Source: Demequina lignilytica | GTDB lineage: Bacteria; Actinomycetota; Actinomycetes; Actinomycetales; Demequinaceae | Reading direction: 5' to 3' | NCBI RefSeq assembly: GCF_030418305.1 | Contig: NZ_JAUHPX010000008.1 | Span: forward strand, 1 to 64,000 | DNA length: 64,000 nucleotides | Shown: one piece after another, positions 1 to 64,000 of the stretch | Layout of the letters: each line of letters starts with the position of its first letter | How positions within the stretch are numbered: position 1 is the stretch's first letter | The notes under the pieces: generated by a model | What the model was told of the DNA's origin: nothing | What the model saw: only the letters and a program-made list of their open reading frames with translations | The model's database searches: none | Made by a program: the position numbers and the translations under genes

Positions 1-70
1 CGCCGGGCCCGGGCCCCGGGGGGCCTCACCCCCCCGGGGGGGGGGGGGGGGGGGCGCCCCCCCCCCCCCA
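1..70. other. G/C homopolymer tract at window edge
   Basis: The first 70 bases consist almost only of runs of G and C, including a run of about 20 G followed by a C run. Nothing else in the window looks like this. It is most likely an assembly or sequencing artefact at a contig end, so the upstream part of the first operon (probably including a solute-binding protein) is missing. Confidence 0.75.
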
Positions 71-129
71 CGGTCGCGGTGCAGGCAGGCATCGCACCCC
101 ATAGGCTGAGGATGATCGAAGGAGACGGG

Positions 130-1740
130 ATGTCCACCGGACAGGACGTGGCTCAGGCGGAGCCGCAGCAGCGGCCGCGCGAGTCGCATGCGAGGCAGAT
201 CAGCGGCTTCGGCGTCGGCTTCATCGTCAAGCTCGTGCTGATGATGCTGGTCAACGCGCTCGGCGTGGCGATCATCATGTCCGCGTGGAACGCGCAGGCG
301 TGGAACATCCTCGCCATCTCGGTGATCTTCCTGATCGTCGCCGACTGGGTGTACTTCTCGAAGCGGATGCTGCCGCTCAAGTACATCTACCCGGGCCTGG
401 TGTTCCTCCTGGTCTTCCAGGTGTTCGTGATGGCGTACACCGCGTACGTCGCGACCACCAACTACGGCGCCGGGCACAACGTGTCCCAGGCGCAGGCCGT
501 CGAGTCGGCGCTCATCCAGGACGAGCGCCAGGTCGAGGGCTCGCCCGTGTACCCGATCGCCGTGGTCCGCGACGGCGACACCCTCGGATTCGCGATCGGC
601 GACGACGGCACGGTGAGCGTGGGCACCGAGGAGCAGCCCCTGTCCGAGGTCGCCGACGCCACGGTCGACGACTCGGGACGGCCCGCGTCGGTCCCGGGCT
701 GGGAGATCGTGCCCCGCGCCGAGCTGCTGTCGGACCAGGCCCTTGCGCAGGAGGTGACGGCGCTCCGCGTGCCGGTCTCGGACGAGGCCGACGACGGCTC
801 GCTGCGCACCCGCGAGGGATCGACCGCGTCGATCTACCGCTCGTCCCTGGAGTGGGACGCTGAGACGGAGACGCTCACCAACACGGACACCGGCGTGGTC
901 TACACGCCCAACGAGGAGGGCACGTTCGTCGGCGACGACGGGTCGACCCTCCCGGTCGGCTACATCGTGAACGTCGGCTTCGACAACTTCGTGCGCGCCG
1001 TCACGGACTCCGACCTCGCGAAGCCGCTGCTGAGGGTCACCGTGTGGACCTTCGCCTTCGCGTTCCTCACCGTCGCGACCAGCTTCCTGCTCGGCCTCTT
1101 CTTCGCGCTGATCTACAACGACGACCGCCTGCGCGGCAAGAAGACCATGCGCATGCTCTTCATCCTGCCGTACGCCTTCCCGGCGTTCCTCACCGCGCTG
1201 CTGTGGCGCGGCATGCTGAACCCCGAGTTCGGCGTGATCAACAAGTGGTTCTTCTTCGGCGCCGACATCAACTGGCTCGGCGACCCGTGGCTCGCGAAGT
1301 TCTCGCTGCTGTTCGTGAACCTGTGGCTCAGCTACCCGTACTGGTTCCTGGTCTGCACGGGCGCGCTCCAGTCGCTGTCCTCCGAGACCATCGAGGCCGC
1401 GAAGATCGACGGCGCGGGCAAGTGGCGCCAGTTCCGCTCGATCACCTTCCCGCTGCTGATGGTGTCGACCGCGCCGCTGGCCATCGCGTCGTTCGCCTTC
1501 AACTTCAACAACTTCACCATCATCTACATGCTGACCAACGGCGGTCCACGCTTCCCTGATACGAGCGTGCCGCTAGGCGCCACCGACATCCTCATCTCGG
1601 CGATCTACCAGATCTCCGGCGTCGCCGGAGGCCGGGCCGACTACGGCCTCGCCGCCGCCCTGTCGGTCGTCGTGTTCATCGTGGTGGGTGCCGTCTCGGC
1701 GATCGCCTTCCGTCAGACCAAGAAGCTGGAGGAGTTCTGA
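130..1740 (+). CDS. MalF-type sugar ABC transporter permease
   Basis: Inner-membrane permease subunit of a carbohydrate ABC importer, 536 aa. The start at 130 is chosen because AAGGAGA lies just upstream; an in-frame ATG at 79 has no such site. Three hydrophobic segments lie in the first ~110 residues, followed by an extracytoplasmic insert (~115-300), as in the MalF P2 loop, and then the conserved BPD_transp_1 core. The EAA loop (EAAKIDGAG) near residue 422 docks the ATPase. It overlaps the next permease by one base. The nearby galactanase and beta-galactosidase suggest galacto-oligosaccharides (GanP-like) as substrate, but maltodextrins cannot be excluded. No ATPase gene is present. Confidence 0.9.
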   Translation: MSTGQDVAQAEPQQRPRESHARQISGFGVGFIVKLVLMMLVNALGVAIIMSAWNAQAWNILAISVIFLIVADWVYFSKRMLPLKYIYPGLVFLLVFQVFVMAYTAYVATTNYGAGHNVSQAQAVESALIQDERQVEGSPVYPIAVVRDGDTLGFAIGDDGTVSVGTEEQPLSEVADATVDDSGRPASVPGWEIVPRAELLSDQALAQEVTALRVPVSDEADDGSLRTREGSTASIYRSSLEWDAETETLTNTDTGVVYTPNEEGTFVGDDGSTLPVGYIVNVGFDNFVRAVTDSDLAKPLLRVTVWTFAFAFLTVATSFLLGLFFALIYNDDRLRGKKTMRMLFILPYAFPAFLTALLWRGMLNPEFGVINKWFFFGADINWLGDPWLAKFSLLFVNLWLSYPYWFLVCTGALQSLSSETIEAAKIDGAGKWRQFRSITFPLLMVSTAPLAIASFAFNFNNFTIIYMLTNGGPRFPDTSVPLGATDILISAIYQISGVAGGRADYGLAAALSVVVFIVVGAVSAIAFRQTKKLEEF

Positions 1741-2642
1741 TGAGCGCCACCGCCACCGAGCCCACCGCCCCCGCTGCCAAGCGTCGCGCACCGAGCCGGC
1801 GCGGACGCTGGTGGGCCGAGGTCGGCTGGAAGTACCCGTTCGCGCTGCTGATCATCTTCTACTCGGCGTTCCCGCTGGTGTTCGTCCTCTCGGCCTCGCT
1901 GTCGCCGCGCGGCAGCCTGGCAGGCACGGAGCGCCTGTTCGCCTCGGTCGGCTTCGACAACTTCGCGGCCCTGAACGACACGCTGTTCTGGACCTGGGTC
2001 GGCAACACCCTGATGATCGGCATCGCCGCCGCGATCGGCGCGGTGCTCATGGGCGCCGCCGCGGCCTACGCCTTCTCGCGCTTCCGGTTCAAGGGACGCC
2101 GGTTCTCGCTCACCGGCCTGCTGATCCTGCAGATGTTCCCGCAGACGGTCGCGTTCGTCGCGGTCTTCCTGCTGCTGCTGGCGCTCGGCAACGTGGTGCC
2201 GGCCCTCGGCATCGACTCGAAGCTGGCGCTGATCTGCGTGTACCTGGGCACCGCGCTGGGCGCGAACACGTTCCTCATGTACGGCTTCTTCAACTCCATC
2301 CCGCAGGAGATGGACGAGGCCGCGAAGATCGACGGCGCGACGCACTCGCAGATCTTCTGGCAGATGATCATGCCGCTCGTCCGCCCCGTGCTCGCGGTGG
2401 TCGGCCTGCTCGCCTTCGTGTCCGCGTTCGGCGACTTCATCCTGGCCCGCATCATCCTGGTCAAGCAGGAGAACTGGACGCTCGCGGTGGGCATGTACCA
2501 GTGGGTGTCGGACCAGCTGACGGCGCGCTGGGGCATCTTCTCCGCGGGCACGATCATCGCGGCGACGCCCGTGCTGATCCTGTTCCTGGCGCTGCAGAAG
2601 TACATCGTCGGCGGCCTGACGGCGGGATCCGTCAAGGGCTGA
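1740..2642 (+). CDS. MalG-type sugar ABC transporter permease
   Basis: Second permease subunit, 300 aa, translationally coupled to the MalF-type gene through a TGATG junction. About six membrane segments are visible, and the EAA motif (EAAKIDGATHS) lies near residue 193. The length is normal for MalG/GanQ. It must pair with a binding protein encoded upstream of the window and with an ATPase encoded elsewhere, possibly a shared MsiK-type ATPase. The galactanase that follows argues for uptake of beta-1,4-galacto-oligosaccharides, which is inferred from context. Confidence 0.9.
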   Translation: MSATATEPTAPAAKRRAPSRRGRWWAEVGWKYPFALLIIFYSAFPLVFVLSASLSPRGSLAGTERLFASVGFDNFAALNDTLFWTWVGNTLMIGIAAAIGAVLMGAAAAYAFSRFRFKGRRFSLTGLLILQMFPQTVAFVAVFLLLLALGNVVPALGIDSKLALICVYLGTALGANTFLMYGFFNSIPQEMDEAAKIDGATHSQIFWQMIMPLVRPVLAVVGLLAFVSAFGDFILARIILVKQENWTLAVGMYQWVSDQLTARWGIFSAGTIIAATPVLILFLALQKYIVGGLTAGSVKG

Positions 2643-2706
2643 CCGCAGCGGTCCACGGGCTCCGGCCTGCGTCGAGCCGCCTCCCGCGCGGCGCTTCGCG
2701 AGCGTC

Positions 2707-2756
2707 ATGGAGGATCGGCGCACGAAACCGACGGGTTTCGTGCGCCGATCCTCCAT
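2707..2756. terminator. Perfect 23-bp stem hairpin
   Basis: The 23-base arms at 2707-2729 and 2734-2756 are exactly complementary around the 4-base loop GACG. The hairpin lies 64 bases past the permease stop codon. No T-run follows, so it may be a GC-rich terminator, an mRNA-protecting structure or a repeat remnant. The rest of 2643-3032 holds no convincing gene. Confidence 0.6.
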
Positions 2757-2864
2757 TTCGCTGAGCGTGTGTGGCGAGGGACGATGCGCGGGTCCCCATC
2801 GTTCGCCGCGCTCGTGTGGGACCGGTAACAGTATGGTCACGAATGTGCGGCCTCACCCCGTGAG

Positions 2865-2901
2865 CGGTCACAGTTCCGTGTTACGTTGGGAACGGTCACA
2901 G
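2865..2901. promoter_or_regulatory. Direct repeats CGGTCACAG upstream of galactanase
   Basis: CGGTCACAG occurs at 2865-2873 and 2893-2901, 28 bases apart, in the leader region of the galactanase gene. The two copies may bind a regulator. No LacI-type palindrome was found here. Confidence 0.3.
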
Positions 2902-3032
2902 GCCGGGAGCGGTCGCACACGGTCGTGCGATCACCCCCGGGCCCGCCGCACGCTCCACCCGCTGCCGGGGACACTCCTCGGCAACCGCGCCCCTCAGGGC
3001 GCTCGATCACCGTCGATCACAGGGAAGGCAAC

Positions 3033-6000
3033 ATGAGACGACAGCTCACGTCAGGGGCGGCCGCCGCCGCGCTCGCGCTGGGAGGACTGGTCGCGGTCTC
3101 CGGACCCGCCACCGCGGAGGTGGACGAGCCGGTCGCGGCCGGCATCACCGTGCCGAAGGTCGAGAACCTGCCCGCGGACTTCATGAACGGCGTCGACGTC
3201 TCGTCGATCCTCTCGCTCGAGGAGTCGGGGGTGACGTTCACGGACTTCGACGGCCAGGAGGCCGACCTCTTCGACGTGATGGCCGACGCCGGGATCAACT
3301 ACGTCCGCATCCGGGTGTGGAACGACCCGTACCTGAGCACCGACGCCACCAAGGGCTACGGGGGCGGCAACGTCGACCCGGCTCGTGCGACCGAGATCGG
3401 GAAGCGCGCCACCGCCGCGGGCATGAAGGTGCTGGTCGACTTCCACTACGCGGACTTCTGGGCGCACCCCGGCCAGCAGCCGGTGCCGAAGGCGTGGGTC
3501 GGGATGACCGCCGCCGAGAAGGCCGATGCGCTCTACGCCTTCACCCAGGACACCCTGCAGATGATGGCCGACGAGGGCGTCGATGTGGGCATGGTGCAGA
3601 TCGGGAACGAGACCTCCAACCTGCAGCTGTCGGGCGAGAGCTGGCCCGCGTCGGCGCCGCTGTTCGACGCCGGGTCGCGGGCGGTCCGCGACACGCTCGG
3701 CGGGGACGTCAGGATCGCGGTCCACTTCACCAACCCCGAGCGCGGCAACTACGGCAGCCTCGCCGCGAGCCTCGCGAGCTACGACACGGACCCGGCGACC
3801 GACGGTGTCCAGCCCATCGACTACGACGTGTTCGCGAGCTCCTACTACGCCTACTGGCACGGCACGCTCGAGAACCTCACCGCGCAGCTCCAGGGCGTCG
3901 CCGACACCTACGGCAAGGACGTGATCGTCGCCGAGACCTCCTGGAACTACACGCTCGAGGACGGCGACGGCTGGGAGAACACCATCCGCGAGGCGACCCG
4001 GAGCGACAAGTACAGCTCGACCGTGCAGGGGCAGGCGCTCGCGGTGCGCGACGTCATCGACGCCACGGTGAAGGTCGGCGACGCTGGCCTGGGCGTCTTC
4101 TACTGGGAGCCCGCGTGGCTGCCGGTGGGTGCACCCGGCCAGCTCGCCGCCAACCAGGCGCTGTGGGAGGAGTTCGGCTCGGGGTGGGCATCGTCCTACG
4201 CGGGCGAGTACAGCACCGATGCGGGCACCTGGTACGGCGGCTCCTCCTGGGACAACCAGGCGCTGTTCGACTTCGAGGGCCACCCGCTGGAGTCGCTCCG
4301 CGTGTTCGACTACGCGCGCTACGGCACCGTCGCTCCCCGCGAGGTCGACGCGATCGGCGCGCCCTCCCTCACGGTGATCGACGGCGACCCGATCACTCTC
4401 CCCTCCACCGTGTCCGTCGCCTACACGGACGGCACCTCCGAGGACCAGCCGGTGACGTGGGGAGCCAAGGCGGAGTGGATCGTCGGTCCCGGCACCTACG
4501 AGGTGCCCGGCACCACCGCGGACGGGTTCGCGACCACCGCGACCGTGACCGTCCTGGGCTCGGCGACCGAGGGCGTGAACCTGGTGGTCAACCCCGGATT
4601 CGAGGACGGCGTCGCGCCCTGGACCGGGACCGGATCCGGGTACACCATCAGCGCCTCCGACGACCCGCACGACGGCAGCACCCGCTCGACGCACTTCTAC
4701 AGCGGGTCGGCCTTCACCTTCACGATCGAGCAGGAGATCACGGGCGTGCCTGCGGGCGACTATCGGCTCTCCGCGTTCGCCCAGGGACGGACCGCGGTCG
4801 ACGGCGAGCACACCTACATCACGGTGTCCTCGGGCATCGCGTCCGAGAGCGCCGACTTCACCCTGGCGAACTGGACCAACTGGCAGAACCCCGTCACCGA
4901 CGTGATCTCGGTGGTCGAGGGCGCGACCGTCACCGTCTCCGCGACGTTCGACCTCACGGCCGGCGCGTGGGGCACCATCGACGACTTCCAGCTGGTCGCC
5001 GAGTCCGAGTCGGCGGTGGCCGACACCGCCGCCCTGGAGGCCGCGATCGCCGCGGGCGGGGGCTACGACGCCGCGGACCACACCGCCGAGTCGTTCCTCG
5101 AGCTCACCCGTGCGCTCGCGCGCGGCGAGTTCATCCTCGAGTCGTCCGCGCCCGGCCAGGCCTCGGTCGACGCGGCCACGGGCGCGATCCTCGCCGCGAT
5201 CGACGGCCTCGAGGACGGCGACGGCACCATCCCGACCCCCACCGTCGACCCCGTGAGCGTCGCCGTGGTGCTCGGGGACGCGATCGAGCTGCCCGGCACG
5301 GTCACGGTGCGCGCGTACGACGACACCACCTCCACGGACACCGTCACGTGGGCGGACGTGCTCGACCTGATCACGTCGCCCGGCACGTACCCGGTGCCTG
5401 GCGTCACGGCCGGCGGTCTGGACGCCGTGGCGGCGGTGACCGTCACCGCGCCGGTGCTCATCGCGAACGGCGGTTTCGAGAAGGGCGACTCCGACGTCAC
5501 GCCGTGGGAGCTGGTCGCGAGCCCGTGGCCGGACAGCACGGTCGCGACGTTCTGGGTCACCGGTAACGGGCCACACGAGGGGTCGTACTCGCTGAACCTG
5601 TGGAACGGCTATGGCGCGGACATCGCCGTCAGCGCGACGCAGGGCATCACCGGGCTCGCTCCCGGCGACTACCGGCTCACGGCGCAGCTCCAGGGCGGCG
5701 GCACCCACACGCTCGCGCTGATCGCGGGTGACCGGTCCGTGCCCGTGGTGTTCGGCGCCTGGGACGCATGGATGCCGCACGCAGTCGAGGTCACGGTCGG
5801 GGCCGACGGGACGCTCGTGGTCGGGCTCGCGGGCGGCCTCGCCGATGGCGCGTGGGGCTTCGCCGACGACTTCGTCCTCGAGCCGCTCGACGGCCCCGTG
5901 GCGGGCGACCCCGCCGCGCTCGAGGTCGCGCTGGCGGACGCCGCGGCCGTCGACCGCGCCGTCCACACGGCGGAGTCGGTGGCGGTGCTCGACCTCGCCG

Positions 6001-6356
6001 TCGCGCGGGCGCGGGTGGTGCTCGGCGCGGACGCGCCGACCCAGGTCGCGCTGGACGCCGCGACCGTGGAGATCGAGAACGCGCTCGCGGCTCTCGAGAT
6101 CGCGCCGGCGGACGTCGAGGAGCTGACGGCGGTGCTCGCCGTGGCGGACGCCGTCGGACGGCCCCTGTACACGCCGGCCTCGCTGCGGCACCTCGATCAG
6201 GCGGTCGACGCGGCGGAGCCGCTGCTCGCGGCGAGCGCGCTCGATCAGGGCGCCGTCGACGCGGCCGCGGACGCCGTCTCGTCCGCCGTGGCGGACCTGG
6301 TCCTCAAGCCGCAGTTCGAGGACCGCACGCCGCCGGGGCTCGCGAAGAAGGGCTAG
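3033..6356 (+). CDS. Secreted GH53 arabinogalactan endo-beta-1,4-galactanase, multidomain
   Basis: Cuts beta-1,4-galactan or type I arabinogalactan outside the cell; 1107 aa. The start at 3033 follows GGGAAGG and opens a classic signal peptide ending near ATAEV. The GH53 catalytic domain (~40-440) shows NGVDVSS, RIRVWNDP and VDFHYADFWAHPGQ, the acid/base Glu193 in IGNETSN and the nucleophile Glu301 in VAETSW. Next come a Big_4-like Ig module, a jelly-roll carbohydrate-binding module starting NPGFEDG (CBM61-like), an alpha-helical FIVAR-like segment, and a second round of Ig, jelly-roll and helical modules. No LPXTG or SLH anchor is visible at the GLAKKG end, so it is probably released. It fits with the permeases and the GH2 enzyme. 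Confidence 0.92.
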   Translation: MRRQLTSGAAAAALALGGLVAVSGPATAEVDEPVAAGITVPKVENLPADFMNGVDVSSILSLEESGVTFTDFDGQEADLFDVMADAGINYVRIRVWNDPYLSTDATKGYGGGNVDPARATEIGKRATAAGMKVLVDFHYADFWAHPGQQPVPKAWVGMTAAEKADALYAFTQDTLQMMADEGVDVGMVQIGNETSNLQLSGESWPASAPLFDAGSRAVRDTLGGDVRIAVHFTNPERGNYGSLAASLASYDTDPATDGVQPIDYDVFASSYYAYWHGTLENLTAQLQGVADTYGKDVIVAETSWNYTLEDGDGWENTIREATRSDKYSSTVQGQALAVRDVIDATVKVGDAGLGVFYWEPAWLPVGAPGQLAANQALWEEFGSGWASSYAGEYSTDAGTWYGGSSWDNQALFDFEGHPLESLRVFDYARYGTVAPREVDAIGAPSLTVIDGDPITLPSTVSVAYTDGTSEDQPVTWGAKAEWIVGPGTYEVPGTTADGFATTATVTVLGSATEGVNLVVNPGFEDGVAPWTGTGSGYTISASDDPHDGSTRSTHFYSGSAFTFTIEQEITGVPAGDYRLSAFAQGRTAVDGEHTYITVSSGIASESADFTLANWTNWQNPVTDVISVVEGATVTVSATFDLTAGAWGTIDDFQLVAESESAVADTAALEAAIAAGGGYDAADHTAESFLELTRALARGEFILESSAPGQASVDAATGAILAAIDGLEDGDGTIPTPTVDPVSVAVVLGDAIELPGTVTVRAYDDTTSTDTVTWADVLDLITSPGTYPVPGVTAGGLDAVAAVTVTAPVLIANGGFEKGDSDVTPWELVASPWPDSTVATFWVTGNGPHEGSYSLNLWNGYGADIAVSATQGITGLAPGDYRLTAQLQGGGTHTLALIAGDRSVPVVFGAWDAWMPHAVEVTVGADGTLVVGLAGGLADGAWGFADDFVLEPLDGPVAGDPAALEVALADAAAVDRAVHTAESVAVLDLAVARARVVLGADAPTQVALDAATVEIENALAALEIAPADVEELTAVLAVADAVGRPLYTPASLRHLDQAVDAAEPLLAASALDQGAVDAAADAVSSAVADLVLKPQFEDRTPPGLAKKG

Positions 6357-6366
6357 CGGACCCGAG

Positions 6367-6408
6367 CGGCCGAGGTCCCCGGGGCAGGCGCTCCGGGGAC
6401 CTCGGCCG
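6367..6408. terminator. Bidirectional terminator hairpin
   Basis: A perfect 16-bp stem (6367-6382 with 6393-6408) encloses a 10-base loop. It sits between the convergent galactanase and glgX genes and can serve both. Confidence 0.8.
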
Positions 6409-6419
6409 TCGTCCGCGGG

Positions 6420-8567
6420 TCAGGGCCTCGTCAGGTACAGCCGCAGCGACAGCGCCTCGAGGGTCTGCGTCGCGCCCGGCGCGACCTCCGCGCCGTCCCG
6501 CTCGTCCAGCGCATCCCACGCGCTGTCCCAGGCGAGGTGCCAGGGCGCGCCCTGGTCGGACGGGATGGTCACGTCGACCTCCTCGTCGTCTCCGTTGATG
6601 ATCACCAGCGCATCGGCCTCCTCGGGCCGCGACAGCGAGCGCATGAACTGCACGACGCGGGTCTCGGGGCTCTCCCACCAGTCCTCGTCCTCGTGCTCGC
6701 CGTCGGCGCGGAACCAGGCCGAGTCCGCGCGGAAGAGCGCGTCGGTCGGGTCGCGGTCGACGCCGTCGTAGAAGCGCCCGGGCTTGAGCACCGCGTGCTC
6801 GCGGCGGAGCCGGATCAGCTCGGCGATCGACTCCCGCAGGCGCACCTGCCAGTCGTCGTGCTCCCAGTCGAACCACGAGATCTCGTTGTCCTGGCAGTAC
6901 GCGTTGTTGTTGCCGCCCTGGCTGCGCCCGAACTCGTCGCCGCCCAGCAGCATCGGTGTGCCCGCAGAGATGAGCAGGGTGCCGAGCAGGTTGCGCAGCG
7001 AGCGACGGCGGGCGTGCAGGATCGCCTCGTCGTCCGTCGCGCCCTCGACGCCGTGGTTGAAGGACCGGTTGTTGTCGGTCCCGTCGCGGTTGTCCTCGCC
7101 GTTGGCCTCGTTGTGCTTGCCGTTGTAGGCGGTGAGGTCGTGGGCGGTGAAGCCGTCGTGGGCCGTCACGAAGTTGATCGACGCGATCGGGCCGCGCATC
7201 CCGTAGGGCGCCGAGTGGCCGAACAGGTCGGAGGAGCCCGCGATCCGGGTGGCGAGCTCGGGAGCGCTGGGGTGATGGCGCTGCCCGGCGTGGGCGGCCC
7301 CCTGCTGCAGCCAGAAGGAGCGCGCGTAGTCGCGGAAGCGGTCGTTCCACTCCGTCATCGGCTGCGGGAAGTTGCCCACCTGCCAGCCACCGAGGCCGAT
7401 GTCCCAGGGCTCCGCGATGAGCTTGAGGCTGCCGAGCACGGGGTCGGTCGTGAGGCCCACCAGGAACGGATGGTTGCTCGAGAAGCCCTGACCCGTGCGG
7501 CCCAGCGTCGCGGCGAGGTCGAAGCGGAAGCCGTCGACGCGCATCTCGGTGGCCCAGTAGCGCAGCGAGTCGAGCGCCATCTTGGTGACGATCGAGACGC
7601 CGAAGTCGAGGGTGTTGCCGGTGCCCGTGGTGTCGTCGTAGTGCTGCGGCGCGTGCGGCTGGCTGCGGTAGTAGAGGTGGTTGTCGAGGCCCTTCCAGGA
7701 CAGCACCCGGTCCGAGCTCGACCCTTCGCAGGTGTGGTTGTAGACCACGTCGAGGATCACCTCGAGGCCCGCCTGGTGCAGCAGGTCGACCATGCCGCAG
7801 AACTCGTCCTGGACGGCCTGCGCGCCGGCGGCGCGGGCGGCCTCGGTCGCGTAGGGCGCGTGCGGGGCGAAGAACCCGAGCGTCGAGTAGCCCCAGTAGG
7901 AGCTCAGCCCGCCGTGCTCGAGGTGCGGCTCGGGTGCGAACGCGTGGATCGGCAGCAGCTCGACCGCGGTGACCCCGAGCCCCTGGAGGTACTCGATGGC
8001 GGCGGGGTGGGCGAGGCCGGCGTACGTGCCGCGGAGCTCCTCGGGCACGCCCGGCATGAGCTTGGTGAAGCCCTTGACGTGCGTCTCGTAGATGACCGTG
8101 TCGGTCCACGGCACGCGCGGGTGCGGCGTCTGCCAGGGGCCGGACGGCTTCTCGGTCACCACGGACCGGGGCATCAGCGGCGCGGAGTCGGTCGCGTCGC
8201 GGCTGCTGAGCAGCGCCTTCGAGCCCATCTCCGTCATCGCCGCCATGCGCCCCTCGATGCCGCGGCCGTACGGGTCGAGCAGCAGCTTCGCGGGGTTGTA
8301 GCGGTGGCCCTGCTTGGGCTGCCACGGGCCCGAGGCCCGGAACCCGTAGCGCTGCCCCGCCCTGATGCCGGGGACGAACGCGTGCCAGATGCCGTTGACC
8401 GGGCCGTGGAGGGCGATGCGGGTCTCGGTACGGTCGTCGCCCTCGAACAGGCAGAGGTGGACCGCCGTCGCGTGCGCGGCGAAGACCGCGACGTCGGCGC
8501 CGCCCTCGACCAGGTGGACACCCAGGCGATGCGGGTTCGGGGAGGGGGCGACGGTGGGGGAGGTCAT
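6420..8567 (-). CDS. glgX: Glycogen debranching enzyme (isoamylase type)
   Basis: GH13 alpha-1,6-glucosidase that removes branches from limit dextrins during glycogen breakdown; cytosolic, 715 aa from the preferred ATG. An N-terminal CBM48-like domain (HRLGVHLVEGG) precedes the TIM barrel. Catalytic residues visible: nucleophile Asp350 (GFRFDLAATLG), acid/base Glu386 (LIAEPWDIG) and Asp471 (TAHDGFT). GGDEFGRSQGGNNNAYCQD is typical of GlgX/TreX. The frame stays open upstream to 8642 (in-frame ATGs at 8642 and 8582). The start at 8567 gives the usual family N-terminus but has no clear Shine-Dalgarno, so a leaderless message is possible. It is divergent from the GH2 gene. Confidence 0.93.
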   Translation of the reverse strand: MTSPTVAPSPNPHRLGVHLVEGGADVAVFAAHATAVHLCLFEGDDRTETRIALHGPVNGIWHAFVPGIRAGQRYGFRASGPWQPKQGHRYNPAKLLLDPYGRGIEGRMAAMTEMGSKALLSSRDATDSAPLMPRSVVTEKPSGPWQTPHPRVPWTDTVIYETHVKGFTKLMPGVPEELRGTYAGLAHPAAIEYLQGLGVTAVELLPIHAFAPEPHLEHGGLSSYWGYSTLGFFAPHAPYATEAARAAGAQAVQDEFCGMVDLLHQAGLEVILDVVYNHTCEGSSSDRVLSWKGLDNHLYYRSQPHAPQHYDDTTGTGNTLDFGVSIVTKMALDSLRYWATEMRVDGFRFDLAATLGRTGQGFSSNHPFLVGLTTDPVLGSLKLIAEPWDIGLGGWQVGNFPQPMTEWNDRFRDYARSFWLQQGAAHAGQRHHPSAPELATRIAGSSDLFGHSAPYGMRGPIASINFVTAHDGFTAHDLTAYNGKHNEANGEDNRDGTDNNRSFNHGVEGATDDEAILHARRRSLRNLLGTLLISAGTPMLLGGDEFGRSQGGNNNAYCQDNEISWFDWEHDDWQVRLRESIAELIRLRREHAVLKPGRFYDGVDRDPTDALFRADSAWFRADGEHEDEDWWESPETRVVQFMRSLSRPEEADALVIINGDDEEVDVTIPSDQGAPWHLAWDSAWDALDERDGAEVAPGATQTLEALSLRLYLTRP

Positions 8568-8611
8568 GGGCCTATTGTGCATGGTGGCTGTGACGCTTCC
8601 CAGGAGGGGCG

Positions 8612-8624
8612 ACAACGATGTTGT
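8612..8624. promoter_or_regulatory. Palindrome in glgX/GH2 divergent region
   Basis: ACAAC-GAT-GTTGT is a perfect interrupted palindrome between the divergent glgX and beta-galactosidase genes. A TAGGAT -10-like box for the rightward gene lies at 8657-8662. The 11-mer GACAACGATGT here recurs inside the TetR operator at 34517-34536. The regulator is unknown. Confidence 0.4.
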
Positions 8625-8704
8625 GGGGGTGGGTCGCGTCAAAGCCGTGCGGGCACTAGGATTTAGGGACGGGCCCGGCGGCCCGCGACCCGAGGAGACA
8701 GTCG

Positions 8705-11113
8705 ATGGCGACCTTCACGCTCACGGACGGATGGACCTGCGGTCCCTTCCGCGGACCCTTCGCCGCGATCGGCGGCCCGGCGGACGATGCGGCGGTGTCC
8801 CTGCCGCACGATGCGATGCGCGGGCTCGAACGATCGCCCGACGTGCCGGCGCGCGGCGCCGCCGCCTACCACCCGGGCGCCGCCGTCAGCTACCGGCGCC
8901 GCCTCGACGTCCCCGCCGCCTGGGCGGACCGGGTGGTCCGCCTCGAGGTCCAGGGCGCCTTCCGGCACGCGCAGGTGTTCGTGAACGACCAGCTCGCCGG
9001 CTCGCGGGCGGAGGGGTACGCGCGCTTCTGGGTGGACCTCACGCCGTTCCTGGTGGAGGGCGCCAACGAGCTGCGCATCGAGACCCGGGCCGGCGAGGAC
9101 TCCCGCTGGTACTCGGGCGCCGGCCTGCACCGGCCGGTGGTGCTGCACGTCGACCCGCTGATCCATGTCGCCCCCGACGGGGTCCGCGTCACCACGCTCG
9201 GCGTCGACGCGGGCGTCGCCGCGGTGGAGGTCGCCGTGACGGTCGCGAACGCGGGCCATCGCACTGCGACCACCCGCGTGGAGAGCGCGATCGATGCGCC
9301 CGACGGCGCCGGCCTCGACGCCGACTCCAGCCCCGTCACCCTCGCCCCGGGAGCGGTCACCACGGTCCGGCACCGGTACCACCTGGTCGACGCCGCGCTG
9401 TGGAGCGCGGACAGTCCGGCGCTCCACGTCGCGACCGTCTCCCTCGACAGCGACGCGTCGCCGGAGGTCGACCCCGACCCGCGCATCGTCCCGTTCGGCA
9501 TCCGCACCGTCACGGTGGACCCGCGCCGCGGCCTGCGCATCAACGGTGAGAGCGTGCTGCTCCGAGGCGCCTGCATCCATCACGACAACGGGCCGCTCGG
9601 TGGCGCCGCGTTCCCGCGCGCGGAGGAGCGCAGGATCGCGCTGCTCAAGGAGGCCGGCTTCAACGCGATCCGCACCGCGCACAACCCGGCGTCGCCGGCG
9701 ATGCTCGACGCGTGCGACCGGCTCGGCATGCTCGTGATGGACGAGGCCTTCGACATGTGGACGCGCGGCAAGACCACGATGGACTACTCGCTGGACTTCC
9801 CGCGGTGGTGGCGCGAGGACCTCGACGCGCTGGTCGCGAAGGACTACAACCACCCCAGCGTGATCATGTACTCGATCGGCAACGAGATCGTCGAGGTCGG
9901 CACCCCTCACGGGGCCGCCCTCAACCGCGAGCTCGCGGAGCACGTGCGCGCGCTCGACCCGACCCGGCCCGTCACCAACGGGATCAACGTCGCGCTCGCC
10001 GTGCTCGACGAGGTCGCGACGAACGCCGGGCTCAACGAGGGCATGGCGAACCCCGACCAGCCGTTCAACGCGCTGTCCGCCTCGGAGTCCGCGACCCGGC
10101 GCATCGAGGAGTCCGCGGCGGCGCTCGACGTGATCGGGCTGAACTACGCCGACTCGCGCTACGCGCTCGACGCGGAGCTCCACCCGCACCGCGTGCTGGT
10201 CGGCTCCGAGACCTTCCCCGCGCAGATCGGGACGCTGTGGCCGCTGGTCGAGGAGCACCCGCACGTGATCGGCGACTTCACCTGGACCGGGTGGGACTAT
10301 CTGGGCGAGGTCGGCATCGGCGCGGTCGCGTATGCGGAGGACAAGCCCGAGCTGGTCGGGCTCGAGCGGGAGTACCCCTATCTCACCGCGTGGTGCGGCG
10401 ACCTCGACCTCACCGGCTGGCGGCGCCCCGTGTCCTTCTACCGCGAGATCGTGTTCGGGCTGCGGACCGAGCCCTGCATCGCGGTGCGGCGTCCCTCGCG
10501 CGCGGCGCATACGGTGGCGCTCGCGACCCCGTGGGCCTGGTCGGACACCGTGTCGAGCTGGACGTGGCGGGGCTTCGAGGGCGCGGCCGTGGCCGTCGAG
10601 GTCTACGCCGACGCCGACGAGGTGGTGCTCGAGCTCGACGGCGTCGAGGTCGGCCGTACCCCCGTCGGGGAGCGCATGCCGCGCGTCGCGGACCTGGACA
10701 TCGAGTACCGCCCCGGCACCCTGGTCGCCGTCGCCCTGCGCGGAGGGGCGGAGGTCGGGCGCACGTCGCTGGTCACCGCGGCCGAGCCGGCGCTCACCGC
10801 GTCCGCCGACCGCACCGCGCTCGCGGCGGGCGTGCGCGATCTCGCGTACGTCGCGATCGAGCTGCGGGACGCGGCGGGGGTGCTCGTGATGGACGCCGAT
10901 GTGCCCGTCACCGTGACCGTGGACGGGGCCGGCACGCTCGCGGGCATGTGCAGCGCGAACCCGTCGACGGAGGAGCGCTTCACCGATGCGGCCTGGGACA
11001 CCTTCGACGGCCGCGCGCTCGCGGTGATCGAGGCCGGGGAGCCGGGGGAGATCGTGGTGACCGCGACGGCGCCGGGCATGGAGCCCGCCCGCGTCGTGCT
11101 CGCCGTCCGCTGA
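8705..11113 (+). CDS. GH2 beta-galactosidase
   Basis: Retaining glycosidase of family GH2, 802 aa, no signal peptide, so it probably hydrolyses imported galacto-oligosaccharides in the cytosol. Start after GAGGAGACA. Domain order: GH2 sugar-binding N-terminal domain (~1-165), immunoglobulin-like domain (~170-275), TIM barrel (~280-585) with acid/base Glu394 in YSIGNEIVEV and nucleophile Glu502 in VGSETFPAQ, then DUF4982-like and C-terminal Ig-like domains. The length and DUF4982 tail match the actinobacterial beta-galactosidase subgroup. A beta-glucuronidase is the main alternative; the galactanase nearby favours galactose. Confidence 0.88.
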   Translation: MATFTLTDGWTCGPFRGPFAAIGGPADDAAVSLPHDAMRGLERSPDVPARGAAAYHPGAAVSYRRRLDVPAAWADRVVRLEVQGAFRHAQVFVNDQLAGSRAEGYARFWVDLTPFLVEGANELRIETRAGEDSRWYSGAGLHRPVVLHVDPLIHVAPDGVRVTTLGVDAGVAAVEVAVTVANAGHRTATTRVESAIDAPDGAGLDADSSPVTLAPGAVTTVRHRYHLVDAALWSADSPALHVATVSLDSDASPEVDPDPRIVPFGIRTVTVDPRRGLRINGESVLLRGACIHHDNGPLGGAAFPRAEERRIALLKEAGFNAIRTAHNPASPAMLDACDRLGMLVMDEAFDMWTRGKTTMDYSLDFPRWWREDLDALVAKDYNHPSVIMYSIGNEIVEVGTPHGAALNRELAEHVRALDPTRPVTNGINVALAVLDEVATNAGLNEGMANPDQPFNALSASESATRRIEESAAALDVIGLNYADSRYALDAELHPHRVLVGSETFPAQIGTLWPLVEEHPHVIGDFTWTGWDYLGEVGIGAVAYAEDKPELVGLEREYPYLTAWCGDLDLTGWRRPVSFYREIVFGLRTEPCIAVRRPSRAAHTVALATPWAWSDTVSSWTWRGFEGAAVAVEVYADADEVVLELDGVEVGRTPVGERMPRVADLDIEYRPGTLVAVALRGGAEVGRTSLVTAAEPALTASADRTALAAGVRDLAYVAIELRDAAGVLVMDADVPVTVTVDGAGTLAGMCSANPSTEERFTDAAWDTFDGRALAVIEAGEPGEIVVTATAPGMEPARVVLAVR

Positions 11114-11155
11114 TCGCCGATGCCCTGGGGAGGATGCGGTTCGCCCGCCCGCGGC

Positions 11156-11161
11156 TAGGCT
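11156..11161 (+). promoter_or_regulatory. -10 box of leaderless etfB
   Basis: TAGGCT is followed by 7 bases and then the etfB ATG at 11169. This places the transcription start on or next to the start codon. No Shine-Dalgarno is present. Confidence 0.6.
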
Positions 11162-11168
11162 GGCACCT

Positions 11169-11957
11169 ATGCGCATCCTGGTGACGGTCAAGTTCGTCCC
11201 CGACCTGCAGTCCCAGCGGTCCTTCACGGACGGCGCGGTGACGCGGACCGGCGACGACGGCACGATGAACGAGCTCGACGAGAACGCCGTCGAGGCGGCC
11301 CTCCAGCTCAAGGAGGCCGCGGGCGAGGGCGAGGTCTACGCCCTCACCGTGGGCGGGGACGATGCGGTGGCGGCGGTCCGCAAGGCCCTGCAGCTCGGCG
11401 TCGATCACGCCATCCATGTCTCCGACGCGGGCATCGCGGGCTCCGACGTGTTCGGCACGGCCGCGGTGATCGCGGCCGCCGTCCGCAAGGTCCACGACGA
11501 GGCGCCGCTCGACCTGGTCATCACGGGCATGGCCGCACTCGACGGGCTCACGTCCATGCTGCCCACCGCGCTCGCGGCCGACCTGGGCTGGTCGCAGCTC
11601 ACGCTCGCATCGGGGCTCACGGTGGAGGACGGGACGGCCACGATCGTGCGCCACCTGCCCGACGCGCACGAGAACGTCGCCGCGCCGCTGCCCGCGGTCG
11701 TGTCCGTGACCGACGAGGCGAACAAGCCGCGCTACCCCAACTTCAAGCTCATCATGGCGGCGCGCTCCAAGCCCGTCGCCACCTGGACGCTCGCGGACCT
11801 GGGCGTCGACGCATCGTCCGTCGGCGCGGGCGCCGCCCGCACCGTGGTGGTGGACGCCTCGCCGCGCCCGCCGCGGGAGAACCGCGTCACCGTCACCGAC
11901 ACGGGGGAGGGCGGCGTCGCGCTCGCCGACTTCCTCATCGAGAAGGGGCTCGCATGA
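11169..11957 (+). CDS. etfB: Electron transfer flavoprotein beta subunit
   Basis: Small subunit of the heterodimeric flavoprotein that passes electrons from acyl-CoA and related dehydrogenases to the membrane; 262 aa. Begins MRILVTVKFVPD, the ETF-beta hallmark, and keeps ALQLKEAAGEG and VTDEANKPRYPNF. It overlaps etfA by 4 bases (ATGA). The start appears leaderless. In actinobacteria etfBA commonly lies near iscS-mnmA-ligA, and all of those genes occur in this window. Confidence 0.95.
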   Translation: MRILVTVKFVPDLQSQRSFTDGAVTRTGDDGTMNELDENAVEAALQLKEAAGEGEVYALTVGGDDAVAAVRKALQLGVDHAIHVSDAGIAGSDVFGTAAVIAAAVRKVHDEAPLDLVITGMAALDGLTSMLPTALAADLGWSQLTLASGLTVEDGTATIVRHLPDAHENVAAPLPAVVSVTDEANKPRYPNFKLIMAARSKPVATWTLADLGVDASSVGAGAARTVVVDASPRPPRENRVTVTDTGEGGVALADFLIEKGLA

Positions 11958-12907
11958 CCACCGTCGCCGTCCTGGTCGAGGCCCGCGGGGGAGAGGCCAC
12001 CCAGCCCACCCACGAGGCCATCACGCTCGCGCGGACACTCGGCACGCCCGTCGCCGTGTGGCTCGGCGGCGCGCCCGATCCCGCGCAGAACGCCAGGCTC
12101 GGCATTCACGGCGCCGCCGAGGTGCGCGTGGTGCCCGCCGCCGATGAGGCGCGCCAGCCCGCGCGTGCCGCTGCGGCGCTCGCGGCCGCAACGCAGGACG
12201 CTGACATCGTCCTCATGATCTCGACCTTCGTGAACAAGGAGATCGCGACCCGGCTCGCGCTGCTCACGGGCGCGGGCGTCGTGGTCGACGCCGCGGGCGT
12301 GGAGCTGGTCGACGGTCACGTCGAGACCCTGCAGACCGTGTTCGCCGCGACCTGGGACGTCCGCACGCGGATCGCGGCCGACAAGGCGATCGTCGCGGTG
12401 CGACCGAACACGACTCTCGCCTCGCCCGCCGAGGAGACCGGCGCCGCGACCACCGTCGTGGTCGACGTCGAGCTGCCGGAGGTCGCCGAGACGATCGTCT
12501 CCGTCGAGCCCGTGCCGGCGTCCGAGGGCGTGCCGCTCGCCGAGGCCCCCGTGGTGGTCTCGGGCGGTCGCGGCACCAACGGCGACTACGCGCTGGTGAG
12601 CGAGCTGGCGGAGCTGCTCGGCGGCGCCGTGGGCGCGTCCCGCGACGCGACGGACGAGGGCTGGATCTCCCACGAGCACATGGTGGGCCAGACCGGCACC
12701 ACGGTCACGCCGGCGCTCTACGTGGCCTGCGGCATCTCGGGCGCGGTCCATCACCGCGGCGGCATGCAGGCCTCGGGCACCATCGTGGCGGTCAACATCG
12801 ATCCCGACGCCCCGATCTTCGAGATCGCGGACTTCGGTGTGGTGGGCGACCTGAACGACGTGCTGCCGCAGGCGATCGCCCGCATCGAGGAGCACCGCCG
12901 CGGCTGA
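11954..12907 (+). CDS. etfA: Electron transfer flavoprotein alpha subunit
   Basis: Large subunit of ETF, 317 aa, coupled to etfB. The C-terminal FAD-binding half is clear: VVSGGRGTNGDY, GASRDATDEGWI, QTGTTVTPALYVACGISGAVHH and VNIDPDAPIFEIADFGVVGD. The N-terminal half is the less conserved alpha/beta domain. It ends 7 bases before the convergent small gene, with no hairpin between. Confidence 0.95.
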   Translation: MTTVAVLVEARGGEATQPTHEAITLARTLGTPVAVWLGGAPDPAQNARLGIHGAAEVRVVPAADEARQPARAAAALAAATQDADIVLMISTFVNKEIATRLALLTGAGVVVDAAGVELVDGHVETLQTVFAATWDVRTRIAADKAIVAVRPNTTLASPAEETGAATTVVVDVELPEVAETIVSVEPVPASEGVPLAEAPVVVSGGRGTNGDYALVSELAELLGGAVGASRDATDEGWISHEHMVGQTGTTVTPALYVACGISGAVHHRGGMQASGTIVAVNIDPDAPIFEIADFGVVGDLNDVLPQAIARIEEHRRG

Positions 12908-12913
12908 GCGGCC

Positions 12914-13315
12914 TCAGAACAGCGAGTCCTGCTCCCCGAGGTAGCCCGGGTTGCCGATCGGCTCGACCTTCGCCCCGACCGGGGTGTGGCGCTGGATGAA
13001 CACGTGCGAGCGGGGCTGTCCCACCTCCTGGGCGAGCACGTACACCGCGTGGTGGTCCTCGTCGCCGGCCTTCACCATGCCGTCCCACCGGACCGCGACG
13101 CGCTCGGCGCCGCTCGCGCCCGCGCCCTTGCGCGCCGCGCGCACGCCGGCCTCGACGGTCGCCGCCTCGTAGCGGGTGATGGTGCTCTGACCCGTGCCCT
13201 TCTCCGCGATCATCGCCGGATCGAGCGTCGCGCCCGACGCGAGCTCCTGCATCGCGTGCTCGAGCACGGAGAAGACCAGGCGGTGCAGCGACTCGCCCCC
13301 GGGGATGCCGGCCAT
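12914..13315 (-). CDS. Uncharacterised 133-aa protein
   Basis: Not recognised. The start at 13315 is chosen because it lies 2 bases past the stop codon of the upstream SDR gene and uses a GGAAGGAC ribosome site inside it; an ORF start further upstream would overlap that gene. The protein is soluble and charged, has no signal peptide, and contains an Ala/Gly-rich middle and the phrase VFIQRHTPVGAKVEPIGNPG near its end. It is translationally coupled to the SDR, so the two are probably co-expressed. Confidence 0.6.
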   Translation of the reverse strand: MAGIPGGESLHRLVFSVLEHAMQELASGATLDPAMIAEKGTGQSTITRYEAATVEAGVRAARKGAGASGAERVAVRWDGMVKAGDEDHHAVYVLAQEVGQPRSHVFIQRHTPVGAKVEPIGNPGYLGEQDSLF

Positions 13316-13317
13316 GG

Positions 13318-14145
13318 TCAGTCCTTCCTGTCGATCGAGAGGGAGAGATCCTCCCACGCGTCGACCTCGGCGCCGAGCCGGTCGAGCTTGGCGCGGGTCT
13401 GGGTGACGGCGTGCGCGCCGCAGATCAGGTGCAGCGGCGGATCGGGCTCCTCGGCGAGCCGGAGCATGGCCTCCGCGGTCGCCGCGGGCGAGCCCGGCTG
13501 GTTACCCGGGAGCGCGTGGATGCGGTCCCAGAACGGCTTCATCACGGGCTCGTAGTCGGGAAGGATCTCCTGATTCTTCGCCCCCGACGGGATCCACAGC
13601 GTGCGGATCGGGCCCGGTTCGAGCACCGTGACCCGGATCCCGAGGTGTGAGACCTCGGCGCTGAGCGCCTCCATGAACCCCGACACCGCATGCTTGGCGG
13701 CGCAGTAGTAGCCGAGGCCCGCGGAGCCGCGCACCCCCGCGATCGAGGAGACGGTGAAGATGTGGCCCGAGCGCTGGGCGCGCAGATGCGGCAGCAGCGC
13801 GGTGGTGACCTTGGCGGCGCCCCAGAAGTTCGCGTCCATGACCTCCTGGGCATCCTCCTGCCCGGACTCCTCGATGGTCGAGAAGAAGCCGATCCCCGCG
13901 TTGTTGACCAGCACGTCGACGCGTCCGAACCGTGCGAGGGCGGCGTCTACCGCCGCGGCGACCTGGGAGTCGTCCCGCACCTCGAGCGGGAGGGTCAGGA
14001 CGGTGTCCGGGTAGGACGATGCCAGGCTCGCCAGGGTCTCGGGGCGGCGCGCTGTCGCCACGACCTGGTGGCCCGCGGCGGCGGCCGCCTCCGCGGTCGC
14101 CCGGCCGATGCCGGTGGAGCAGCCGGTGATGAACCAGACGGACAC
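13318..14145 (-). CDS. Short-chain dehydrogenase/reductase
   Basis: NAD(P)-dependent oxidoreductase of the classical SDR family, 275 aa. The Rossmann motif TGCSTGIG, the NNAG segment (VLVNNAGIGFF), Ser in FTVSSIAG and the YCAAK active site are all present. An arginine pair after the first strand (TARRPET) suggests NADPH. The substrate cannot be told from sequence. It is first gene of a two-gene unit with the 133-aa unknown. Confidence 0.88.
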   Translation of the reverse strand: MSVWFITGCSTGIGRATAEAAAAAGHQVVATARRPETLASLASSYPDTVLTLPLEVRDDSQVAAAVDAALARFGRVDVLVNNAGIGFFSTIEESGQEDAQEVMDANFWGAAKVTTALLPHLRAQRSGHIFTVSSIAGVRGSAGLGYYCAAKHAVSGFMEALSAEVSHLGIRVTVLEPGPIRTLWIPSGAKNQEILPDYEPVMKPFWDRIHALPGNQPGSPAATAEAMLRLAEEPDPPLHLICGAHAVTQTRAKLDRLGAEVDAWEDLSLSIDRKD

Positions 14146-14365
14146 GTGACCTCCTCGTAGGTGTCTCCCCTCACGGTAGCGGGCGAGGGTCCCGGGTCGG
14201 TCCGCGGGTCGGGTCGAGGACGGCGCGACGCGCGGGCGCCGAACGCTGTGATGTTGACGTCACGAAGAATTAACCAGGGATTTACGTGCCTGTTCCTCTA
14301 CAGGAAGGTTCGTGACACTCGGTGCTCCTAACGTTGCGTGGTCCCTACCCATGAAGGAGAAACCC

Positions 14366-17300
14366 ATGCGACGTCGCATCACCGCGACAGCTCTGCTGGG
14401 AGCCTTGGCAGGCTCCATCCTGGTCGCGAGTCCCGCGACCGCGGACACCCCCACCGACCTGTTCTTCTCGGAGTACGTGGAGGGATCGAGCGGCAGCAAC
14501 AAGGCCGTCGAGATCTTCAACGGCACCGGAACCGACGTCGACCTCGCCGGCTACTCGGTCGAGCTCTACTCCAACGGCCGCCTCGAGAGCGCGGGCGCGA
14601 CCTCCACCCTGAACCTTGCCGGCACCGTCGCCGACGGCGATGTCTGGGTGGTCGCGAACGGCTCGGCCAACCCGAGCATCCTCGATGTCGCGGACGTGAC
14701 CTCGGGGGTCGCGAACTTCAACGGCAACGACGCCGTGGTGCTGCGCCACGACGGCGCGATCATCGACATCCTCGGCACCCTAGGGGATGACACGGTCTGG
14801 GGCGCTGACGTGTCGCTGCAGCGAGGCACGACCATCTGCACGGGTTCGACCACGTACGTCGCCGGCGAGTGGACGGACGCGGGCGACATGGTCCACTCGG
14901 GTCTCGGGACCCACACGACCACGTGCTCCGGCACGGTGCCGGTCGACGCCGCTCCCACCGTGTCGGGCATCTCGCCCGTGGACGGCGCGCTCGGCGTCTC
15001 GACCACGGTCGCGCCGGTGGTGACGTTCTCGGAGCCGGTCGCCGTCAACGACGCGTTCACGCTCATGTGCGGATCCGATGACCTCGCGGTCACCGTCACC
15101 GGCGGCCCGACGGAGTACACGGTCACCCCGGACGCCGCGCTCGCGCTCGGTGCCGAGTGCACCCTCTCCGTCGAGCCGACCAAGGTCGAGGACCTCGACG
15201 GCGACGCCGACCAGATGGCTGCGGCGTTCGAGTCGACCTTCTCCGTCACCGAGGGCGTCATCCCGATCGGTCAGATCCAGGGCGACTCCGACATCAGCCC
15301 CTACGCGGGCCAGGTCGTGTCCTTCGAGGGTGTCGTGGTGGCCGACCACGAGGGCGCGAGCCCCGCGCTGCGCGGCTTCTTCGTGCAGTCGCGTGACGGC
15401 GAGGGCGACGGCGACGCCGCGACCTCCGAGGGCATCTTCGTGTTCAACGCCGGCGCAGACGAGGTGTCCCTGGGCGACGAGGTGGCCGTCACCGGCACCG
15501 TCTCCGAGTACTTCGGCCAGACCCAGGTGAGCTACGCGGACGTCGAGGTGCTGGCGACCGGCGCGACGGTGACCCCGGCCGCGCTCGCGCTGCCGTTCGA
15601 CTCCGCCGACGAGCCCGAGGCCTACGAGGGCATGCTGGTGACGTTCGAGGAGACGCTCACCGTGACCGAGATCTACCTGCTCGGGCGTTTCAACGAGGTG
15701 ACCGTGTCCGGGGCGGGCCGCCTCGACCAGCCCTCGGCCGTCGTGTCCCCGGGCGAGGACGTCATCGCGCTGCAGGCCGCCAACGACCTGAACAAGATCA
15801 AGGTCGACGACGGGTTCGACGCGCAGAACCTCGACCCGATGGGACGCGGAGGCGACCCGCTGAGCGCGGACAACACGCTGCGCGGCGGCGACACCATCTC
15901 CGGCCTCACCGGCGTCCTCACCTACACCTGGGCGGGCAGCTCGGCCTCGGGCAACACCTGGCGCGTGCGCCCGGCCGCCGAGGAGTTCGTGTTCGACGCG
16001 ACCAACCCGCGTCCGACCGAGGCCCCCGAGGTCGGCGGCGACATCACGGTGGCGAGCTTCAACGTGCTCAACTACTTCCTGACCATCGACGAGGGCTCGG
16101 ACGTGTGCGGCCCCGTCGGTGACGAGCAGGGGTGCCGCGGAGCCGACTCGGTGCTCGAGCTCGAGCGCCAGACGGCCAAGCTGGTCCAGGCGCTCCTCGC
16201 GCTCGACGCCGACGTGATCGGCATCATGGAGATGGAGAACTCGCCCGGCGTCGAGCCGCTCGCGGCCCTCGCCGCCGCCATGAACGAGGAGCTCGGGGCC
16301 GAGGTCTACGACTACGTCGACACCGGCGTGGTGGGCACCGACACCATCCGGGTCGGCTTCCTCTACGACGCCACGACGGTCGCGGAGGAGGGCGCGTTCG
16401 CCGTCCTCGACAGCTCCGTCGACGCGAGGTTCGACGACGACCGCAACCGCCCGTCGATCGCGCAGTCCTTCGTGGATGGCGAGGGGGAGGTGCTGACGGT
16501 CGTGGCCAACCACTGGAAGTCCAAGAGCTGCACCGGGGCCACCGGCCTCGACGCGGACCAGGGCGACGGCGCGAGCTGCTGGAACGCGACCCGCACCGCG
16601 GGCGCGGAGGCTCTGGTCGACTGGCTCGGCACGGACCCGACCGGCGTGGACGACCCCGACGTCATCGTCATGGGCGACCTCAACTCGTACGGCATGGAGG
16701 ACCCGATCCAGGTGCTGCGCGACGCCGGCTACGTCGAGCTCGGCGGCGGCGACTACTCCTACGTGTACGACGGCCAGTGGGGCTCGCTGGACTACTCCTT
16801 CGCCTCGGCCTCGATGGCGGAGCAGGTCACCGGCTCGGCCCACTTCCACATCAACGCTGACGAGCCCAGCGTGCTCGACTACAACACGGACTACCAGACC
16901 GCGGAGCAGATCGAGAGCCTCTACGCGGCCGACATGTACCGGACCTCGGACCACGACCCGGTGCTGATCGGCCTGTCGCTCGGGGACACGGAGGAGCCGA
17001 CCGGCCCCTCCGGCGTCACCTTCCGCGACATCTCCGGCGTGACGGGCGCCGAGGACTTCACCGCCTTCTTCGACGAGATCACCTGGATGGGTGCCGTCGG
17101 GATCTCGACCGGGTGGAAGAAGTCGGACGGCACCTACGTGTTCCGTCCGCTGGCACAAGCCTCGCGCGAGGCCGTGGCGGCGTTCCTCTACCGCCTCGCC
17201 GGGTCGCCCGAGTTCACCGCTCCCACGACGCCGACCTTCACCGACGTCACCACCTCGAACCCCTTCTACACGGAGATCGAGTGGATGGCGGCCGAGGGCA

Positions 17301-17587
17301 TCACCACCGGCTGGGCGGACGGCACGTACCGCCCGAAGTCGTCGATCAGCCGCGACGCGGTGGTCGTCTTCCTGTACCGCTACCTGGGGGTCTCGGGATA
17401 CACCGGGCCGTCCACGCCCACGTTCTCGGACGTGCAGCCCGGCAGCACCTACTACACGGAGATCGAGTGGGCCGCCGCGGCGGGCATCACCACGGGCTGG
17501 TCGGACGGCACGTTCCGTCCCACGGCCAAGATCACCCGTGACGCGATCGCGGCGTTCCTGTACCGCGTGGCGCACGCGACCATCTGA
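14366..17587 (+). CDS. SLH-anchored ExeM/NucH-type extracellular nuclease
   Basis: Predicted secreted DNase held on the cell wall, 1073 aa. The start at 14366 follows AAGGAGAAA and gives a good signal peptide (ending ATADT). Domains in order: lamin-tail domain (~30-140, SEYVEGSSGSNKAVEIFNG), Big_5-like Ig domain (~195-300), OB-fold (~310-420), endonuclease/exonuclease/phosphatase domain (~558-870) with FNVLNYF, VVANHWKSKSC, DVIVMGDLNSYG and SDHDPVLIG, and three S-layer homology repeats (~885-1073, each with an ITTGW-like core). The family releases nucleotides from DNA. In this genome the bases could feed the purine pathway downstream. In the 220-base leader (14146-14365), TTGACG at 14254 may be part of a promoter. 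Confidence 0.9.
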   Translation: MRRRITATALLGALAGSILVASPATADTPTDLFFSEYVEGSSGSNKAVEIFNGTGTDVDLAGYSVELYSNGRLESAGATSTLNLAGTVADGDVWVVANGSANPSILDVADVTSGVANFNGNDAVVLRHDGAIIDILGTLGDDTVWGADVSLQRGTTICTGSTTYVAGEWTDAGDMVHSGLGTHTTTCSGTVPVDAAPTVSGISPVDGALGVSTTVAPVVTFSEPVAVNDAFTLMCGSDDLAVTVTGGPTEYTVTPDAALALGAECTLSVEPTKVEDLDGDADQMAAAFESTFSVTEGVIPIGQIQGDSDISPYAGQVVSFEGVVVADHEGASPALRGFFVQSRDGEGDGDAATSEGIFVFNAGADEVSLGDEVAVTGTVSEYFGQTQVSYADVEVLATGATVTPAALALPFDSADEPEAYEGMLVTFEETLTVTEIYLLGRFNEVTVSGAGRLDQPSAVVSPGEDVIALQAANDLNKIKVDDGFDAQNLDPMGRGGDPLSADNTLRGGDTISGLTGVLTYTWAGSSASGNTWRVRPAAEEFVFDATNPRPTEAPEVGGDITVASFNVLNYFLTIDEGSDVCGPVGDEQGCRGADSVLELERQTAKLVQALLALDADVIGIMEMENSPGVEPLAALAAAMNEELGAEVYDYVDTGVVGTDTIRVGFLYDATTVAEEGAFAVLDSSVDARFDDDRNRPSIAQSFVDGEGEVLTVVANHWKSKSCTGATGLDADQGDGASCWNATRTAGAEALVDWLGTDPTGVDDPDVIVMGDLNSYGMEDPIQVLRDAGYVELGGGDYSYVYDGQWGSLDYSFASASMAEQVTGSAHFHINADEPSVLDYNTDYQTAEQIESLYAADMYRTSDHDPVLIGLSLGDTEEPTGPSGVTFRDISGVTGAEDFTAFFDEITWMGAVGISTGWKKSDGTYVFRPLAQASREAVAAFLYRLAGSPEFTAPTTPTFTDVTTSNPFYTEIEWMAAEGITTGWADGTYRPKSSISRDAVVVFLYRYLGVSGYTGPSTPTFSDVQPGSTYYTEIEWAAAAGITTGWSDGTFRPTAKITRDAIAAFLYRVAHATI

Positions 17588-17600
17588 TCGCATCGACACC

Positions 17601-17637
17601 GACGGCGCCCGTCCCCAGCTCGGGGGCGGGCGCCGTC
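17601..17637 (+). terminator. Terminator hairpin after the nuclease gene
   Basis: An 11-bp GC-rich stem, 17601-17611 with 17627-17637, has a further CCCC/GGGG pairing inside the loop. It lies 13 bases past the nuclease stop codon. Confidence 0.75.
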
Positions 17638-17661
17638 CGCGCCCCCGGCATCGTCCCGGCC

Positions 17662-17667
17662 TACGCT
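17662..17667 (+). promoter_or_regulatory. -10 box of leaderless cysteine desulfurase
   Basis: TACGCT lies 7 bases before the GTG start at 17675. There is no Shine-Dalgarno, which points to a leaderless transcript. Confidence 0.6.
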
Positions 17668-17674
17668 GGGAGCC

Positions 17675-18835
17675 GTGCACTACCTCGACCACGCCGCGAC
17701 CGCCCCGCTGCGCGACAGCGCCCGCGCGGCGTGGATCGACGCCGCCGGCAGGCTCGGCAACCCGTCGTCGCTTCACGCGCCGGGACGGGCTGCCCGCGCG
17801 ATCGTGGAGGACGCGCGCGAGCGGATCGCCGCCGCGCTCGGCGCCGACCCCGCGGAGGTCGTCCTCACCTCGGGGGGCACGGAGGCCGACAACCTCGCGG
17901 TCAAGGGGCTCCACTGGGGCCGGTCGGCGGCCGACCCCGCGGCGCGCCGGCTCATCGTCTCCGCGGTCGAGCACCACGCCGTGCTCGACGCCGCGCGGTG
18001 GCTCGCGTCCCGCGGCGACGCCGAGCTGATCGAGATCCCGGTCGACGCCCACGGCGTGATCGACCTCGACGCGCTCGACACCGCGCTCGACCACGAGTCC
18101 TCGGCGGTGTCGATCATGTGGGCCAACAACGAGGTCGGGACCGTGCAGCCGGTCCGCGCCGCCGTCGAGCTCGCGTCCGCCCACGGGGTGCCGGTGCACT
18201 CGGACGCGGTCCAGGCGATCGCGCACCTCGACGTCGACTTCCGCGACTCGGGTCTCGCGGCGCTGAGCGTCTCGGCGCACAAGCTCGGCGGTCCCGTGGG
18301 GGTCGGCGCGCTGCTCGCCCGACGCGGGCTGCCGCTGGTGCCCACCGCCCACGGGGGAGGGCAGCAGCGGCAGGTGCGGTCCGGCACGCTCGACGCGGCC
18401 GGGGCCGCGGCCTTCGCGGCGGCGCTGGACGATGCGGTGGCGGAGCGGGCGGCCGAGCGCGACCGTCTCGAGGGTCTGCGGGAGAGGCTGCTCGACGGCC
18501 TGCGCGCCGCCGTCCCCGGGGCGACGGTGTCGGGACTGGACGATGCGGGTCGTCGCCTGCCCGGGATCGTCCACGCGGTGATCCCCGGAGCCCGGGCCGA
18601 GTCGGTGCTGTTCCTGCTCGACGCCGGCGGGATCGCCGCGAGCTCGGGCTCGGCGTGCACGGCGGGCGTGGTGCAGGCGAGCCACGTGGCCGAGGCGATG
18701 GGCTGGTCGGCGGAGGACGCCGCCTGCACGCTGCGGCTGTCGATGGGGCGGACCACGACGGCCGACGACGTCGAGGCGGTGCTGGCGGCGCTGCCCGGCG
18801 CGGTCGAGCGTGCGCGTGCGGCGACGGGCGCCTGA
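17675..18835 (+). CDS. Cysteine desulfurase (IscS/NifS type)
   Basis: PLP enzyme that takes sulfur from cysteine for tRNA thiolation and Fe-S clusters, 386 aa. It begins directly with the family start HYLDHAATAPLR, so the GTG at 17675 is right. PLP lysine Lys203 (SAHKLGGP) and catalytic Cys328 (SSGSACTAG) are present, with the flexible Cys loop of the IscS/NifS group. The sulfur user mnmA lies ~9 kb downstream, beyond the hut block. In related genomes the two genes are usually close together. Confidence 0.93.
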   Translation: MHYLDHAATAPLRDSARAAWIDAAGRLGNPSSLHAPGRAARAIVEDARERIAAALGADPAEVVLTSGGTEADNLAVKGLHWGRSAADPAARRLIVSAVEHHAVLDAARWLASRGDAELIEIPVDAHGVIDLDALDTALDHESSAVSIMWANNEVGTVQPVRAAVELASAHGVPVHSDAVQAIAHLDVDFRDSGLAALSVSAHKLGGPVGVGALLARRGLPLVPTAHGGGQQRQVRSGTLDAAGAAAFAAALDDAVAERAAERDRLEGLRERLLDGLRAAVPGATVSGLDDAGRRLPGIVHAVIPGARAESVLFLLDAGGIAASSGSACTAGVVQASHVAEAMGWSAEDAACTLRLSMGRTTTADDVEAVLAALPGAVERARAATGA

Positions 18836-18871
18836 ACGGGTGGCCCACGTGAGCGTGGTACTGCTAGTCGC

Positions 18872-19585
18872 ATGACCCTCGAGACCCGCACCGTCCTCGC
18901 CAACGCGCGCGACGTGGCCGCGGCGGTGCCCGGCCTGCGCGCCGGCATCGTGTGGCGCTCCGATGCGCCGTTCCTGGGCGACGCCGCGCCCGCAGGGCTC
19001 GCGCCGTGGCCGCCCACCACCGTGGTCGACCTGCGCGACCCCGTCGAGGCCGGCGGCCGGCATCCGCTCGCGGCCACCTCCACGGTCCACGCGATCCCCG
19101 TGCTCGCGGACGCCGCGGCGGCGGGCTCCCGGGCGGGCGCCAGCCTGACCGAGCTCTACCGGGGCATGATCACGGGGGATGCCGGGCGCGCGGTCGCCGC
19201 CGTCGCGATCACCATCGCCGTGGAGGACGGACCGGTGCTGGTGCACTGCTCGGCGGGCAAGGACCGCACGGGGGTCTCCGTCGCGCTGGTCCTCGCGCTG
19301 ATCGGCACGGCGCGCGACAGCATCGTCGCCGACTACGTGGTCACGGCCGCCAACATGGGAGGCGTCGTGGACCGCATGGCGGCGGCGTGGGCGGGCGAGG
19401 CCACCGGCTCCCCGACGGGCGTCGACGTCTCCCGCATCCCCGCGGCATACCTCACCGCACCGGCGGACGCCATCGAGGTGGTGCTCGACGCGTGGGACGC
19501 CTACGGCGGCGCGGAGACCTGGTTCCTCGCGCACGGAGGCAGCGCCGCGCACGTCGCCGCGCTGCGGGAGCGGCTGCTCGGCTGA
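18872..19585 (+). CDS. Tyrosine-protein phosphatase (Y_phosphatase3 family)
   Basis: Cysteine-dependent phosphatase, 237 aa. The P-loop HCSAGKDRTG carries Cys126 and Arg132; VVDLRDPVEAG is the usual N-terminal strand. This family includes protein tyrosine phosphatases and phosphoinositide phosphatases such as mycobacterial PtpB. The substrate is unknown. It runs toward hutI with a 4-base gap and no terminator. Confidence 0.85.
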   Translation: MTLETRTVLANARDVAAAVPGLRAGIVWRSDAPFLGDAAPAGLAPWPPTTVVDLRDPVEAGGRHPLAATSTVHAIPVLADAAAAGSRAGASLTELYRGMITGDAGRAVAAVAITIAVEDGPVLVHCSAGKDRTGVSVALVLALIGTARDSIVADYVVTAANMGGVVDRMAAAWAGEATGSPTGVDVSRIPAAYLTAPADAIEVVLDAWDAYGGAETWFLAHGGSAAHVAALRERLLG

Positions 19586-19589
19586 CGGC

Positions 19590-20768
19590 TCAGCCGTCGC
19601 GCCACATGCGGGTCTCGACGCCGCCGCGCCACACGCGCGACACGAGCGGGACGCCCGGCCGGTACGCGAGGTGCACCGGGTCGGGGGCGTCGAGCAGTGC
19701 CAGGTCGGCGCGCGCACCGACCTCGATCCGGCCGACGTCCGTGCGGCGGAGCGCCGCGGCGCCACCCGCGGTGGCGGCGCGGATCGCCTCGCCCGGGGTC
19801 GCGCCCATGTCGCGCACCGCCAGAGCGATGCAGAAGGGCAGGCTGGTGGTGAAGCTCGACCCGGGATTGCAGTCCGAGGCCAGCGCCCACGTCACGCCGG
19901 CGTCGCGCAGGCGGTCGACCCGCGGATACGGCTGGCGGGTGGAGAACTCCGCGCCGGGCACGAACGTCGCGACAGTGTCCGAGCCCGCGAGGGCGTCGAC
20001 GTCCTCGTCGGACAGGAAAGTGCAATGGTCGATGCTGGCCGCGCCCAGCTCGACGCCGAGCGCCGCCGCGCCGGACCGCGTCAGCTGGTTCGCGTGGAGC
20101 CGCAACCCGAGCCCGGCGTCGCGTCCCGCGGTGAGGATCCGCCGGGTCTCGTCGACATCGAACGCCCCCTCCTCGCAGAACGCGTCGATCCAGCGCGCGA
20201 GGGGCGCCGCGGCCTCGAGCATCGGCCCCGCGACCAGGTCGACGTAGTCGCCGCGGCGGTCGGCCATCTCGGGCGCGACCACGTGCGCTCCCAGGAACGT
20301 CACCTCGTCAGTGAAGCGCGCCGCGACCTCGAGCAGCCGGCGCTCGGTGGCGACGTCGAGGCCGTAGCCCGACTTGATCTCGACCGTGGTGGTGCCCTGG
20401 CGCAGCGCCTCGTCGAGGAGGTGCCGGGTGCGCGCGGTGAGCTCCTCCGCGGAGGCGGCGCGCGTGGCCGCGACCGTGGAGCGGATGCCGCCCGCGGTGT
20501 ACGGCGCGCCGGACATGCGGGCGTCGAACTCGGCGGCGCGGTCGCCGCCGAACACGGCGTGGGTGTGGGAGTCGACGAAGCCGGGGATCATCGCGGCGCC
20601 GCCCGCGTCCGTGCGGAGGTCCGCGGCGGGCGCGTCGGCGGCCGCTCCCACCCATGCGACCCGGCCCGCGTCGATGACGACGGCGGCGTCGCGGCGCAGG
20701 CCCAAGGCACCCTCGCCGTCGCCCATGGTCGCGAGGACGCCGATGTTGACGATCGCCTCAGCGGGCAT
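19590..20768 (-). CDS. hutI: Imidazolonepropionase
   Basis: Third enzyme of histidine degradation: opens 4-imidazolone-5-propionate to N-formimino-L-glutamate. 392 aa amidohydrolase, the usual length, when started at 20768; this start overlaps hutF by 11 bases and follows GGGAG. Metal-site motifs: [13 protein letters not shown] near the N-terminus, the family phrase EIKSGYGL, and later HANQL and DHCTFL. It is the last gene of the leftward hut operon. Confidence 0.94.
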
Positions 20769-22077
20769 GGGCGGGCTCCCGGCGCAGCAGGGCGTCGACC
20801 GCGAGGCGACGCCGGTCGGACGATGCGTGGTGGACTCCGCGCACGACCGTGCCGAGGACGTCGGCCGCCGTGGCGGTGAGGGCCAGCGCGTGCGGGTCGG
20901 AGCCGGCGGTGCGGGCAGACGCGGCGTCGAGCAGGGCCAGGTCGCACGGGCGTCCCACGGCCGGCGCTTGGCGGGTGGCGCCGACCGGCGTGAGCGCGGC
21001 ATGCCCGTCGGAGGTGCCGGCGCGCCAGATCTGCTCGGGGGTGAGCACGCCGCGCCTGCCCGAGACCAGCCGCGCCCCGCCCTCGAGGCGTCGGAGCTCG
21101 TCGAACGGGTCGATCACCACGTTCTGGTCGGACCCGACCGTGAGCCGGGCGCCGGCGGCGGCGAGGTCGGCGGCCCGGCCCAGGCCGTCGCCGAGGTCGG
21201 CTTCGGTGGTCGGGCACATCGACACGGAGACGCTCGCCGCGCCGAGCGTCGCGACGTCGCCGTCCGTCAGGTGCGTCGCGTGCACCACGGTGGTGCGGGC
21301 GTCGAGCACGCCGGCGCGGTCGAGCAGCACCGTCGGGGTGAGCCCGGTCGCCGCGCGGCACTCGGCGTTCTCCGCGGGCTGCTCGGACAGGTGGACATGG
21401 AGAGGGATGTCGGTCGGGAGGCCCGCCACCGCGGCCGCCAGGCGGTCCGGGTCGATCGCGCGCACCGAGTGGAGCGCGGCGCCGAGCGTCACCTCGGGGT
21501 GGGTGACGGCCAGGTCCGCGCGCAGCGCGTCCCAGCGGTCGTGCCAGCGCTCGACGGTGCCGTCGGTGAAGCGCCGCTGCGCCCCCGTGACCTCAGTGCC
21601 GAAGCCGCCGCGCAGGTACACCGTGTCCAGCAGGGTGAGGCGGATGCCGGCCGCGGAGGCGGCGTCGGCGAGCGCCCGCTCCATCGCGTGACCCGGGTAG
21701 GGGGTGCCGTCGGGCGCGTGGTGGAGGTAGTGGAACTCGCCCACCGCGGCGTAGCCCGCCGCGACCATCTCGGCGTACGCCGCCGTCGCGGCCGCGCGCA
21801 GCCCGTCGGGATCCAGCGTCCCCGCGACGGCGTACATGGCCTCGCGCCAGCGCCAGAAGTCGCCGCCGTCCGCGTGGGTGCGGCCGCGCAGCAGCCGGTG
21901 GAACGCGTGGCTGTGGGTGTTCGCGAAGGCGGGTGCGGCGACCTCGACGGCCATATCGGCGGGCGCGCTCGCGGCGTCGGGCCCGATCGCCGTGACCACG
22001 CCCGCGCCGTCGAGCTCGATCCGGACGTCGCTCAGCAGGCGGTCCGGGAGCACGAGCGTGCCGATCGCGATCCTCAC
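20758..22077 (-). CDS. hutF: Formimidoylglutamate deiminase
   Basis: Deaminates N-formimino-L-glutamate to N-formyl-L-glutamate and ammonia, the five-step branch of histidine catabolism. 439 aa. The GTG start at 22077 overlaps the upstream M20 gene by 4 bases (GTGA), which decides it against ORF extensions further out. Motifs: [15 protein letters not shown] (metal His pair), [24 protein letters not shown] and [16 protein letters not shown]. Because this branch makes formylglutamate, a deformylase is needed; the neighbouring M20 hydrolase is the only candidate here. Confidence 0.93.
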
Positions 22078-23320
22078 GTCAGCGCCCTCAACGCGTCGGC
22101 GAGAGCGTCCACGCCCGCACGGATGTCCGCGTCTGAGGCGCACTCGAGCGGCGAGTGGGATACGCCGTCGGGGTTGCGCACGAACATCATCGCGGTGGGC
22201 AGGTGCGCCGCCAGGATGCCGGCGTCGTGACCAGCACCGGTGGGGATCCGGGGAACGCCGCCCAGCGCCGAGTCCACGAGGTCGGTGAGCGTGGCGTCGA
22301 ACTCGACGCGCGTGCTGAAGGACTCCTCGGCGACGGCGACCTCGCATCCCTCCTCGCGCGCGACAGCCTCCGCGTCGGACAGGATGCGCGCGACCAGGTC
22401 GTGCACGTCAGCGTCGTGCTCCGCACGGGCGTCGAGCCACAGCCGGACCTCGGACGCGATCGCATTCGAGCCGCCGGGCACGACCTGGAGCTTGCCGACC
22501 GTCGCGCGCGCACGGGTCGCGGGGTTCGCGCCCGCGGCGCGGTTGCGCGCCGCCCGGATCACGGCGGCGGCGACCAGCATCGGGTCCCGGCGGGAGCCGA
22601 GCTCGGTGGCGCCGGCGTGGTCACCACGGCCGGTGACGGTCACCCGCCAACGGCCGTGGGCGAGGATGCCTGTCGCGACGCCGACCGGCACGCCCAGCGG
22701 CGCGAGCTGGCGGCCCTGCTCGACGTGCAGCTCCAGGTAGAGCGCGAGGTCAGCGAGGCGGGCGTCGTCGCGGCCGATCGCTTCGGGGTCCAGACCCGCG
22801 GAGGCCAGCACCTCCGCGACCGAGGCGCCCGACCCGTCGGTCAACGCACGCACGCGGTGCGTGTCGATGTCACCGGCGAGCAGCTGCGACCCCAGGCACG
22901 GCACGCCGAAGCGGGCGCCCTCCTCCTCCGCGAAGTTCGCGATCCGGACGGGCCGGGAGGGAGCGTGGCCCTCCGCCATGAGCCGCGACACCGCGGCGAG
23001 CGCCGAGACCACGCCGAGCGGCCCGTCGAGCGGCCCGCCGCCGGGCACCGAGTCGAGGTGCGAGCCGGTGCCCACGGCGGGCCCGGTCGCACCGTCGGGC
23101 GCCCAGGTCGCCCACTGGTTGGCGTTCGCGTCGGTCTCCACCGCGAGGCCCAGGGCGGCGGCCGTCCGCGCGAACCAGGCGCGCATCTCGCCGTCCGCCT
23201 CGTCCAGGAGATGCCGCGACCAGCCGCCCCGAGCATCGTCGCGGCCGATGCAGGCGAGCTCGGCGAGCGCCGCGACGGCGTCCAGCGTCGCCGGCGCCAC
23301 GGGTGCCTCGACGGGCGTCA

Positions 23321-23321
<1 letters not shown>
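22074..23321 (-). CDS. M20 allantoate amidohydrolase-like protein in hut operon (probable N-formylglutamate hydrolase role)
   Basis: Zinc peptidase-fold amidohydrolase, 415 aa. Metal-binding motifs GTGSHLDSVPGGGPLDGPLGV, EEEGARFG and GAGHDAG are visible. Start at 23321 sits in a TGATG junction with hutU, and its end overlaps hutF by 4 bases, so it is embedded in the operon. The sequence resembles allantoate amidohydrolases and N-carbamoyl amino acid hydrolases. The family also hydrolyses related N-acyl groups. The embedding between hutU and hutF, and the absence of hutG, suggest it deformylates N-formylglutamate; that is inference. A paralogue lies in the purine block at 41205-42449. Confidence 0.8.
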
Positions 23322-25009
<1,688 letters not shown>

Positions 25010-25026
25010 GATGTCTCCTTCGGGGG

Positions 25027-26580
25027 TCAGGCGAGGGGGCCGACGACGGACTCGACCGCGGCCCGGACCTCGCCGGTGCGCACGGCCGCGGCGGCGGCGT
25101 CGATGTCGGGGGCGAGGAAGCGGTCCGGTCCGGGGGCGGCGTGATCGCCGAGGGACGATGCGGCGGCCCCCGTGGCGGGGGAGGGCGCGAGGGGCGCGCG
25201 CAGCGACTGCGCGCGTGCGGCGGTCATCGCCTCGATGCCGAGGACGCGCGCGAGGCCGTCGATCGCCGTGCGCAGCTTGCGTGCGGCGTGCCAGCCCATC
25301 GACACGTGGTCCTCCTGCATCGCCGAGCTCGGGATGGAGTCGACCGACGCGGGCACGGCGAGGCGCTTGAGCTCGGACACGATCCCGGCCGCCGTGTACT
25401 GCGCGATCATCAGGCCGGAGTCGACGCCGACCTCGTGGGCGAGGAACGGCGGGAGGCCGTGGCTGCGCGCGGGGTCGAGCATGCGGTCGATGCGGCGCTC
25501 GGACATGCTCGCGAGGTCCGCGACCGCGATCGCGAGGAAGTCGAGCACGTAGGCGACCGGCGCGCCGTGAAAGCTGCCGTTCGACTCGACGCGGCCGTCG
25601 AGGGTCACCACGGGGTTGTCGACGGCGGCGGCGAGCTCGTGGCCGGCGACCTCGCGGGCGTGGGCCATGGTGGCGCGGACGGCGCCGGCGACCTGCGGGG
25701 CGCAGCGCAGCGAGTAGGCGTCCTGCACGCGGGTGCAGTCCGCGGTGCGGTGGCTGGCGACGATGCCCGAGCCGGCGAGGACGCGGCGCATGTTCTCCGC
25801 GGCGGCGCCGATCCCGGGGTGGGGGCGCAGCGCCTGCAGGTCGGGCGCGAAGGGGGAGTCGGACCCGAGCAGCGCCTCGACGCTCATCGCCGCCGTGATG
25901 TCCGCGGTGCCGACGAGCGTCTCGAGGTCGGTCAGCGCGAGCGCGAGCTGGCCGAGCATGCCGTCGGTGCCGTTGATGAGGGCGAGGCCCTCCTTCTCCT
26001 CGAGGACCAGGGGCGCGATGCCGGCCGCGGCGAGGGCGTCGCGGGAGGTACGGCGCGCGCCGTCGCGGTCGCGCACCGGGCCCTCGCCGATCGCGGCGAG
26101 GGCGACGTGCGACAGCGGAGCGAGGTCACCCGAGCAGCCGAGCGAGCCGTACTCGTGGACCACGGGCGTGATCCCGGCGTTGAGGATCGCGGCGTAGGTC
26201 TCCGCGACCACGGGGCGGGCGCCGGTGCGGCCGGTGAGCAGCGTCGACAGGCGCAGGAGCATGAGCGCGCGCACCACCTCGCGCTCGACCTCGGGGCCGG
26301 AGCCGGCGGCGTGCGAGCGGACCAGGCTGAGCTGGAGCTGCGCGCGGCGCTCGCGGTCGATGAAGGTGGTGGCGAGCGCGCCGAAGCCGGTCGAGACGCC
26401 GTAGTGCGGCGCCGGGTCCGCGGCGAGCGCGTCGACCACGGCGCGCGAGTCGCGCATGGCGGCGAGGGACGCGGGGGTGAGCGAGACGGGTGCGTCGTGC
26501 CGGGCGACCGCGACCACGTCGCCGATCGTGAGGGCCTCGAGGCCGACGCGGACCGGTGCGAGCGTGCTGAGGAGGGTCAT
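25027..26580 (-). CDS. hutH: Histidine ammonia-lyase
   Basis: First enzyme of the pathway: removes ammonia from histidine to give urocanate. 517 aa. The MIO prosthetic group forms from three consecutive residues, here Cys149-Ser150-Gly151 ([14 protein letters not shown]) rather than the commoner Ala-Ser-Gly; this variant is also known from Streptomyces Hut[10 protein letters not shown] and the C-terminal EDHVSMG match the family. It heads the operon and is controlled from the palindrome at 26633-26652. Confidence 0.95.
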
Positions 26581-26632
26581 GCCTTCATGGAACTGCGGCC
26601 GGGTCCGGCGCGGGGCGCCCGCCCCGGAGAAT

Positions 26633-26652
26633 CTGTCTCACATGTGAGACAG
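26633..26652. promoter_or_regulatory. Probable IclR operator
   Basis: CTGTCTCACATGTGAGACAG is a perfect 20-bp palindrome between hutH and the divergent IclR gene, 8 bases before the regulator's ATG. Position and symmetry fit autoregulation together with control of the hut operon. Confidence 0.75.
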
Positions 26653-26659
26653 TGGCGCC

Positions 26660-27445
26660 ATGGACGGTTCCTCGGCCTCGCGCCCGGCGCCGTCCCCCGC
26701 CCTCGATCAAGGCCTGCGGATCCTCGCCCACCTCGCGACGCAGCGCGGCCCGGTCGCGGCGAGCGCGATCGCGGGTGCGCTCGACCTGCCGCGGTCGACC
26801 GTCTACCGGCTGCTCGGGGTCATGGCCGAGCGGGGCTTCGTGGTCCACCTCGCGGAGCAGCGCCTCTACGGACTCGGGCTGGTCGCCTACGAGCTCAGCT
26901 CGGGGTTCGCGCGCCAGCAGCCGCTCGCGCGCCTGGGCGCGCCGGTGCTCGGCGGGCTGGTCGACCGGGCGGGGGAGTCGGGGCACCTGGCGGTGCTGCA
27001 CGGGACGGACGTGGTGTACATCGTCGAGGAGCGGGCGCCGCGGCGGCCCACCCTGGTCACGGACGTGGGGGTGCGCCTCCCGGCGCTCGCGACCGCCACC
27101 GGGAGGGCGATCCTGGCGGCGCTGCCCGACGCGCAGCGGCGCGCGGTGTTCCCCGGGCGTGCGGCCTTCGAGGCCGTGCCGGAGGGCTCGCCGCGGTCGC
27201 CGGCCGAGCTCAGGGAGCTGGTGCGCCTGACGCGCGAGCGGGGCTTCGCCGAGGAGGACGGGTCGGTCACGCCCGGGCTCGCGTCCGTCGCGGTGGCGGT
27301 GCGCGACCACACCGGATGGCCGGTCGCGGCGATCGCGGTCACCTTCCCCTCCGAGCGCGATCCGGCGTCGCGCGAGGCCCTGGTGGGAGAGGTCGCGCGC
27401 GCGGCCACGGAGCTCGAACGGCGCGTCGGCGGCGCGCGGCGCTGA
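26660..27445 (+). CDS. IclR-family transcriptional regulator (probable hut regulator)
   Basis: 261-aa regulator with an N-terminal winged helix (~15-75, [34 protein letters not shown]) and the C-terminal IclR effector domain (~90-250, [38 protein letters not shown]). It is divergent from hutH and separated by one perfect palindrome. The inducer is probably urocanate or another pathway intermediate, which is inference. Confidence 0.88.
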
Positions 27446-27500
27446 AGCGGCGCCCGCATCGTCCCACCCACCCCCTCGCATCGTCCCGCCCACCCACCCG

Positions 27501-27623
27501 GCGCGCTGCGGGGATGTGAGTGCCGCTCCTGCCCGATCCGCGCGCGCTGCGGGGAAGTCCGCGACGCTCAGTTCCCCGCAGGAGGCTGCAACTCCGCGAA
27601 GGCGACGCTCAGTTCCCCGCAGG
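27501..27623. repeat. Intergenic repeat cluster, 41-bp spacing
   Basis: GCGCGCTGCGGGGA occurs at 27501 and 27542. A 22-base unit with core GACGCTCAGT occurs at 27561-27582 and 27602-27623. Both pairs are spaced by 41 bases. CTGCGGGGAA (27547) and TTCCCCGCAG (27572) can also pair as a hairpin. The core, in reverse complement, is shared with the repeat pair at 51951-52013. The 232-base gap 27446-27677 holds no gene. Confidence 0.65.
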
Positions 27624-27665
27624 GGGATGGGGGGAGGCGGGGGAGGGGCGGGAGGCGACGCCACG

Positions 27666-27671
27666 TACCCT
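27666..27671 (+). promoter_or_regulatory. -10 box of leaderless mnmA
   Basis: TACCCT ends 6 bases before the GTG start codon at 27678. No ribosome-binding site is present. Confidence 0.6.
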
Positions 27672-27677
27672 TGTCGG

Positions 27678-28754
27678 GTGCGTGTCCTGGCAGCCCTGTC
27701 CGGCGGAGTCGACTCCGCCGTCGCCGCCGCGCGCGCCAAGGACGCCGGCCACGACGTGGTCGGGGTGCACATGGCGCTGTCGCGGTCGCGCGCCGAGCAC
27801 CGCGAGGGGTCCCGCGGATGCTGCTCGATCGAGGACGCGAACGACGCCCGCCGCGCCGCGGACAGGCTGGGCATCCCGTACTACGTGTGGGACCTGTCCG
27901 ACGAGTTCCACGACACGGTGGTGAGCGACTTCCTGGCCGAGTACCAGGCCGGACGCACCCCGAACCCCTGCGTGCGCTGCAACGAGCACATCAAGTTCGA
28001 CACCCTGCTCGAGCGCGGCCTGGCGCTCGGCTTCGACGCCGTGTGCACCGGCCACTACGCGCGCATCGACCTGCGCGAGGACGGCGCGCGCGAGCTGCAT
28101 CGCGCCGCCGACGCCGCGAAGGACCAGTCCTACGTGCTGGCCGTGATGGGGCCCGAGCGGCTCGCGCGGGCGATGTTCCCCCTCGGCACCGTGGCCTCGA
28201 AGGCGGAGGTGCGGGCGGAGGCGGTCGCGCGCGGCCTCGGCGTCTCGAACAAGCCGGACTCCTACGACATCTGCTTCGTCGCCGACGGCGACACCAAGGG
28301 CTTCCTCACCCGCGCCCTGGGGGAGCGACCGGGCGAGATCGTCGACGAGACGGGCGCGGTGGTCGGCGCGCACGAGGGCGCCTACGCCTTCACGGTGGGC
28401 CAGCGCAAGGGCCTGCGGCTGCCGCGCCCGGCCGCGGACGGCGCGCCGCGCTACGTCACCGGCATCGACACCGCGCGCAACGTCGTCACCGTGGGCCCGG
28501 AGACGCTGCTGAGCGTGCGCGAGCTGGTCGGCGAGGACGTCGTGTGGCTTGCGCCCGACGTGCCGTGCACGTCGGCGACGGCGGTCGAGGTGCAGGTGCG
28601 CGCCCACGGCGCGCCCGTCGCCGGGGTCGCGACGCGGGACGATGCCCGGGTCACGGTCGCGCTCGAGGAGCCGATGCGCGGGGTCGCCGCGGGCCAGTCG
28701 CTGGTGCTCTACCGGGGCTCTCGGGTCCTCGGCCAGGCGACCATCGCGCGCTGA
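27678..28754 (+). CDS. mnmA: tRNA 2-thiouridylase
   Basis: Adds sulfur to U34 of Glu, Gln and Lys tRNAs, using ATP and sulfur delivered from a cysteine desulfurase. 358 aa from the GTG at 27678; the frame is open upstream but the family starts exactly at [15 protein letters not shown], the PP-loop. Catalytic cysteines Cys98 (NPCVRCN) and Cys199 ([10 protein letters not shown]) are present. FTVGQRKGL marks the central domain. It is convergent with the lipoprotein gene, 3 bases apart. Confidence 0.95.
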
Positions 28755-28757
28755 CCC

Positions 28758-29207
28758 TCAGCCGGCGTACGGCTCGAGGTCGGGCGACTGGACGTGCATG
28801 ACCTCGCCCCAGGCGTCGGGCTCGCACGCCCCGGGGATGATCATGGCGGAGGTCGGCGGCCCCCAGCCGCCGCCGGCGCTCACGGGGTCGCCGAGCGCGT
28901 AGTCGCGGCCGGCGTAGGTCAGGACCCGGCTGTCCGCGTCCCAGCTGGTGAGCGACCGTGAGAAGACCGGCACCGTGATGAGCCCGTCGGTCTCGCCCGC
29001 GCCGACGATGCAGAGGCAGCCGTCGATGAGCTCGAGCGTCCCCTCCATGAGCGCCGAGTCGCCACCGTCGGCGGGATCCCAGTCGTACCGCGCGACGGGG
29101 GAGTCGTCCGCGTCGAGGTCGCCGACGTCGTGCGCCGACCCGCACGACGCTAGGGCCACGAACGCGAGAGCCAGCCCGAGACCAGGGGCGATGCGTCGGT
29201 GCGTCAT
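28758..29207 (-). CDS. Small secreted lipoprotein, unknown function
   Basis: 149 aa. Start at 29207 chosen because it gives a lipoprotein signal peptide with lipobox LASC about 20 residues in; longer frames do not. The mature part is acidic, has a C-L-C pair (GCLCIVG) and the phrase GPPTSAMIIPGACEP, and resembles no family I can name. It is probably attached to the outer face of the membrane. Confidence 0.65.
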   Translation of the reverse strand: MTHRRIAPGLGLALAFVALASCGSAHDVGDLDADDSPVARYDWDPADGGDSALMEGTLELIDGCLCIVGAGETDGLITVPVFSRSLTSWDADSRVLTYAGRDYALGDPVSAGGGWGPPTSAMIIPGACEPDAWGEVMHVQSPDLEPYAG

Positions 29208-29250
29208 GCCCGCATCGTCCCCGGCGGTTGGCGCTCCTGTCCACCCCCGC

Positions 29251-29357
29251 GGCCCGGACAGCCCGCGCGGAAATGGCGGCGACACGCCGTTCGAGGGGTC
29301 CGTGTGGGCTCTCGTCGGCGGTGTGTCGGAGCCGGATCCGTGCGCACTGTCCGGGCC
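29251..29357. repeat. 107-bp inverted-repeat element (copy 1)
   Basis: Perfect 11-bp terminal inverted repeats, GGCCCGGACAG at 29251 and CTGTCCGGGCC at 29347, extend inward as an imperfect ~40-base inverted repeat. The left arm matches the element at 37045 (33 of 43 bases, same internal offset of 27 between CCGGACAG and GACACGCCG). It lies in the gap 29208-29546 between the lipoprotein and the sugar importer; no gene is seen there. Confidence 0.6.
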
Positions 29358-29434
29358 GGGGGTGAGGCGCGGGAAGCGGGGACGCGCGATCGTAACGTTT
29401 CGGCAACGAAGTGGCGGCGCACGTGAGACGCGGT

Positions 29435-29463
29435 TTGACAGCGCATGCGGCCGGTCATACGGT
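29435..29463 (+). promoter_or_regulatory. Promoter of sugar ABC operon
   Basis: TTGACA (29435-29440), a 17-base spacer and TACGGT (29458-29463) form a near-consensus vegetative promoter. The LacI-type operators start 12 bases downstream, at the expected transcription start. Confidence 0.75.
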
Positions 29464-29474
29464 GGTGCCGATTC

Positions 29475-29505
29475 GAGAGAGCGCTCTCTCAGGGAGAGCG
29501 CTCTC
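29475..29505. promoter_or_regulatory. Two LacI-type operators
   Basis: GAGAGAGCGCTCTCTC (29475-29490) is a perfect palindrome and GAGAGCGCTCTC (29494-29505) is a second, centred 17 bases away. Both have the central CG of LacI/GalR operators. They cover the predicted transcription start of the importer operon, so the LacI protein at 32911 is the likely ligand. Confidence 0.8.
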
Positions 29506-29546
29506 AGAGGGTCGGCCATCCATTTGACGGACACAAAGGAGTGAAC

Positions 29547-30872
29547 GTGAGCGTCTCACGTAAGGCATCGCTGGGCATGGTCGCGGGCACCGCGGCCTTC
29601 GCTATCGCACTGACCGGCTGCGGCGGGTCGAGCAGCCCCGAGGGCAGCTCGTCGGCTGACGGCGACACCACCGGGGGTGAGCCGGTCACCCTGACCGTCG
29701 CCACCTTCAACGACTTCGGCTACACGGACGCGCTGCTCCAGGAGTACATGGACGCGAACCCGAACGTCACGGTGGTCCAGAACATCGCGGCGACGTCGAA
29801 CGACGCCCGCACCAACTACTTCGCCAAGCTGGGCGCCGGCGGCCTCGCGGACGTCGAGGCGATCGAGGTCGACTGGCTCCCCGAGGTCATGCAGTATGCG
29901 GACCTGGTCGAGGACCTGTCGAGCGCGGACGTCGAGGGCCGCTGGCTCGACTGGAAGACCGAGGCCGCGACCGACCCCGATGGCCGCCTGATCGGCTACG
30001 GCACCGACATCGGCCCCGAGGCGATCTGCTACGACGCCGCCAAGTTCGAGGCCGCGGGCCTCCCGACGGACCCGGCCGAGGTCGCGTCGCTCCTCGAGGG
30101 CGACTGGGCGCACTACTTCGAGGTCGGCGAGCAGTACCAGGCCGGCGGCGGTGGCGCGTGGTTCGAGTCCGCCAACGCGACCTACCAGGGCATGATCAAC
30201 CAGGTCGCCGCGGCCTACGAGGACCCGGACACCGGTGAGATCATCGCCACCGACAACGCCGAGGTCAAGGACCTGTTCATGCAGGTCACCGAGGCCGCGG
30301 GCGACCTGTCCGCGCACCTCCCGCAGTGGTCGGACGACTGGTTCGCCGGTCTCGCGCAGTCCGAGTTCGCCACCCTCCTGTGCCCGGGCTGGATGCTCGG
30401 CGTGGTCCAGGGTGCGGCCCCCGACACGACCACCTGGAACGTCGCGGACGTCTTCCCCGGCGGCGGCGGCAACTGGGGCGGCTCGTACCTGACCGTCCCG
30501 TCCTCGGGTGAGAACCTCGAGGAGGCCAAGAAGCTCGCCGCGTGGCTGACCGCCCCGGAGCAGCAGCTCAAGGCCCTCGCAGCCGCGGGCACGTTCCCGA
30601 GCCAGACCGACGCGCTGGCCGACCTGGACGCGATCAACGCCGCGTTCGCCTCGGGCGACTCGCCCACCAAGGCGGAGTACTTCAACACGGACTCGCTCGG
30701 CGACATCTTCTCCAGCCGTGCCGACGCCGTGTCGGTCGCCCCGTTCAAGGGGGAGTTCTACTTCCAGGTGAACGACATCATCCAGAACGCGCTCACCCGC
30801 GTCGAGGACGGTTCGCAGGACGCCACCACCTCGTGGGACCAGGCGGTCGCCGAGATCTCCGCGCTCGGCTGA
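29547..30872 (+). CDS. Sugar ABC transporter substrate-binding lipoprotein
   Basis: Extracellular solute-binding protein of the carbohydrate family 1 type, 441 aa. The GTG start at 29547 follows AAAGGAG and produces a lipobox LTGC at about residue 24, then a Ser/Gly linker. The body shows the family features (EYMDANPNVTVV, EAIEVDWLPEVMQYADLVEDL, GYGTDIGPEAICYD). The ligand is not evident. It is the first gene of the operon; a strong hairpin follows it. Confidence 0.92.
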   Translation: MSVSRKASLGMVAGTAAFAIALTGCGGSSSPEGSSSADGDTTGGEPVTLTVATFNDFGYTDALLQEYMDANPNVTVVQNIAATSNDARTNYFAKLGAGGLADVEAIEVDWLPEVMQYADLVEDLSSADVEGRWLDWKTEAATDPDGRLIGYGTDIGPEAICYDAAKFEAAGLPTDPAEVASLLEGDWAHYFEVGEQYQAGGGGAWFESANATYQGMINQVAAAYEDPDTGEIIATDNAEVKDLFMQVTEAAGDLSAHLPQWSDDWFAGLAQSEFATLLCPGWMLGVVQGAAPDTTTWNVADVFPGGGGNWGGSYLTVPSSGENLEEAKKLAAWLTAPEQQLKALAAAGTFPSQTDALADLDAINAAFASGDSPTKAEYFNTDSLGDIFSSRADAVSVAPFKGEFYFQVNDIIQNALTRVEDGSQDATTSWDQAVAEISALG

Positions 30873-30881
30873 TGACCTGAC

Positions 30882-30923
30882 CGGTCCGGGTCGCCTCCGC
30901 CACGGCGGGGGCGACCCGGACCG
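30882..30923 (+). terminator. Intra-operon hairpin after the binding protein
   Basis: A 14-bp stem, 30882-30895 with 30910-30923, has inner pairing in the loop. Lying between the binding protein and the permeases, it may reduce read-through or protect upstream mRNA so that binding protein exceeds permease. That role is inferred. Confidence 0.65.
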
Positions 30924-30963
30924 CGAGGCCGGCATCACGTCCTAGGAAGAAGAGACCCTCCTC

Positions 30964-31920
30964 ATGACCACCACCCCTGTGCGGCGCGAGACCCGCTCGC
31001 TGACCGCGCGACAGCGGCTCGGCAGGCTCGACGTCAAGCTGTCGCCGTACCTCTACATCGCGCCGTTCTTCATCGTCTTCGGCATCGTCGGCATCTTCCC
31101 GATCCTCTACACGGCGTACATCTCGCTGCAGGACTGGGACCTGGTGCGCAACACCGGCGAGTACATCGGCTTCGAGCACTTCACGTGGGTGCTGCAGGAT
31201 CGCGAGTTCTGGATCGCCCTGCGCAACACGTTCTCGATCTTCCTGCTGTCCTCGGTGCCGCAGATCCTGGTCGCGACCTTCATCGCCTACCAGCTCGACC
31301 ACAACCTTCGCGCGAAGACCTTCTGGCGCATGGGCGTGCTGCTGCCCTACGTGGTGGCACCGGTGGCCGTGGCGCTGATCTTCTCCAACATGTTCGGCGA
31401 CAAGTACGGCCTGGTGAACACGGTCCTGAACGACCTCGGCCTGAACAGCATCCTGTGGCATACGGACGTGATCCCCAGCCATATCGCGATCGCGACCATG
31501 GTCAACTTCCGCTGGACGGGCTACAACGCCCTGATCCTGCTCGCCGCGATGCAGGCCATCCCGCGCGACCTCTACGAGGCGGCGGCGATCGACGGCGCCA
31601 GCTCCCTCCGCCGGTTCTTCTCCGTCACGGTGCCGCAGATCCGGCCCACGCTGATCTTCGTGATCCTGACCTCGACCATCGGCGGCCTGCAGATCTTCGA
31701 CGAGCCCCGCATGTACGACCAGACCGGCACCGGCGGCGCGAACAAGCAGTGGCTGACGCTGACGATGTACCTCTACAACACCGGCTGGGGCAAGTTCGAC
31801 TTCGGCCGTGCCGCCGCGATCGCCTGGATCCTCTTCCTCATCATCGTGGCGTTCTCCCTGATCAACTTCTTCATCACCCGCCGGCTCGTCGCCGACGACG
31901 CGAGCGGAGGCAAGCGATGA
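30964..31920 (+). CDS. Sugar ABC transporter permease (MalF family)
   Basis: 318 aa, six membrane segments, cytosolic N-terminus. EAA loop EAAAIDGASSLRRFFSVTVPQI. TVPQIRPTLIFVI and the preceding GYNALILLAAMQAIP match the UgpA/LacF-type subgroup. No long P2 insert, unlike the MalF-type protein at the start of the window. Overlaps the next gene by 4 bases. Confidence 0.92.
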   Translation: MTTTPVRRETRSLTARQRLGRLDVKLSPYLYIAPFFIVFGIVGIFPILYTAYISLQDWDLVRNTGEYIGFEHFTWVLQDREFWIALRNTFSIFLLSSVPQILVATFIAYQLDHNLRAKTFWRMGVLLPYVVAPVAVALIFSNMFGDKYGLVNTVLNDLGLNSILWHTDVIPSHIAIATMVNFRWTGYNALILLAAMQAIPRDLYEAAAIDGASSLRRFFSVTVPQIRPTLIFVILTSTIGGLQIFDEPRMYDQTGTGGANKQWLTLTMYLYNTGWGKFDFGRAAAIAWILFLIIVAFSLINFFITRRLVADDASGGKR

Positions 31921-32825
31921 GCACCGCGACCACCACCCCCACGCCGGTCACGGCGGAGCCCCACGCGCCCGCGCCCAAGCGTCGGTTCCGCTCGACCGCC
32001 ATCACGTCGCGCCGGCCCGGCTGGTTCACCTACGGGTCGCTCGGCATCGTCCTCGTCGCCGCGATCTTCCCGTTCTACTGGTCCTTCCTGATCGGTTCGG
32101 GCGACCAGTCGACGATCTACCGCGACCTCACGTGGATCCCGGGCGGCAACTTCCTCGCCAACGCCGCGACCGTGATCGACAACCCCGCGATCAACTTCTG
32201 GAAGGCGCTGTCGAACTCGGTGATCGTCTCGACCACCACCGCGGTGTCGACCGTGGTGCTGTCGACGCTCGCCGGCTACGCGTTCGCGAAGCTCCGCTTC
32301 AAGGGCTCGGGCCCGCTGCTGGTCGCCGTGATCGCGACCATGGCGGTCCCCGTCCAGCTCGGCGTGGTGCCGCTGTACATCCTCATGCAGGAGTACGGAT
32401 GGACCGGCCACCTGGGCGCGGTGATCGTGCCGGGCCTCATCACGGCCTTCGGCGTGTTCTGGATGACCCAGTACCTGCAGCAGTCGCTCCCGACCGAGCT
32501 GATCGAGGCGGCACGTGTCGACGGCTGCTCGATGATCCGCACGTTCTGGCATGTGGGCCTGCCCGCGGCGCGACCGGCGGCCTCGATGCTGTTCCTGTTC
32601 ACGTTCGTGACCAGCTGGAACAACTTCTTCTGGCCGTTCATCGTGCTCGACCAGCAGAACCCGACGCTGCCCGTCGCGCTGTCGCTGCTGCAGGCGAACT
32701 ACTTCGTCGACTACTCGCTGGTCCTCGCCGGCGTGCTGCTCGCGACGGTCCCGCTGATCCTGCTGTTCATCTTCACCGGACGGCAGCTGGTCTCGGGCAT
32801 CATGCAGGGGGCCGTCAAGGGCTGA
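31917..32825 (+). CDS. Sugar ABC transporter permease (MalG family)
   Basis: 302 aa. Start at 31917 is fixed by the ATGA overlap with the preceding permease. EAA loop EAARVDGCSMIRTFWHVGLPAARP. No ATP-binding subunit follows; the operon ends with this gene and the regulator. Confidence 0.92.
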   Translation: MSTATTTPTPVTAEPHAPAPKRRFRSTAITSRRPGWFTYGSLGIVLVAAIFPFYWSFLIGSGDQSTIYRDLTWIPGGNFLANAATVIDNPAINFWKALSNSVIVSTTTAVSTVVLSTLAGYAFAKLRFKGSGPLLVAVIATMAVPVQLGVVPLYILMQEYGWTGHLGAVIVPGLITAFGVFWMTQYLQQSLPTELIEAARVDGCSMIRTFWHVGLPAARPAASMLFLFTFVTSWNNFFWPFIVLDQQNPTLPVALSLLQANYFVDYSLVLAGVLLATVPLILLFIFTGRQLVSGIMQGAVKG

Positions 32826-32910
32826 CGGGCTCCTGCCCCACGAACCGTTTCCGCGCCATGGGGCCGTCTGGAACGATGGTCCCATGGCTGCGGGCAAGGG
32901 AACGAGTGAC

Positions 32911-33927
32911 ATGACGACGACGTCACGGGCTCACGCCCCCACGCTCGAGGCGGTCGCCGCGCGGGCGGGAGTCTCGCGCGCGACGGTCTCGCGCGTGGTC
33001 AACGGCTCGCCGACGGTCTCCGCGCCGATCGCCGAGGCCGTGCGGCAGGCCATCACGGAGCTCGGCTACGTGCCCAACCGCGCCGCGCGCTCGCTCGCGA
33101 GCCAGCGCGCGCAGGCGATCGCGCTGATCGTCCCCGAGGATGTCGGGCGGTTCTTCGGCGACCTGTTCATCTCGGACGTGGTGGCGGGCATCGACGAGCG
33201 GCTCGAGGACAGCGACTACGTGCTCAACCTCATGATCGCGAACCACGACCCGACCGGGAAGACGATGCGATACCTCGCGGGCGGCGCGGTGGACGGCGCG
33301 ATCGTCGTGTCTCACCACACGAGCGACAAGTTCCTCGGCCGCCTGGTCGAGACTCTGCCCGTCGTGTTCTCCGGCCGCTCCACCATGGGGGACGACCAGG
33401 TCAACGTGGTCGACGTCGACAACCGCCACGGCGGATGGCTGGCGACGCGCCGCCTGATCGAGCGCGGCTGCCGGCGGATCGGCATCATCACCGGACCCTT
33501 GACGATGCAGGGCGCGACCGACCGCCTGGCCGGCTGGCGGGACGCGCTCGACGAGGCCGGGCTCGAGCCCGGCCCGGTCGCCGACGGCGACTTCACGATG
33601 GTGGGCGGGGTGCGCGCGATGCGCGAGATCCTCGACACCCATGGGCACGTCGACGGGATGTTCATCTCCTCGGACCTGATGGCCTCCGGCGCGATCCCGG
33701 TGCTGCTGTCGCGTGGTCTGCGGGTGCCGGAGGACGTCGCGGTGGTCGGCTTCGACGACAGCTCGGCGGCGACGAGCACGGCGGTGCAGCTCACCACCGT
33801 GCGACAGCCGTCCCGCGAGATGGGGCGGCTCATGGCGCAGATGCTGTTCGACGTGCTCGACGGCCGCATCGCGAGCCCGAACGAGCTGATCCTGCCGACC
33901 GAGCTCGTGGTGCGCGACTCCGCCTGA
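32911..33927 (+). CDS. LacI-family repressor
   Basis: 338 aa from the ATG at 32911, which has AAGGGA 9 bases upstream; an in-frame ATG at 32884 would add 9 residues and cannot be excluded. The helix-turn-helix (TLEAVAARAGVSRATVSRVVNGSPTV, shown here only as family start to end) is followed by the hinge GYVPNRAARSLAS and a periplasmic-binding-like effector domain (~65-335). It directly follows the importer operon and most likely binds the palindromes at 29475-29505, released by the transported sugar. Confidence 0.9.
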   Translation: MTTTSRAHAPTLEAVAARAGVSRATVSRVVNGSPTVSAPIAEAVRQAITELGYVPNRAARSLASQRAQAIALIVPEDVGRFFGDLFISDVVAGIDERLEDSDYVLNLMIANHDPTGKTMRYLAGGAVDGAIVVSHHTSDKFLGRLVETLPVVFSGRSTMGDDQVNVVDVDNRHGGWLATRRLIERGCRRIGIITGPLTMQGATDRLAGWRDALDEAGLEPGPVADGDFTMVGGVRAMREILDTHGHVDGMFISSDLMASGAIPVLLSRGLRVPEDVAVVGFDDSSAATSTAVQLTTVRQPSREMGRLMAQMLFDVLDGRIASPNELILPTELVVRDSA

Positions 33928-33940
33928 GCGCCCGGCGCGG

Positions 33941-34492
33941 TCAGCGCGGCGCGAGCCCGTCCATGAGCAGCCGCCACGAGGCGGCCGCACGCGCGTGGCG
34001 GGCGGCGGGAGGCGTGGTCGTGATGACGGCCGTCACCAGCCCGACCGCGAGCATCAGGTCGTCCAAGGTCGCGTCCCGGCGCACCTCGCCGGCCGCCGTC
34101 GCGCGCTCGAGCACGGGCTGCAGCGCGAGGCGGATGCGGCGCGTGAGCTCGCGCTGCGCGGGAGCCTCCTCGTCGACCGCGAACAGTGCGATCACGGCGG
34201 CGGAGCCCTCGATCTGATGGGTGATGAGGTCGGTGACCTCCCGCAGGCGCGCGTCGGGGCGGGCGGCCAGCTCCTCCACGGCCTCCATGTTCTGGTCGAA
34301 CACGGCCATGGCGATCGCCTCGCGGGTGGGGAAGTGGCGGTACAGCACCGCCTGGCCCACGCCCGCGGTGCGCGCGATCGCGGACAGCGGCGCCCGCGCG
34401 CCCTGCTCCGAGAACACCTCGCGCGCCGCAGCGAGCAGCGCCGCGCGGTTCTCCGCCGCCGCTCCTGGTCCCCGGTTGGTTCTCACCGCCAT
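33941..34492 (-). CDS. TetR-family regulator
   Basis: 183 aa. N-terminal helix-turn-helix (~15-62: LLAAAREVFSEQG, GVGQAVLYRHFPTREAI) and a helical ligand domain. A TATAGA box on its own strand lies 8 bases before the ATG, so the message is probably leaderless. Divergent from the SDR at 34593, with an 8-4-8 palindrome between. Ligand unknown. Confidence 0.88.
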   Translation of the reverse strand: MAVRTNRGPGAAAENRAALLAAAREVFSEQGARAPLSAIARTAGVGQAVLYRHFPTREAIAMAVFDQNMEAVEELAARPDARLREVTDLITHQIEGSAAVIALFAVDEEAPAQRELTRRIRLALQPVLERATAAGEVRRDATLDDLMLAVGLVTAVITTTPPAARHARAAASWRLLMDGLAPR

Positions 34493-34516
34493 GAGACGAA
34501 TCTATAGTGGAACCTA

Positions 34517-34536
34517 TCCGGACAACGATGTCCGGA
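34517..34536. promoter_or_regulatory. Probable TetR operator
   Basis: TCCGGACA-ACGA-TGTCCGGA: perfect 8-base arms around a 4-base spacer in the 100-base region between tetR and the SDR gene. It covers the region expected for the tetR -35 box, fitting autorepression and control of the SDR. Confidence 0.75.
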
Positions 34537-34592
34537 CCTGGCTCAGCGCGGAGCCGACGCCGTCGGCGGTCGCGCCCGATCAAGGAGCACGC

Positions 34593-35675
34593 ATGTCCCC
34601 CACCAGCACCTCCCTCACCGGCCTCAGCGGCGACACCAAGATCGCCGACTGGCTCTCCCACCCGTACGGCGGCCCCGTGATCCGCCAGATGCTCGTCGAC
34701 TCGGGCCAGAGCGAGAAGGCGATGAACCCCGTCAAGCGCTTCTCGATGAACAAGCTCATCAAGATCAGCGGCGGACGCTTCACCCAGGACACGCTCGACG
34801 ACCTGATCGCGCGGGCGGAGGCGGCCGCGGCCGCCGATACCGGCGCGCCCGCGGCGCCCGCCGGCGCCGTCGACGAGGCCCCGAGCGCCGCGCCCGAGGC
34901 TCCCGAGCAGCCCGACTGGGAGGAGCGGATCACCGAGGGCCGCTTCGCCGGGCAGACCGTCGTGGTGACGGGGGCGGGCTCCGGCATCGGCCGCGCCACC
35001 GCGTCGCGCGTCGCCCGCGAGGGCGGCCGCGTGATCGCGCTCGACATCTCCGCGGACCGGCTGACCGCGTTCGCGGCCGAGCACGACGGCCTCGACATCA
35101 CCACGGTGACCGCCGACGTCACCAAGGACGAGGACATCGCGCGGGTGCTCGAGGCGGCCGGCGGCCCCATCGACTCGCTCGCGAACGTCGCGGGGATCAT
35201 GGATGACATGACCCCGCTCCACGAGGTGTCGGACGAGGTCTGGGAGCGCGTGTTCGCGGTCAACGTCGTCGGTCTCATGAAGCTGTCGCGGGCCGTGCTG
35301 CCCCGCATGCTCGAGGCCGGCCGCGGGTCGATCGTCAACATCGCCTCCGAGGCCGGCCTGCGCGGCTCCGCGGCGGGCGTCGCCTACACGGCGTCGAAGC
35401 ACGCGGTGGTCGGGATCACCCGGTCGAGCTCCTTCATGTACGGCCCGAGCGGCATCCGGGTCAACGCGGTGGCGCCCGGCGGCGTGATCACCAACATCGA
35501 GGCGCGGTTCGACTCCGCGCTCGGCCAGGATCGCGTGATGGGGGCCCTGGCCGTCGCCCCGCCGCCGGTGACCGCGGATCAGCTCGCGGCGTCGATCTGC
35601 TTCCTCCTGAGCGACGACGGCGTCAACCTCAACGGCGCGATCCTCCCGTCCGACGGGGGCTGGTCCGCGATCTGA
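34593..35675 (+). CDS. Short-chain dehydrogenase with extra N-terminal helical domain
   Basis: 360 aa; the start at 34593 follows CAAGGAGCACGC. Residues ~1-80 form a helical module (TKIADWLSHPYGGPVIRQML, ISGGRFTQDTLDDLIARA) similar, as far as I remember, to the C-terminal tail of some actinobacterial GH3 beta-glucosidases. An Ala/Pro-rich linker (~80-110) joins it to a classical SDR domain with TGAGSGIG, NVAGIMDD (variant of NNAG), Ser in NIASEAG and YTASK. Substrate unknown. Probably repressed by the divergent TetR. Confidence 0.85.
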   Translation: MSPTSTSLTGLSGDTKIADWLSHPYGGPVIRQMLVDSGQSEKAMNPVKRFSMNKLIKISGGRFTQDTLDDLIARAEAAAAADTGAPAAPAGAVDEAPSAAPEAPEQPDWEERITEGRFAGQTVVVTGAGSGIGRATASRVAREGGRVIALDISADRLTAFAAEHDGLDITTVTADVTKDEDIARVLEAAGGPIDSLANVAGIMDDMTPLHEVSDEVWERVFAVNVVGLMKLSRAVLPRMLEAGRGSIVNIASEAGLRGSAAGVAYTASKHAVVGITRSSSFMYGPSGIRVNAVAPGGVITNIEARFDSALGQDRVMGALAVAPPPVTADQLAASICFLLSDDGVNLNGAILPSDGGWSAI

Positions 35676-35697
35676 GCCGCCGCATCGTCCCGCCGAG

Positions 35698-35722
35698 GGC
35701 CCCCGGAACGTCTCCGGGGGCC
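35698..35722 (+). terminator. Hairpin after the SDR gene
   Basis: A perfect 10-bp stem (35698-35707 with 35713-35722) and 5-base loop sit directly before the -10 box (TACGGT, 35728-35733) of the next, leaderless gene. Confidence 0.7.
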
Positions 35723-35739
35723 TTCGCTACGGTGGTCGC

Positions 35740-36333
35740 ATGATCCTCACGCATCGTGGAAAGTCCCCGACCATCGATCCGACCGCGACGGTGGCGCCCA
35801 CCGCCGTCGTCTGCGGGGACGTCCGCGTCGGGCCCGGCGCACGCATCCTGCACGGCGCCGTGCTGACGGCGGAGGACGGCCACGTCAGCGTGGGCGAGGA
35901 CACGGTGGTGATGGAGAACGCGCTGGTCAAGGCGCGTGCGGGTCATGACGTCCGGATCGGCGACGCCGTGGTGATCGGGCCCCATGTCCACGTCAACGGG
36001 GCCGAGGTGGGCGACGAGTGCTTCATCGCGACCGGCGCGGCGATCTTCCCCGGCGCGGTGATCGAGCACGGGTGCGAGGTGCGGATCCGTGGCGTGGTGC
36101 AGGTCAACACGCGGCTCACGACCGGGACCGTCCTGCCCATCGGATGGATCGCCGTGGGCACCCCCGCGGCCATGCTGCCCCCCGAGCGCCACGAGGAGGT
36201 CTGGGCCATCCAGCAGGACCTCGACTTCTCGGGCACCGTGTACGGCGTCGACCGCACCACGTCCATGCGCGAGCTGCTGCGGCGCCAGAGCGAGTTCTAC
36301 GGGGCGCACGCGGACGACGAGGTCATCGGCTGA
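35740..36333 (+). CDS. Gamma-carbonic anhydrase-like hexapeptide-repeat protein
   Basis: 197 aa, left-handed beta-helix of hexapeptide repeats (IDPTATVAPTAVVCGDVRVGPGARILHGAVL onward; only repeat periodicity is cited). A His pair in GPHVHVNG sits where the YrdA/PaaY/CaiE group has metal ligands, but the usual first His is not obvious, so activity is uncertain. The C-terminal helix (EEVWAIQQDLDF) caps the trimer. The start is leaderless behind TACGGT. Confidence 0.82.
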   Translation: MILTHRGKSPTIDPTATVAPTAVVCGDVRVGPGARILHGAVLTAEDGHVSVGEDTVVMENALVKARAGHDVRIGDAVVIGPHVHVNGAEVGDECFIATGAAIFPGAVIEHGCEVRIRGVVQVNTRLTTGTVLPIGWIAVGTPAAMLPPERHEEVWAIQQDLDFSGTVYGVDRTTSMRELLRRQSEFYGAHADDEVIG

Positions 36334-36366
36334 CGTTCCGCTCGCCGGGAGGCCGGCACGACGCGA

Positions 36367-36401
36367 GCGAGGCCCCGAGGGCGCATCCCTCGGGGCCTCG
36401 C
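36367..36401. terminator. Bidirectional terminator hairpin
   Basis: A perfect 15-bp stem (36367-36381 with 36387-36401) and 5-base loop lie between the convergent hexapeptide-protein gene and hsp20. Confidence 0.8.
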
Positions 36402-36470
36402 GGCGTCCCCGGACTCGTGCCGCCGGGGGCGGGCCGGGCGGCGGTCTCGGTCCGCCGCCGTCCGGTCACG

Positions 36471-36917
36471 TCAGTCGGTGCTGACCTCGATGCGGCGCGG
36501 CTTGGCCGACTCGGCCTTGGGCACCGTCACCGTGAGCAGCCCGTCCTTGTAGGTCGCGGCGACCTTGTCGGGGTCGACGCGGTCGGGCAGGCGCACCGCG
36601 CGGTGGAAGCGTCCGAAGCGCCTCTCGACGCGCCGGAAGCCCTCGGCGTTCTTCTCCTCGTAGAAGTCGCGCTTGCCGGAGACGGTGAGCACGTTCTCCT
36701 CGAGGGACACGTCGACCTCGTCGGGCTTCACCCCGGGCAGCTCCACGTGCATGGTGAAGCCGTCCTCCGTCTCCTCGACGTCGAGGGCGGGGCTGAAGGC
36801 TCCGGACAGGGTCGTGTCGGTGTCGCCGAGGAACTGCTGGACGATCCGCTGGAAATCGTCCGGCCACGGCGTCGCGGCTGAAGCCGGAACGGAGCGACGA
36901 AGAACCTCTCGTGCCAT
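36471..36917 (-). CDS. Hsp20 small heat-shock protein
   Basis: ATP-independent holdase chaperone, 148 aa. The alpha-crystallin domain (~45-135) has VELPGVKPDEVDVSLEENVLT in outline and ends with DGLLTVTVPK. The start at 36917 follows a full AGGAGG. A HAIR operator lies ~90 bases upstream, so the gene is probably derepressed on heat shock through HspR. Confidence 0.93.
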   Translation of the reverse strand: MAREVLRRSVPASAATPWPDDFQRIVQQFLGDTDTTLSGAFSPALDVEETEDGFTMHVELPGVKPDEVDVSLEENVLTVSGKRDFYEEKNAEGFRRVERRFGRFHRAVRLPDRVDPDKVAATYKDGLLTVTVPKAESAKPRRIEVSTD

Positions 36918-37005
36918 GATCTGACCTCCTGAACAGGACTCGTGGCCCGGGAGGGATGGCGCCCTCTCGGGCGAGCGCGGGATGCGCTCCGCCTTCAGGA
37001 TAGGA

Positions 37006-37026
37006 CTTGAGCGGCCTGGACTCAAG
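37006..37026. promoter_or_regulatory. HAIR element (HspR operator)
   Basis: CTTGAGC-N7-ACTCAAG matches the HspR consensus CTTGAGT-N7-ACTCAAG except for one base. It lies upstream of hsp20 on the leftward side and ~250 bases before the rightward amidase gene. Confidence 0.85.
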
Positions 37027-37044
37027 TCTTGTTCCACCCCCTTT

Positions 37045-37143
37045 CCGGACAGTCCGCACGGATCTCGACGGGACACGCCGTCCGGGGACCGCGCGGACCT
37101 GCGACACGCCGCGGAACCAGGACCGACTCCGTGCGGAGCGTCC
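37045..37143. repeat. Inverted-repeat element (copy 2)
   Basis: CCGGACAGTCCGCACGGA at 37045 and the GGACAGTCCGCACGGA-like complement at ~37128-37143 (TCCGTGCGGAGCGTCC) form imperfect terminal inverted repeats. GACACGCCG at 37072 has the same offset as in the copy at 29251. It lies in the hsp20/amidase divergent gap (36918-37255), which has no gene; TAGTCT at 37195-37200 may be the -10 box of the amidase gene. Confidence 0.55.
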
Positions 37144-37255
37144 GAGGGCGGGCGGGGCGGCGGGGCGCGGAAGTGCCGCCGGCGGGGCCGGGAGTAGTCT
37201 CGGGACACCGACGTCGGCCGCCGCCGGGCGGCCCGGTCGCAGCGAGAGGGGCCCC

Positions 37256-38368
37256 ATGGCCGACTTCGACGGCATCCTCCAGCCGGGGGACCGGGTCCCC
37301 GACGGCGCGCGCTACCTGCCCGCGGACCCGGCGCTCGTCCACTGGGGCCGGCTGCCGCGCCGCGGCGACGCCGCCGTCATGGTCGTGGACCCCGGCGAGG
37401 AGCTGGTGGTCGACACCGTCAGCCATGAGGGGATCCTCGCGGACCAGGGCTCGGACCCCGTCGGATTCTTCGGTGGCCACGGGGTCGATCGCGGCGGCGT
37501 CCTGGACGATGCGGTCGCGATCGCCGCGACCCGGACGCGCGAGGCGACGGACGGCCCGCACGTGGTCACAGGGCCCATCGAGGTGCGGGGCGCCCGACCG
37601 GGCGACCTGCTCGCGATCACCCTGCTCGACGCCACCCCGCGCGTCGACTACGGGGTCATCTCGAACCGGCACGGGCGCGGAGCCCTGCCGGGCGAGTTCC
37701 CGCAGGGCCCGGGGGAGGTCAGCGTGTTCACCCCGATCGCGCGGGACGATGCGGACGGCGAGGACGGCGGCGGATGGACCGGTCGGCTGCCCCTCAGCCC
37801 GGACGGCGAGCGCGTGGTGCAGTTCCCGCTCGCCCCGTTCCTCGGGATCATGGGCCTGGCCACTGATACCAGCGAGCGCGCTCACTCGGTACCTCCGGGC
37901 GCGCACGGCGGCAACATCGACATCCGCCACCTCACCGCCGGTGCCACCCTCTACATCCCGGTCCAGGTGCCGGGCGCGCTGGCCTACGTGGGTGATCCGC
38001 ATTTCGCGCAGGGTCACGGCGAGGTCTCGCTCACCGCGCTCGAGGCCTCGCTGCGCGCCCGGATCCGGCTCGACCTGATCGACGCCACCGCGGCGGCGCG
38101 CGACTTCGGCGATCTCGCCTCGCCGCTCGCCGCGGACGCGACCCATCTGATGCCCACCGGCCTCGACGAGGACCTCGACGAGGCGATGCGGGCCTGCGTC
38201 CGCCAGGCCATCGCCCTGCTGGGCGCGCGCTACGGGATGGCCCCTCACCTCGCCTACGCCTACCTGTCCGCCGCGACGGACTTCGAGATCTCCCAGGTGG
38301 TGGACCTGGTCAAGGGCGTCCACGCCCGCATCCGCCGCTCCGACTTCGAGGGGGTCGCCCGTGCCTGA
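37256..38368 (+). CDS. Acetamidase/formamidase family protein
   Basis: 370 aa; start after GAGAGGGG. FmdA/AmdA-family features: VVTGPIEVRGARPGDLLAITLL, APFLGIMGLA, PPGAHGGNIDIRHLTAGATLYIPV in outline, and DPHFAQGHGEVS. The family hydrolyses small amides to ammonia and carboxylate. It overlaps the AtzH-amidase gene by 8 bases and heads the ureide operon, so it may release ammonia from formamide, oxamate or a similar late product. That assignment is inference. Confidence 0.88.
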   Translation: MADFDGILQPGDRVPDGARYLPADPALVHWGRLPRRGDAAVMVVDPGEELVVDTVSHEGILADQGSDPVGFFGGHGVDRGGVLDDAVAIAATRTREATDGPHVVTGPIEVRGARPGDLLAITLLDATPRVDYGVISNRHGRGALPGEFPQGPGEVSVFTPIARDDADGEDGGGWTGRLPLSPDGERVVQFPLAPFLGIMGLATDTSERAHSVPPGAHGGNIDIRHLTAGATLYIPVQVPGALAYVGDPHFAQGHGEVSLTALEASLRARIRLDLIDATAAARDFGDLASPLAADATHLMPTGLDEDLDEAMRACVRQAIALLGARYGMAPHLAYAYLSAATDFEISQVVDLVKGVHARIRRSDFEGVARA

Positions 38369-39920
38369 GCCGATCATCCATGTGGCGGGAGCGGCTCCCG
38401 CTCCCGCTGGCCTGGTCGACGCCGTGCTCGGCTACGAGGCGGCCCTGATCGCCGACGACCTCGACGCGCTGGCGGACTTCTTCGAACCCGGTCCCGACAC
38501 CGTGCGTGCCGACCGCTCGGGTGTGCTCGCCGGGCACGACCGCATCACCGGCTTCCGCGGCCGCCGCGGCGGGATCGGGGCGCGACGCGTGGTCGAGATG
38601 CGGATCCACCCGGTCGACCTCCACTCCGCGCACGTGGTGACCGTCAACGCACCCGCCGCGGGCGGCCGTGGGGCCGTGTCGCAGCTGTGGCGCCGTGCCG
38701 CGGACGGCGCCTGGCGCGTCGCCGCCGCGCATGTGTCGGCGCCCGCGCCGGCGCTCGACCGCTCCATCTGGCGCGAGATCGGCTCGCCGCTGGTGCCGGG
38801 CAGCCCGGACGGGCCCCTCGCCGGTCACACCGTCGCGGTCAAGGACCTGTTCGCGGTCGAGGGCCGGCGCATGGGGGTCGGGGTGAAGGCGTTCCTCGCC
38901 GAGGCGCCGGTGCAGCACGCGAACGCCCCCGCGGTGCAGGCGCTGCTCGACGCGGGAGCGGATGTGCTCGGCATCGCGCAGACCGATCAGTTCGCCTACT
39001 CCGTCGCGGGGCTCAACCCCGACTACGGGACCCCGCCGAACGGCGCGGTCCCCGGGGCGATCCCCGGCGGATCGAGCTCCGGTCCCGCGAGCGCGGTCGC
39101 GCTCGGCCACGCGACCATCGGGCTCGGCTCGGACACCGCAGGCTCGATCCGTGTGCCGGCCTCCTATCAGGGACTCTGGGGTCTGAGGCCGACGCACGGG
39201 GCCGTGAGCCTCGAGGGCGTCCATCCGCTCGCGCCCCGGTACGACACCGCGGGCTGGCTCACCCGCGACGGCGGGACGATGCGCACGGTGGCCGAGGCCT
39301 GCCTGGTCGGGCGTCCCGCGGTGGCGCCCGCGACGCGGCTGGTCGCCGCCCCGGCGGTCGGGATGGCGTGCGCACCCGAGGTGCGCGCCGCGTTCCACGC
39401 CGCGCTCGAGCGGCTGGTCGAGGGCGGGCGGGAGATCTCGCCGGTCGACGTCCCGGACCTGGGCGAGCTCCTGATGGCGTTCCGCGTGACGCAGTCCGCG
39501 GAGGCCTGGCGCAGCGACGGCGACTGGGTCGCGTCGCACCCGGGCGCGCTCGCACCCGACGTCCAGGCGCGCTTCGACTGGGCGCGCGACGTCACGCCCG
39601 AGCGCGAGCAGGACGCCCTGGCGGACGTCACGCGCCTGGCGATCGCGATCGAGGAGTCGCTCGGCGACTCGGTGCTGCTGCTGCCGTCCGCCGCCTCCGC
39701 AGCCCCGTCCCTGGACGCGGACGAGTCGACGCTCGAGTCGCGGCGGCAGGCGACCCTGAGCATGACCGCCATCGCGGGGCTCACGGGACGTCCGGGGCTC
39801 TCCGTCCCGCTGCTCCACACCCCCGGGGGGCCGGTCGGGCTGTGCCTGGTCGGTCCCAAGGACTCGGAGCGCGCCCTGGTCGCCCTCGGTCTCGCCCTGG
39901 AGCGCGAGCTCGCGCCGTAA
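38361..39920 (+). CDS. AtzH-like (DUF3225) domain fused to an amidase-signature hydrolase
   Basis: 519 aa; GTG start inside the preceding gene. Residues ~1-130 are a SnoaL-like cone fold of the DUF3225/AtzH/HpxZ type (YEAALIADDLDALADFFEPG, LAGHDRITGFRGRRGG). Residues ~135-519 are an amidase-signature domain with the Ser-cisSer-Lys triad: Lys161 in VKDLF, cis-Ser in GGSSSGP and nucleophile Ser in DTAGSIRVPAS. In Klebsiella hpx and Pseudomonas atz clusters a DUF3225 protein and an amidase are separate neighbours acting on ureide-type amides. Here they are one chain next to pucG, whose product is oxalurate. Confidence 0.88.
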   Translation: MPEPIIHVAGAAPAPAGLVDAVLGYEAALIADDLDALADFFEPGPDTVRADRSGVLAGHDRITGFRGRRGGIGARRVVEMRIHPVDLHSAHVVTVNAPAAGGRGAVSQLWRRAADGAWRVAAAHVSAPAPALDRSIWREIGSPLVPGSPDGPLAGHTVAVKDLFAVEGRRMGVGVKAFLAEAPVQHANAPAVQALLDAGADVLGIAQTDQFAYSVAGLNPDYGTPPNGAVPGAIPGGSSSGPASAVALGHATIGLGSDTAGSIRVPASYQGLWGLRPTHGAVSLEGVHPLAPRYDTAGWLTRDGGTMRTVAEACLVGRPAVAPATRLVAAPAVGMACAPEVRAAFHAALERLVEGGREISPVDVPDLGELLMAFRVTQSAEAWRSDGDWVASHPGALAPDVQARFDWARDVTPEREQDALADVTRLAIAIEESLGDSVLLLPSAASAAPSLDADESTLESRRQATLSMTAIAGLTGRPGLSVPLLHTPGGPVGLCLVGPKDSERALVALGLALERELAP

Positions 39921-39949
39921 CAACGGCGTCACACCCGTCCGTCACACTG

Positions 39950-39970
39950 TGTAGGTCACATCAACATTCC
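39950..39970 (+). promoter_or_regulatory. Purine-island shared site 1
   Basis: TGTAG-N5-ATC-N-ACATTCC, 11 bases before the pucG start codon at 39982. It matches the sites at 49575 and 55755 in the same spacing, with one substitution in the left half (TGTAG for TGTTG). Confidence 0.55.
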
Positions 39971-39981
39971 CGGAGGCGCGC

Positions 39982-41208
39982 ATGTCCCTGCCCGGCCCGA
40001 TCGATCCGCCCGCCCGGCTGCTCATGGGCCCCGGCCCGATCACCGCCGACCCGCGGGTGCTGCGGGCCATGTCCGCGCAGCTGGTCGGCCAGTACGACCC
40101 GTTCATGACCGACGCGATGAACGAGGTCATGGGGCTGTACCGGCAGGTGTTCGTCACCGGGAACCAGCAGACGCTCCTGATCGACTCGACCGCCCGCGGT
40201 GCGATCGAGGCCGCGCTGGTGTCGCTGCTCGAACCCGGGGACCGCGTGCTCGTCCCCGTCATGGGACGCTTCGGGCACCTGCTCGTGGAGATCGCCCAGC
40301 GGTGCGGAGCGGAGGTCCACACGGTCGACATCGAGTGGGGCCGGATCGCCGAGCTCGACGTCATCGAGGCCGCCCTCGAGCGCGTGCGTCCGACGCTGCT
40401 CGCGACGGTTCACGGCGACACCTCGACCACGGTGCTGCAGCCCTTCGACGGGCTCAAGGAGCTGTGCGAACGGTACGACTGCCTGCTGTACGCGGACGTC
40501 ACCGCGACCATCGGCGGCAACCCGTTCCTCACCGACGCCTGGGGCGTGGACGCCGCGACCGGCGGCCTGCAGAAGTGCCTCGGCGGACCCTCGGGCTCCG
40601 CGCCGGCCACCTTCTCCGCGCGCGCGGTCGAGGTGATCGAGCGGCGCAAGTCGATCGAGGCCGGCATCCGCGCCGAGGGCGACGCCGTCGCGGCGCACCC
40701 GATCCGGTCGAACTACTTCGATCTGGGCATGATCTTCGACTACTGGTCGTCGCGCCGCCTCAACCACCACACCGAGGCCACCACCATGCTCTACGGGGCG
40801 CGCGAGTGCGCGCGGCTGGTGCTCGAGGAGGGGCTGGAGGCCTACCAGGCGCGTCACGCCCTCCACGGGCGGGCGATGCTCGCGGGCGTCCAGGGGCTCG
40901 GCCTCGAGGTGTTCGGTGATCTCGAGCACAAGATGGCGAACATCGTCGGCGTCGCCATCCCCGACGGCGTCGACGGCGAGGCCGTCCGCGGCACGATGCT
41001 GGCGGACTTCGGCATCGAGATCGGCACCTCCTTCGGGCCGCTCGCGGGCAGGGTGTGGCGGATCGGGACCATGGGGTACAACGCCCGGACCGACGCCGTC
41101 CTCACCACGCTGAGCGCCCTCGAGACCGTGCTGCGCCGCGTCGGCGTCGCGGTGCCGACGGGCGGCGGCGTCGACGCCGCGTACGACGCCTACGGCGCGG
41201 CGGCATGA
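39982..41208 (+). CDS. pucG: (S)-ureidoglycine-glyoxylate aminotransferase
   Basis: PLP aminotransferase class V, 408 aa, that converts ureidoglycine and glyoxylate to oxalurate and glycine. PLP lysine Lys198 (GLQKCLGGPSG). Gln37 (LVGQYDP) and Asn261 (RLNHHTEAT) sit where PucG enzymes carry the Gln/Asn pair that, as I recall, separates them from alanine-glyoxylate aminotransferases. RBS CCGGAGG. It overlaps the allantoate amidohydrolase gene by 4 bases, which makes the substrate ureidoglycine. Confidence 0.88.
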   Translation: MSLPGPIDPPARLLMGPGPITADPRVLRAMSAQLVGQYDPFMTDAMNEVMGLYRQVFVTGNQQTLLIDSTARGAIEAALVSLLEPGDRVLVPVMGRFGHLLVEIAQRCGAEVHTVDIEWGRIAELDVIEAALERVRPTLLATVHGDTSTTVLQPFDGLKELCERYDCLLYADVTATIGGNPFLTDAWGVDAATGGLQKCLGGPSGSAPATFSARAVEVIERRKSIEAGIRAEGDAVAAHPIRSNYFDLGMIFDYWSSRRLNHHTEATTMLYGARECARLVLEEGLEAYQARHALHGRAMLAGVQGLGLEVFGDLEHKMANIVGVAIPDGVDGEAVRGTMLADFGIEIGTSFGPLAGRVWRIGTMGYNARTDAVLTTLSALETVLRRVGVAVPTGGGVDAAYDAYGAAA

Positions 41209-42449
41209 CCCGCGCCGACCAGGCGACCGCGGTCGACGCCGCTGAGGTGCTCGCGCGGTGCGACCACCTCGGCACCCTGACCGCCGTGCCCGGCATCGTC
41301 CACCGCGCCTACCTCACGCCGGAGCACGCGGCGGCGAACGCGGCGACCGCCGCGTGGATGGCCGCCGCCGGCATGGACACCTGGACCGACGCTGCGGGCA
41401 ACATCGTCGGACGCTACGAGGGCGCGGACCCGGAGGCGCCGGTGCTGCTGCTCGGCTCGCACCTGGACACCGTCCCGAACGCCGGCCGCTACGACGGTCC
41501 GCTAGGGGTGATGCTCGCGATCGCGGTGGTCGCCCGGCTCCACGAGCGCGGCGAGCGCCTGCCGTTCCCGATCGAGGTCATCGGCTTCGGCGACGAGGAA
41601 GGGACGCGCTTCGGCTCGACCCTGCTCGGCTCGCGCGCGGTCGCCGGCACCTGGGACCCGCGCTGGTGGGAGCTCCGCGACGCCGAGGGCGTGACCCTGG
41701 TCGAGGCGTTCCAGACCTTCGGGCTGGACCCGTCGCGCGTCGGCGAGGCCGCCCACGACCCGCAGCGGGTGCTCGGCTACCTCGAGGCCCACATCGAGCA
41801 GGGGCCGTACCTCGAGGAGGCAGGGCGACCCCTGGGCGTGGTGTCCGCGATCGCGGGAGCGCATCGTTTCCAGCTCACCATCACCGGCAAGGCCGGCCAC
41901 GCGGGCGGCGTCCCGATGGACCGCCGGCGCGATGCGCTCGTGGGTGCGTCGCAGGCGGTGCTCGACATCGAGCGGCTCGCCCGCGAGATGGACTGCGTCG
42001 CGACCGTGGGGATGATCGAGGTGGCGCCGGGCGCGGCCAACGTGATCCCCGGCGAGGCGAGCTTCTCGCTCGACGTGCGCGCCGCGACGGATGAGGGGCG
42101 TGACGCCTGCTGGCGTGCCATCCAGGACGCGATCCAGGAGTTCTGCCAGGAGCGACGCCTGGTCCTGTCCATCGAGGAGACGCACTCGGCGCCCGCGGAG
42201 GCGCCCGCACCGCGCCTGGTCGACGCCGTCCGCGCGGGGATCGCCGCGACCGGCGACGACGACCCGCTGGTGCTCCTGTCGAAGGCGGGCCATGACGCGA
42301 TGGCGATCGCCGCGATGACCGACTGGGCGATGCTGTTCATCGCGTGCGCCGGCGGCGTGAGCCACCACCCCGCCGAGGCCGTCACGGAGGCCGATGTCGC
42401 GGCCGCTCTCGACGCCTTCGAGGCGGCGGTGGTGAGCCTCGTGCGATAG
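41205..42449 (+). CDS. Allantoate amidohydrolase
   Basis: M20-fold metallohydrolase, 414 aa, PucF/AllC group: allantoate to ureidoglycine, CO2 and ammonia. Motifs: LLGSHLDTVPNAGRYDGPLGV (metal site; cited in outline), GDEEGTRFG, the lid-domain AGHAGGVPMDRR, SKAGHDAMA and GGVSHHPAE. ATG 41205 lies in the pucG stop overlap. Direct coupling to pucG suggests channelling of unstable ureidoglycine. Confidence 0.9.
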   Translation: MTRADQATAVDAAEVLARCDHLGTLTAVPGIVHRAYLTPEHAAANAATAAWMAAAGMDTWTDAAGNIVGRYEGADPEAPVLLLGSHLDTVPNAGRYDGPLGVMLAIAVVARLHERGERLPFPIEVIGFGDEEGTRFGSTLLGSRAVAGTWDPRWWELRDAEGVTLVEAFQTFGLDPSRVGEAAHDPQRVLGYLEAHIEQGPYLEEAGRPLGVVSAIAGAHRFQLTITGKAGHAGGVPMDRRRDALVGASQAVLDIERLAREMDCVATVGMIEVAPGAANVIPGEASFSLDVRAATDEGRDACWRAIQDAIQEFCQERRLVLSIEETHSAPAEAPAPRLVDAVRAGIAATGDDDPLVLLSKAGHDAMAIAAMTDWAMLFIACAGGVSHHPAEAVTEADVAAALDAFEAAVVSLVR

Positions 42450-42489
42450 CGGCGGTACAGTCGAGTCCTCATCGAGTGAGGGGCACATC

Positions 42490-42891
42490 GTGAGGACTCT
42501 GGTGGAGGAGCGCGGCCGCGTGAGCGTGGTCCGGCGCGGCAACCTCCGCTGGCACGTCGCCGGACAGGTCATGGTCGGCGCCTACCTGCTGCTCCTGGTG
42601 CGCAGCGTGCTGCTGGTCAAGGGCGGCGCGATGATCCTCACGGTGCTGCCGCTGGTCGCGGGCGGGGCCATGGCGCTGCTGGTGCCGGGGATCGTCGTGA
42701 TCCTGATGGTGGGGCGCGACGGGCGCACCCGCGTCGCCGAGATCGTGCGCGAGACGCCGTTGTCCGACGGAGTGCTGCTCACCGTCAAGGACGTCTCGGG
42801 CAAGGTCCGCGAGTACCTGGTGACCCGCGAGCTGGCGGACCGCTGCCGCGCGGCGATGCGTCGCGGGAGCGCGCGGCGCAACCCGCGCTGA
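42490..42891 (+). CDS. Small membrane protein, unknown
   Basis: 133 aa, GTG start at 42490 with GAGGGG upstream and a TACAGT -10-like box at 42456. Two hydrophobic segments (~24-44 and ~49-75) are followed by a charged cytosolic tail (~78-133). No family recognised. It may simply be downstream of the ureide operon; it ends 7 bases from the convergent mocA-like gene. Confidence 0.6.
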   Translation: MRTLVEERGRVSVVRRGNLRWHVAGQVMVGAYLLLLVRSVLLVKGGAMILTVLPLVAGGAMALLVPGIVVILMVGRDGRTRVAEIVRETPLSDGVLLTVKDVSGKVREYLVTRELADRCRAAMRRGSARRNPR

Positions 42892-42898
42892 GCGGGTG

Positions 42899-43459
42899 CT
42901 ACTGCGCGTCGACGTCGTCGGCGGCGCCCAGCCCGGTGCAGTCGACCTCCGTCACGTGGTGCGCGCTCAGGTAGTGCGCCGCGCCGCGCGAGCCGCCGAC
43001 CGTGGCGAGCAGCGGCCCGAGGTGCGCCCCGCCCACGAGCACCGGGTGTCCCGGGCTGCCACCGTCGTTGGCACGGGCCAGGACCGTCGGGTCGCCCGTC
43101 CACAGCGCGGCGACGCGGGTGACCGCCTCGGGCTCCAGGTGCGGCAGGTCCACGAGCGTCACCAGCACGGCCTGCGCGTGCACCGCGCGCGCCACCTCGA
43201 TCCCGGCGTGAAGGCTCGCGCCGATGCCCTCGCGCCAGCGCTCCGCGACCACGCCGTGGGCCCCGTGAGGCAGCAGGTGGCGCGCCTCCTCGGCGCCCGC
43301 GCCCAGCACGGCGATGACCGTGGAGCAGCCGGCGTCCGCGAGCAGCCCGCACGCGCGCGGGAGCCAGGCCCCCGCATCGTCCCGTGCCAGGGCCTTCGGC
43401 ATGCCGAAACGGGTGCCCGCACCCGCGGCGAGCACCACCCCGACCAGGCCTTCCGCCAT
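42899..43459 (-). CDS. MobA/MocA-like molybdenum-cofactor nucleotidyltransferase
   Basis: 186 aa. Begins GLVGVVLAAGAGTRFGMPKAL, the GlmU/MobA-type nucleotide-binding signature, and has VTLVDLPHL (metal-binding Asp) and GSPGHPVLVG. The MocA group makes the cytosine dinucleotide form of molybdopterin needed by xanthine dehydrogenases, and the xdh genes lie in this island. The start at 43459 is preferred over 43468 because the latter ATG overlaps the TAGGAT -10 box. Confidence 0.82.
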   Translation of the reverse strand: MAEGLVGVVLAAGAGTRFGMPKALARDDAGAWLPRACGLLADAGCSTVIAVLGAGAEEARHLLPHGAHGVVAERWREGIGASLHAGIEVARAVHAQAVLVTLVDLPHLEPEAVTRVAALWTGDPTVLARANDGGSPGHPVLVGGAHLGPLLATVGGSRGAAHYLSAHHVTEVDCTGLGAADDVDAQ

Positions 43460-43466
43460 GTCTCGC

Positions 43467-43476
43467 ATCCTAGGAT
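43467..43476. promoter_or_regulatory. Back-to-back -10 boxes in one palindrome
   Basis: ATCCTAGGAT reads TAGGAT on each strand. Rightward, 6 bases separate it from the OHCU decarboxylase ATG (43483). Leftward, 7 bases separate it from the mocA-like ATG (43459). Both genes would be leaderless and their promoters mutually exclusive. Confidence 0.7.
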
Positions 43477-43482
43477 GGAAGC

Positions 43483-43956
43483 ATGATCGAACCCACTCGG
43501 AACGACCTCCTCACGTGCCTGCGAGTCGAGCGCTGGGCGGACACGGTGGCGTCGCGCGCGTACGGGGGCATGCTCGAGCTCGAGCGGGCCGCCGTCTCGG
43601 CCGCGACGCCGTTGACGCCCACGGAGATCGAGGAGGCGCTCGCGGCGCACCCGCGGATCGGGGATCGCCGCGAGGGCGAGGATGCGGAGGCGCGGTTCTC
43701 CCGCGCCGAGCAGGCGTCCTCGGAGTCCGAGGACGAGGCGCTCGCGGCGCACCTGGCGGACCTGAACGCGCTGTACGAGAAGCGGTTCGGGCGCGTGTTC
43801 CTCATCCGCGCGGCCGGGCGGTCGCGTGCGGAGATCGTCGCCGAGCTCGAGAGGAGGCTCGGCAACGACGACGTGGCCGAGCTCGCGGAGGTCGCCGACC
43901 AGCTGCGCGGCATCGCCCTGCTGCGCCTGCGCCAGATCTATGGAGGTGAGTCATGA
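43483..43956 (+). CDS. OHCU decarboxylase
   Basis: 2-oxo-4-hydroxy-4-carboxy-5-ureidoimidazoline decarboxylase (UraD/PucL N-terminal type), 157 aa: forms S-allantoin. HPRIGDR carries the catalytic His; FLIRAAGRSRAEI and a helical bundle complete the family pattern. It overlaps the HIU hydrolase gene by 4 bases. Here it is separate from uricase, unlike the fused Bacillus PucL. Confidence 0.93.
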   Translation: MIEPTRNDLLTCLRVERWADTVASRAYGGMLELERAAVSAATPLTPTEIEEALAAHPRIGDRREGEDAEARFSRAEQASSESEDEALAAHLADLNALYEKRFGRVFLIRAAGRSRAEIVAELERRLGNDDVAELAEVADQLRGIALLRLRQIYGGES

Positions 43957-44273
43957 GCCACGTGACCACGCATGTGCTGGATTCCGTCCACGGCCGCCCC
44001 GCGGCCGGGCTGAGCGTGCGGCTGCTGCACGGCGACGTCGAGGTCGCCACGGGGGTGACGGACGCCGACGGCCGGGTGTCCTCCCTGGGTCCCGATCAGC
44101 TCCATGAGGGCACGTACCAGCTGGTCTTCGCCACGGGCGCCTGGTTCGCGGACCGCGGCATCGCGACGTTCTACCCCGAGGTGCGCATCGCGTTCGGGGT
44201 CGACGGTGACCCGCACTATCACGTGCCGCTGCTCCTCAGCCCCTTCGGGTACTCGACGTACCGGGGCTCCTGA
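43953..44273 (+). CDS. 5-hydroxyisourate hydrolase
   Basis: Transthyretin-like tetrameric enzyme (PucM/HiuH), 106 aa, that converts 5-hydroxyisourate to OHCU. N-terminal HVLDSVHGRPA, and the diagnostic C-terminal YRGS, are present; HYHVPLLLSPFGYSTYRGS completes the active site in outline. ATGA overlap with the OHCU decarboxylase. Confidence 0.96.
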   Translation: MSHVTTHVLDSVHGRPAAGLSVRLLHGDVEVATGVTDADGRVSSLGPDQLHEGTYQLVFATGAWFADRGIATFYPEVRIAFGVDGDPHYHVPLLLSPFGYSTYRGS

Positions 44274-44302
44274 GCGGACCCTCACGCCCCCGGTCCACCG
44301 GC

Positions 44303-44388
44303 GGGGCCGGGTGTCCGACCACCCCATGAAGCGATTCGTGTCGGACTCCCCGCCGGAACGGTCCCCATGAAGGGAATCCGGACGGCCC
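44303..44388. repeat. Imperfect inverted-repeat region
   Basis: GGGGCC with GTCCG at the left and CGGACGGCCC at the right can pair, and GTCCGAC (44313) pairs with GTCGGAC (44340). CCCATGAAG occurs twice (about 44323 and 44364). It looks structurally like the elements at 29251 and 37045, but sequence similarity is weak. The gap 44274-44442 has no gene. Confidence 0.35.
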
Positions 44389-44442
44389 GAGGGTAGTTGA
44401 CGCGTCCAGGAATGGAGCCGGAGTCGTGTACGTTCTGCGGGC

Positions 44443-45093
44443 ATGACTATCGAGATCGAGATCTGGTCGGACATCGCGTGCCCCTGGTGCTACCTGGGCA
44501 AGAGGCGGCTCGAGGAGGCCATCAGCGCCTCGGGCGACGACGTCGCCGTCCGGTACCGCAGCTTCCAGCTCGACCCCACCATCCCCGCCGGTCAGGCGAC
44601 CCCGCACGCCGAGGCCCTCGCGAAGAAGTTCAACACGACGCCGGACCGTGTCAAGGAGATGAACGGCCGGCTCGAGTCGCTCGGCGCCGAGGCCGGCATC
44701 GCCTACGACTTCGACCGGTACATGTCGACCAACACCCGCGACGCTCACCGAGTGCTGCATCTCGCGCACGCGCACGGGCTCGGCGCGCAGATGAAGGAGC
44801 GCCTGATGAAGGCGCAGTTCTCCGAGGGTGCCGTGGTCTCCGACGCGGACACCCTGGTGGCGCTCGCGACCGAGGTGGGGCTGGACGCGGACCTGGTGCG
44901 CGGCGTGCTCGACTCCGACGCGTACGACGCCGATGTCCAGGCCGACATCGACCAGGCCGCGGCCTACGGTGCGACCGGGGTGCCGTTCTTCGTGTTCGAC
45001 CGCGCGTTCGCGGTGTCCGGCGCCCAGCCGGTCGAGACCTTCGCCCTCGCGCTGTCCAAGGCGCGCGAGGCGCGCGAGTCCGCGACCGTGTGA
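44443..45093 (+). CDS. DsbA-family oxidoreductase (FrnE-like)
   Basis: 216 aa thioredoxin-fold protein with an inserted helical domain. The redox motif is C13-P-W-C16 in SDIACPWCYLG; the cis-Pro loop is GVPFFVFD. No signal peptide, so it is cytosolic. FrnE-type proteins act as disulfide isomerases or in stress. A TACGTT box lies 8 bases before the ATG. Confidence 0.9.
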   Translation: MTIEIEIWSDIACPWCYLGKRRLEEAISASGDDVAVRYRSFQLDPTIPAGQATPHAEALAKKFNTTPDRVKEMNGRLESLGAEAGIAYDFDRYMSTNTRDAHRVLHLAHAHGLGAQMKERLMKAQFSEGAVVSDADTLVALATEVGLDADLVRGVLDSDAYDADVQADIDQAAAYGATGVPFFVFDRAFAVSGAQPVETFALALSKAREARESATV

Positions 45094-45097
45094 CGCG

Positions 45098-45133
45098 ACG
45101 AGGGGCCGGGTCCCGTCGGACCCGGCCCCTCGT
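45098..45133. terminator. Bidirectional terminator hairpin
   Basis: A perfect 16-bp stem, 45098-45113 with 45118-45133, has a 4-base loop between the convergent DsbA-like gene and pgi. Confidence 0.85.
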
Positions 45134-45148
45134 GTCAGTCCCGCGGGA

Positions 45149-46828
45149 CTACGAACGGTTCGCGCGGTAGTACGCGATCAGCGCCTGGGTGGACGCGTCC
45201 TGCGCGGCGAGCGCCGCATCGTCGCCCTCGATGGCCGGGGCGATCTCGAGGGCGAGCTTCTTGCCCAGCTCGACGCCCCACTGGTCGAACGCGTTGATGC
45301 CCCACACCACCGACTGGGTGAAGGTGATGTGCTCGTACAGCGCGATGAGCTGGCCCAGCACCGACGGCGTGAGCGACGGCGCGAAGATCGAGGTGGTCGG
45401 GCGGTTGCCGGCGAAGGTGCGCGCGGCGACCAGTGCGCCGGTGGTGCCCTCCGCCTCGACCTCCTCGGCCGTCTTGCCGAAGGCGAGCGCCTTGGTCTGC
45501 GCAAGGAAGTTCGCGAGGAACAACGCGTGGACGTCCTGGCCGCCGTCCTCGAGCGGGTACGCGGGGTTGACCACCGCGATGAAGTCCGCCGGGATCAGCT
45601 TGGTGCCCTGGTGGATCAGCTGGTAGAAGGCGTGCTGGCCGTTGGTGCCGGGCTCGCCCCAGAAGATCTCGCCGGTCTCGGTGGTGACGGGGGTGCCGTC
45701 CCACTTCACGGACTTGCCGTTGGACTCCATGGTGAGCTGCTGGAGGTACGCGGCGAACCGGTGCAGCTGCTGGGCATAGGGCAGCACCGCGTGCGACTGG
45801 GCGCCCAGGAAGTTGACGTACCAGACGTTGAGCAGGCCCATGAGGACGGGCACGTTCTCCTCGAGCGGGGTCTCGGCGACGTGGCGGTCGACAGCGTGGA
45901 AGCCGGCGAGCAGCTCGCGGAACACGTCCGGGCCGAGCGAGATGGCGAGCGACAGGCCGATCGCCGAGTCGACCGAGTAGCGGCCGCCCACCCAGTCCCA
46001 GAAGCCGAATGCGTTGGTCGGGTCGATGCCGAAGGCCGCGACCTTGTCCAGCGCGGTGGAGACGGCGACGAAGTGGTGGGCGACGGCGGCGTCCTTCTCC
46101 GCGTCGGTCGAGACGGGCACGCCTGCGGCGCCCAGCGTCTCCCACAGCCAGTCGCGCGCGAGGCGTGCGTTGGTGAGCGTCTCGAGGGTGGTGAACGTCT
46201 TCGAGGCGACGATGAACAGCGTGGTCTCGGGGTCGAGGCCCTTGACCTTCTGGCCCATGTCCGTGGGGTCGATGTTCGACACGAAGCGCGCCTCGATGCC
46301 CGCGGTCGCGTACGGCTCGAGGGCCTCGTAGGCCATGACGGGCCCGAGGTCCGAGCCGCCGATCCCGATGTTGACGATGTGCGTGACCTTCTTGCCGGTG
46401 ACGCCCTTCCACTCGCCGGAGCGGACCCGGGTGGCGAACGCGTCGATCGCGCTCAGCACGGACTGGACGTCCGTGTCGACGTCCTGGCCGTCCACGACCA
46501 GCGCGGGCTGTGCGCCCGCCGGGCGACGGAGCGCGGTGTGCAGCACCGCGCGGTCCTCGGTCGTGTTGATGTGCTCCCCGGCGAGCATGGCCGCGTAGCG
46601 CGAGGCGACGCCGGTCTCCTCGGCGAGCTTGACCAGCGACGCGAGGATCTCGTCGGTGACGAGGTTCTTCGACAGGTCGACATGGAGGTCCGCGAGGGGG
46701 AGCGAGAAACGCTCGACGCGGGTCGCGTCCTCGGCGAACCAGGCGCGGAGGTCGGGGGCGAATCCGTCCTTGAGGGCGGAGAGCTCGGCCCAGGCGGACG
46801 TGGTCGTGGGATCGATGGGTGCAGTCAC
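45149..46828 (-). CDS. pgi: Glucose-6-phosphate isomerase
   Basis: Glycolytic interconversion of glucose 6-phosphate and fructose 6-phosphate; 559 aa. The GTG start at 46828 lies 7 bases after TAGCCT on its strand, a leaderless arrangement. Signature motifs: [47 protein letters not shown] in outline and the C-terminal [11 protein letters not shown] housekeeping gene inside the purine island. Confidence 0.95.
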
Positions 46829-46884
46829 GGTTGCCAGGCTAGTCCGAGTCGGGACGATGCGCGTAGGACCTGGGTGGGGCGGCG

Positions 46885-47175
46885 TCAGGCGGACTCGGTC
46901 GCCCGGGCATCGGTCCTCGCCGCGGCATCGGCGGCGCCGCGCGGCGCGAGCGTCTGGATCACGACGGCGGCTCCGACGAGCGCCGCCGCGAGCGGCATCG
47001 CGAAGTTGTGCAGCACCGCCGTCACGATCCCGAACACGTGCAGCGCGGGCTCGGCGTTGAAGCCCACCACGTCCTGGAACCAGACCAGCAGGTTGGTGCC
47101 GTAGACGGACATCAGCACGCCCACGGCGAGCAGCACCCCTGCCCAGATCAGGCACCTCTTGGCGACCGGATGCAT
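46885..47175 (-). CDS. Small two-helix membrane protein, unknown
   Basis: 96 aa; start after GAGGGGGG. Two membrane spans (~8-32 and ~45-75) with a short loop and an Ala-rich, charged C-terminus. Not recognised. It follows the guanine deaminase gene by 34 bases on the same strand and may be its last co-transcribed gene. Confidence 0.55.
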
Positions 47176-47209
47176 GTGAACCCCCCTCGTACACGCCGTC
47201 CTGTGGAGC

Positions 47210-48610
47210 CTACAGCTCCGGCGTGACCGCCCGCCTGCCCTGGACGTAGACGCCCGCGATCGCGGGCTGACGCATCCCGACCAGCAGCGTGAAGAGCTCC
47301 TCGAGCGTGGCCTGCTCCTCGTCGTCGGCGCGGATGCCCATCGACAGCATCCCCTCGAGCGGCTCCCAGCGGGACGTCTCGATCAGCAGGAAGTCCGCAT
47401 CCTTGCCCACGTCGAGGTTGCCGAACGCATGCTCCATGTCGAGGGCCCGCGCGCCCGCGAGCGTGGCGGCGAACAGCAGCTCCGCGGGGTGGAGGGCGGT
47501 CCCCGCGTCGCCCTCCTCCGAGATGTGGACCTTGTAGGCGTCGCCCGCGACGCGGGAGATCAGCCACTCGTCGCCGGCCCCGATGTCCGTGCCCAGCGCG
47601 ATGTTGACGCCGGCCGCGACGGTCGCCCGCCACGGCATCGTCCCGGAGCCGAGGAACAGCTGGGAGGTCGGGCAGTGGGCGATGGACGTCCCCGTCTCCG
47701 CCATGCGGTCGAGCTCCCGCGGCTGACAGTGCACCGCGTGCGCGAGGGTGGAGCGGCGCCCGAGCAGCGTGTGCCCGCCGGTCTTCGAGCCGGGTAGGAA
47801 GCGGCCGTCGTAGGTGTCGAGGTACGCCTCGACGCCGTAGCTCCCGAGCACGGCCGCGATCTCGCCGTCGCCCTTGCGGTTGTTCTCGTTGAGATGGCTG
47901 TGGAAGTACACGCCGTCGCCGCGCGCGTGGTCGTACAGCTCGCCCAGCGCGGCCAGCGTGCGCGGCGTGACGGACAGCGAGAAGCGCGGCACGACACCCA
48001 CCTGGATCCGCGCGGTGCGCGGGTCGCCGGTGTCGATCGCGTGCCACCGGTCGATCTCCTCGGCGGTGAGCCGGATCGCGTCCTCCTCGGACGTGATCAG
48101 GGACGATGCGGCCGCCGGCCCCACCGTCTGGATGCCGCGCCCGGAGACGATGCGGAGGCCGGCGGCGTCGGTCCACCGGTACAGGGCGTCCTGAGCGACC
48201 GGGAAGGCGGAGCCGAACACCATCGCGGCGGTGGTGCCGGCGGCGATGCGGCGGCGGGTGAAGTAGCGCGCGGCGCGGTCCGCGAACTCGGGGTCCGCGA
48301 ACTGCGACTCGGTGGGGAAGATGCAGTGGTCGAGCCACTCGAGCAGCTGGCCCCCGCCGTGCGCCGCGGTCGCGTACGACTGCGGGTAGTGCAGGTGGCT
48401 GTCGACGAATCCCGGGAGCAGGTAGTCGGCGCGGGTCACAGGCGCGTCGGCGAAGGCGTCGGGCAGGTCCGCCCACGGGCCCAGGTGGACGATGCGGCCG
48501 TCGCCGTCGACGACCAGCGCGCCGTCGGGGTGGCTGACCAGGGCCCGGTCGACCTGGTCCTGCGCGGGCGAGCCGGCGATGTGGAAGATGTGCGCCCGAT
48601 AGACGTGCAT
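47210..48610 (-). CDS. guaD: Guanine deaminase
   Basis: Amidohydrolase that deaminates guanine to xanthine, 466 aa. Motifs: FVDSHLHYPQ (metal His pair), LEWLDHCIFPTE, FHSHLNEN (HxxE), IAHCPTSQLFLGSG and LGTDIGAGDE. HYPQ and the NEN element are typical of GuaD. It starts one base after the uricase stop codon, so purine entry and urate oxidation are coupled. Confidence 0.92.
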   Translation of the reverse strand: MHVYRAHIFHIAGSPAQDQVDRALVSHPDGALVVDGDGRIVHLGPWADLPDAFADAPVTRADYLLPGFVDSHLHYPQSYATAAHGGGQLLEWLDHCIFPTESQFADPEFADRAARYFTRRRIAAGTTAAMVFGSAFPVAQDALYRWTDAAGLRIVSGRGIQTVGPAAASSLITSEEDAIRLTAEEIDRWHAIDTGDPRTARIQVGVVPRFSLSVTPRTLAALGELYDHARGDGVYFHSHLNENNRKGDGEIAAVLGSYGVEAYLDTYDGRFLPGSKTGGHTLLGRRSTLAHAVHCQPRELDRMAETGTSIAHCPTSQLFLGSGTMPWRATVAAGVNIALGTDIGAGDEWLISRVAGDAYKVHISEEGDAGTALHPAELLFAATLAGARALDMEHAFGNLDVGKDADFLLIETSRWEPLEGMLSMGIRADDEEQATLEELFTLLVGMRQPAIAGVYVQGRRAVTPEL

Positions 48611-48611
48611 G

Positions 48612-49517
48612 TCAGACCAGGCCGCTGTACTGGTCCCAGGCGGGGCCCGCGTCCGGCGCCCCCTCGACGGTGACGGAGGCCTGGATGAGCCCGTAGGGAC
48701 GGTCGTCGGCGTGGAAGACCTCGTTGTGGTTCTCGATACCGAAGCGCGCGAGGTCGTAGGCGAAGTGATGCTTGTTGGGTGCGCTGAGACGCACCTCGAC
48801 CAGCTCGGGCACGGCCTCGATGGCGGTCTTGCCCATCTGGAACAGCGTCTGCTGGAGGGCGAGCGAGTGGAAGGAGGCGAAGGTCTCCACCATGGCGGTC
48901 GTGATCGCGGCGTAGGCGGCGTCGAAGTCGAACGTCGCGACGTCGACCGCGCCGAATCTCCACTTCGCGACCAGCGAGGTCGCCATGATGCGGTCGGAGG
49001 TCGGCTCGAGCACGGTGTACTCGTCCTCGAGGAAGCCGTGGAACTCGGAGCCGCTCGACTTGAGCACCACCAGGTCCTTGAGCCCGCCGGTGATCCACGC
49101 CGAGCCGTCCGCGTCCACGGTGACCGCCACCGTCCGGACCTCCCGGCCCGAGCGGACCCAGCTGAAGTCGTGCTCCGCGCCCCCGACGCTCACGCGCTCC
49201 CAGGCGAACTCCTCGAGCTCGACGCGCGCCTGGTCGACGGGCTCGACGTCGTCGACGAAGTGCACGGCCAGGGCGTGGGCGTACCGCTCCAGCGACGCGA
49301 GACCCACGGTCTTGGCGTACGCGTACGACGTCTGCTTCTGGGTGTCCGTGGGCAGCACCTCGCCCTGATCGCCCGTGAGGTGGGCCGCGTCGAAGCGGCC
49401 GCGGAGGCACGTCGAGACGTTGACGTCCCGGATCTCGTGCCGCGGGGTGTCACGCACGATCCGGACGATGCGGTTCTCCGCCTTGCCGTACTGGTGGTCG
49501 CCCAGGATGATCGCCAT
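48612..49517 (-). CDS. Urate oxidase (uricase)
   Basis: Cofactor-free oxidation of urate to 5-hydroxyisourate, 301 aa with two T-fold repeats. Motifs: YGKAENRIVRI, TDTQKQTSYAYAK (active-site Thr/Lys/Asp region), LKSSGSEFHGFLEDEYT in outline, and PNKHHFAYDL near the end. RBS GAGGAG. It has its own promoter region (49518-49633) despite lying downstream of allantoinase on the same strand. Confidence 0.96.
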   Translation of the reverse strand: MAIILGDHQYGKAENRIVRIVRDTPRHEIRDVNVSTCLRGRFDAAHLTGDQGEVLPTDTQKQTSYAYAKTVGLASLERYAHALAVHFVDDVEPVDQARVELEEFAWERVSVGGAEHDFSWVRSGREVRTVAVTVDADGSAWITGGLKDLVVLKSSGSEFHGFLEDEYTVLEPTSDRIMATSLVAKWRFGAVDVATFDFDAAYAAITTAMVETFASFHSLALQQTLFQMGKTAIEAVPELVEVRLSAPNKHHFAYDLARFGIENHNEVFHADDRPYGLIQASVTVEGAPDAGPAWDQYSGLV

Positions 49518-49574
49518 GGTTGCTCCTCGGGGTGGGAACGCGTCGCGTCGAGCCGTCGCTCACACGCTACGCGG

Positions 49575-49595
49575 TGTTGATTTCATCGACATTTC
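49575..49595. promoter_or_regulatory. Purine-island shared site 2 (uricase promoter)
   Basis: TGTTG-N5-ATC-N-ACATTTC. The core TGTTGAT-TTC-ATCGACA is a near-palindrome. On the uricase strand a TAGCGT -10 box (49564-49569) lies just downstream, so the site covers the -35 region. Confidence 0.6.
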
Positions 49596-49633
49596 TGCCA
49601 GGGGAGTCGCGGCGGATCCGGCCCCGCCACGCA

Positions 49634-50950
49634 TCACGGCCTGCGGAGCTGCTCGCCCTCGCCGCTCTCGGATCCCGCGAGCCAGACGCGCGCCGCGCGC
49701 CCCACGAGAGCGTGCCCGTCGAACGCGCTCACCGGGTTCTTATGCGCCAGCTCGGCGGCGTGCACCTCGAAGGGCGCCTCCGGGTCGAAGGCCACCAGGT
49801 CCGCGTCGCGGCCGACCTGGATCGCGCCCTTGCGCTGGAGCCCGGCCCAGGCGGCGGGCCTGCCGCTCATCCAGGCCACCGCATCGTCCAGGCGGTAGCC
49901 GCGGGCCCTGGCCCCCGTCCACACGGCTGCGAGCGAGACCTGCAGCCCCGCGATGCCGCCCCATGCCACCCCGAAGTCGCCGCCGCCGGCGAGCTTGAGG
50001 TCCGCGGTGGCGGGAGAGTGATCGGACGCGACGAAGTCGATGGTTCCCTGCGCCAGGGCCTCCCACAGCCGCTCGCGGTTCTCCGCCGACCGGATCGGCG
50101 GGCAGCACTTGTACTGCGTGCCCCCGGCCGGGATGTGCTCGGCGTCGAAGGTGAGGTAGTGGGGGCAGGTCTCGACGGTCAGCGGGAGACCCTCCGCCTT
50201 CGCGGCGCGGATCGCCGGCAGCGCGGCCGCCGAGGACAGGTGGAGGATGTGCGCCCGCACCCCGGTCGCCCGGACCCCGTCGATGACCGCGTCGATCGCG
50301 GACGTCTCGGCGGAGTCGGGCCGGGACGCCACGAACGGCGCGTAGTCGGCGCCCGCGGGCGGCGGCGCATCGTCGAGCACCTCGGGGTCCTCGGCGTGCA
50401 CGATCAGGCGTCCCCCGAAGGCGGCGATCTCCTCCATCGCGGCCCGCAGCCGGGCGCGGTCGAGGTGACCGAACTCGTCGACCCCCGAGGGTGCGAGGAA
50501 GCACTTGAAGCCGAACACCCCCTCGTCCCACAGCGCCTCGAGGCTGCCCAGGTTCTCGGGCACCGCGCCTCCCCAGAAGCCCACGTTCACGTGGGTCTTG
50601 CCGAACGCCGCCGCCTTCTTGGTCTCGAGAGCGGCCGGCGACACGGTGGGCGGGATCGAGTTGAGCGGCATGTCGATCACCGTGGTGACGCCGCCCGCGC
50701 GGGCGGCACGCGTCGCGGAGTCGAAGCCCTCCCACTCGGTGCGGCCCGGCTCGTTGATGTGGACGTGCGTGTCGACGGCGCCCGGGATCAGGACCTGGCC
50801 GTGGGGCAGCTCGACCTCGGCGTGCGCGGGGAACGGCTCGTCCTCGGCGCCGATCGCCGCGATCGCGCCGTCCGCGATCGCGACGGCGGCCGGCATCGTC
50901 CCATGGGGCAGCACCGCGTGCGTCGCGCGGATCACCAGGTCGTATGTCAT
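49634..50950 (-). CDS. Allantoinase
   Basis: Opens allantoin to allantoate; 438 aa dihydroorotase-type amidohydrolase. Start at 50950 follows GGAAGGAC. Motifs: VDTHVHINEPGRTEWEGF (metal site; AllB-specific sequence), the bridging Lys in FGFKCFLAPSG, HILHLSSA, TVETCPHYLTF and FVASDHSPAT. It is the first gene of the leftward allantoinase-uricase-guaD unit and is divergent from xdhC. Confidence 0.93.
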   Translation of the reverse strand: MTYDLVIRATHAVLPHGTMPAAVAIADGAIAAIGAEDEPFPAHAEVELPHGQVLIPGAVDTHVHINEPGRTEWEGFDSATRAARAGGVTTVIDMPLNSIPPTVSPAALETKKAAAFGKTHVNVGFWGGAVPENLGSLEALWDEGVFGFKCFLAPSGVDEFGHLDRARLRAAMEEIAAFGGRLIVHAEDPEVLDDAPPPAGADYAPFVASRPDSAETSAIDAVIDGVRATGVRAHILHLSSAAALPAIRAAKAEGLPLTVETCPHYLTFDAEHIPAGGTQYKCCPPIRSAENRERLWEALAQGTIDFVASDHSPATADLKLAGGGDFGVAWGGIAGLQVSLAAVWTGARARGYRLDDAVAWMSGRPAAWAGLQRKGAIQVGRDADLVAFDPEAPFEVHAAELAHKNPVSAFDGHALVGRAARVWLAGSESGEGEQLRRP

Positions 50951-51030
50951 GAGCGGGTCCTTCCAGACGGTGGGCGGGGAGCGGTGGCGGCCCGGCGGCA
51001 CGCGCCATGGCCCGCCCTACACTGGCCAGC

Positions 51031-51960
51031 ATGTTCGAGATCGCGGCCCAGGCGCTCGCCGAGCTGGACGCGGGCCGCGCCCTCGGCGTGGTCGTGGTCA
51101 CCGGCGTGCACGGCTCGACCCCGCGCACCCCCGGCTCCGCGATGGCCGTCACGGCCGACGGCCGCGCGATCGGCGCCATCTCGGGCGGCTGCATCGAGGC
51201 GGAGGCATACGAGCTCGCGCGCGAGGTGCTGGCGAGCGGCGATGCGCAGGCCCTCACCATGGGCGGCGAAGGCGACCTGCTGCGTCCGGGGCTCGCGTGC
51301 GGCGGCGCGGTGGACGTCGTCGCGGTGCGCGTGGGCCCGGGCGACGAGACCGTGGTCGACCCGCTGCGGGCGAGCCTCGGCGACGGCGCCGTCGCGCTCG
51401 CGCTCGCGGGGCCCGACGGGCCGGTGCGGCTGGAGCGTCCGCGCGCGCCGCGACTGGTGATCGTCGGCGCGGTCGACTTCACGCCCGCGCTCGCGTCGGC
51501 GGCGCGGCTGATGGGCTTCCGCGTGGTCGTCGTGGACCCGCGGCCCGTGTTCGCCACGCCGGAGCGCGTCCCTGACGCCCATGAGGTCATCATCGCCTGG
51601 CCGGACGCCTGGCTGCGAGGTGAGGCGCTGGGGGAGGACGATGCGGTCTGCGTGCTCACGCACGACGACCGCCTCGACGTCCCCGCGCTCGAGGCCGCGC
51701 TCGCGATCCCCGTCCTCTATGTGGGCGCGATGGGTTCGCGTCGGGTGGACGGGCGCCGCCGCGAGGCGCTCGCCGAGCGCGGCGTGGGGGACGATGCGCT
51801 GGCGCGGCTCCGCTCGCCCATCGGGCTCGACCTGGGCGGCTCGACGCCCGCAGAGACCGCGATCGCGATCATGGCCGAGGTGCTGCTCGCGCGCGCGGGC
51901 GGCACGGGGCTCCCGCTGCGTGAGGTCTCGGGGCCGATCCACCGTCGCCAGGAGGACTGA
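51031..51960 (+). CDS. XdhC-family molybdenum insertion protein
   Basis: 309 aa chaperone that inserts sulfurated molybdenum cofactor into xanthine dehydrogenase. N-terminal XdhC_CoxI domain (VTGVHGSTPRTPGSAM, GAISGGCIEAEAYE) and C-terminal Rossmann domain (VIVGAVDF, YVGAMGSRR, IGLDLGGSTPAETAIAIMAE in outline). TACACT lies 7 bases before the ATG at 51031; the longer frame from 51007 would start inside that promoter. Convergent with the xdh genes. Confidence 0.92.
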   Translation: MFEIAAQALAELDAGRALGVVVVTGVHGSTPRTPGSAMAVTADGRAIGAISGGCIEAEAYELAREVLASGDAQALTMGGEGDLLRPGLACGGAVDVVAVRVGPGDETVVDPLRASLGDGAVALALAGPDGPVRLERPRAPRLVIVGAVDFTPALASAARLMGFRVVVVDPRPVFATPERVPDAHEVIIAWPDAWLRGEALGEDDAVCVLTHDDRLDVPALEAALAIPVLYVGAMGSRRVDGRRREALAERGVGDDALARLRSPIGLDLGGSTPAETAIAIMAEVLLARAGGTGLPLREVSGPIHRRQED

Positions 51961-52013
51961 GCGTCCCGACGGGCGCGGTTCCTCGCGGATCGGAGGACTG
52001 AGTGTCCCGACGG
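51951..52013. repeat. Paired 22-bp repeats, 41-bp spacing
   Basis: A unit starting GGAGGACTGAGCGTCCCGAC at 51951 repeats with one change (AGYGTC) at 51992. The xdhC stop codon lies inside the first copy. The core ACTGAGCGTC is also at 27563 and 27604 in the opposite orientation, again 41 bases apart. Confidence 0.65.
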
Positions 52014-52025
52014 ATGGCGGGCGGG

Positions 52026-54815
52026 TCATGAGCCGCGCTGCGAGGCCGCCCGCCAGACACGGTCGCGCGTCATCGGCAGCTCGTGCAGGCGCACCCCGAG
52101 GGCGCGACGGATCGCGTTCGCCATCGCGGGTGCCACCGGGTTGTACGGCGCCTCGGACATCGACTTCGCCCCCCGCGGGCCGAGCCGGTCTGACGTCGAG
52201 GCGAAGAGCACCTCGGTGACGGGAAGGTCGGCGATCTGGGGCACGCGGTAGACCCGGAAGGCGGGGTTGCCGACGGTGCCGTCCTGGTCGACCAGCACCT
52301 CCTCGTACAGCGCCGAGCCGATGCCCTGCGCCACGCCGCCCTCGATCTGGCCCCGCAGCTGCGCGGGGTTCATCACCACGCCGGCATCGGCCGCCTGGAC
52401 CGAGCGAAGGATGCGCACGGCGCCGGTCTCGGGGTCGACGGCGACGCGGAAGCCCTGGACGTTCCAGGCGAGCGAGCGCACGGCGCCGTCCTCCCGCCCG
52501 GTGCCGCGGACGCCGTCGGCGTCGCGGGTCTCGGCAGGTGCCGCGGCGATCAGGTCGGCGACGCCGACCCTGCGCTGGGCGCCGTCGAGAGAGACGGCGA
52601 CGGCGCCCAGCGGGTCGAGGGTCCACTCCACCCCGTCCCCATCCCGCGTGCCGGCCACCGCGGCGGCCGTCTCCAGCAGGATCCCCCTCAGGTCCATCGC
52701 GGCGGCGTGCACCGCCTTGCCGGCGATCACGACGCCGGTCGAGCCGTACGCGCCGGTGTCATGCTCCGTGGCATCCGTGTCGGACGCGACCAGGCGCACC
52801 CGGTCCGGGCTGGTGCCGAGGGCGTCCGCGGCGAGCTGCGTCTGCACGGTCTGGGTGCCGTTGCCGAACTCGGCGGTGCCGACCCTGACCACGTAGGTCC
52901 CGTCCGGAGTCGCGGACACCGACGCGGTCGCGTGGTGCCCGCGCGGCGGCGCCGTCGCGATCATCGCGAGCGCCATCCCCTCGCCGACCGCCCAGCCGTC
53001 GGGCACGGGGACGGCGGGCGCCGCATCGTCGCGCGCGAGCGCGTCCCTCACCAGGTCGAGGCACTCGTCGAGGCCGAAGGACCCGAAGATCAGGTCGTCG
53101 TGCGGCTCGAGCGAGGTGATCGCCAGCGGGTCGCCCGGTCGGACGGTGTTGACCCGGCGCAGCTCGAACGGGTCCATCCCGAGGGCCAGGGCCAGCTCGT
53201 CCATCGCGCACTCGATCGCGTGGATGACCTGCCCGAGCCCGTAGCCGCGGAAGGCGCCCGCGGGCACGGTGTTCGTGTAGACCGCCTCGGCGTCGACGCG
53301 CTTGGCGGGGGCGTTGTACGCGGCGACGGACTCCGAGCACCCGTGGAACAGCACGCCCGCGGCGTGGTTGCCGTAGGCGCCGGTGTTCGAGAGCACGTCG
53401 ACCTTCATCGCGGTCAGCCGGCCCTGGGCGTCCGCGCCGAGCGTCGCGGTCACGCGCATGGGGTGGCGCGTCGCCGTGCGCTGGAACTCCTCGGCGCGCG
53501 TCATCTCGTAGGCGACCGGGCGCCCGGTCGCGAGGACCGCGAGGCCCACGATGTCCTCGGTGAAGATCTCCTGCTTGCCCCCGAAGCCGCCGCCGAGCCT
53601 CCTGGTGAACACGCGCACGCGGTCGCGGTCCAGGCCGAGGACCACCGCGAGCTCGTCGCGGACCAGGAACGGCACCTGCGAGGAGGTGCGCAGCGTGAGG
53701 CGGCCGTCGTCGTCCAGCCAGCCGATCGACCCGTGGGTCTCGAGCTGTGCGTGGGTCACGCGTGCCGACGACCAGGTCCCCGTCGCCACGGCGGCCGCCC
53801 CGGCGAGGCCGGCGTCCACGTCCCCGTAGCCGCCGTGGATCGCGGCCACGACGTTGCGAGCCGCATCCGCGACCCCGTCCTCGGGCGTCGCGTCGGGATG
53901 GATCGACGGGGCGCCGGGGGTGCGGGCCTCCTCGGGATCGGTGACGTGGGGGAGCACCTCCCACTCGATCTCGATCAGGGCGCACGCCGCCTCGGCGATC
54001 GCGGCGGTCTCCGCGACCACGGCGGCGACCCGCTGACCGGCGAAGCGCGCGACGGAGTCGAGCAGCCGGGTGTCGCGGGGGTCGTCCAGGCGGTTCTGGT
54101 GCCTCCCGGTCGAGTAGCGCACCGCGGGCGCGTCCTCGTGGGTGAGGACGGCGACCACGCCGGCGAGCGCACGGGCGCGCGACGTGTCCATGGCGACGAT
54201 GCGCGCGTACGGGTGAGGCGAGCCCAGCACCTTGAGGTGGGTGAGGCCGGGCACCGCGGTGTCGAACGTGTACTCCTCGCGTCCCTGGACCACCGCGGTC
54301 GCGGCGGGCGGTCGCACGGAGGACCCGACGGCCGCGCCCGATCCGGGGCTGCAGACCCCGGGGCAGGAGCCGTCGACGCCGCAGCCGCGCACGCTGTGCT
54401 CGACCGCCTCGCGGATGGGCCGGTAGCCGGTGCAGCGGCACAGGTTGCCCTTGAGCCGGCGGTCCAGGTCGGGCAGGTCCTCCTCGGTCAGGGTCGACGC
54501 GGTCACCGTCATGCCGGGCGTGCAGAAGCCGCACTGGAACGCGAAGTGCTCGACGAAGGACTCCTGGACGGGATGCAGCTCGCCCTCGGGTGCGAGCCCG
54601 GCGGCGGTGGTGACCTCGCGGCCCTCGGCGCGCACGGCCGGGTAGATGCACGAGTGGACGGGCGTGCCGTCGACCAGCACGGTGCAGGCGCCGCAGTCGC
54701 CGGAGTCGCAGCCCTTCTTGACCTCCGTGCGGCCGTGCTCGCGCAGGAACGTCCGCAGGCACTGGCCGGGCGCGGGGATGCCGTCGAGGGGTGCGCCATC
54801 GGCGACGATGCTCAT
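52026..54815 (-). CDS. Xanthine dehydrogenase, fused 2Fe-2S and molybdopterin subunits
   Basis: 929 aa. Oxidises hypoxanthine and xanthine to urate. Residues 1-~150 are the iron-sulfur subunit: plant-type cluster ligands Cys36, Cys41, Cys44, Cys56 and the second cluster Cys95, Cys98, Cys126, Cys128. A Gly/Pro/Cys-rich linker (~145-175) leads to the large Mo-cofactor domain (~180-929) with [20 protein letters not shown] and a C-terminal [13 protein letters not shown] carrying the catalytic Glu. In most bacteria these are separate chains or the FAD domain is fused instead. ATGA overlap with the FAD-subunit gene. Confidence 0.92.
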
Positions 54816-55633
54816 GCGTCCTCCTCATCGACGTGCGCCAGGTCCGTGGCCACCCGCGCGGCCAGCGCGCCGGCGACGTGCCGCCGCCAGTCGGCGGCGC
54901 CCAGGGGATCCGTGTAGAAGTCGTCGGCGGAGCGCGCGGCGTCCGCCGCATCGTCCGGCCGCGGGGGAGCGTCGAAGCGCAGCACGTGCGGCGTGAGGGT
55001 CGCGGCGGTGACCACGATGACGGTGCGCCCGTCGGCGTGCGCCCGGCCGCTCACCACGGCGCCGGAGCGCCCGAGCTCGGCGAGGGCGACCTTCCGGAGC
55101 GCGGTCCGCGTGGCCAGCTCCTCCGCGCCGATGCGCACGCTCTCGATCAGCTCGCCATGGCCGAGCACGGTGGTGCCGTTGCCCGTGGGGAGGGAGGCGA
55201 CGGGGACCGTGCGACGGCCGCCGTCGACGCCCCGGACCGTGGCCTCCGCGTCGAGGGTCGCGCAGGCCGCCGTCATCGCGCCGGCGGCGAAGGCGCGGGC
55301 GATGTTGCCCAGCACCGTCGCCTCGTTCCAGATCTTAAAGCCCGCGAGGAGCGCGTTCGCGGCGTCGCGGAACAGCGGCTGCGCGGTCCACCCGGGCTGC
55401 GGCTCCAGCGCCAGCAGCCGCGCGATGGTGCAGCCGGGCCCGAGCGTCAGGCCGGCCCGGTCCGCGGCGAGATGGGGCCCGGGGAGGGTCGTGACGTCGA
55501 CCAGCCCGGTGACGTCGCGGTTGGGCTCGGAGAACATCCAGGTGCCCCCGGCGAGGTAGCGCTCCCCGGGCGCGAGCGTCAGGTCCGCGTCGGAGGTCGC
55601 GCGGCGGTAGGCGCTCACGGTGGTGAGATCCAT
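54812..55633 (-). CDS. Xanthine dehydrogenase FAD-binding subunit
   Basis: 273 aa; start after GGGAGGCGGC. FAD-binding domain of the CO dehydrogenase medium-subunit family: [10 protein letters not shown] (pyrophosphate loop), [14 protein letters not shown] (second FAD motif) and a C-terminal CODH_FAD_C part ([18 protein letters not shown]). It carries electrons from the Fe-S clusters to NAD+. First gene of the leftward xdh unit. Confidence 0.9.
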
Positions 55634-55701
55634 GCCGCCTCCCAGGCTCCCTGGGGCCCGTCCGAGCCCGTCTGCGGGCAGTGTGACATGTCCAGATGAC
55701 G

Positions 55702-55733
55702 CGATCGTTGCACGATCGTTAGCCGATTTAACG
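55702..55733. promoter_or_regulatory. 11-bp-phased repeats in xdh/ABC divergent region
   Basis: CGATCGTT at 55702 and 55713, then a degenerate CGATTTAA at 55724, have an 11-base period, so the copies face the same side of the helix. They lie ~70 bases upstream of the xdh FAD gene on its strand. The gap 55634-55850 has no gene. Confidence 0.5.
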
Positions 55734-55754
55734 TCCGCGAAACCAGGATGCGCA

Positions 55755-55775
55755 TGTTGGCGAAATCTACATTCC
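55755..55775. promoter_or_regulatory. Purine-island shared site 3
   Basis: TGTTG-N5-ATC-N-ACATTCC, followed at 55777 by TAGGGT, a -10-like box for the rightward ABC operon. It is the same motif with the same spacing as at 49575, and with one mismatch at 39950. Confidence 0.6.
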
Positions 55776-55850
55776 CTAGGGTCGCCGCGTGGCGTGGTGA
55801 GGCACCGGAAGGGCGGTGACCCGCGCTCCACCGAATCAAGGGAGACACAC

Positions 55851-56945
55851 ATGAGTTTCACGTTCGGTCGCGCCGGCAAGCGCACCGCCATGGTGGCCGC
55901 TGCCGCGGTCGCCTCGTTCGCGCTGGCGGCCTGCAGCTCGAGCAGCGCCGACGTCGAGGCCAGCGGCGTCGCCGCCGGCGAGTCGATGGAGGCCGAGGCC
56001 CCGGCCTACGGCGACTTCACCGTCCAGCTGTCCTGGATCAAGAACGAGGAGTTCTCGGGCGAGTTCTTCGCGACCGAGAACGGCTACTTCACCGAGTCGG
56101 GCTTCGACTCGGTCGAGCTGGTGCCCGGTCCGTCGACCGGCGCCGCCGAGCTCGTGTCGAACACCGTCGACGTCGCGCTCTCCGACGCCGTGTCGATCGG
56201 TGCGGCCGTCGCGAACGAGGGCGCCCCGCTGAAGATCATCGGCGCGACCTACCAGAAGAACCCCTTCACCGTGCTGTCGCTGGCCGACGGCGGGAACATC
56301 CTGACGGCCGAGGACATGGTCGGCAAGAAGATCGGCGTCCAGGACTCCAACATGTCGCTGTTCCTCGCGCTGCTGGCCGCCAACGGCCTCACCGAGGACG
56401 ACGTCGAGATCGTGCCCGTCCAGTACGACCCCGCGCCGCTCACCAACGGCGAGGTCGACGGCTTCATCGCCTATCTGACCAACGAGTCGATCACCGTCTC
56501 GATGGCCGGCTACGAGACCGCCAACCTGCCGTTCGCGGACAACGGCCTGCCGTTCGTCGCGGAGACCTTCACCGTCACCGACGAGTCGATCGCTGACAAC
56601 CGCGACGCCCTCAAGGCGTTCCTGGTCGCCGAGATCAAGGGCTGGGCCGACGCGGTCAACGACCCGGCCGAGGGCGCCCGCCTGGCGTACGAGGTCTACG
56701 GCGTCGACCTGGGTCTCGACCCGGAGGCCTCGGAGGCCGGCGCGATCATGCAGGCCGAGGAGCTCGTCGTCTCGGACGAGACCGTGGCCAACGGCCTGTT
56801 CACCATCTCGGACGAGCTGCAGTCGGAGACCATCGCCTCGCTGGCCGGCGCCGGCATCGAGATCGAGGCGGCCGACCTGTTCGACCTCTCGATCCTCGCC
56901 GAGGTCTACGCCGAGAACCCCGATCTGGTCGCGTACGCGGGCTGA
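55851..56945 (+). CDS. NMT1/THI5-like ABC substrate-binding lipoprotein
   Basis: 364 aa. Start after AAGGGAGA; lipobox LAAC near residue 25. The mature protein matches NMT1/SsuA/ThiY-type binding proteins (LSWIKNEEFSGEFFATENGYF in outline, VDVALSDAVS, IVPVQYDPAPLTNGEVDGF in outline). Such proteins carry pyrimidine-like, taurine or nitrate-like ligands. Divergence from xdh and the shared site 3 suggest a purine base or ureide ligand, by inference. Confidence 0.85.
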   Translation: MSFTFGRAGKRTAMVAAAAVASFALAACSSSSADVEASGVAAGESMEAEAPAYGDFTVQLSWIKNEEFSGEFFATENGYFTESGFDSVELVPGPSTGAAELVSNTVDVALSDAVSIGAAVANEGAPLKIIGATYQKNPFTVLSLADGGNILTAEDMVGKKIGVQDSNMSLFLALLAANGLTEDDVEIVPVQYDPAPLTNGEVDGFIAYLTNESITVSMAGYETANLPFADNGLPFVAETFTVTDESIADNRDALKAFLVAEIKGWADAVNDPAEGARLAYEVYGVDLGLDPEASEAGAIMQAEELVVSDETVANGLFTISDELQSETIASLAGAGIEIEAADLFDLSILAEVYAENPDLVAYAG

Positions 56946-56959
56946 TCCCAAGGATCCTC

Positions 56960-57784
56960 GTGAGCTCCACCGCGAAGGCCGGTGCCCAGGGCGACGCCCT
57001 GGGCACCGGCCTGCAGATCTCGAACCTGTCCAAGGTGTTCACCACGCGCGGCCGTCAGGTGGTCGCGCTCCAGGACACCGACCTGCACACCGACCAGGGG
57101 ACCTTCCTGGCGCTGCTGGGTCCCTCCGGATGCGGCAAGTCGACCATCCTGCGGATCCTCGCGGGGCTCGAGGAGCCCACGACGGGCAGCACCCGGGTCG
57201 ACGGGCGCAGCCCCAAGGACCTGCGGGCGTACAACGAGCTGGGCATCGCGTTCCAGGACTCCGCGCTGCTGCCGTGGCGCTCCGTGTACGCCAACATCAA
57301 GCTTCCGTTCGAGGTCGCGGGCAAGCCCGTCGACCACGCCTACATCGAGGAGCTCATCGCGCTGGTCGGGCTCAAGGGCTTCGAGAAGGCCAAGCCCGCG
57401 CAGCTGTCGGGAGGCATGCGCCAGCGCGTGTCGATCGCCCGCTCGCTGGTGCTGAAGCCCTCCGTGCTGCTGCTCGACGAGCCGTTCGGCGCGCTCGATG
57501 ACATGACCCGCCAGAAGCTCAACGTGGAGCTCATGCGCATCCTCGCGGCGAAGCCCGCCACCACGCTGCTGGTGACGCACGGCATCTCCGAGGCGATCTT
57601 CCTCGCCGACCAGGTCGCGGTCATGAGCCCGCGGCCCGGGCGCGTCAAGGAGATCATCACCATCGACCTGCCCCGCCCTCGCACGCCCGACATCATGCGG
57701 TCGCCCGAGTTCCACGCGTACGTGGACCAGGCGTCGGAGCTGCTGTTCGGCATCGGAGGAGCGGCCGCGGACGAGGACCACTGA
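56960..57784 (+). CDS. ABC transporter ATP-binding protein (NitT/TauT type)
   Basis: 274 aa; GTG start with AAGGAT upstream. Walker A GPSGCGKST, Q-loop AFQDSALLPW, signature LSGGMRQRVSIARSL, Walker B LLLDEPFGALDD, and switch His in VTHGISEA. Coupled to the first permease by TGATG. Confidence 0.93.
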   Translation: MSSTAKAGAQGDALGTGLQISNLSKVFTTRGRQVVALQDTDLHTDQGTFLALLGPSGCGKSTILRILAGLEEPTTGSTRVDGRSPKDLRAYNELGIAFQDSALLPWRSVYANIKLPFEVAGKPVDHAYIEELIALVGLKGFEKAKPAQLSGGMRQRVSIARSLVLKPSVLLLDEPFGALDDMTRQKLNVELMRILAAKPATTLLVTHGISEAIFLADQVAVMSPRPGRVKEIITIDLPRPRTPDIMRSPEFHAYVDQASELLFGIGGAAADEDH

Positions 57785-58581
57785 TGGCCCGCCGCCTCCC
57801 GCCGTGGGCCACGGGGCTGATGGGCGCGCTGGGCATCCTCGCGTTCTGGTGGATCTCCTCCGTCACCATCTTCGCGAACGTGGGCTCGGGCAACACCAAG
57901 GCCATCCCGACGCCCGTCCAGGTGATCCAGGGCTACGCGGACGTGGGCTGGGACTTCTACGCCAGGAACTTCGCGGTCACGCTCAACGAGGCCGCCCAGG
58001 GCTACCTCTGGGGCAACGGCCTCGCGCTGGTGCTGGCGGGCCTGGTGCTCGTGGTGCCCAAGCTCGAGGGCGTCGTCAACCAGCTCGCGGTGATCACCTA
58101 CTGCATCCCGATCGTCGCGATCGGGCCGATCGTGCTCCTCATCGTGGGGCCGCCCAAGTCGGGGGAGCCGTCGGGAACGGCGGTCTTCCTCGCGGCCCTG
58201 TCGGTGTTCTTCACCACCGTGGTGGGGGCCCTGCTCGGGCTCAAGTCGGCGGACAAGGCGAGCCTCGACGTGGTCGAGGTGTACGGCGGCTCCCGCATGG
58301 CGCAGCTGCGCAAGGTGCGCGTCATCGCCGCCGCGCCGGCCATCCTGACGGCGCTGCAGATCGCCGTCCCGGCCGCGTTCCTCGGCGCGGTGCTCGGCGA
58401 GTACTTCGGCAAGGTCGAGACCGGCGTGGGGCCGGCGATGGTGATCGCCCAGCAGTCGCTCAACTCGCCCCGCGTGTGGGGGATCGCCCTCGCCTCGGGC
58501 GCCGTGGCGCTCACCGGCTATCTGCTCGTGGGGCTGCTCACGCGTCTCGCGACGCCCTGGTCGAGGGGGGCGGCGGCATGA
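57784..58581 (+). CDS. ABC transporter permease (NitT/TauT type)
   Basis: 265 aa, about six membrane segments. EAA-like loop VYGGSRMAQLRKVRVIAAAPAIL (cited by ends: VYGGS to PAIL). Overlaps the second permease gene by 4 bases. Confidence 0.9.
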   Translation: MARRLPPWATGLMGALGILAFWWISSVTIFANVGSGNTKAIPTPVQVIQGYADVGWDFYARNFAVTLNEAAQGYLWGNGLALVLAGLVLVVPKLEGVVNQLAVITYCIPIVAIGPIVLLIVGPPKSGEPSGTAVFLAALSVFFTTVVGALLGLKSADKASLDVVEVYGGSRMAQLRKVRVIAAAPAILTALQIAVPAAFLGAVLGEYFGKVETGVGPAMVIAQQSLNSPRVWGIALASGAVALTGYLLVGLLTRLATPWSRGAAA

Positions 58582-59423
58582 GCCTCGCATCGTTCACCGG
58601 CACCCAGCTGGCCGTCGACCTCAAGCGCCAGTCGCGCCGGGCCACGCTCCGCGCGCTCGGCTCCTCGCTGCTGACCCTGGTGCTCACGCTCGTCGCGGTC
58701 CTGGTGCTCTGGCAGGGCGCCATCTGGGCGTTCGACCTGTCGCCGTTCGTGGCCAAGAGCCCCGCCGACGTGCTCGAGTTCATGCTCACCGACGAGGACG
58801 CCTCGGAGGTGTTCGAGAACCTCCTGGTGACGCTGGGCGACGCCGCGGTGGGGTTCGTGGCGGGACTCGTGGTCGCGCTGCTGGTGGCGTCCGGCTTCCA
58901 GCTGTCCAAGGGTTTCGAGCACGCGGCGATGCCGATCGCGCTCCTGCTGCGCTCGGTGCCGCTGATCGCGTTCGCGCCGGTGATCATCATGATCTTCGGG
59001 CGCGACTTCATGACCACGGCGGTCATGGGCGGGATCGTCGTGCTGTTCCCCGCGCTGGTGAACATCGCGTACGGGCTCAAGAGCGCCTCGCCGCAGATGC
59101 ACGACGTGGTCTCCGTCTACGGCGGCTCTCCGGCGACGGCGCTGCGGAAGGTGTCGCTGCCGAGCTCGCTGCCGGCCTTCTTCGCCGCCGTCCGCATCTC
59201 GGCGCCCGGCGCGATCACCGGCGCGCTCCTCGCCGAGTGGCTCGCCACCGGGCGCGGCGTGGGCGGCTCGATCGGCGGCTACATCTCGTCGGCGCAGTTC
59301 TCGCTGGTGTGGGCGTCGGTCGTGGTGGTCACGCTGGTCTCGCTGCTGCTCTACAACGTGGTGCTGACGGTCGAGAACACGGTGCTCGCACGGATGGGCA
59401 TGCACCCCGAGAAGCGCGTCTGA
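58578..59423 (+). CDS. ABC transporter permease (NitT/TauT type), second subunit
   Basis: 281 aa; start fixed by the ATGA overlap. EAA-like loop VYGGSPATALRKVSLP; LAEWLATGRGVGG is typical of the SsuC/ThiX group. Having two different permeases means a heterodimeric channel, as in RutR-independent pyrimidine/ thiamine-precursor importers; substrate unproven. Confidence 0.9.
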   Translation: MSLASFTGTQLAVDLKRQSRRATLRALGSSLLTLVLTLVAVLVLWQGAIWAFDLSPFVAKSPADVLEFMLTDEDASEVFENLLVTLGDAAVGFVAGLVVALLVASGFQLSKGFEHAAMPIALLLRSVPLIAFAPVIIMIFGRDFMTTAVMGGIVVLFPALVNIAYGLKSASPQMHDVVSVYGGSPATALRKVSLPSSLPAFFAAVRISAPGAITGALLAEWLATGRGVGGSIGGYISSAQFSLVWASVVVVTLVSLLLYNVVLTVENTVLARMGMHPEKRV

Positions 59424-59424
59424 G

Positions 59425-60006
59425 ATGACCGAGTCGACGACGACGTCCGATGAGGGCGCCGCCCGGCTCGGCGCGCGCCTGCGGGAGCTCCGCCAGCAGC
59501 GCCGTATGACCCTGGTGCAGCTGGCGGCTGCGACCGATCTGTCGCATCCGTTCCTCAGCCAGGTCGAGCGCGGCCTCGCGAACCTCTCCCTCCCGTCGCT
59601 GCGGCGCATCGCGCGCGCGCTCGAGACCAGCCCCGTCGAGCTCATGGCCGCGGCCGAGTCGGACGATGCGCGCCGCCGCCGGGTCGAGGTCACCCGCGCC
59701 GCGGCGCGACGCCCGACGCCCGACGGCTTCGCGCGCGGGGTCGCCCAGGCGCTGGTCAAGGCGGGCCGGCCGTTCATGCCGATCCTGGTGGAGTCGGAGT
59801 CGGAGGATCCCGAGGAGCCGTTCGTGCACGCGGAGGACGAGTTCGTGCTGGTCCTCGACGGCAGGGTCGTGCTCGAGACCGACGGGCGTCGCCACGAGCT
59901 CGGGCCCGGGGACTCGGTCTACTTCGCCGGCGGGGTGCGCCACCGGGTCTGGTCGCAGGGCGGGCCGTACCGCCTGCTCGTCGTGAAGGAGCAGAAGGGG
60001 ACGTAG
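59425..60006 (+). CDS. XRE-family regulator with C-terminal cupin
   Basis: 193 aa; starts 1 base after the permease stop, so it is the last gene of the importer operon. Helix-turn-helix ~12-66 (LGARLRELRQQRRMTLVQLAAATDLS in outline, HPFLSQVERGLANLSL) and a cupin barrel ~110-185 (HAEDEFVLVLDGRVVLE, GPGDSVYFAGGVRHRVW) that probably binds the effector. PuuR-like proteins have this build. It is a good candidate for the factor that reads the shared purine sites. Confidence 0.9.
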   Translation: MTESTTTSDEGAARLGARLRELRQQRRMTLVQLAAATDLSHPFLSQVERGLANLSLPSLRRIARALETSPVELMAAAESDDARRRRVEVTRAAARRPTPDGFARGVAQALVKAGRPFMPILVESESEDPEEPFVHAEDEFVLVLDGRVVLETDGRRHELGPGDSVYFAGGVRHRVWSQGGPYRLLVVKEQKGT

Positions 60007-60012
60007 GCGCGG

Positions 60013-61371
60013 TCAGCCGCGGAGCCGCTGCCCCTCGGCGACCACGCGTCGCGCGATCGCCGCCTCGTCGGCCCGCACCAGGCGGCCGTCCGCGACCACG
60101 TCGCGGCCGTGCACCAGCAGCCTCCGCAGGACCGGCAGGGAGCCCAGGCCGAGCGCCGCGACCGGGTCGGCGATCCCCGCGTGCTCGACCGCGCCGAGCT
60201 CCCACACGGCGATGTCGGCGAGCTTGCCGGGCTCCAGCGAGCCGATCTCGGCCTCGCGCCCCAGCACCCGGGCGCCACCGATCGTGGCGAGCCGCAGCGA
60301 GTCGCGCACCGACATCGCGCCGGCACCGTCGCGCAGGCGTGCCGCGAGCACCGCCTGGCGGATCTCGCCGCCCAGCCTCCCGTGCTCGTTGGAGGCGGCG
60401 CCGTCCACACCGAGCCCGACCGGCACGCCCGCGTCGACCATCGCGCGCACCGGAGAGATGCCGGCCGCGAGCCGGGCGTTCGAGGAGGGGCAGTGCGCGA
60501 CCCCGGTGCCGGTGTCCGCGAAGCGCGCGACGTCGTGATCCGACATGTGGACGCAGTGCGCCATCCACACGTCGGCGCCGAGCCACCCCAGGTCCTCGAG
60601 GTAGTCCGTCGGGCCCAAGCCGAAGCGCTCCTGGCAGAAGGCCGCCTCCTCCACGGTCTCGGAGCCGTGCGTGTGGAGGCGTGCGCCCAGGTCGCGCGCG
60701 AGCGTGGCGGACTCGCGCAGCAGGTCGGAGGTGACGGAGAACGGGGAGCACGGTGCGATCGCGACGTGGACCATCGACCCGGGGCTCGCGTCGTGGTAGC
60801 GGGTGACGGCCGCGGCGGAGGCGGCCAGCGCATCGTCCGTCGTCTCGACCGCGAAGTCCGGCGGCAGCCCGCCGTCGGACTCGCCCAGGTCCATCGAGCC
60901 GCGCGTCGCCGTCAGGCGCAGGCCCAGGTCGTCGGCCTCGTGCACGATCGCGCCCACCAGGTCGCCCGCGCCCCGCGGGAACACGTAGTGGTGGTCGGCG
61001 ACGGTGGTGCATCCGGAGCGCGCCAGCACGGCCATCGCGCCCGCGGCGGCGGCGCCCACCGAGTCGGCGTCGATCCGCGCCCACGTCGGGTACAGCGCGA
61101 CCAGCCAGTCGAACAGGATCGCGTCCTGCGCCATCCCGCGGGTGAGCCACTGATAGAGGTGGTGGTGGGTGTTGACCAGGCCGGGGGTGACCAGGGCTCC
61201 GGAGGCGTCGATCCGGTCGGGGAAGGCGTCGCGGACGTCCGACGGCGCGGCGCCCTCGCCGAGGGCGATGATGCGGCCGTCGCGGACGGCGATCCAGCCG
61301 CGGGCGTGCTCGGTGCCCGCGGCGTCGACGGTCACGACGTGTCCGCCCTCGATGAGCATGCTGGGTGCCAT
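60013..61371 (-). CDS. 8-Oxoguanine deaminase-like amidohydrolase
   Basis: 452 aa, AtzB/TrzN-type amidohydrolase: probably 8-oxoguanine to urate, a direct feed to uricase. Motifs: LVNTHHHLYQWLTRG, ADHHYVFP, LHTHGSETVEEAAF, WMAHCVHMSDHD, GVAHCPSSNARLAAGI and GVDGAASNE. The VHMSD and SNARL pattern fits 8-oxoguanine deaminases; a general S-triazine or guanine deaminase is the alternative. Start at 61371 uses GGAGG within the upstream gene's end. Confidence 0.82.
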   Translation of the reverse strand: MAPSMLIEGGHVVTVDAAGTEHARGWIAVRDGRIIALGEGAAPSDVRDAFPDRIDASGALVTPGLVNTHHHLYQWLTRGMAQDAILFDWLVALYPTWARIDADSVGAAAAGAMAVLARSGCTTVADHHYVFPRGAGDLVGAIVHEADDLGLRLTATRGSMDLGESDGGLPPDFAVETTDDALAASAAAVTRYHDASPGSMVHVAIAPCSPFSVTSDLLRESATLARDLGARLHTHGSETVEEAAFCQERFGLGPTDYLEDLGWLGADVWMAHCVHMSDHDVARFADTGTGVAHCPSSNARLAAGISPVRAMVDAGVPVGLGVDGAASNEHGRLGGEIRQAVLAARLRDGAGAMSVRDSLRLATIGGARVLGREAEIGSLEPGKLADIAVWELGAVEHAGIADPVAALGLGSLPVLRRLLVHGRDVVADGRLVRADEAAIARRVVAEGQRLRG

Positions 61372-61375
61372 CGCG

Positions 61376-64000
<2,625 letters not shown>

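Follow-up and report, generated by a model that had tools for sequence, protein, structure and literature searches.

How the start signals of two divergent genes can fit between start codons separated by 23 bp is the question raised by a junction in Demequina lignilytica, which lies in a 64,000-nucleotide stretch of DNA (hereafter the window; part of G000:C17). On its right, uraD (43483–43956, + strand) encodes OHCU decarboxylase (OHCU_decarbox, 2.4e-35; UraD_2 just over the curated cut-off), and its stop codon is overlapped by a hydroxyisourate hydrolase gene (43953–44273, + strand), likely on the same transcript. On its left, a gene here called mocA (42899–43459, − strand) encodes a MocA-like or MobA-like NTP transferase (PF12804, 1.3e-25); the nicotine-blue-oxidoreductase, MocA and PucB models also match this protein, with scores well below their cut-offs. 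A sequence-only reading had proposed that one palindrome serves as the −10 box of both genes, that both genes are leaderless, and that, with polymerase in one direction at a time, their expression may be balanced reciprocally.

The pair is surrounded by uricase, allantoinase, allantoate amidohydrolase, XdhC-type and xanthine-dehydrogenase-type genes, and hence the region is a purine-breakdown cluster, in which the MocA-like protein plausibly serves a molybdenum enzyme. A single frame of 929 amino acids with 2Fe-2S and molybdopterin domains of the xanthine-dehydrogenase type (52026–54815, − strand) is apparently a fusion of the small and large subunits. A gene for an HTH-cupin protein, a candidate regulator, also lies inside the cluster (59425–60006, + strand).

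The element under study, ATCCTAGGAT (43467–43476, without assigned strand), forms the middle ten positions of a palindrome that is perfect over 12 bp, CATCCTAGGATG (43466–43477), and it fits the frame ANNNTANNNT. As had been read from the sequence, TAGGAT appears on both strands. On the + strand (43471–43476) it is followed by six bases, GGAAGC (43477–43482), and then by the uraD ATG at 43483; on the − strand (43467–43472) it is followed by seven bases, GCGAGAC (43460–43466), and then by the mocA ATG at 43459. These hexamers, the predicted −10 elements of uraD and mocA respectively, overlap with TA in common, and the −10 places −11 (A) and −7 (T) are filled on both strands. TANNNT at six to seven bases from the start codon (N6 or N7 below) is therefore found for mocA and for uraD of this species, and the predicted start sites would be the A of each ATG. 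By eye, no clear −35 element was seen in either direction at 43467–43476. The longest mocA open reading frame begins at 43468, 9 bases upstream of 43459; this start was set aside and 43459 was preferred, because 27 of 27 aligned genomes (our own and 26 relatives) have a start codon at this position.

Palindromy as such was rejected as a remarkable feature, since the 64-kb window contains 66 perfect palindromes of 12 bp, besides 190 of 10 bp. Exact ATCCTAGGAT has one copy in the 2.9-Mb genome, with about 0.3 expected from base composition by our own arithmetic. With one mismatch or fewer allowed, it has a single match in the window, and at least one such match was obtained in 27 of 100 shuffles. 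The informative feature is the leaderless spacing of ANNNTANNNT to both start codons: TANNNT at N6 or N7 from a start on both sides had a frequency of 0.0007 in random 23-bp spacers of window composition and of 0.0037 in shuffles of the spacer itself. However, once the mocA half is in place, its uraD counterpart amounts to one more correctly placed T (T frequency in the window, 0.139), and a single sequence thus gives weak evidence for it. On a separate matter, ANNNTANNNT is scarce in the window, with 5 occurrences observed and 22 expected from composition, and in 464 kb (the window and a sample of the related genome G027) it occurs 33 times compared with 80 for TNNNTANNNA. Avoidance of stray promoters is perhaps the cause of this scarcity.

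The spacing of six or seven bases is meaningful in Demequina. Among 268 genes in 400 kb of D. sediminis (G027), TANNNT precedes in-frame starts at N6 in 31 cases and at N7 in 10 cases, 41 in all, versus about 1.2 for each other offset, where the background comprises offsets 0 to 29 with 6 to 8 left out. Among 45 genes of the window, the corresponding numbers are 4 at N6 and 5 at N7 (9 in total). All of these figures are gene-offset counts on a simple list of genes based on open reading frames, as distinct from an annotation. According to PMC3160421, about a fifth of actinobacterial genes are predicted to be leaderless, with TANNNT lying approximately 12 bases ahead of the start, and switches from TA to Shine-Dalgarno signals or the reverse have been traced across related genomes. 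Each side of the present junction resembles the actinobacterial leaderless genes of PMC3160421 and PMC3898074 in having TANNNT at N6 or N7 before ATG, but differs from them in that a single 10-bp element combines two leaderless signals.

Conservation was followed in relatives. A mocA match, weak and broken in the case of G351, was found in 32 of 44 genomes of the genus, and a uraD match in 37 of 59 genomes including our own. The comparison set comprised the 27 Demequina genomes, own genome included, in which the genes are divergent neighbours and the junction is readable. The mocA half (TANNNT-N6/7-ATG) is present in all 27, and also in four of four further mocA copies without adjacent uraD. 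The uraD half (TANNNT-N6-ATG) is present in 10 of the 27 (G000, G007, G014, G015, G024, G032, G034, G035, G346 and G350). In these 10 genomes the element reads ATCCTAGGAT (four genomes), ACCCTACGAT (four), ATTCTAGGAT (one) or AGTCTAGGGT (one). Besides the A, T, A, T frame, place 4 (C) and place 8 (G) are invariant, and the remaining four places vary; one genome has 8 of 10 symmetric positions, and five genomes have 6 of 10. The gaps to the two start codons measure N7/N6 or N6/N6, and the predicted start sites are 24 bp apart, or 23 bp in G014 and G035. A kept frame with lost symmetry is what would be expected of two −10 elements sharing TA, and not of an operator.

Genomes in which the pair has been rearranged give additional information. 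In G016, where the two genes are about 5 kb apart, and in G018, where they are about 34 kb apart, each gene has its own TANNNT at N6 or N7 only, and the other half is absent in four of four gene copies. Conversely, G036 (L130) and G348 (L131) carry the full ATCCTAGGAT intact with no uraD match beside mocA, which indicates that the right half is able to persist without uraD; these two cases may reflect recent uraD loss or chance. By eye, the stretch to the right of ATCCTAGGAT in L130 and L131 resembles a decayed uraD start.

The other 17 of the 27 genomes have a different junction, with a Shine-Dalgarno sequence before uraD and the motif CATRCTG beginning at the mocA start codon. This motif occurs in 17 of 17 Shine-Dalgarno-led genomes and in 0 of 10 genomes with both halves. 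In 12 of the 17, the 23-bp gap is kept and the right half is replaced by a Shine-Dalgarno sequence (TAGGGAGG, TAAGGAGG or TAAGGAGA); in the other 5, the gap is about 60 bp and AGGGGAG stands before GTG. Moreover, G033, which has no mocA match, retains CATACTGG and GGGAGG before uraD, suggesting that CATRCTG belongs to uraD. Judged from its position, CATRCTG may be the uraD −10 element of the Shine-Dalgarno-led species, and if CATRCT does act as their −10, the two start sites would be about 10 bp apart by our own arithmetic. The mutual exclusion of CATRCTG and the uraD half (17 and 10 genomes) represents 2 supported independent contrasts, which places significance out of reach.

In the window, the weakly Shine-Dalgarno-like AGGATGG (43472–43478, + strand) takes the place of AGGGAGG, AAGGAGG or AAGGAGA in the 12 sister species, and CATGTCT (43457–43463, + strand), without T at the −7 place, takes the place of CATRCTG in the 17 Shine-Dalgarno-led relatives. 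Calculated with an assumed anti-Shine-Dalgarno sequence, the duplex energy is −6.4 in the window versus −8.2 to −11.6 in the Shine-Dalgarno-led relatives. This energy was rejected as a criterion for sorting the two forms cleanly, because three genomes with the shared form score like Shine-Dalgarno-led genomes in the same calculation (G350, −10.2; G014 and G035, both −8.4).

The placement of the window's own species makes the history of the junction more complex. On a tree of joined UraD and MocA proteins, our genome (G000) falls inside a clade supported at 100/100 with 12 Shine-Dalgarno species, in all of which the uraD half is missing and a Shine-Dalgarno sequence is present, and a second tree of the 27 genomes gave the same placement. 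A tree that holds the 12 species together apart from G000 was not rejected (AU test, p 0.257). The shared form in G000 was thus either regained, if the species is nested among the 12, or retained, if it is their sister. Eight other genomes with both halves form a separate supported group (100/99). Simple inheritance of an identical ATCCTAGGAT from the ancestor of the genus was set aside as less than established, given the position of G000 among the 12 species on both trees, although the tree separating it from them was not rejected. Jointly, G000 differs from the 12 in three respects, namely the absence of CATRCTG (CATGTCT instead), a weaker Shine-Dalgarno duplex and TAGGAT at N6, and this combination supports, at the level of sequence, a leaderless uraD in this species.

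Taken over the 27 genomes, the proposal of one element acting as the −10 of two leaderless genes stands for mocA and is less sure for uraD here. The mocA half in all 27 genomes, both halves in 10 and the genomes with separated genes speak for it, and support for the mocA side of the predicted shared promoter is good. For this species, use of the uraD side is more likely than not but less certain, because the nearest relatives are Shine-Dalgarno-led. We consider it probable that ATCCTAGGAT is a bidirectional promoter core of the known 23-bp class, giving leaderless mRNAs both ways with slight basal competition. The observations can also be arranged so that mocA alone is driven from the element as a leaderless gene, and uraD is transcribed from further left, within the stretch where mocA starts, its translation relying on a weak Shine-Dalgarno sequence (AGGA), the right half having arisen by chance from Shine-Dalgarno decay. 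The 12 nearest species speak for this arrangement, as their CATRCTG is placed as the −10 of a short-leader uraD transcript ahead of AGGGAGG, AAGGAGG or AAGGAGA, and G033 retains CATACTGG and GGGAGG before uraD without a mocA match. In addition, AGGA in the window is well spaced and could act as a weak Shine-Dalgarno, and the uraD half hangs on that one T once the mocA half is given. However, the window has CATGTCT, which lacks T at the −7 place, and a weaker Shine-Dalgarno; 9 other genomes, 8 of them in the separate supported group, have both halves at N6/N7; and in G016 and G018 the uraD half persists although mocA is not adjacent. On this balance, we regard an element that drives mocA alone as unlikely.

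The symmetry of the site further invites the explanation that the palindrome is the operator of a dimeric regulator repressing both genes, instead of or besides a pair of −10 elements. Such a regulator might bind a dyad that is perfect over 10 bp and separates two divergent genes of the same pathway, and the HTH-cupin gene of the same cluster could encode it. An operator whose dyad is conserved at each base and recurs at other promoters of the pathway was, however, rejected. The site has no second copy in the window within one mismatch and one exact copy in the genome, and hence shows no sign of a regulon. In five of the 10 genomes with both halves, only 6 of 10 positions are symmetric, yet the A, T, A, T frame and its spacing to both start codons are maintained, and the separated genes each retain a half-site in TANNNT geometry. 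An operator is therefore most improbable as the explanation of this element.

In the preferred bidirectional core, two −10 hexamers (TANNNT) of the housekeeping sigma factor would overlap at the central TA on opposite strands, and RNA polymerase would bind ATCCTAGGAT in either direction. In both directions, transcription would then start on the A of the ATG or at most one base away, producing leaderless mRNAs of mocA leftward and of uraD with hydroxyisourate hydrolase rightward, which would be translated from their first codons. Palindromy would be a by-product of the A, T, A and T required at four places. As for regulation, each direction would initiate independently at a low level and the two would hardly compete at rest; competition may occur only when one direction is strongly activated.

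Reciprocal balancing of mocA against uraD, with polymerase in one direction regularly shutting out the other, had been part of the sequence-only reading, and this part does not hold well. Its basis is physical: the predicted polymerase footprints overlap, and simultaneous occupancy is in principle impossible. Strong activation of one direction can indeed repress the other in E. coli, as reported in PMC12825309, where suppression was seen solely under strong activation. In the same paper, however, none of the five E. coli bidirectional promoters examined was active enough at basal level for polymerases to compete, and lowering one direction barely affected the other. At the present junction, no strong −35 was seen by eye, and 17 of 27 genomes manage without the shared form, which is thus not indispensable. 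The MocA-like protein presumably acts in molybdenum-cofactor maturation of xanthine dehydrogenase, and UraD, as we assume, in urate breakdown, which would place both in one pathway. Since both products belong to one pathway, as judged from known pathways, co-expression is the simpler expectation, and together with the lack of an evident −35 by eye this makes independent low-level expression the better default. A reciprocal switch is accordingly given little credence.

The junction resembles a small-scale example of a two-way promoter type that was recognised recently. Promoters of this type, bidirectional and with a symmetric −10 element, were reportedly described by Warman, Grainger, Wade and colleagues in Nature Microbiology in 2021. 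They are an established kind in PMC12825309 (NAR, 2026) and PMC10268837 (Microbiology, 2023); a start-site distance of 18 bp predominates, and distances of 10 and 23 bp are also common. Likeness to this class lies in the overlapping −10 elements on opposite strands, in the key A and T on both strands, and in divergent protein genes linked in function. The predicted start sites here are 23–24 bp apart, compared with the known distances of about 10, 18 or 23 bp, for which small shifts are allowed. Two features are different: both predicted start sites fall on start codons, so that the mRNAs would be leaderless, and the host is GC-rich with ANNNTANNNT as the conserved part of the element.

A second comparison is offered by Mycobacterium tuberculosis, in which 'closely juxtaposed divergent promoters' are a common feature according to PMC3898074. 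For the adjacent divergent genes prpD and Rv1129c, the same paper gives start sites mapped to start codons and an increase of both genes in starvation. The arrangement is like that of the present pair, for which start sites at the start codons are predicted, and by analogy the joint rise of prpD and Rv1129c speaks against reciprocity as a necessary property of pairs like these. Among the matches listed from the open-licence literature, none dealt with bacterial bidirectional promoters that are leaderless on both sides.

If the bidirectional reading is true, all transcription and translation start signals of a divergent pair fit in 10 common bp and two short gaps, and the start mode of a gene may be switched by one base change. 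The locus is a natural series within one genus, comprising shared, split, Shine-Dalgarno-replaced and uraD-less states. It bears on whether polymerases compete at bidirectional promoters of low strength in bacteria other than E. coli, and on switching between leaderless and Shine-Dalgarno-led translation.

Occurrence of the same architecture elsewhere was surveyed with the frame CAT-N7-ANNNTANNNT-N6-ATG. In a first set, 11 of 35 genomes matched. In the class, 170 of 296 genomes matched, versus 106 of 296 for a composition-matched TNNNATNNNA control; by eye, many of the TNNNATNNNA matches listed are AT-rich and come from family f44. Within the 296, the 27 genomes of the order gave 26 matches, versus 0 for the TNNNATNNNA frame and 2 for the backwards pattern (our own count). 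Over 59 genomes of the order, 34 matches in 23 genomes were found, versus 16 in 9 genomes at a wrong spacing, and this order-wide control is only about twofold lower. At 38 matched places (L045–L082), open frames of at least 60 codons were present on both sides in 18 and on at least one side in 33. A survey of shared pairs over 464 kb gave 2 of 33 for ANNNTANNNT, versus 2 of 99, 0 of 80 and 0 of 141 for controls; one of the 2 is our own junction, and the other (L092) has a doubtful right-hand frame, for which reason little weight is placed on this survey. Doubly leaderless shared promoters are probably widespread, to judge from these pattern counts, which amount to some 0.6 to 1 matches in each genome for a single spacing, part of them due to chance as the controls suggest.

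A more general proposal is that the doubly leaderless frame (start codon-N6/7-ANNNTANNNT-N6/7-start codon), in which about 23 bp hold all start signals of two genes, is a recurring and selected architecture in Actinomycetes. The present junction would then alternate between a shared-TA form (start sites 23–24 bp apart, leaderless uraD) and a form with CATRCTG at the mocA start (predicted start sites about 10 bp apart, Shine-Dalgarno-led uraD), with mocA always leaderless. Both would be geometries of the bidirectional class. We put this proposal forward tentatively, and with more doubt than belief.

Several matched places were inspected, some of which have the look of conserved gene pairs, and their genes were named from reading of the sequences by eye, as distinct from a family search. 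Near position 1501 of L063 and L064, genes for a ThiL-like kinase and a small lipoprotein diverge from ANNNTANNNT at leaderless spacing, and a near-identical junction is present in a third genome (G160:C1:1397060-1397088). Near position 1501 of L048 and L051, from Demequina genomes G001 and G004, a YbaK-like and a uridine-kinase-like gene diverge from AGCATAAGGT or AGCATAGGGT at N7/N6. In addition, G362 contains four near-identical copies of CATGCCTTACATTATA(A/G)CATGAAAGAATG, which suggests a repeated element carrying such a junction.
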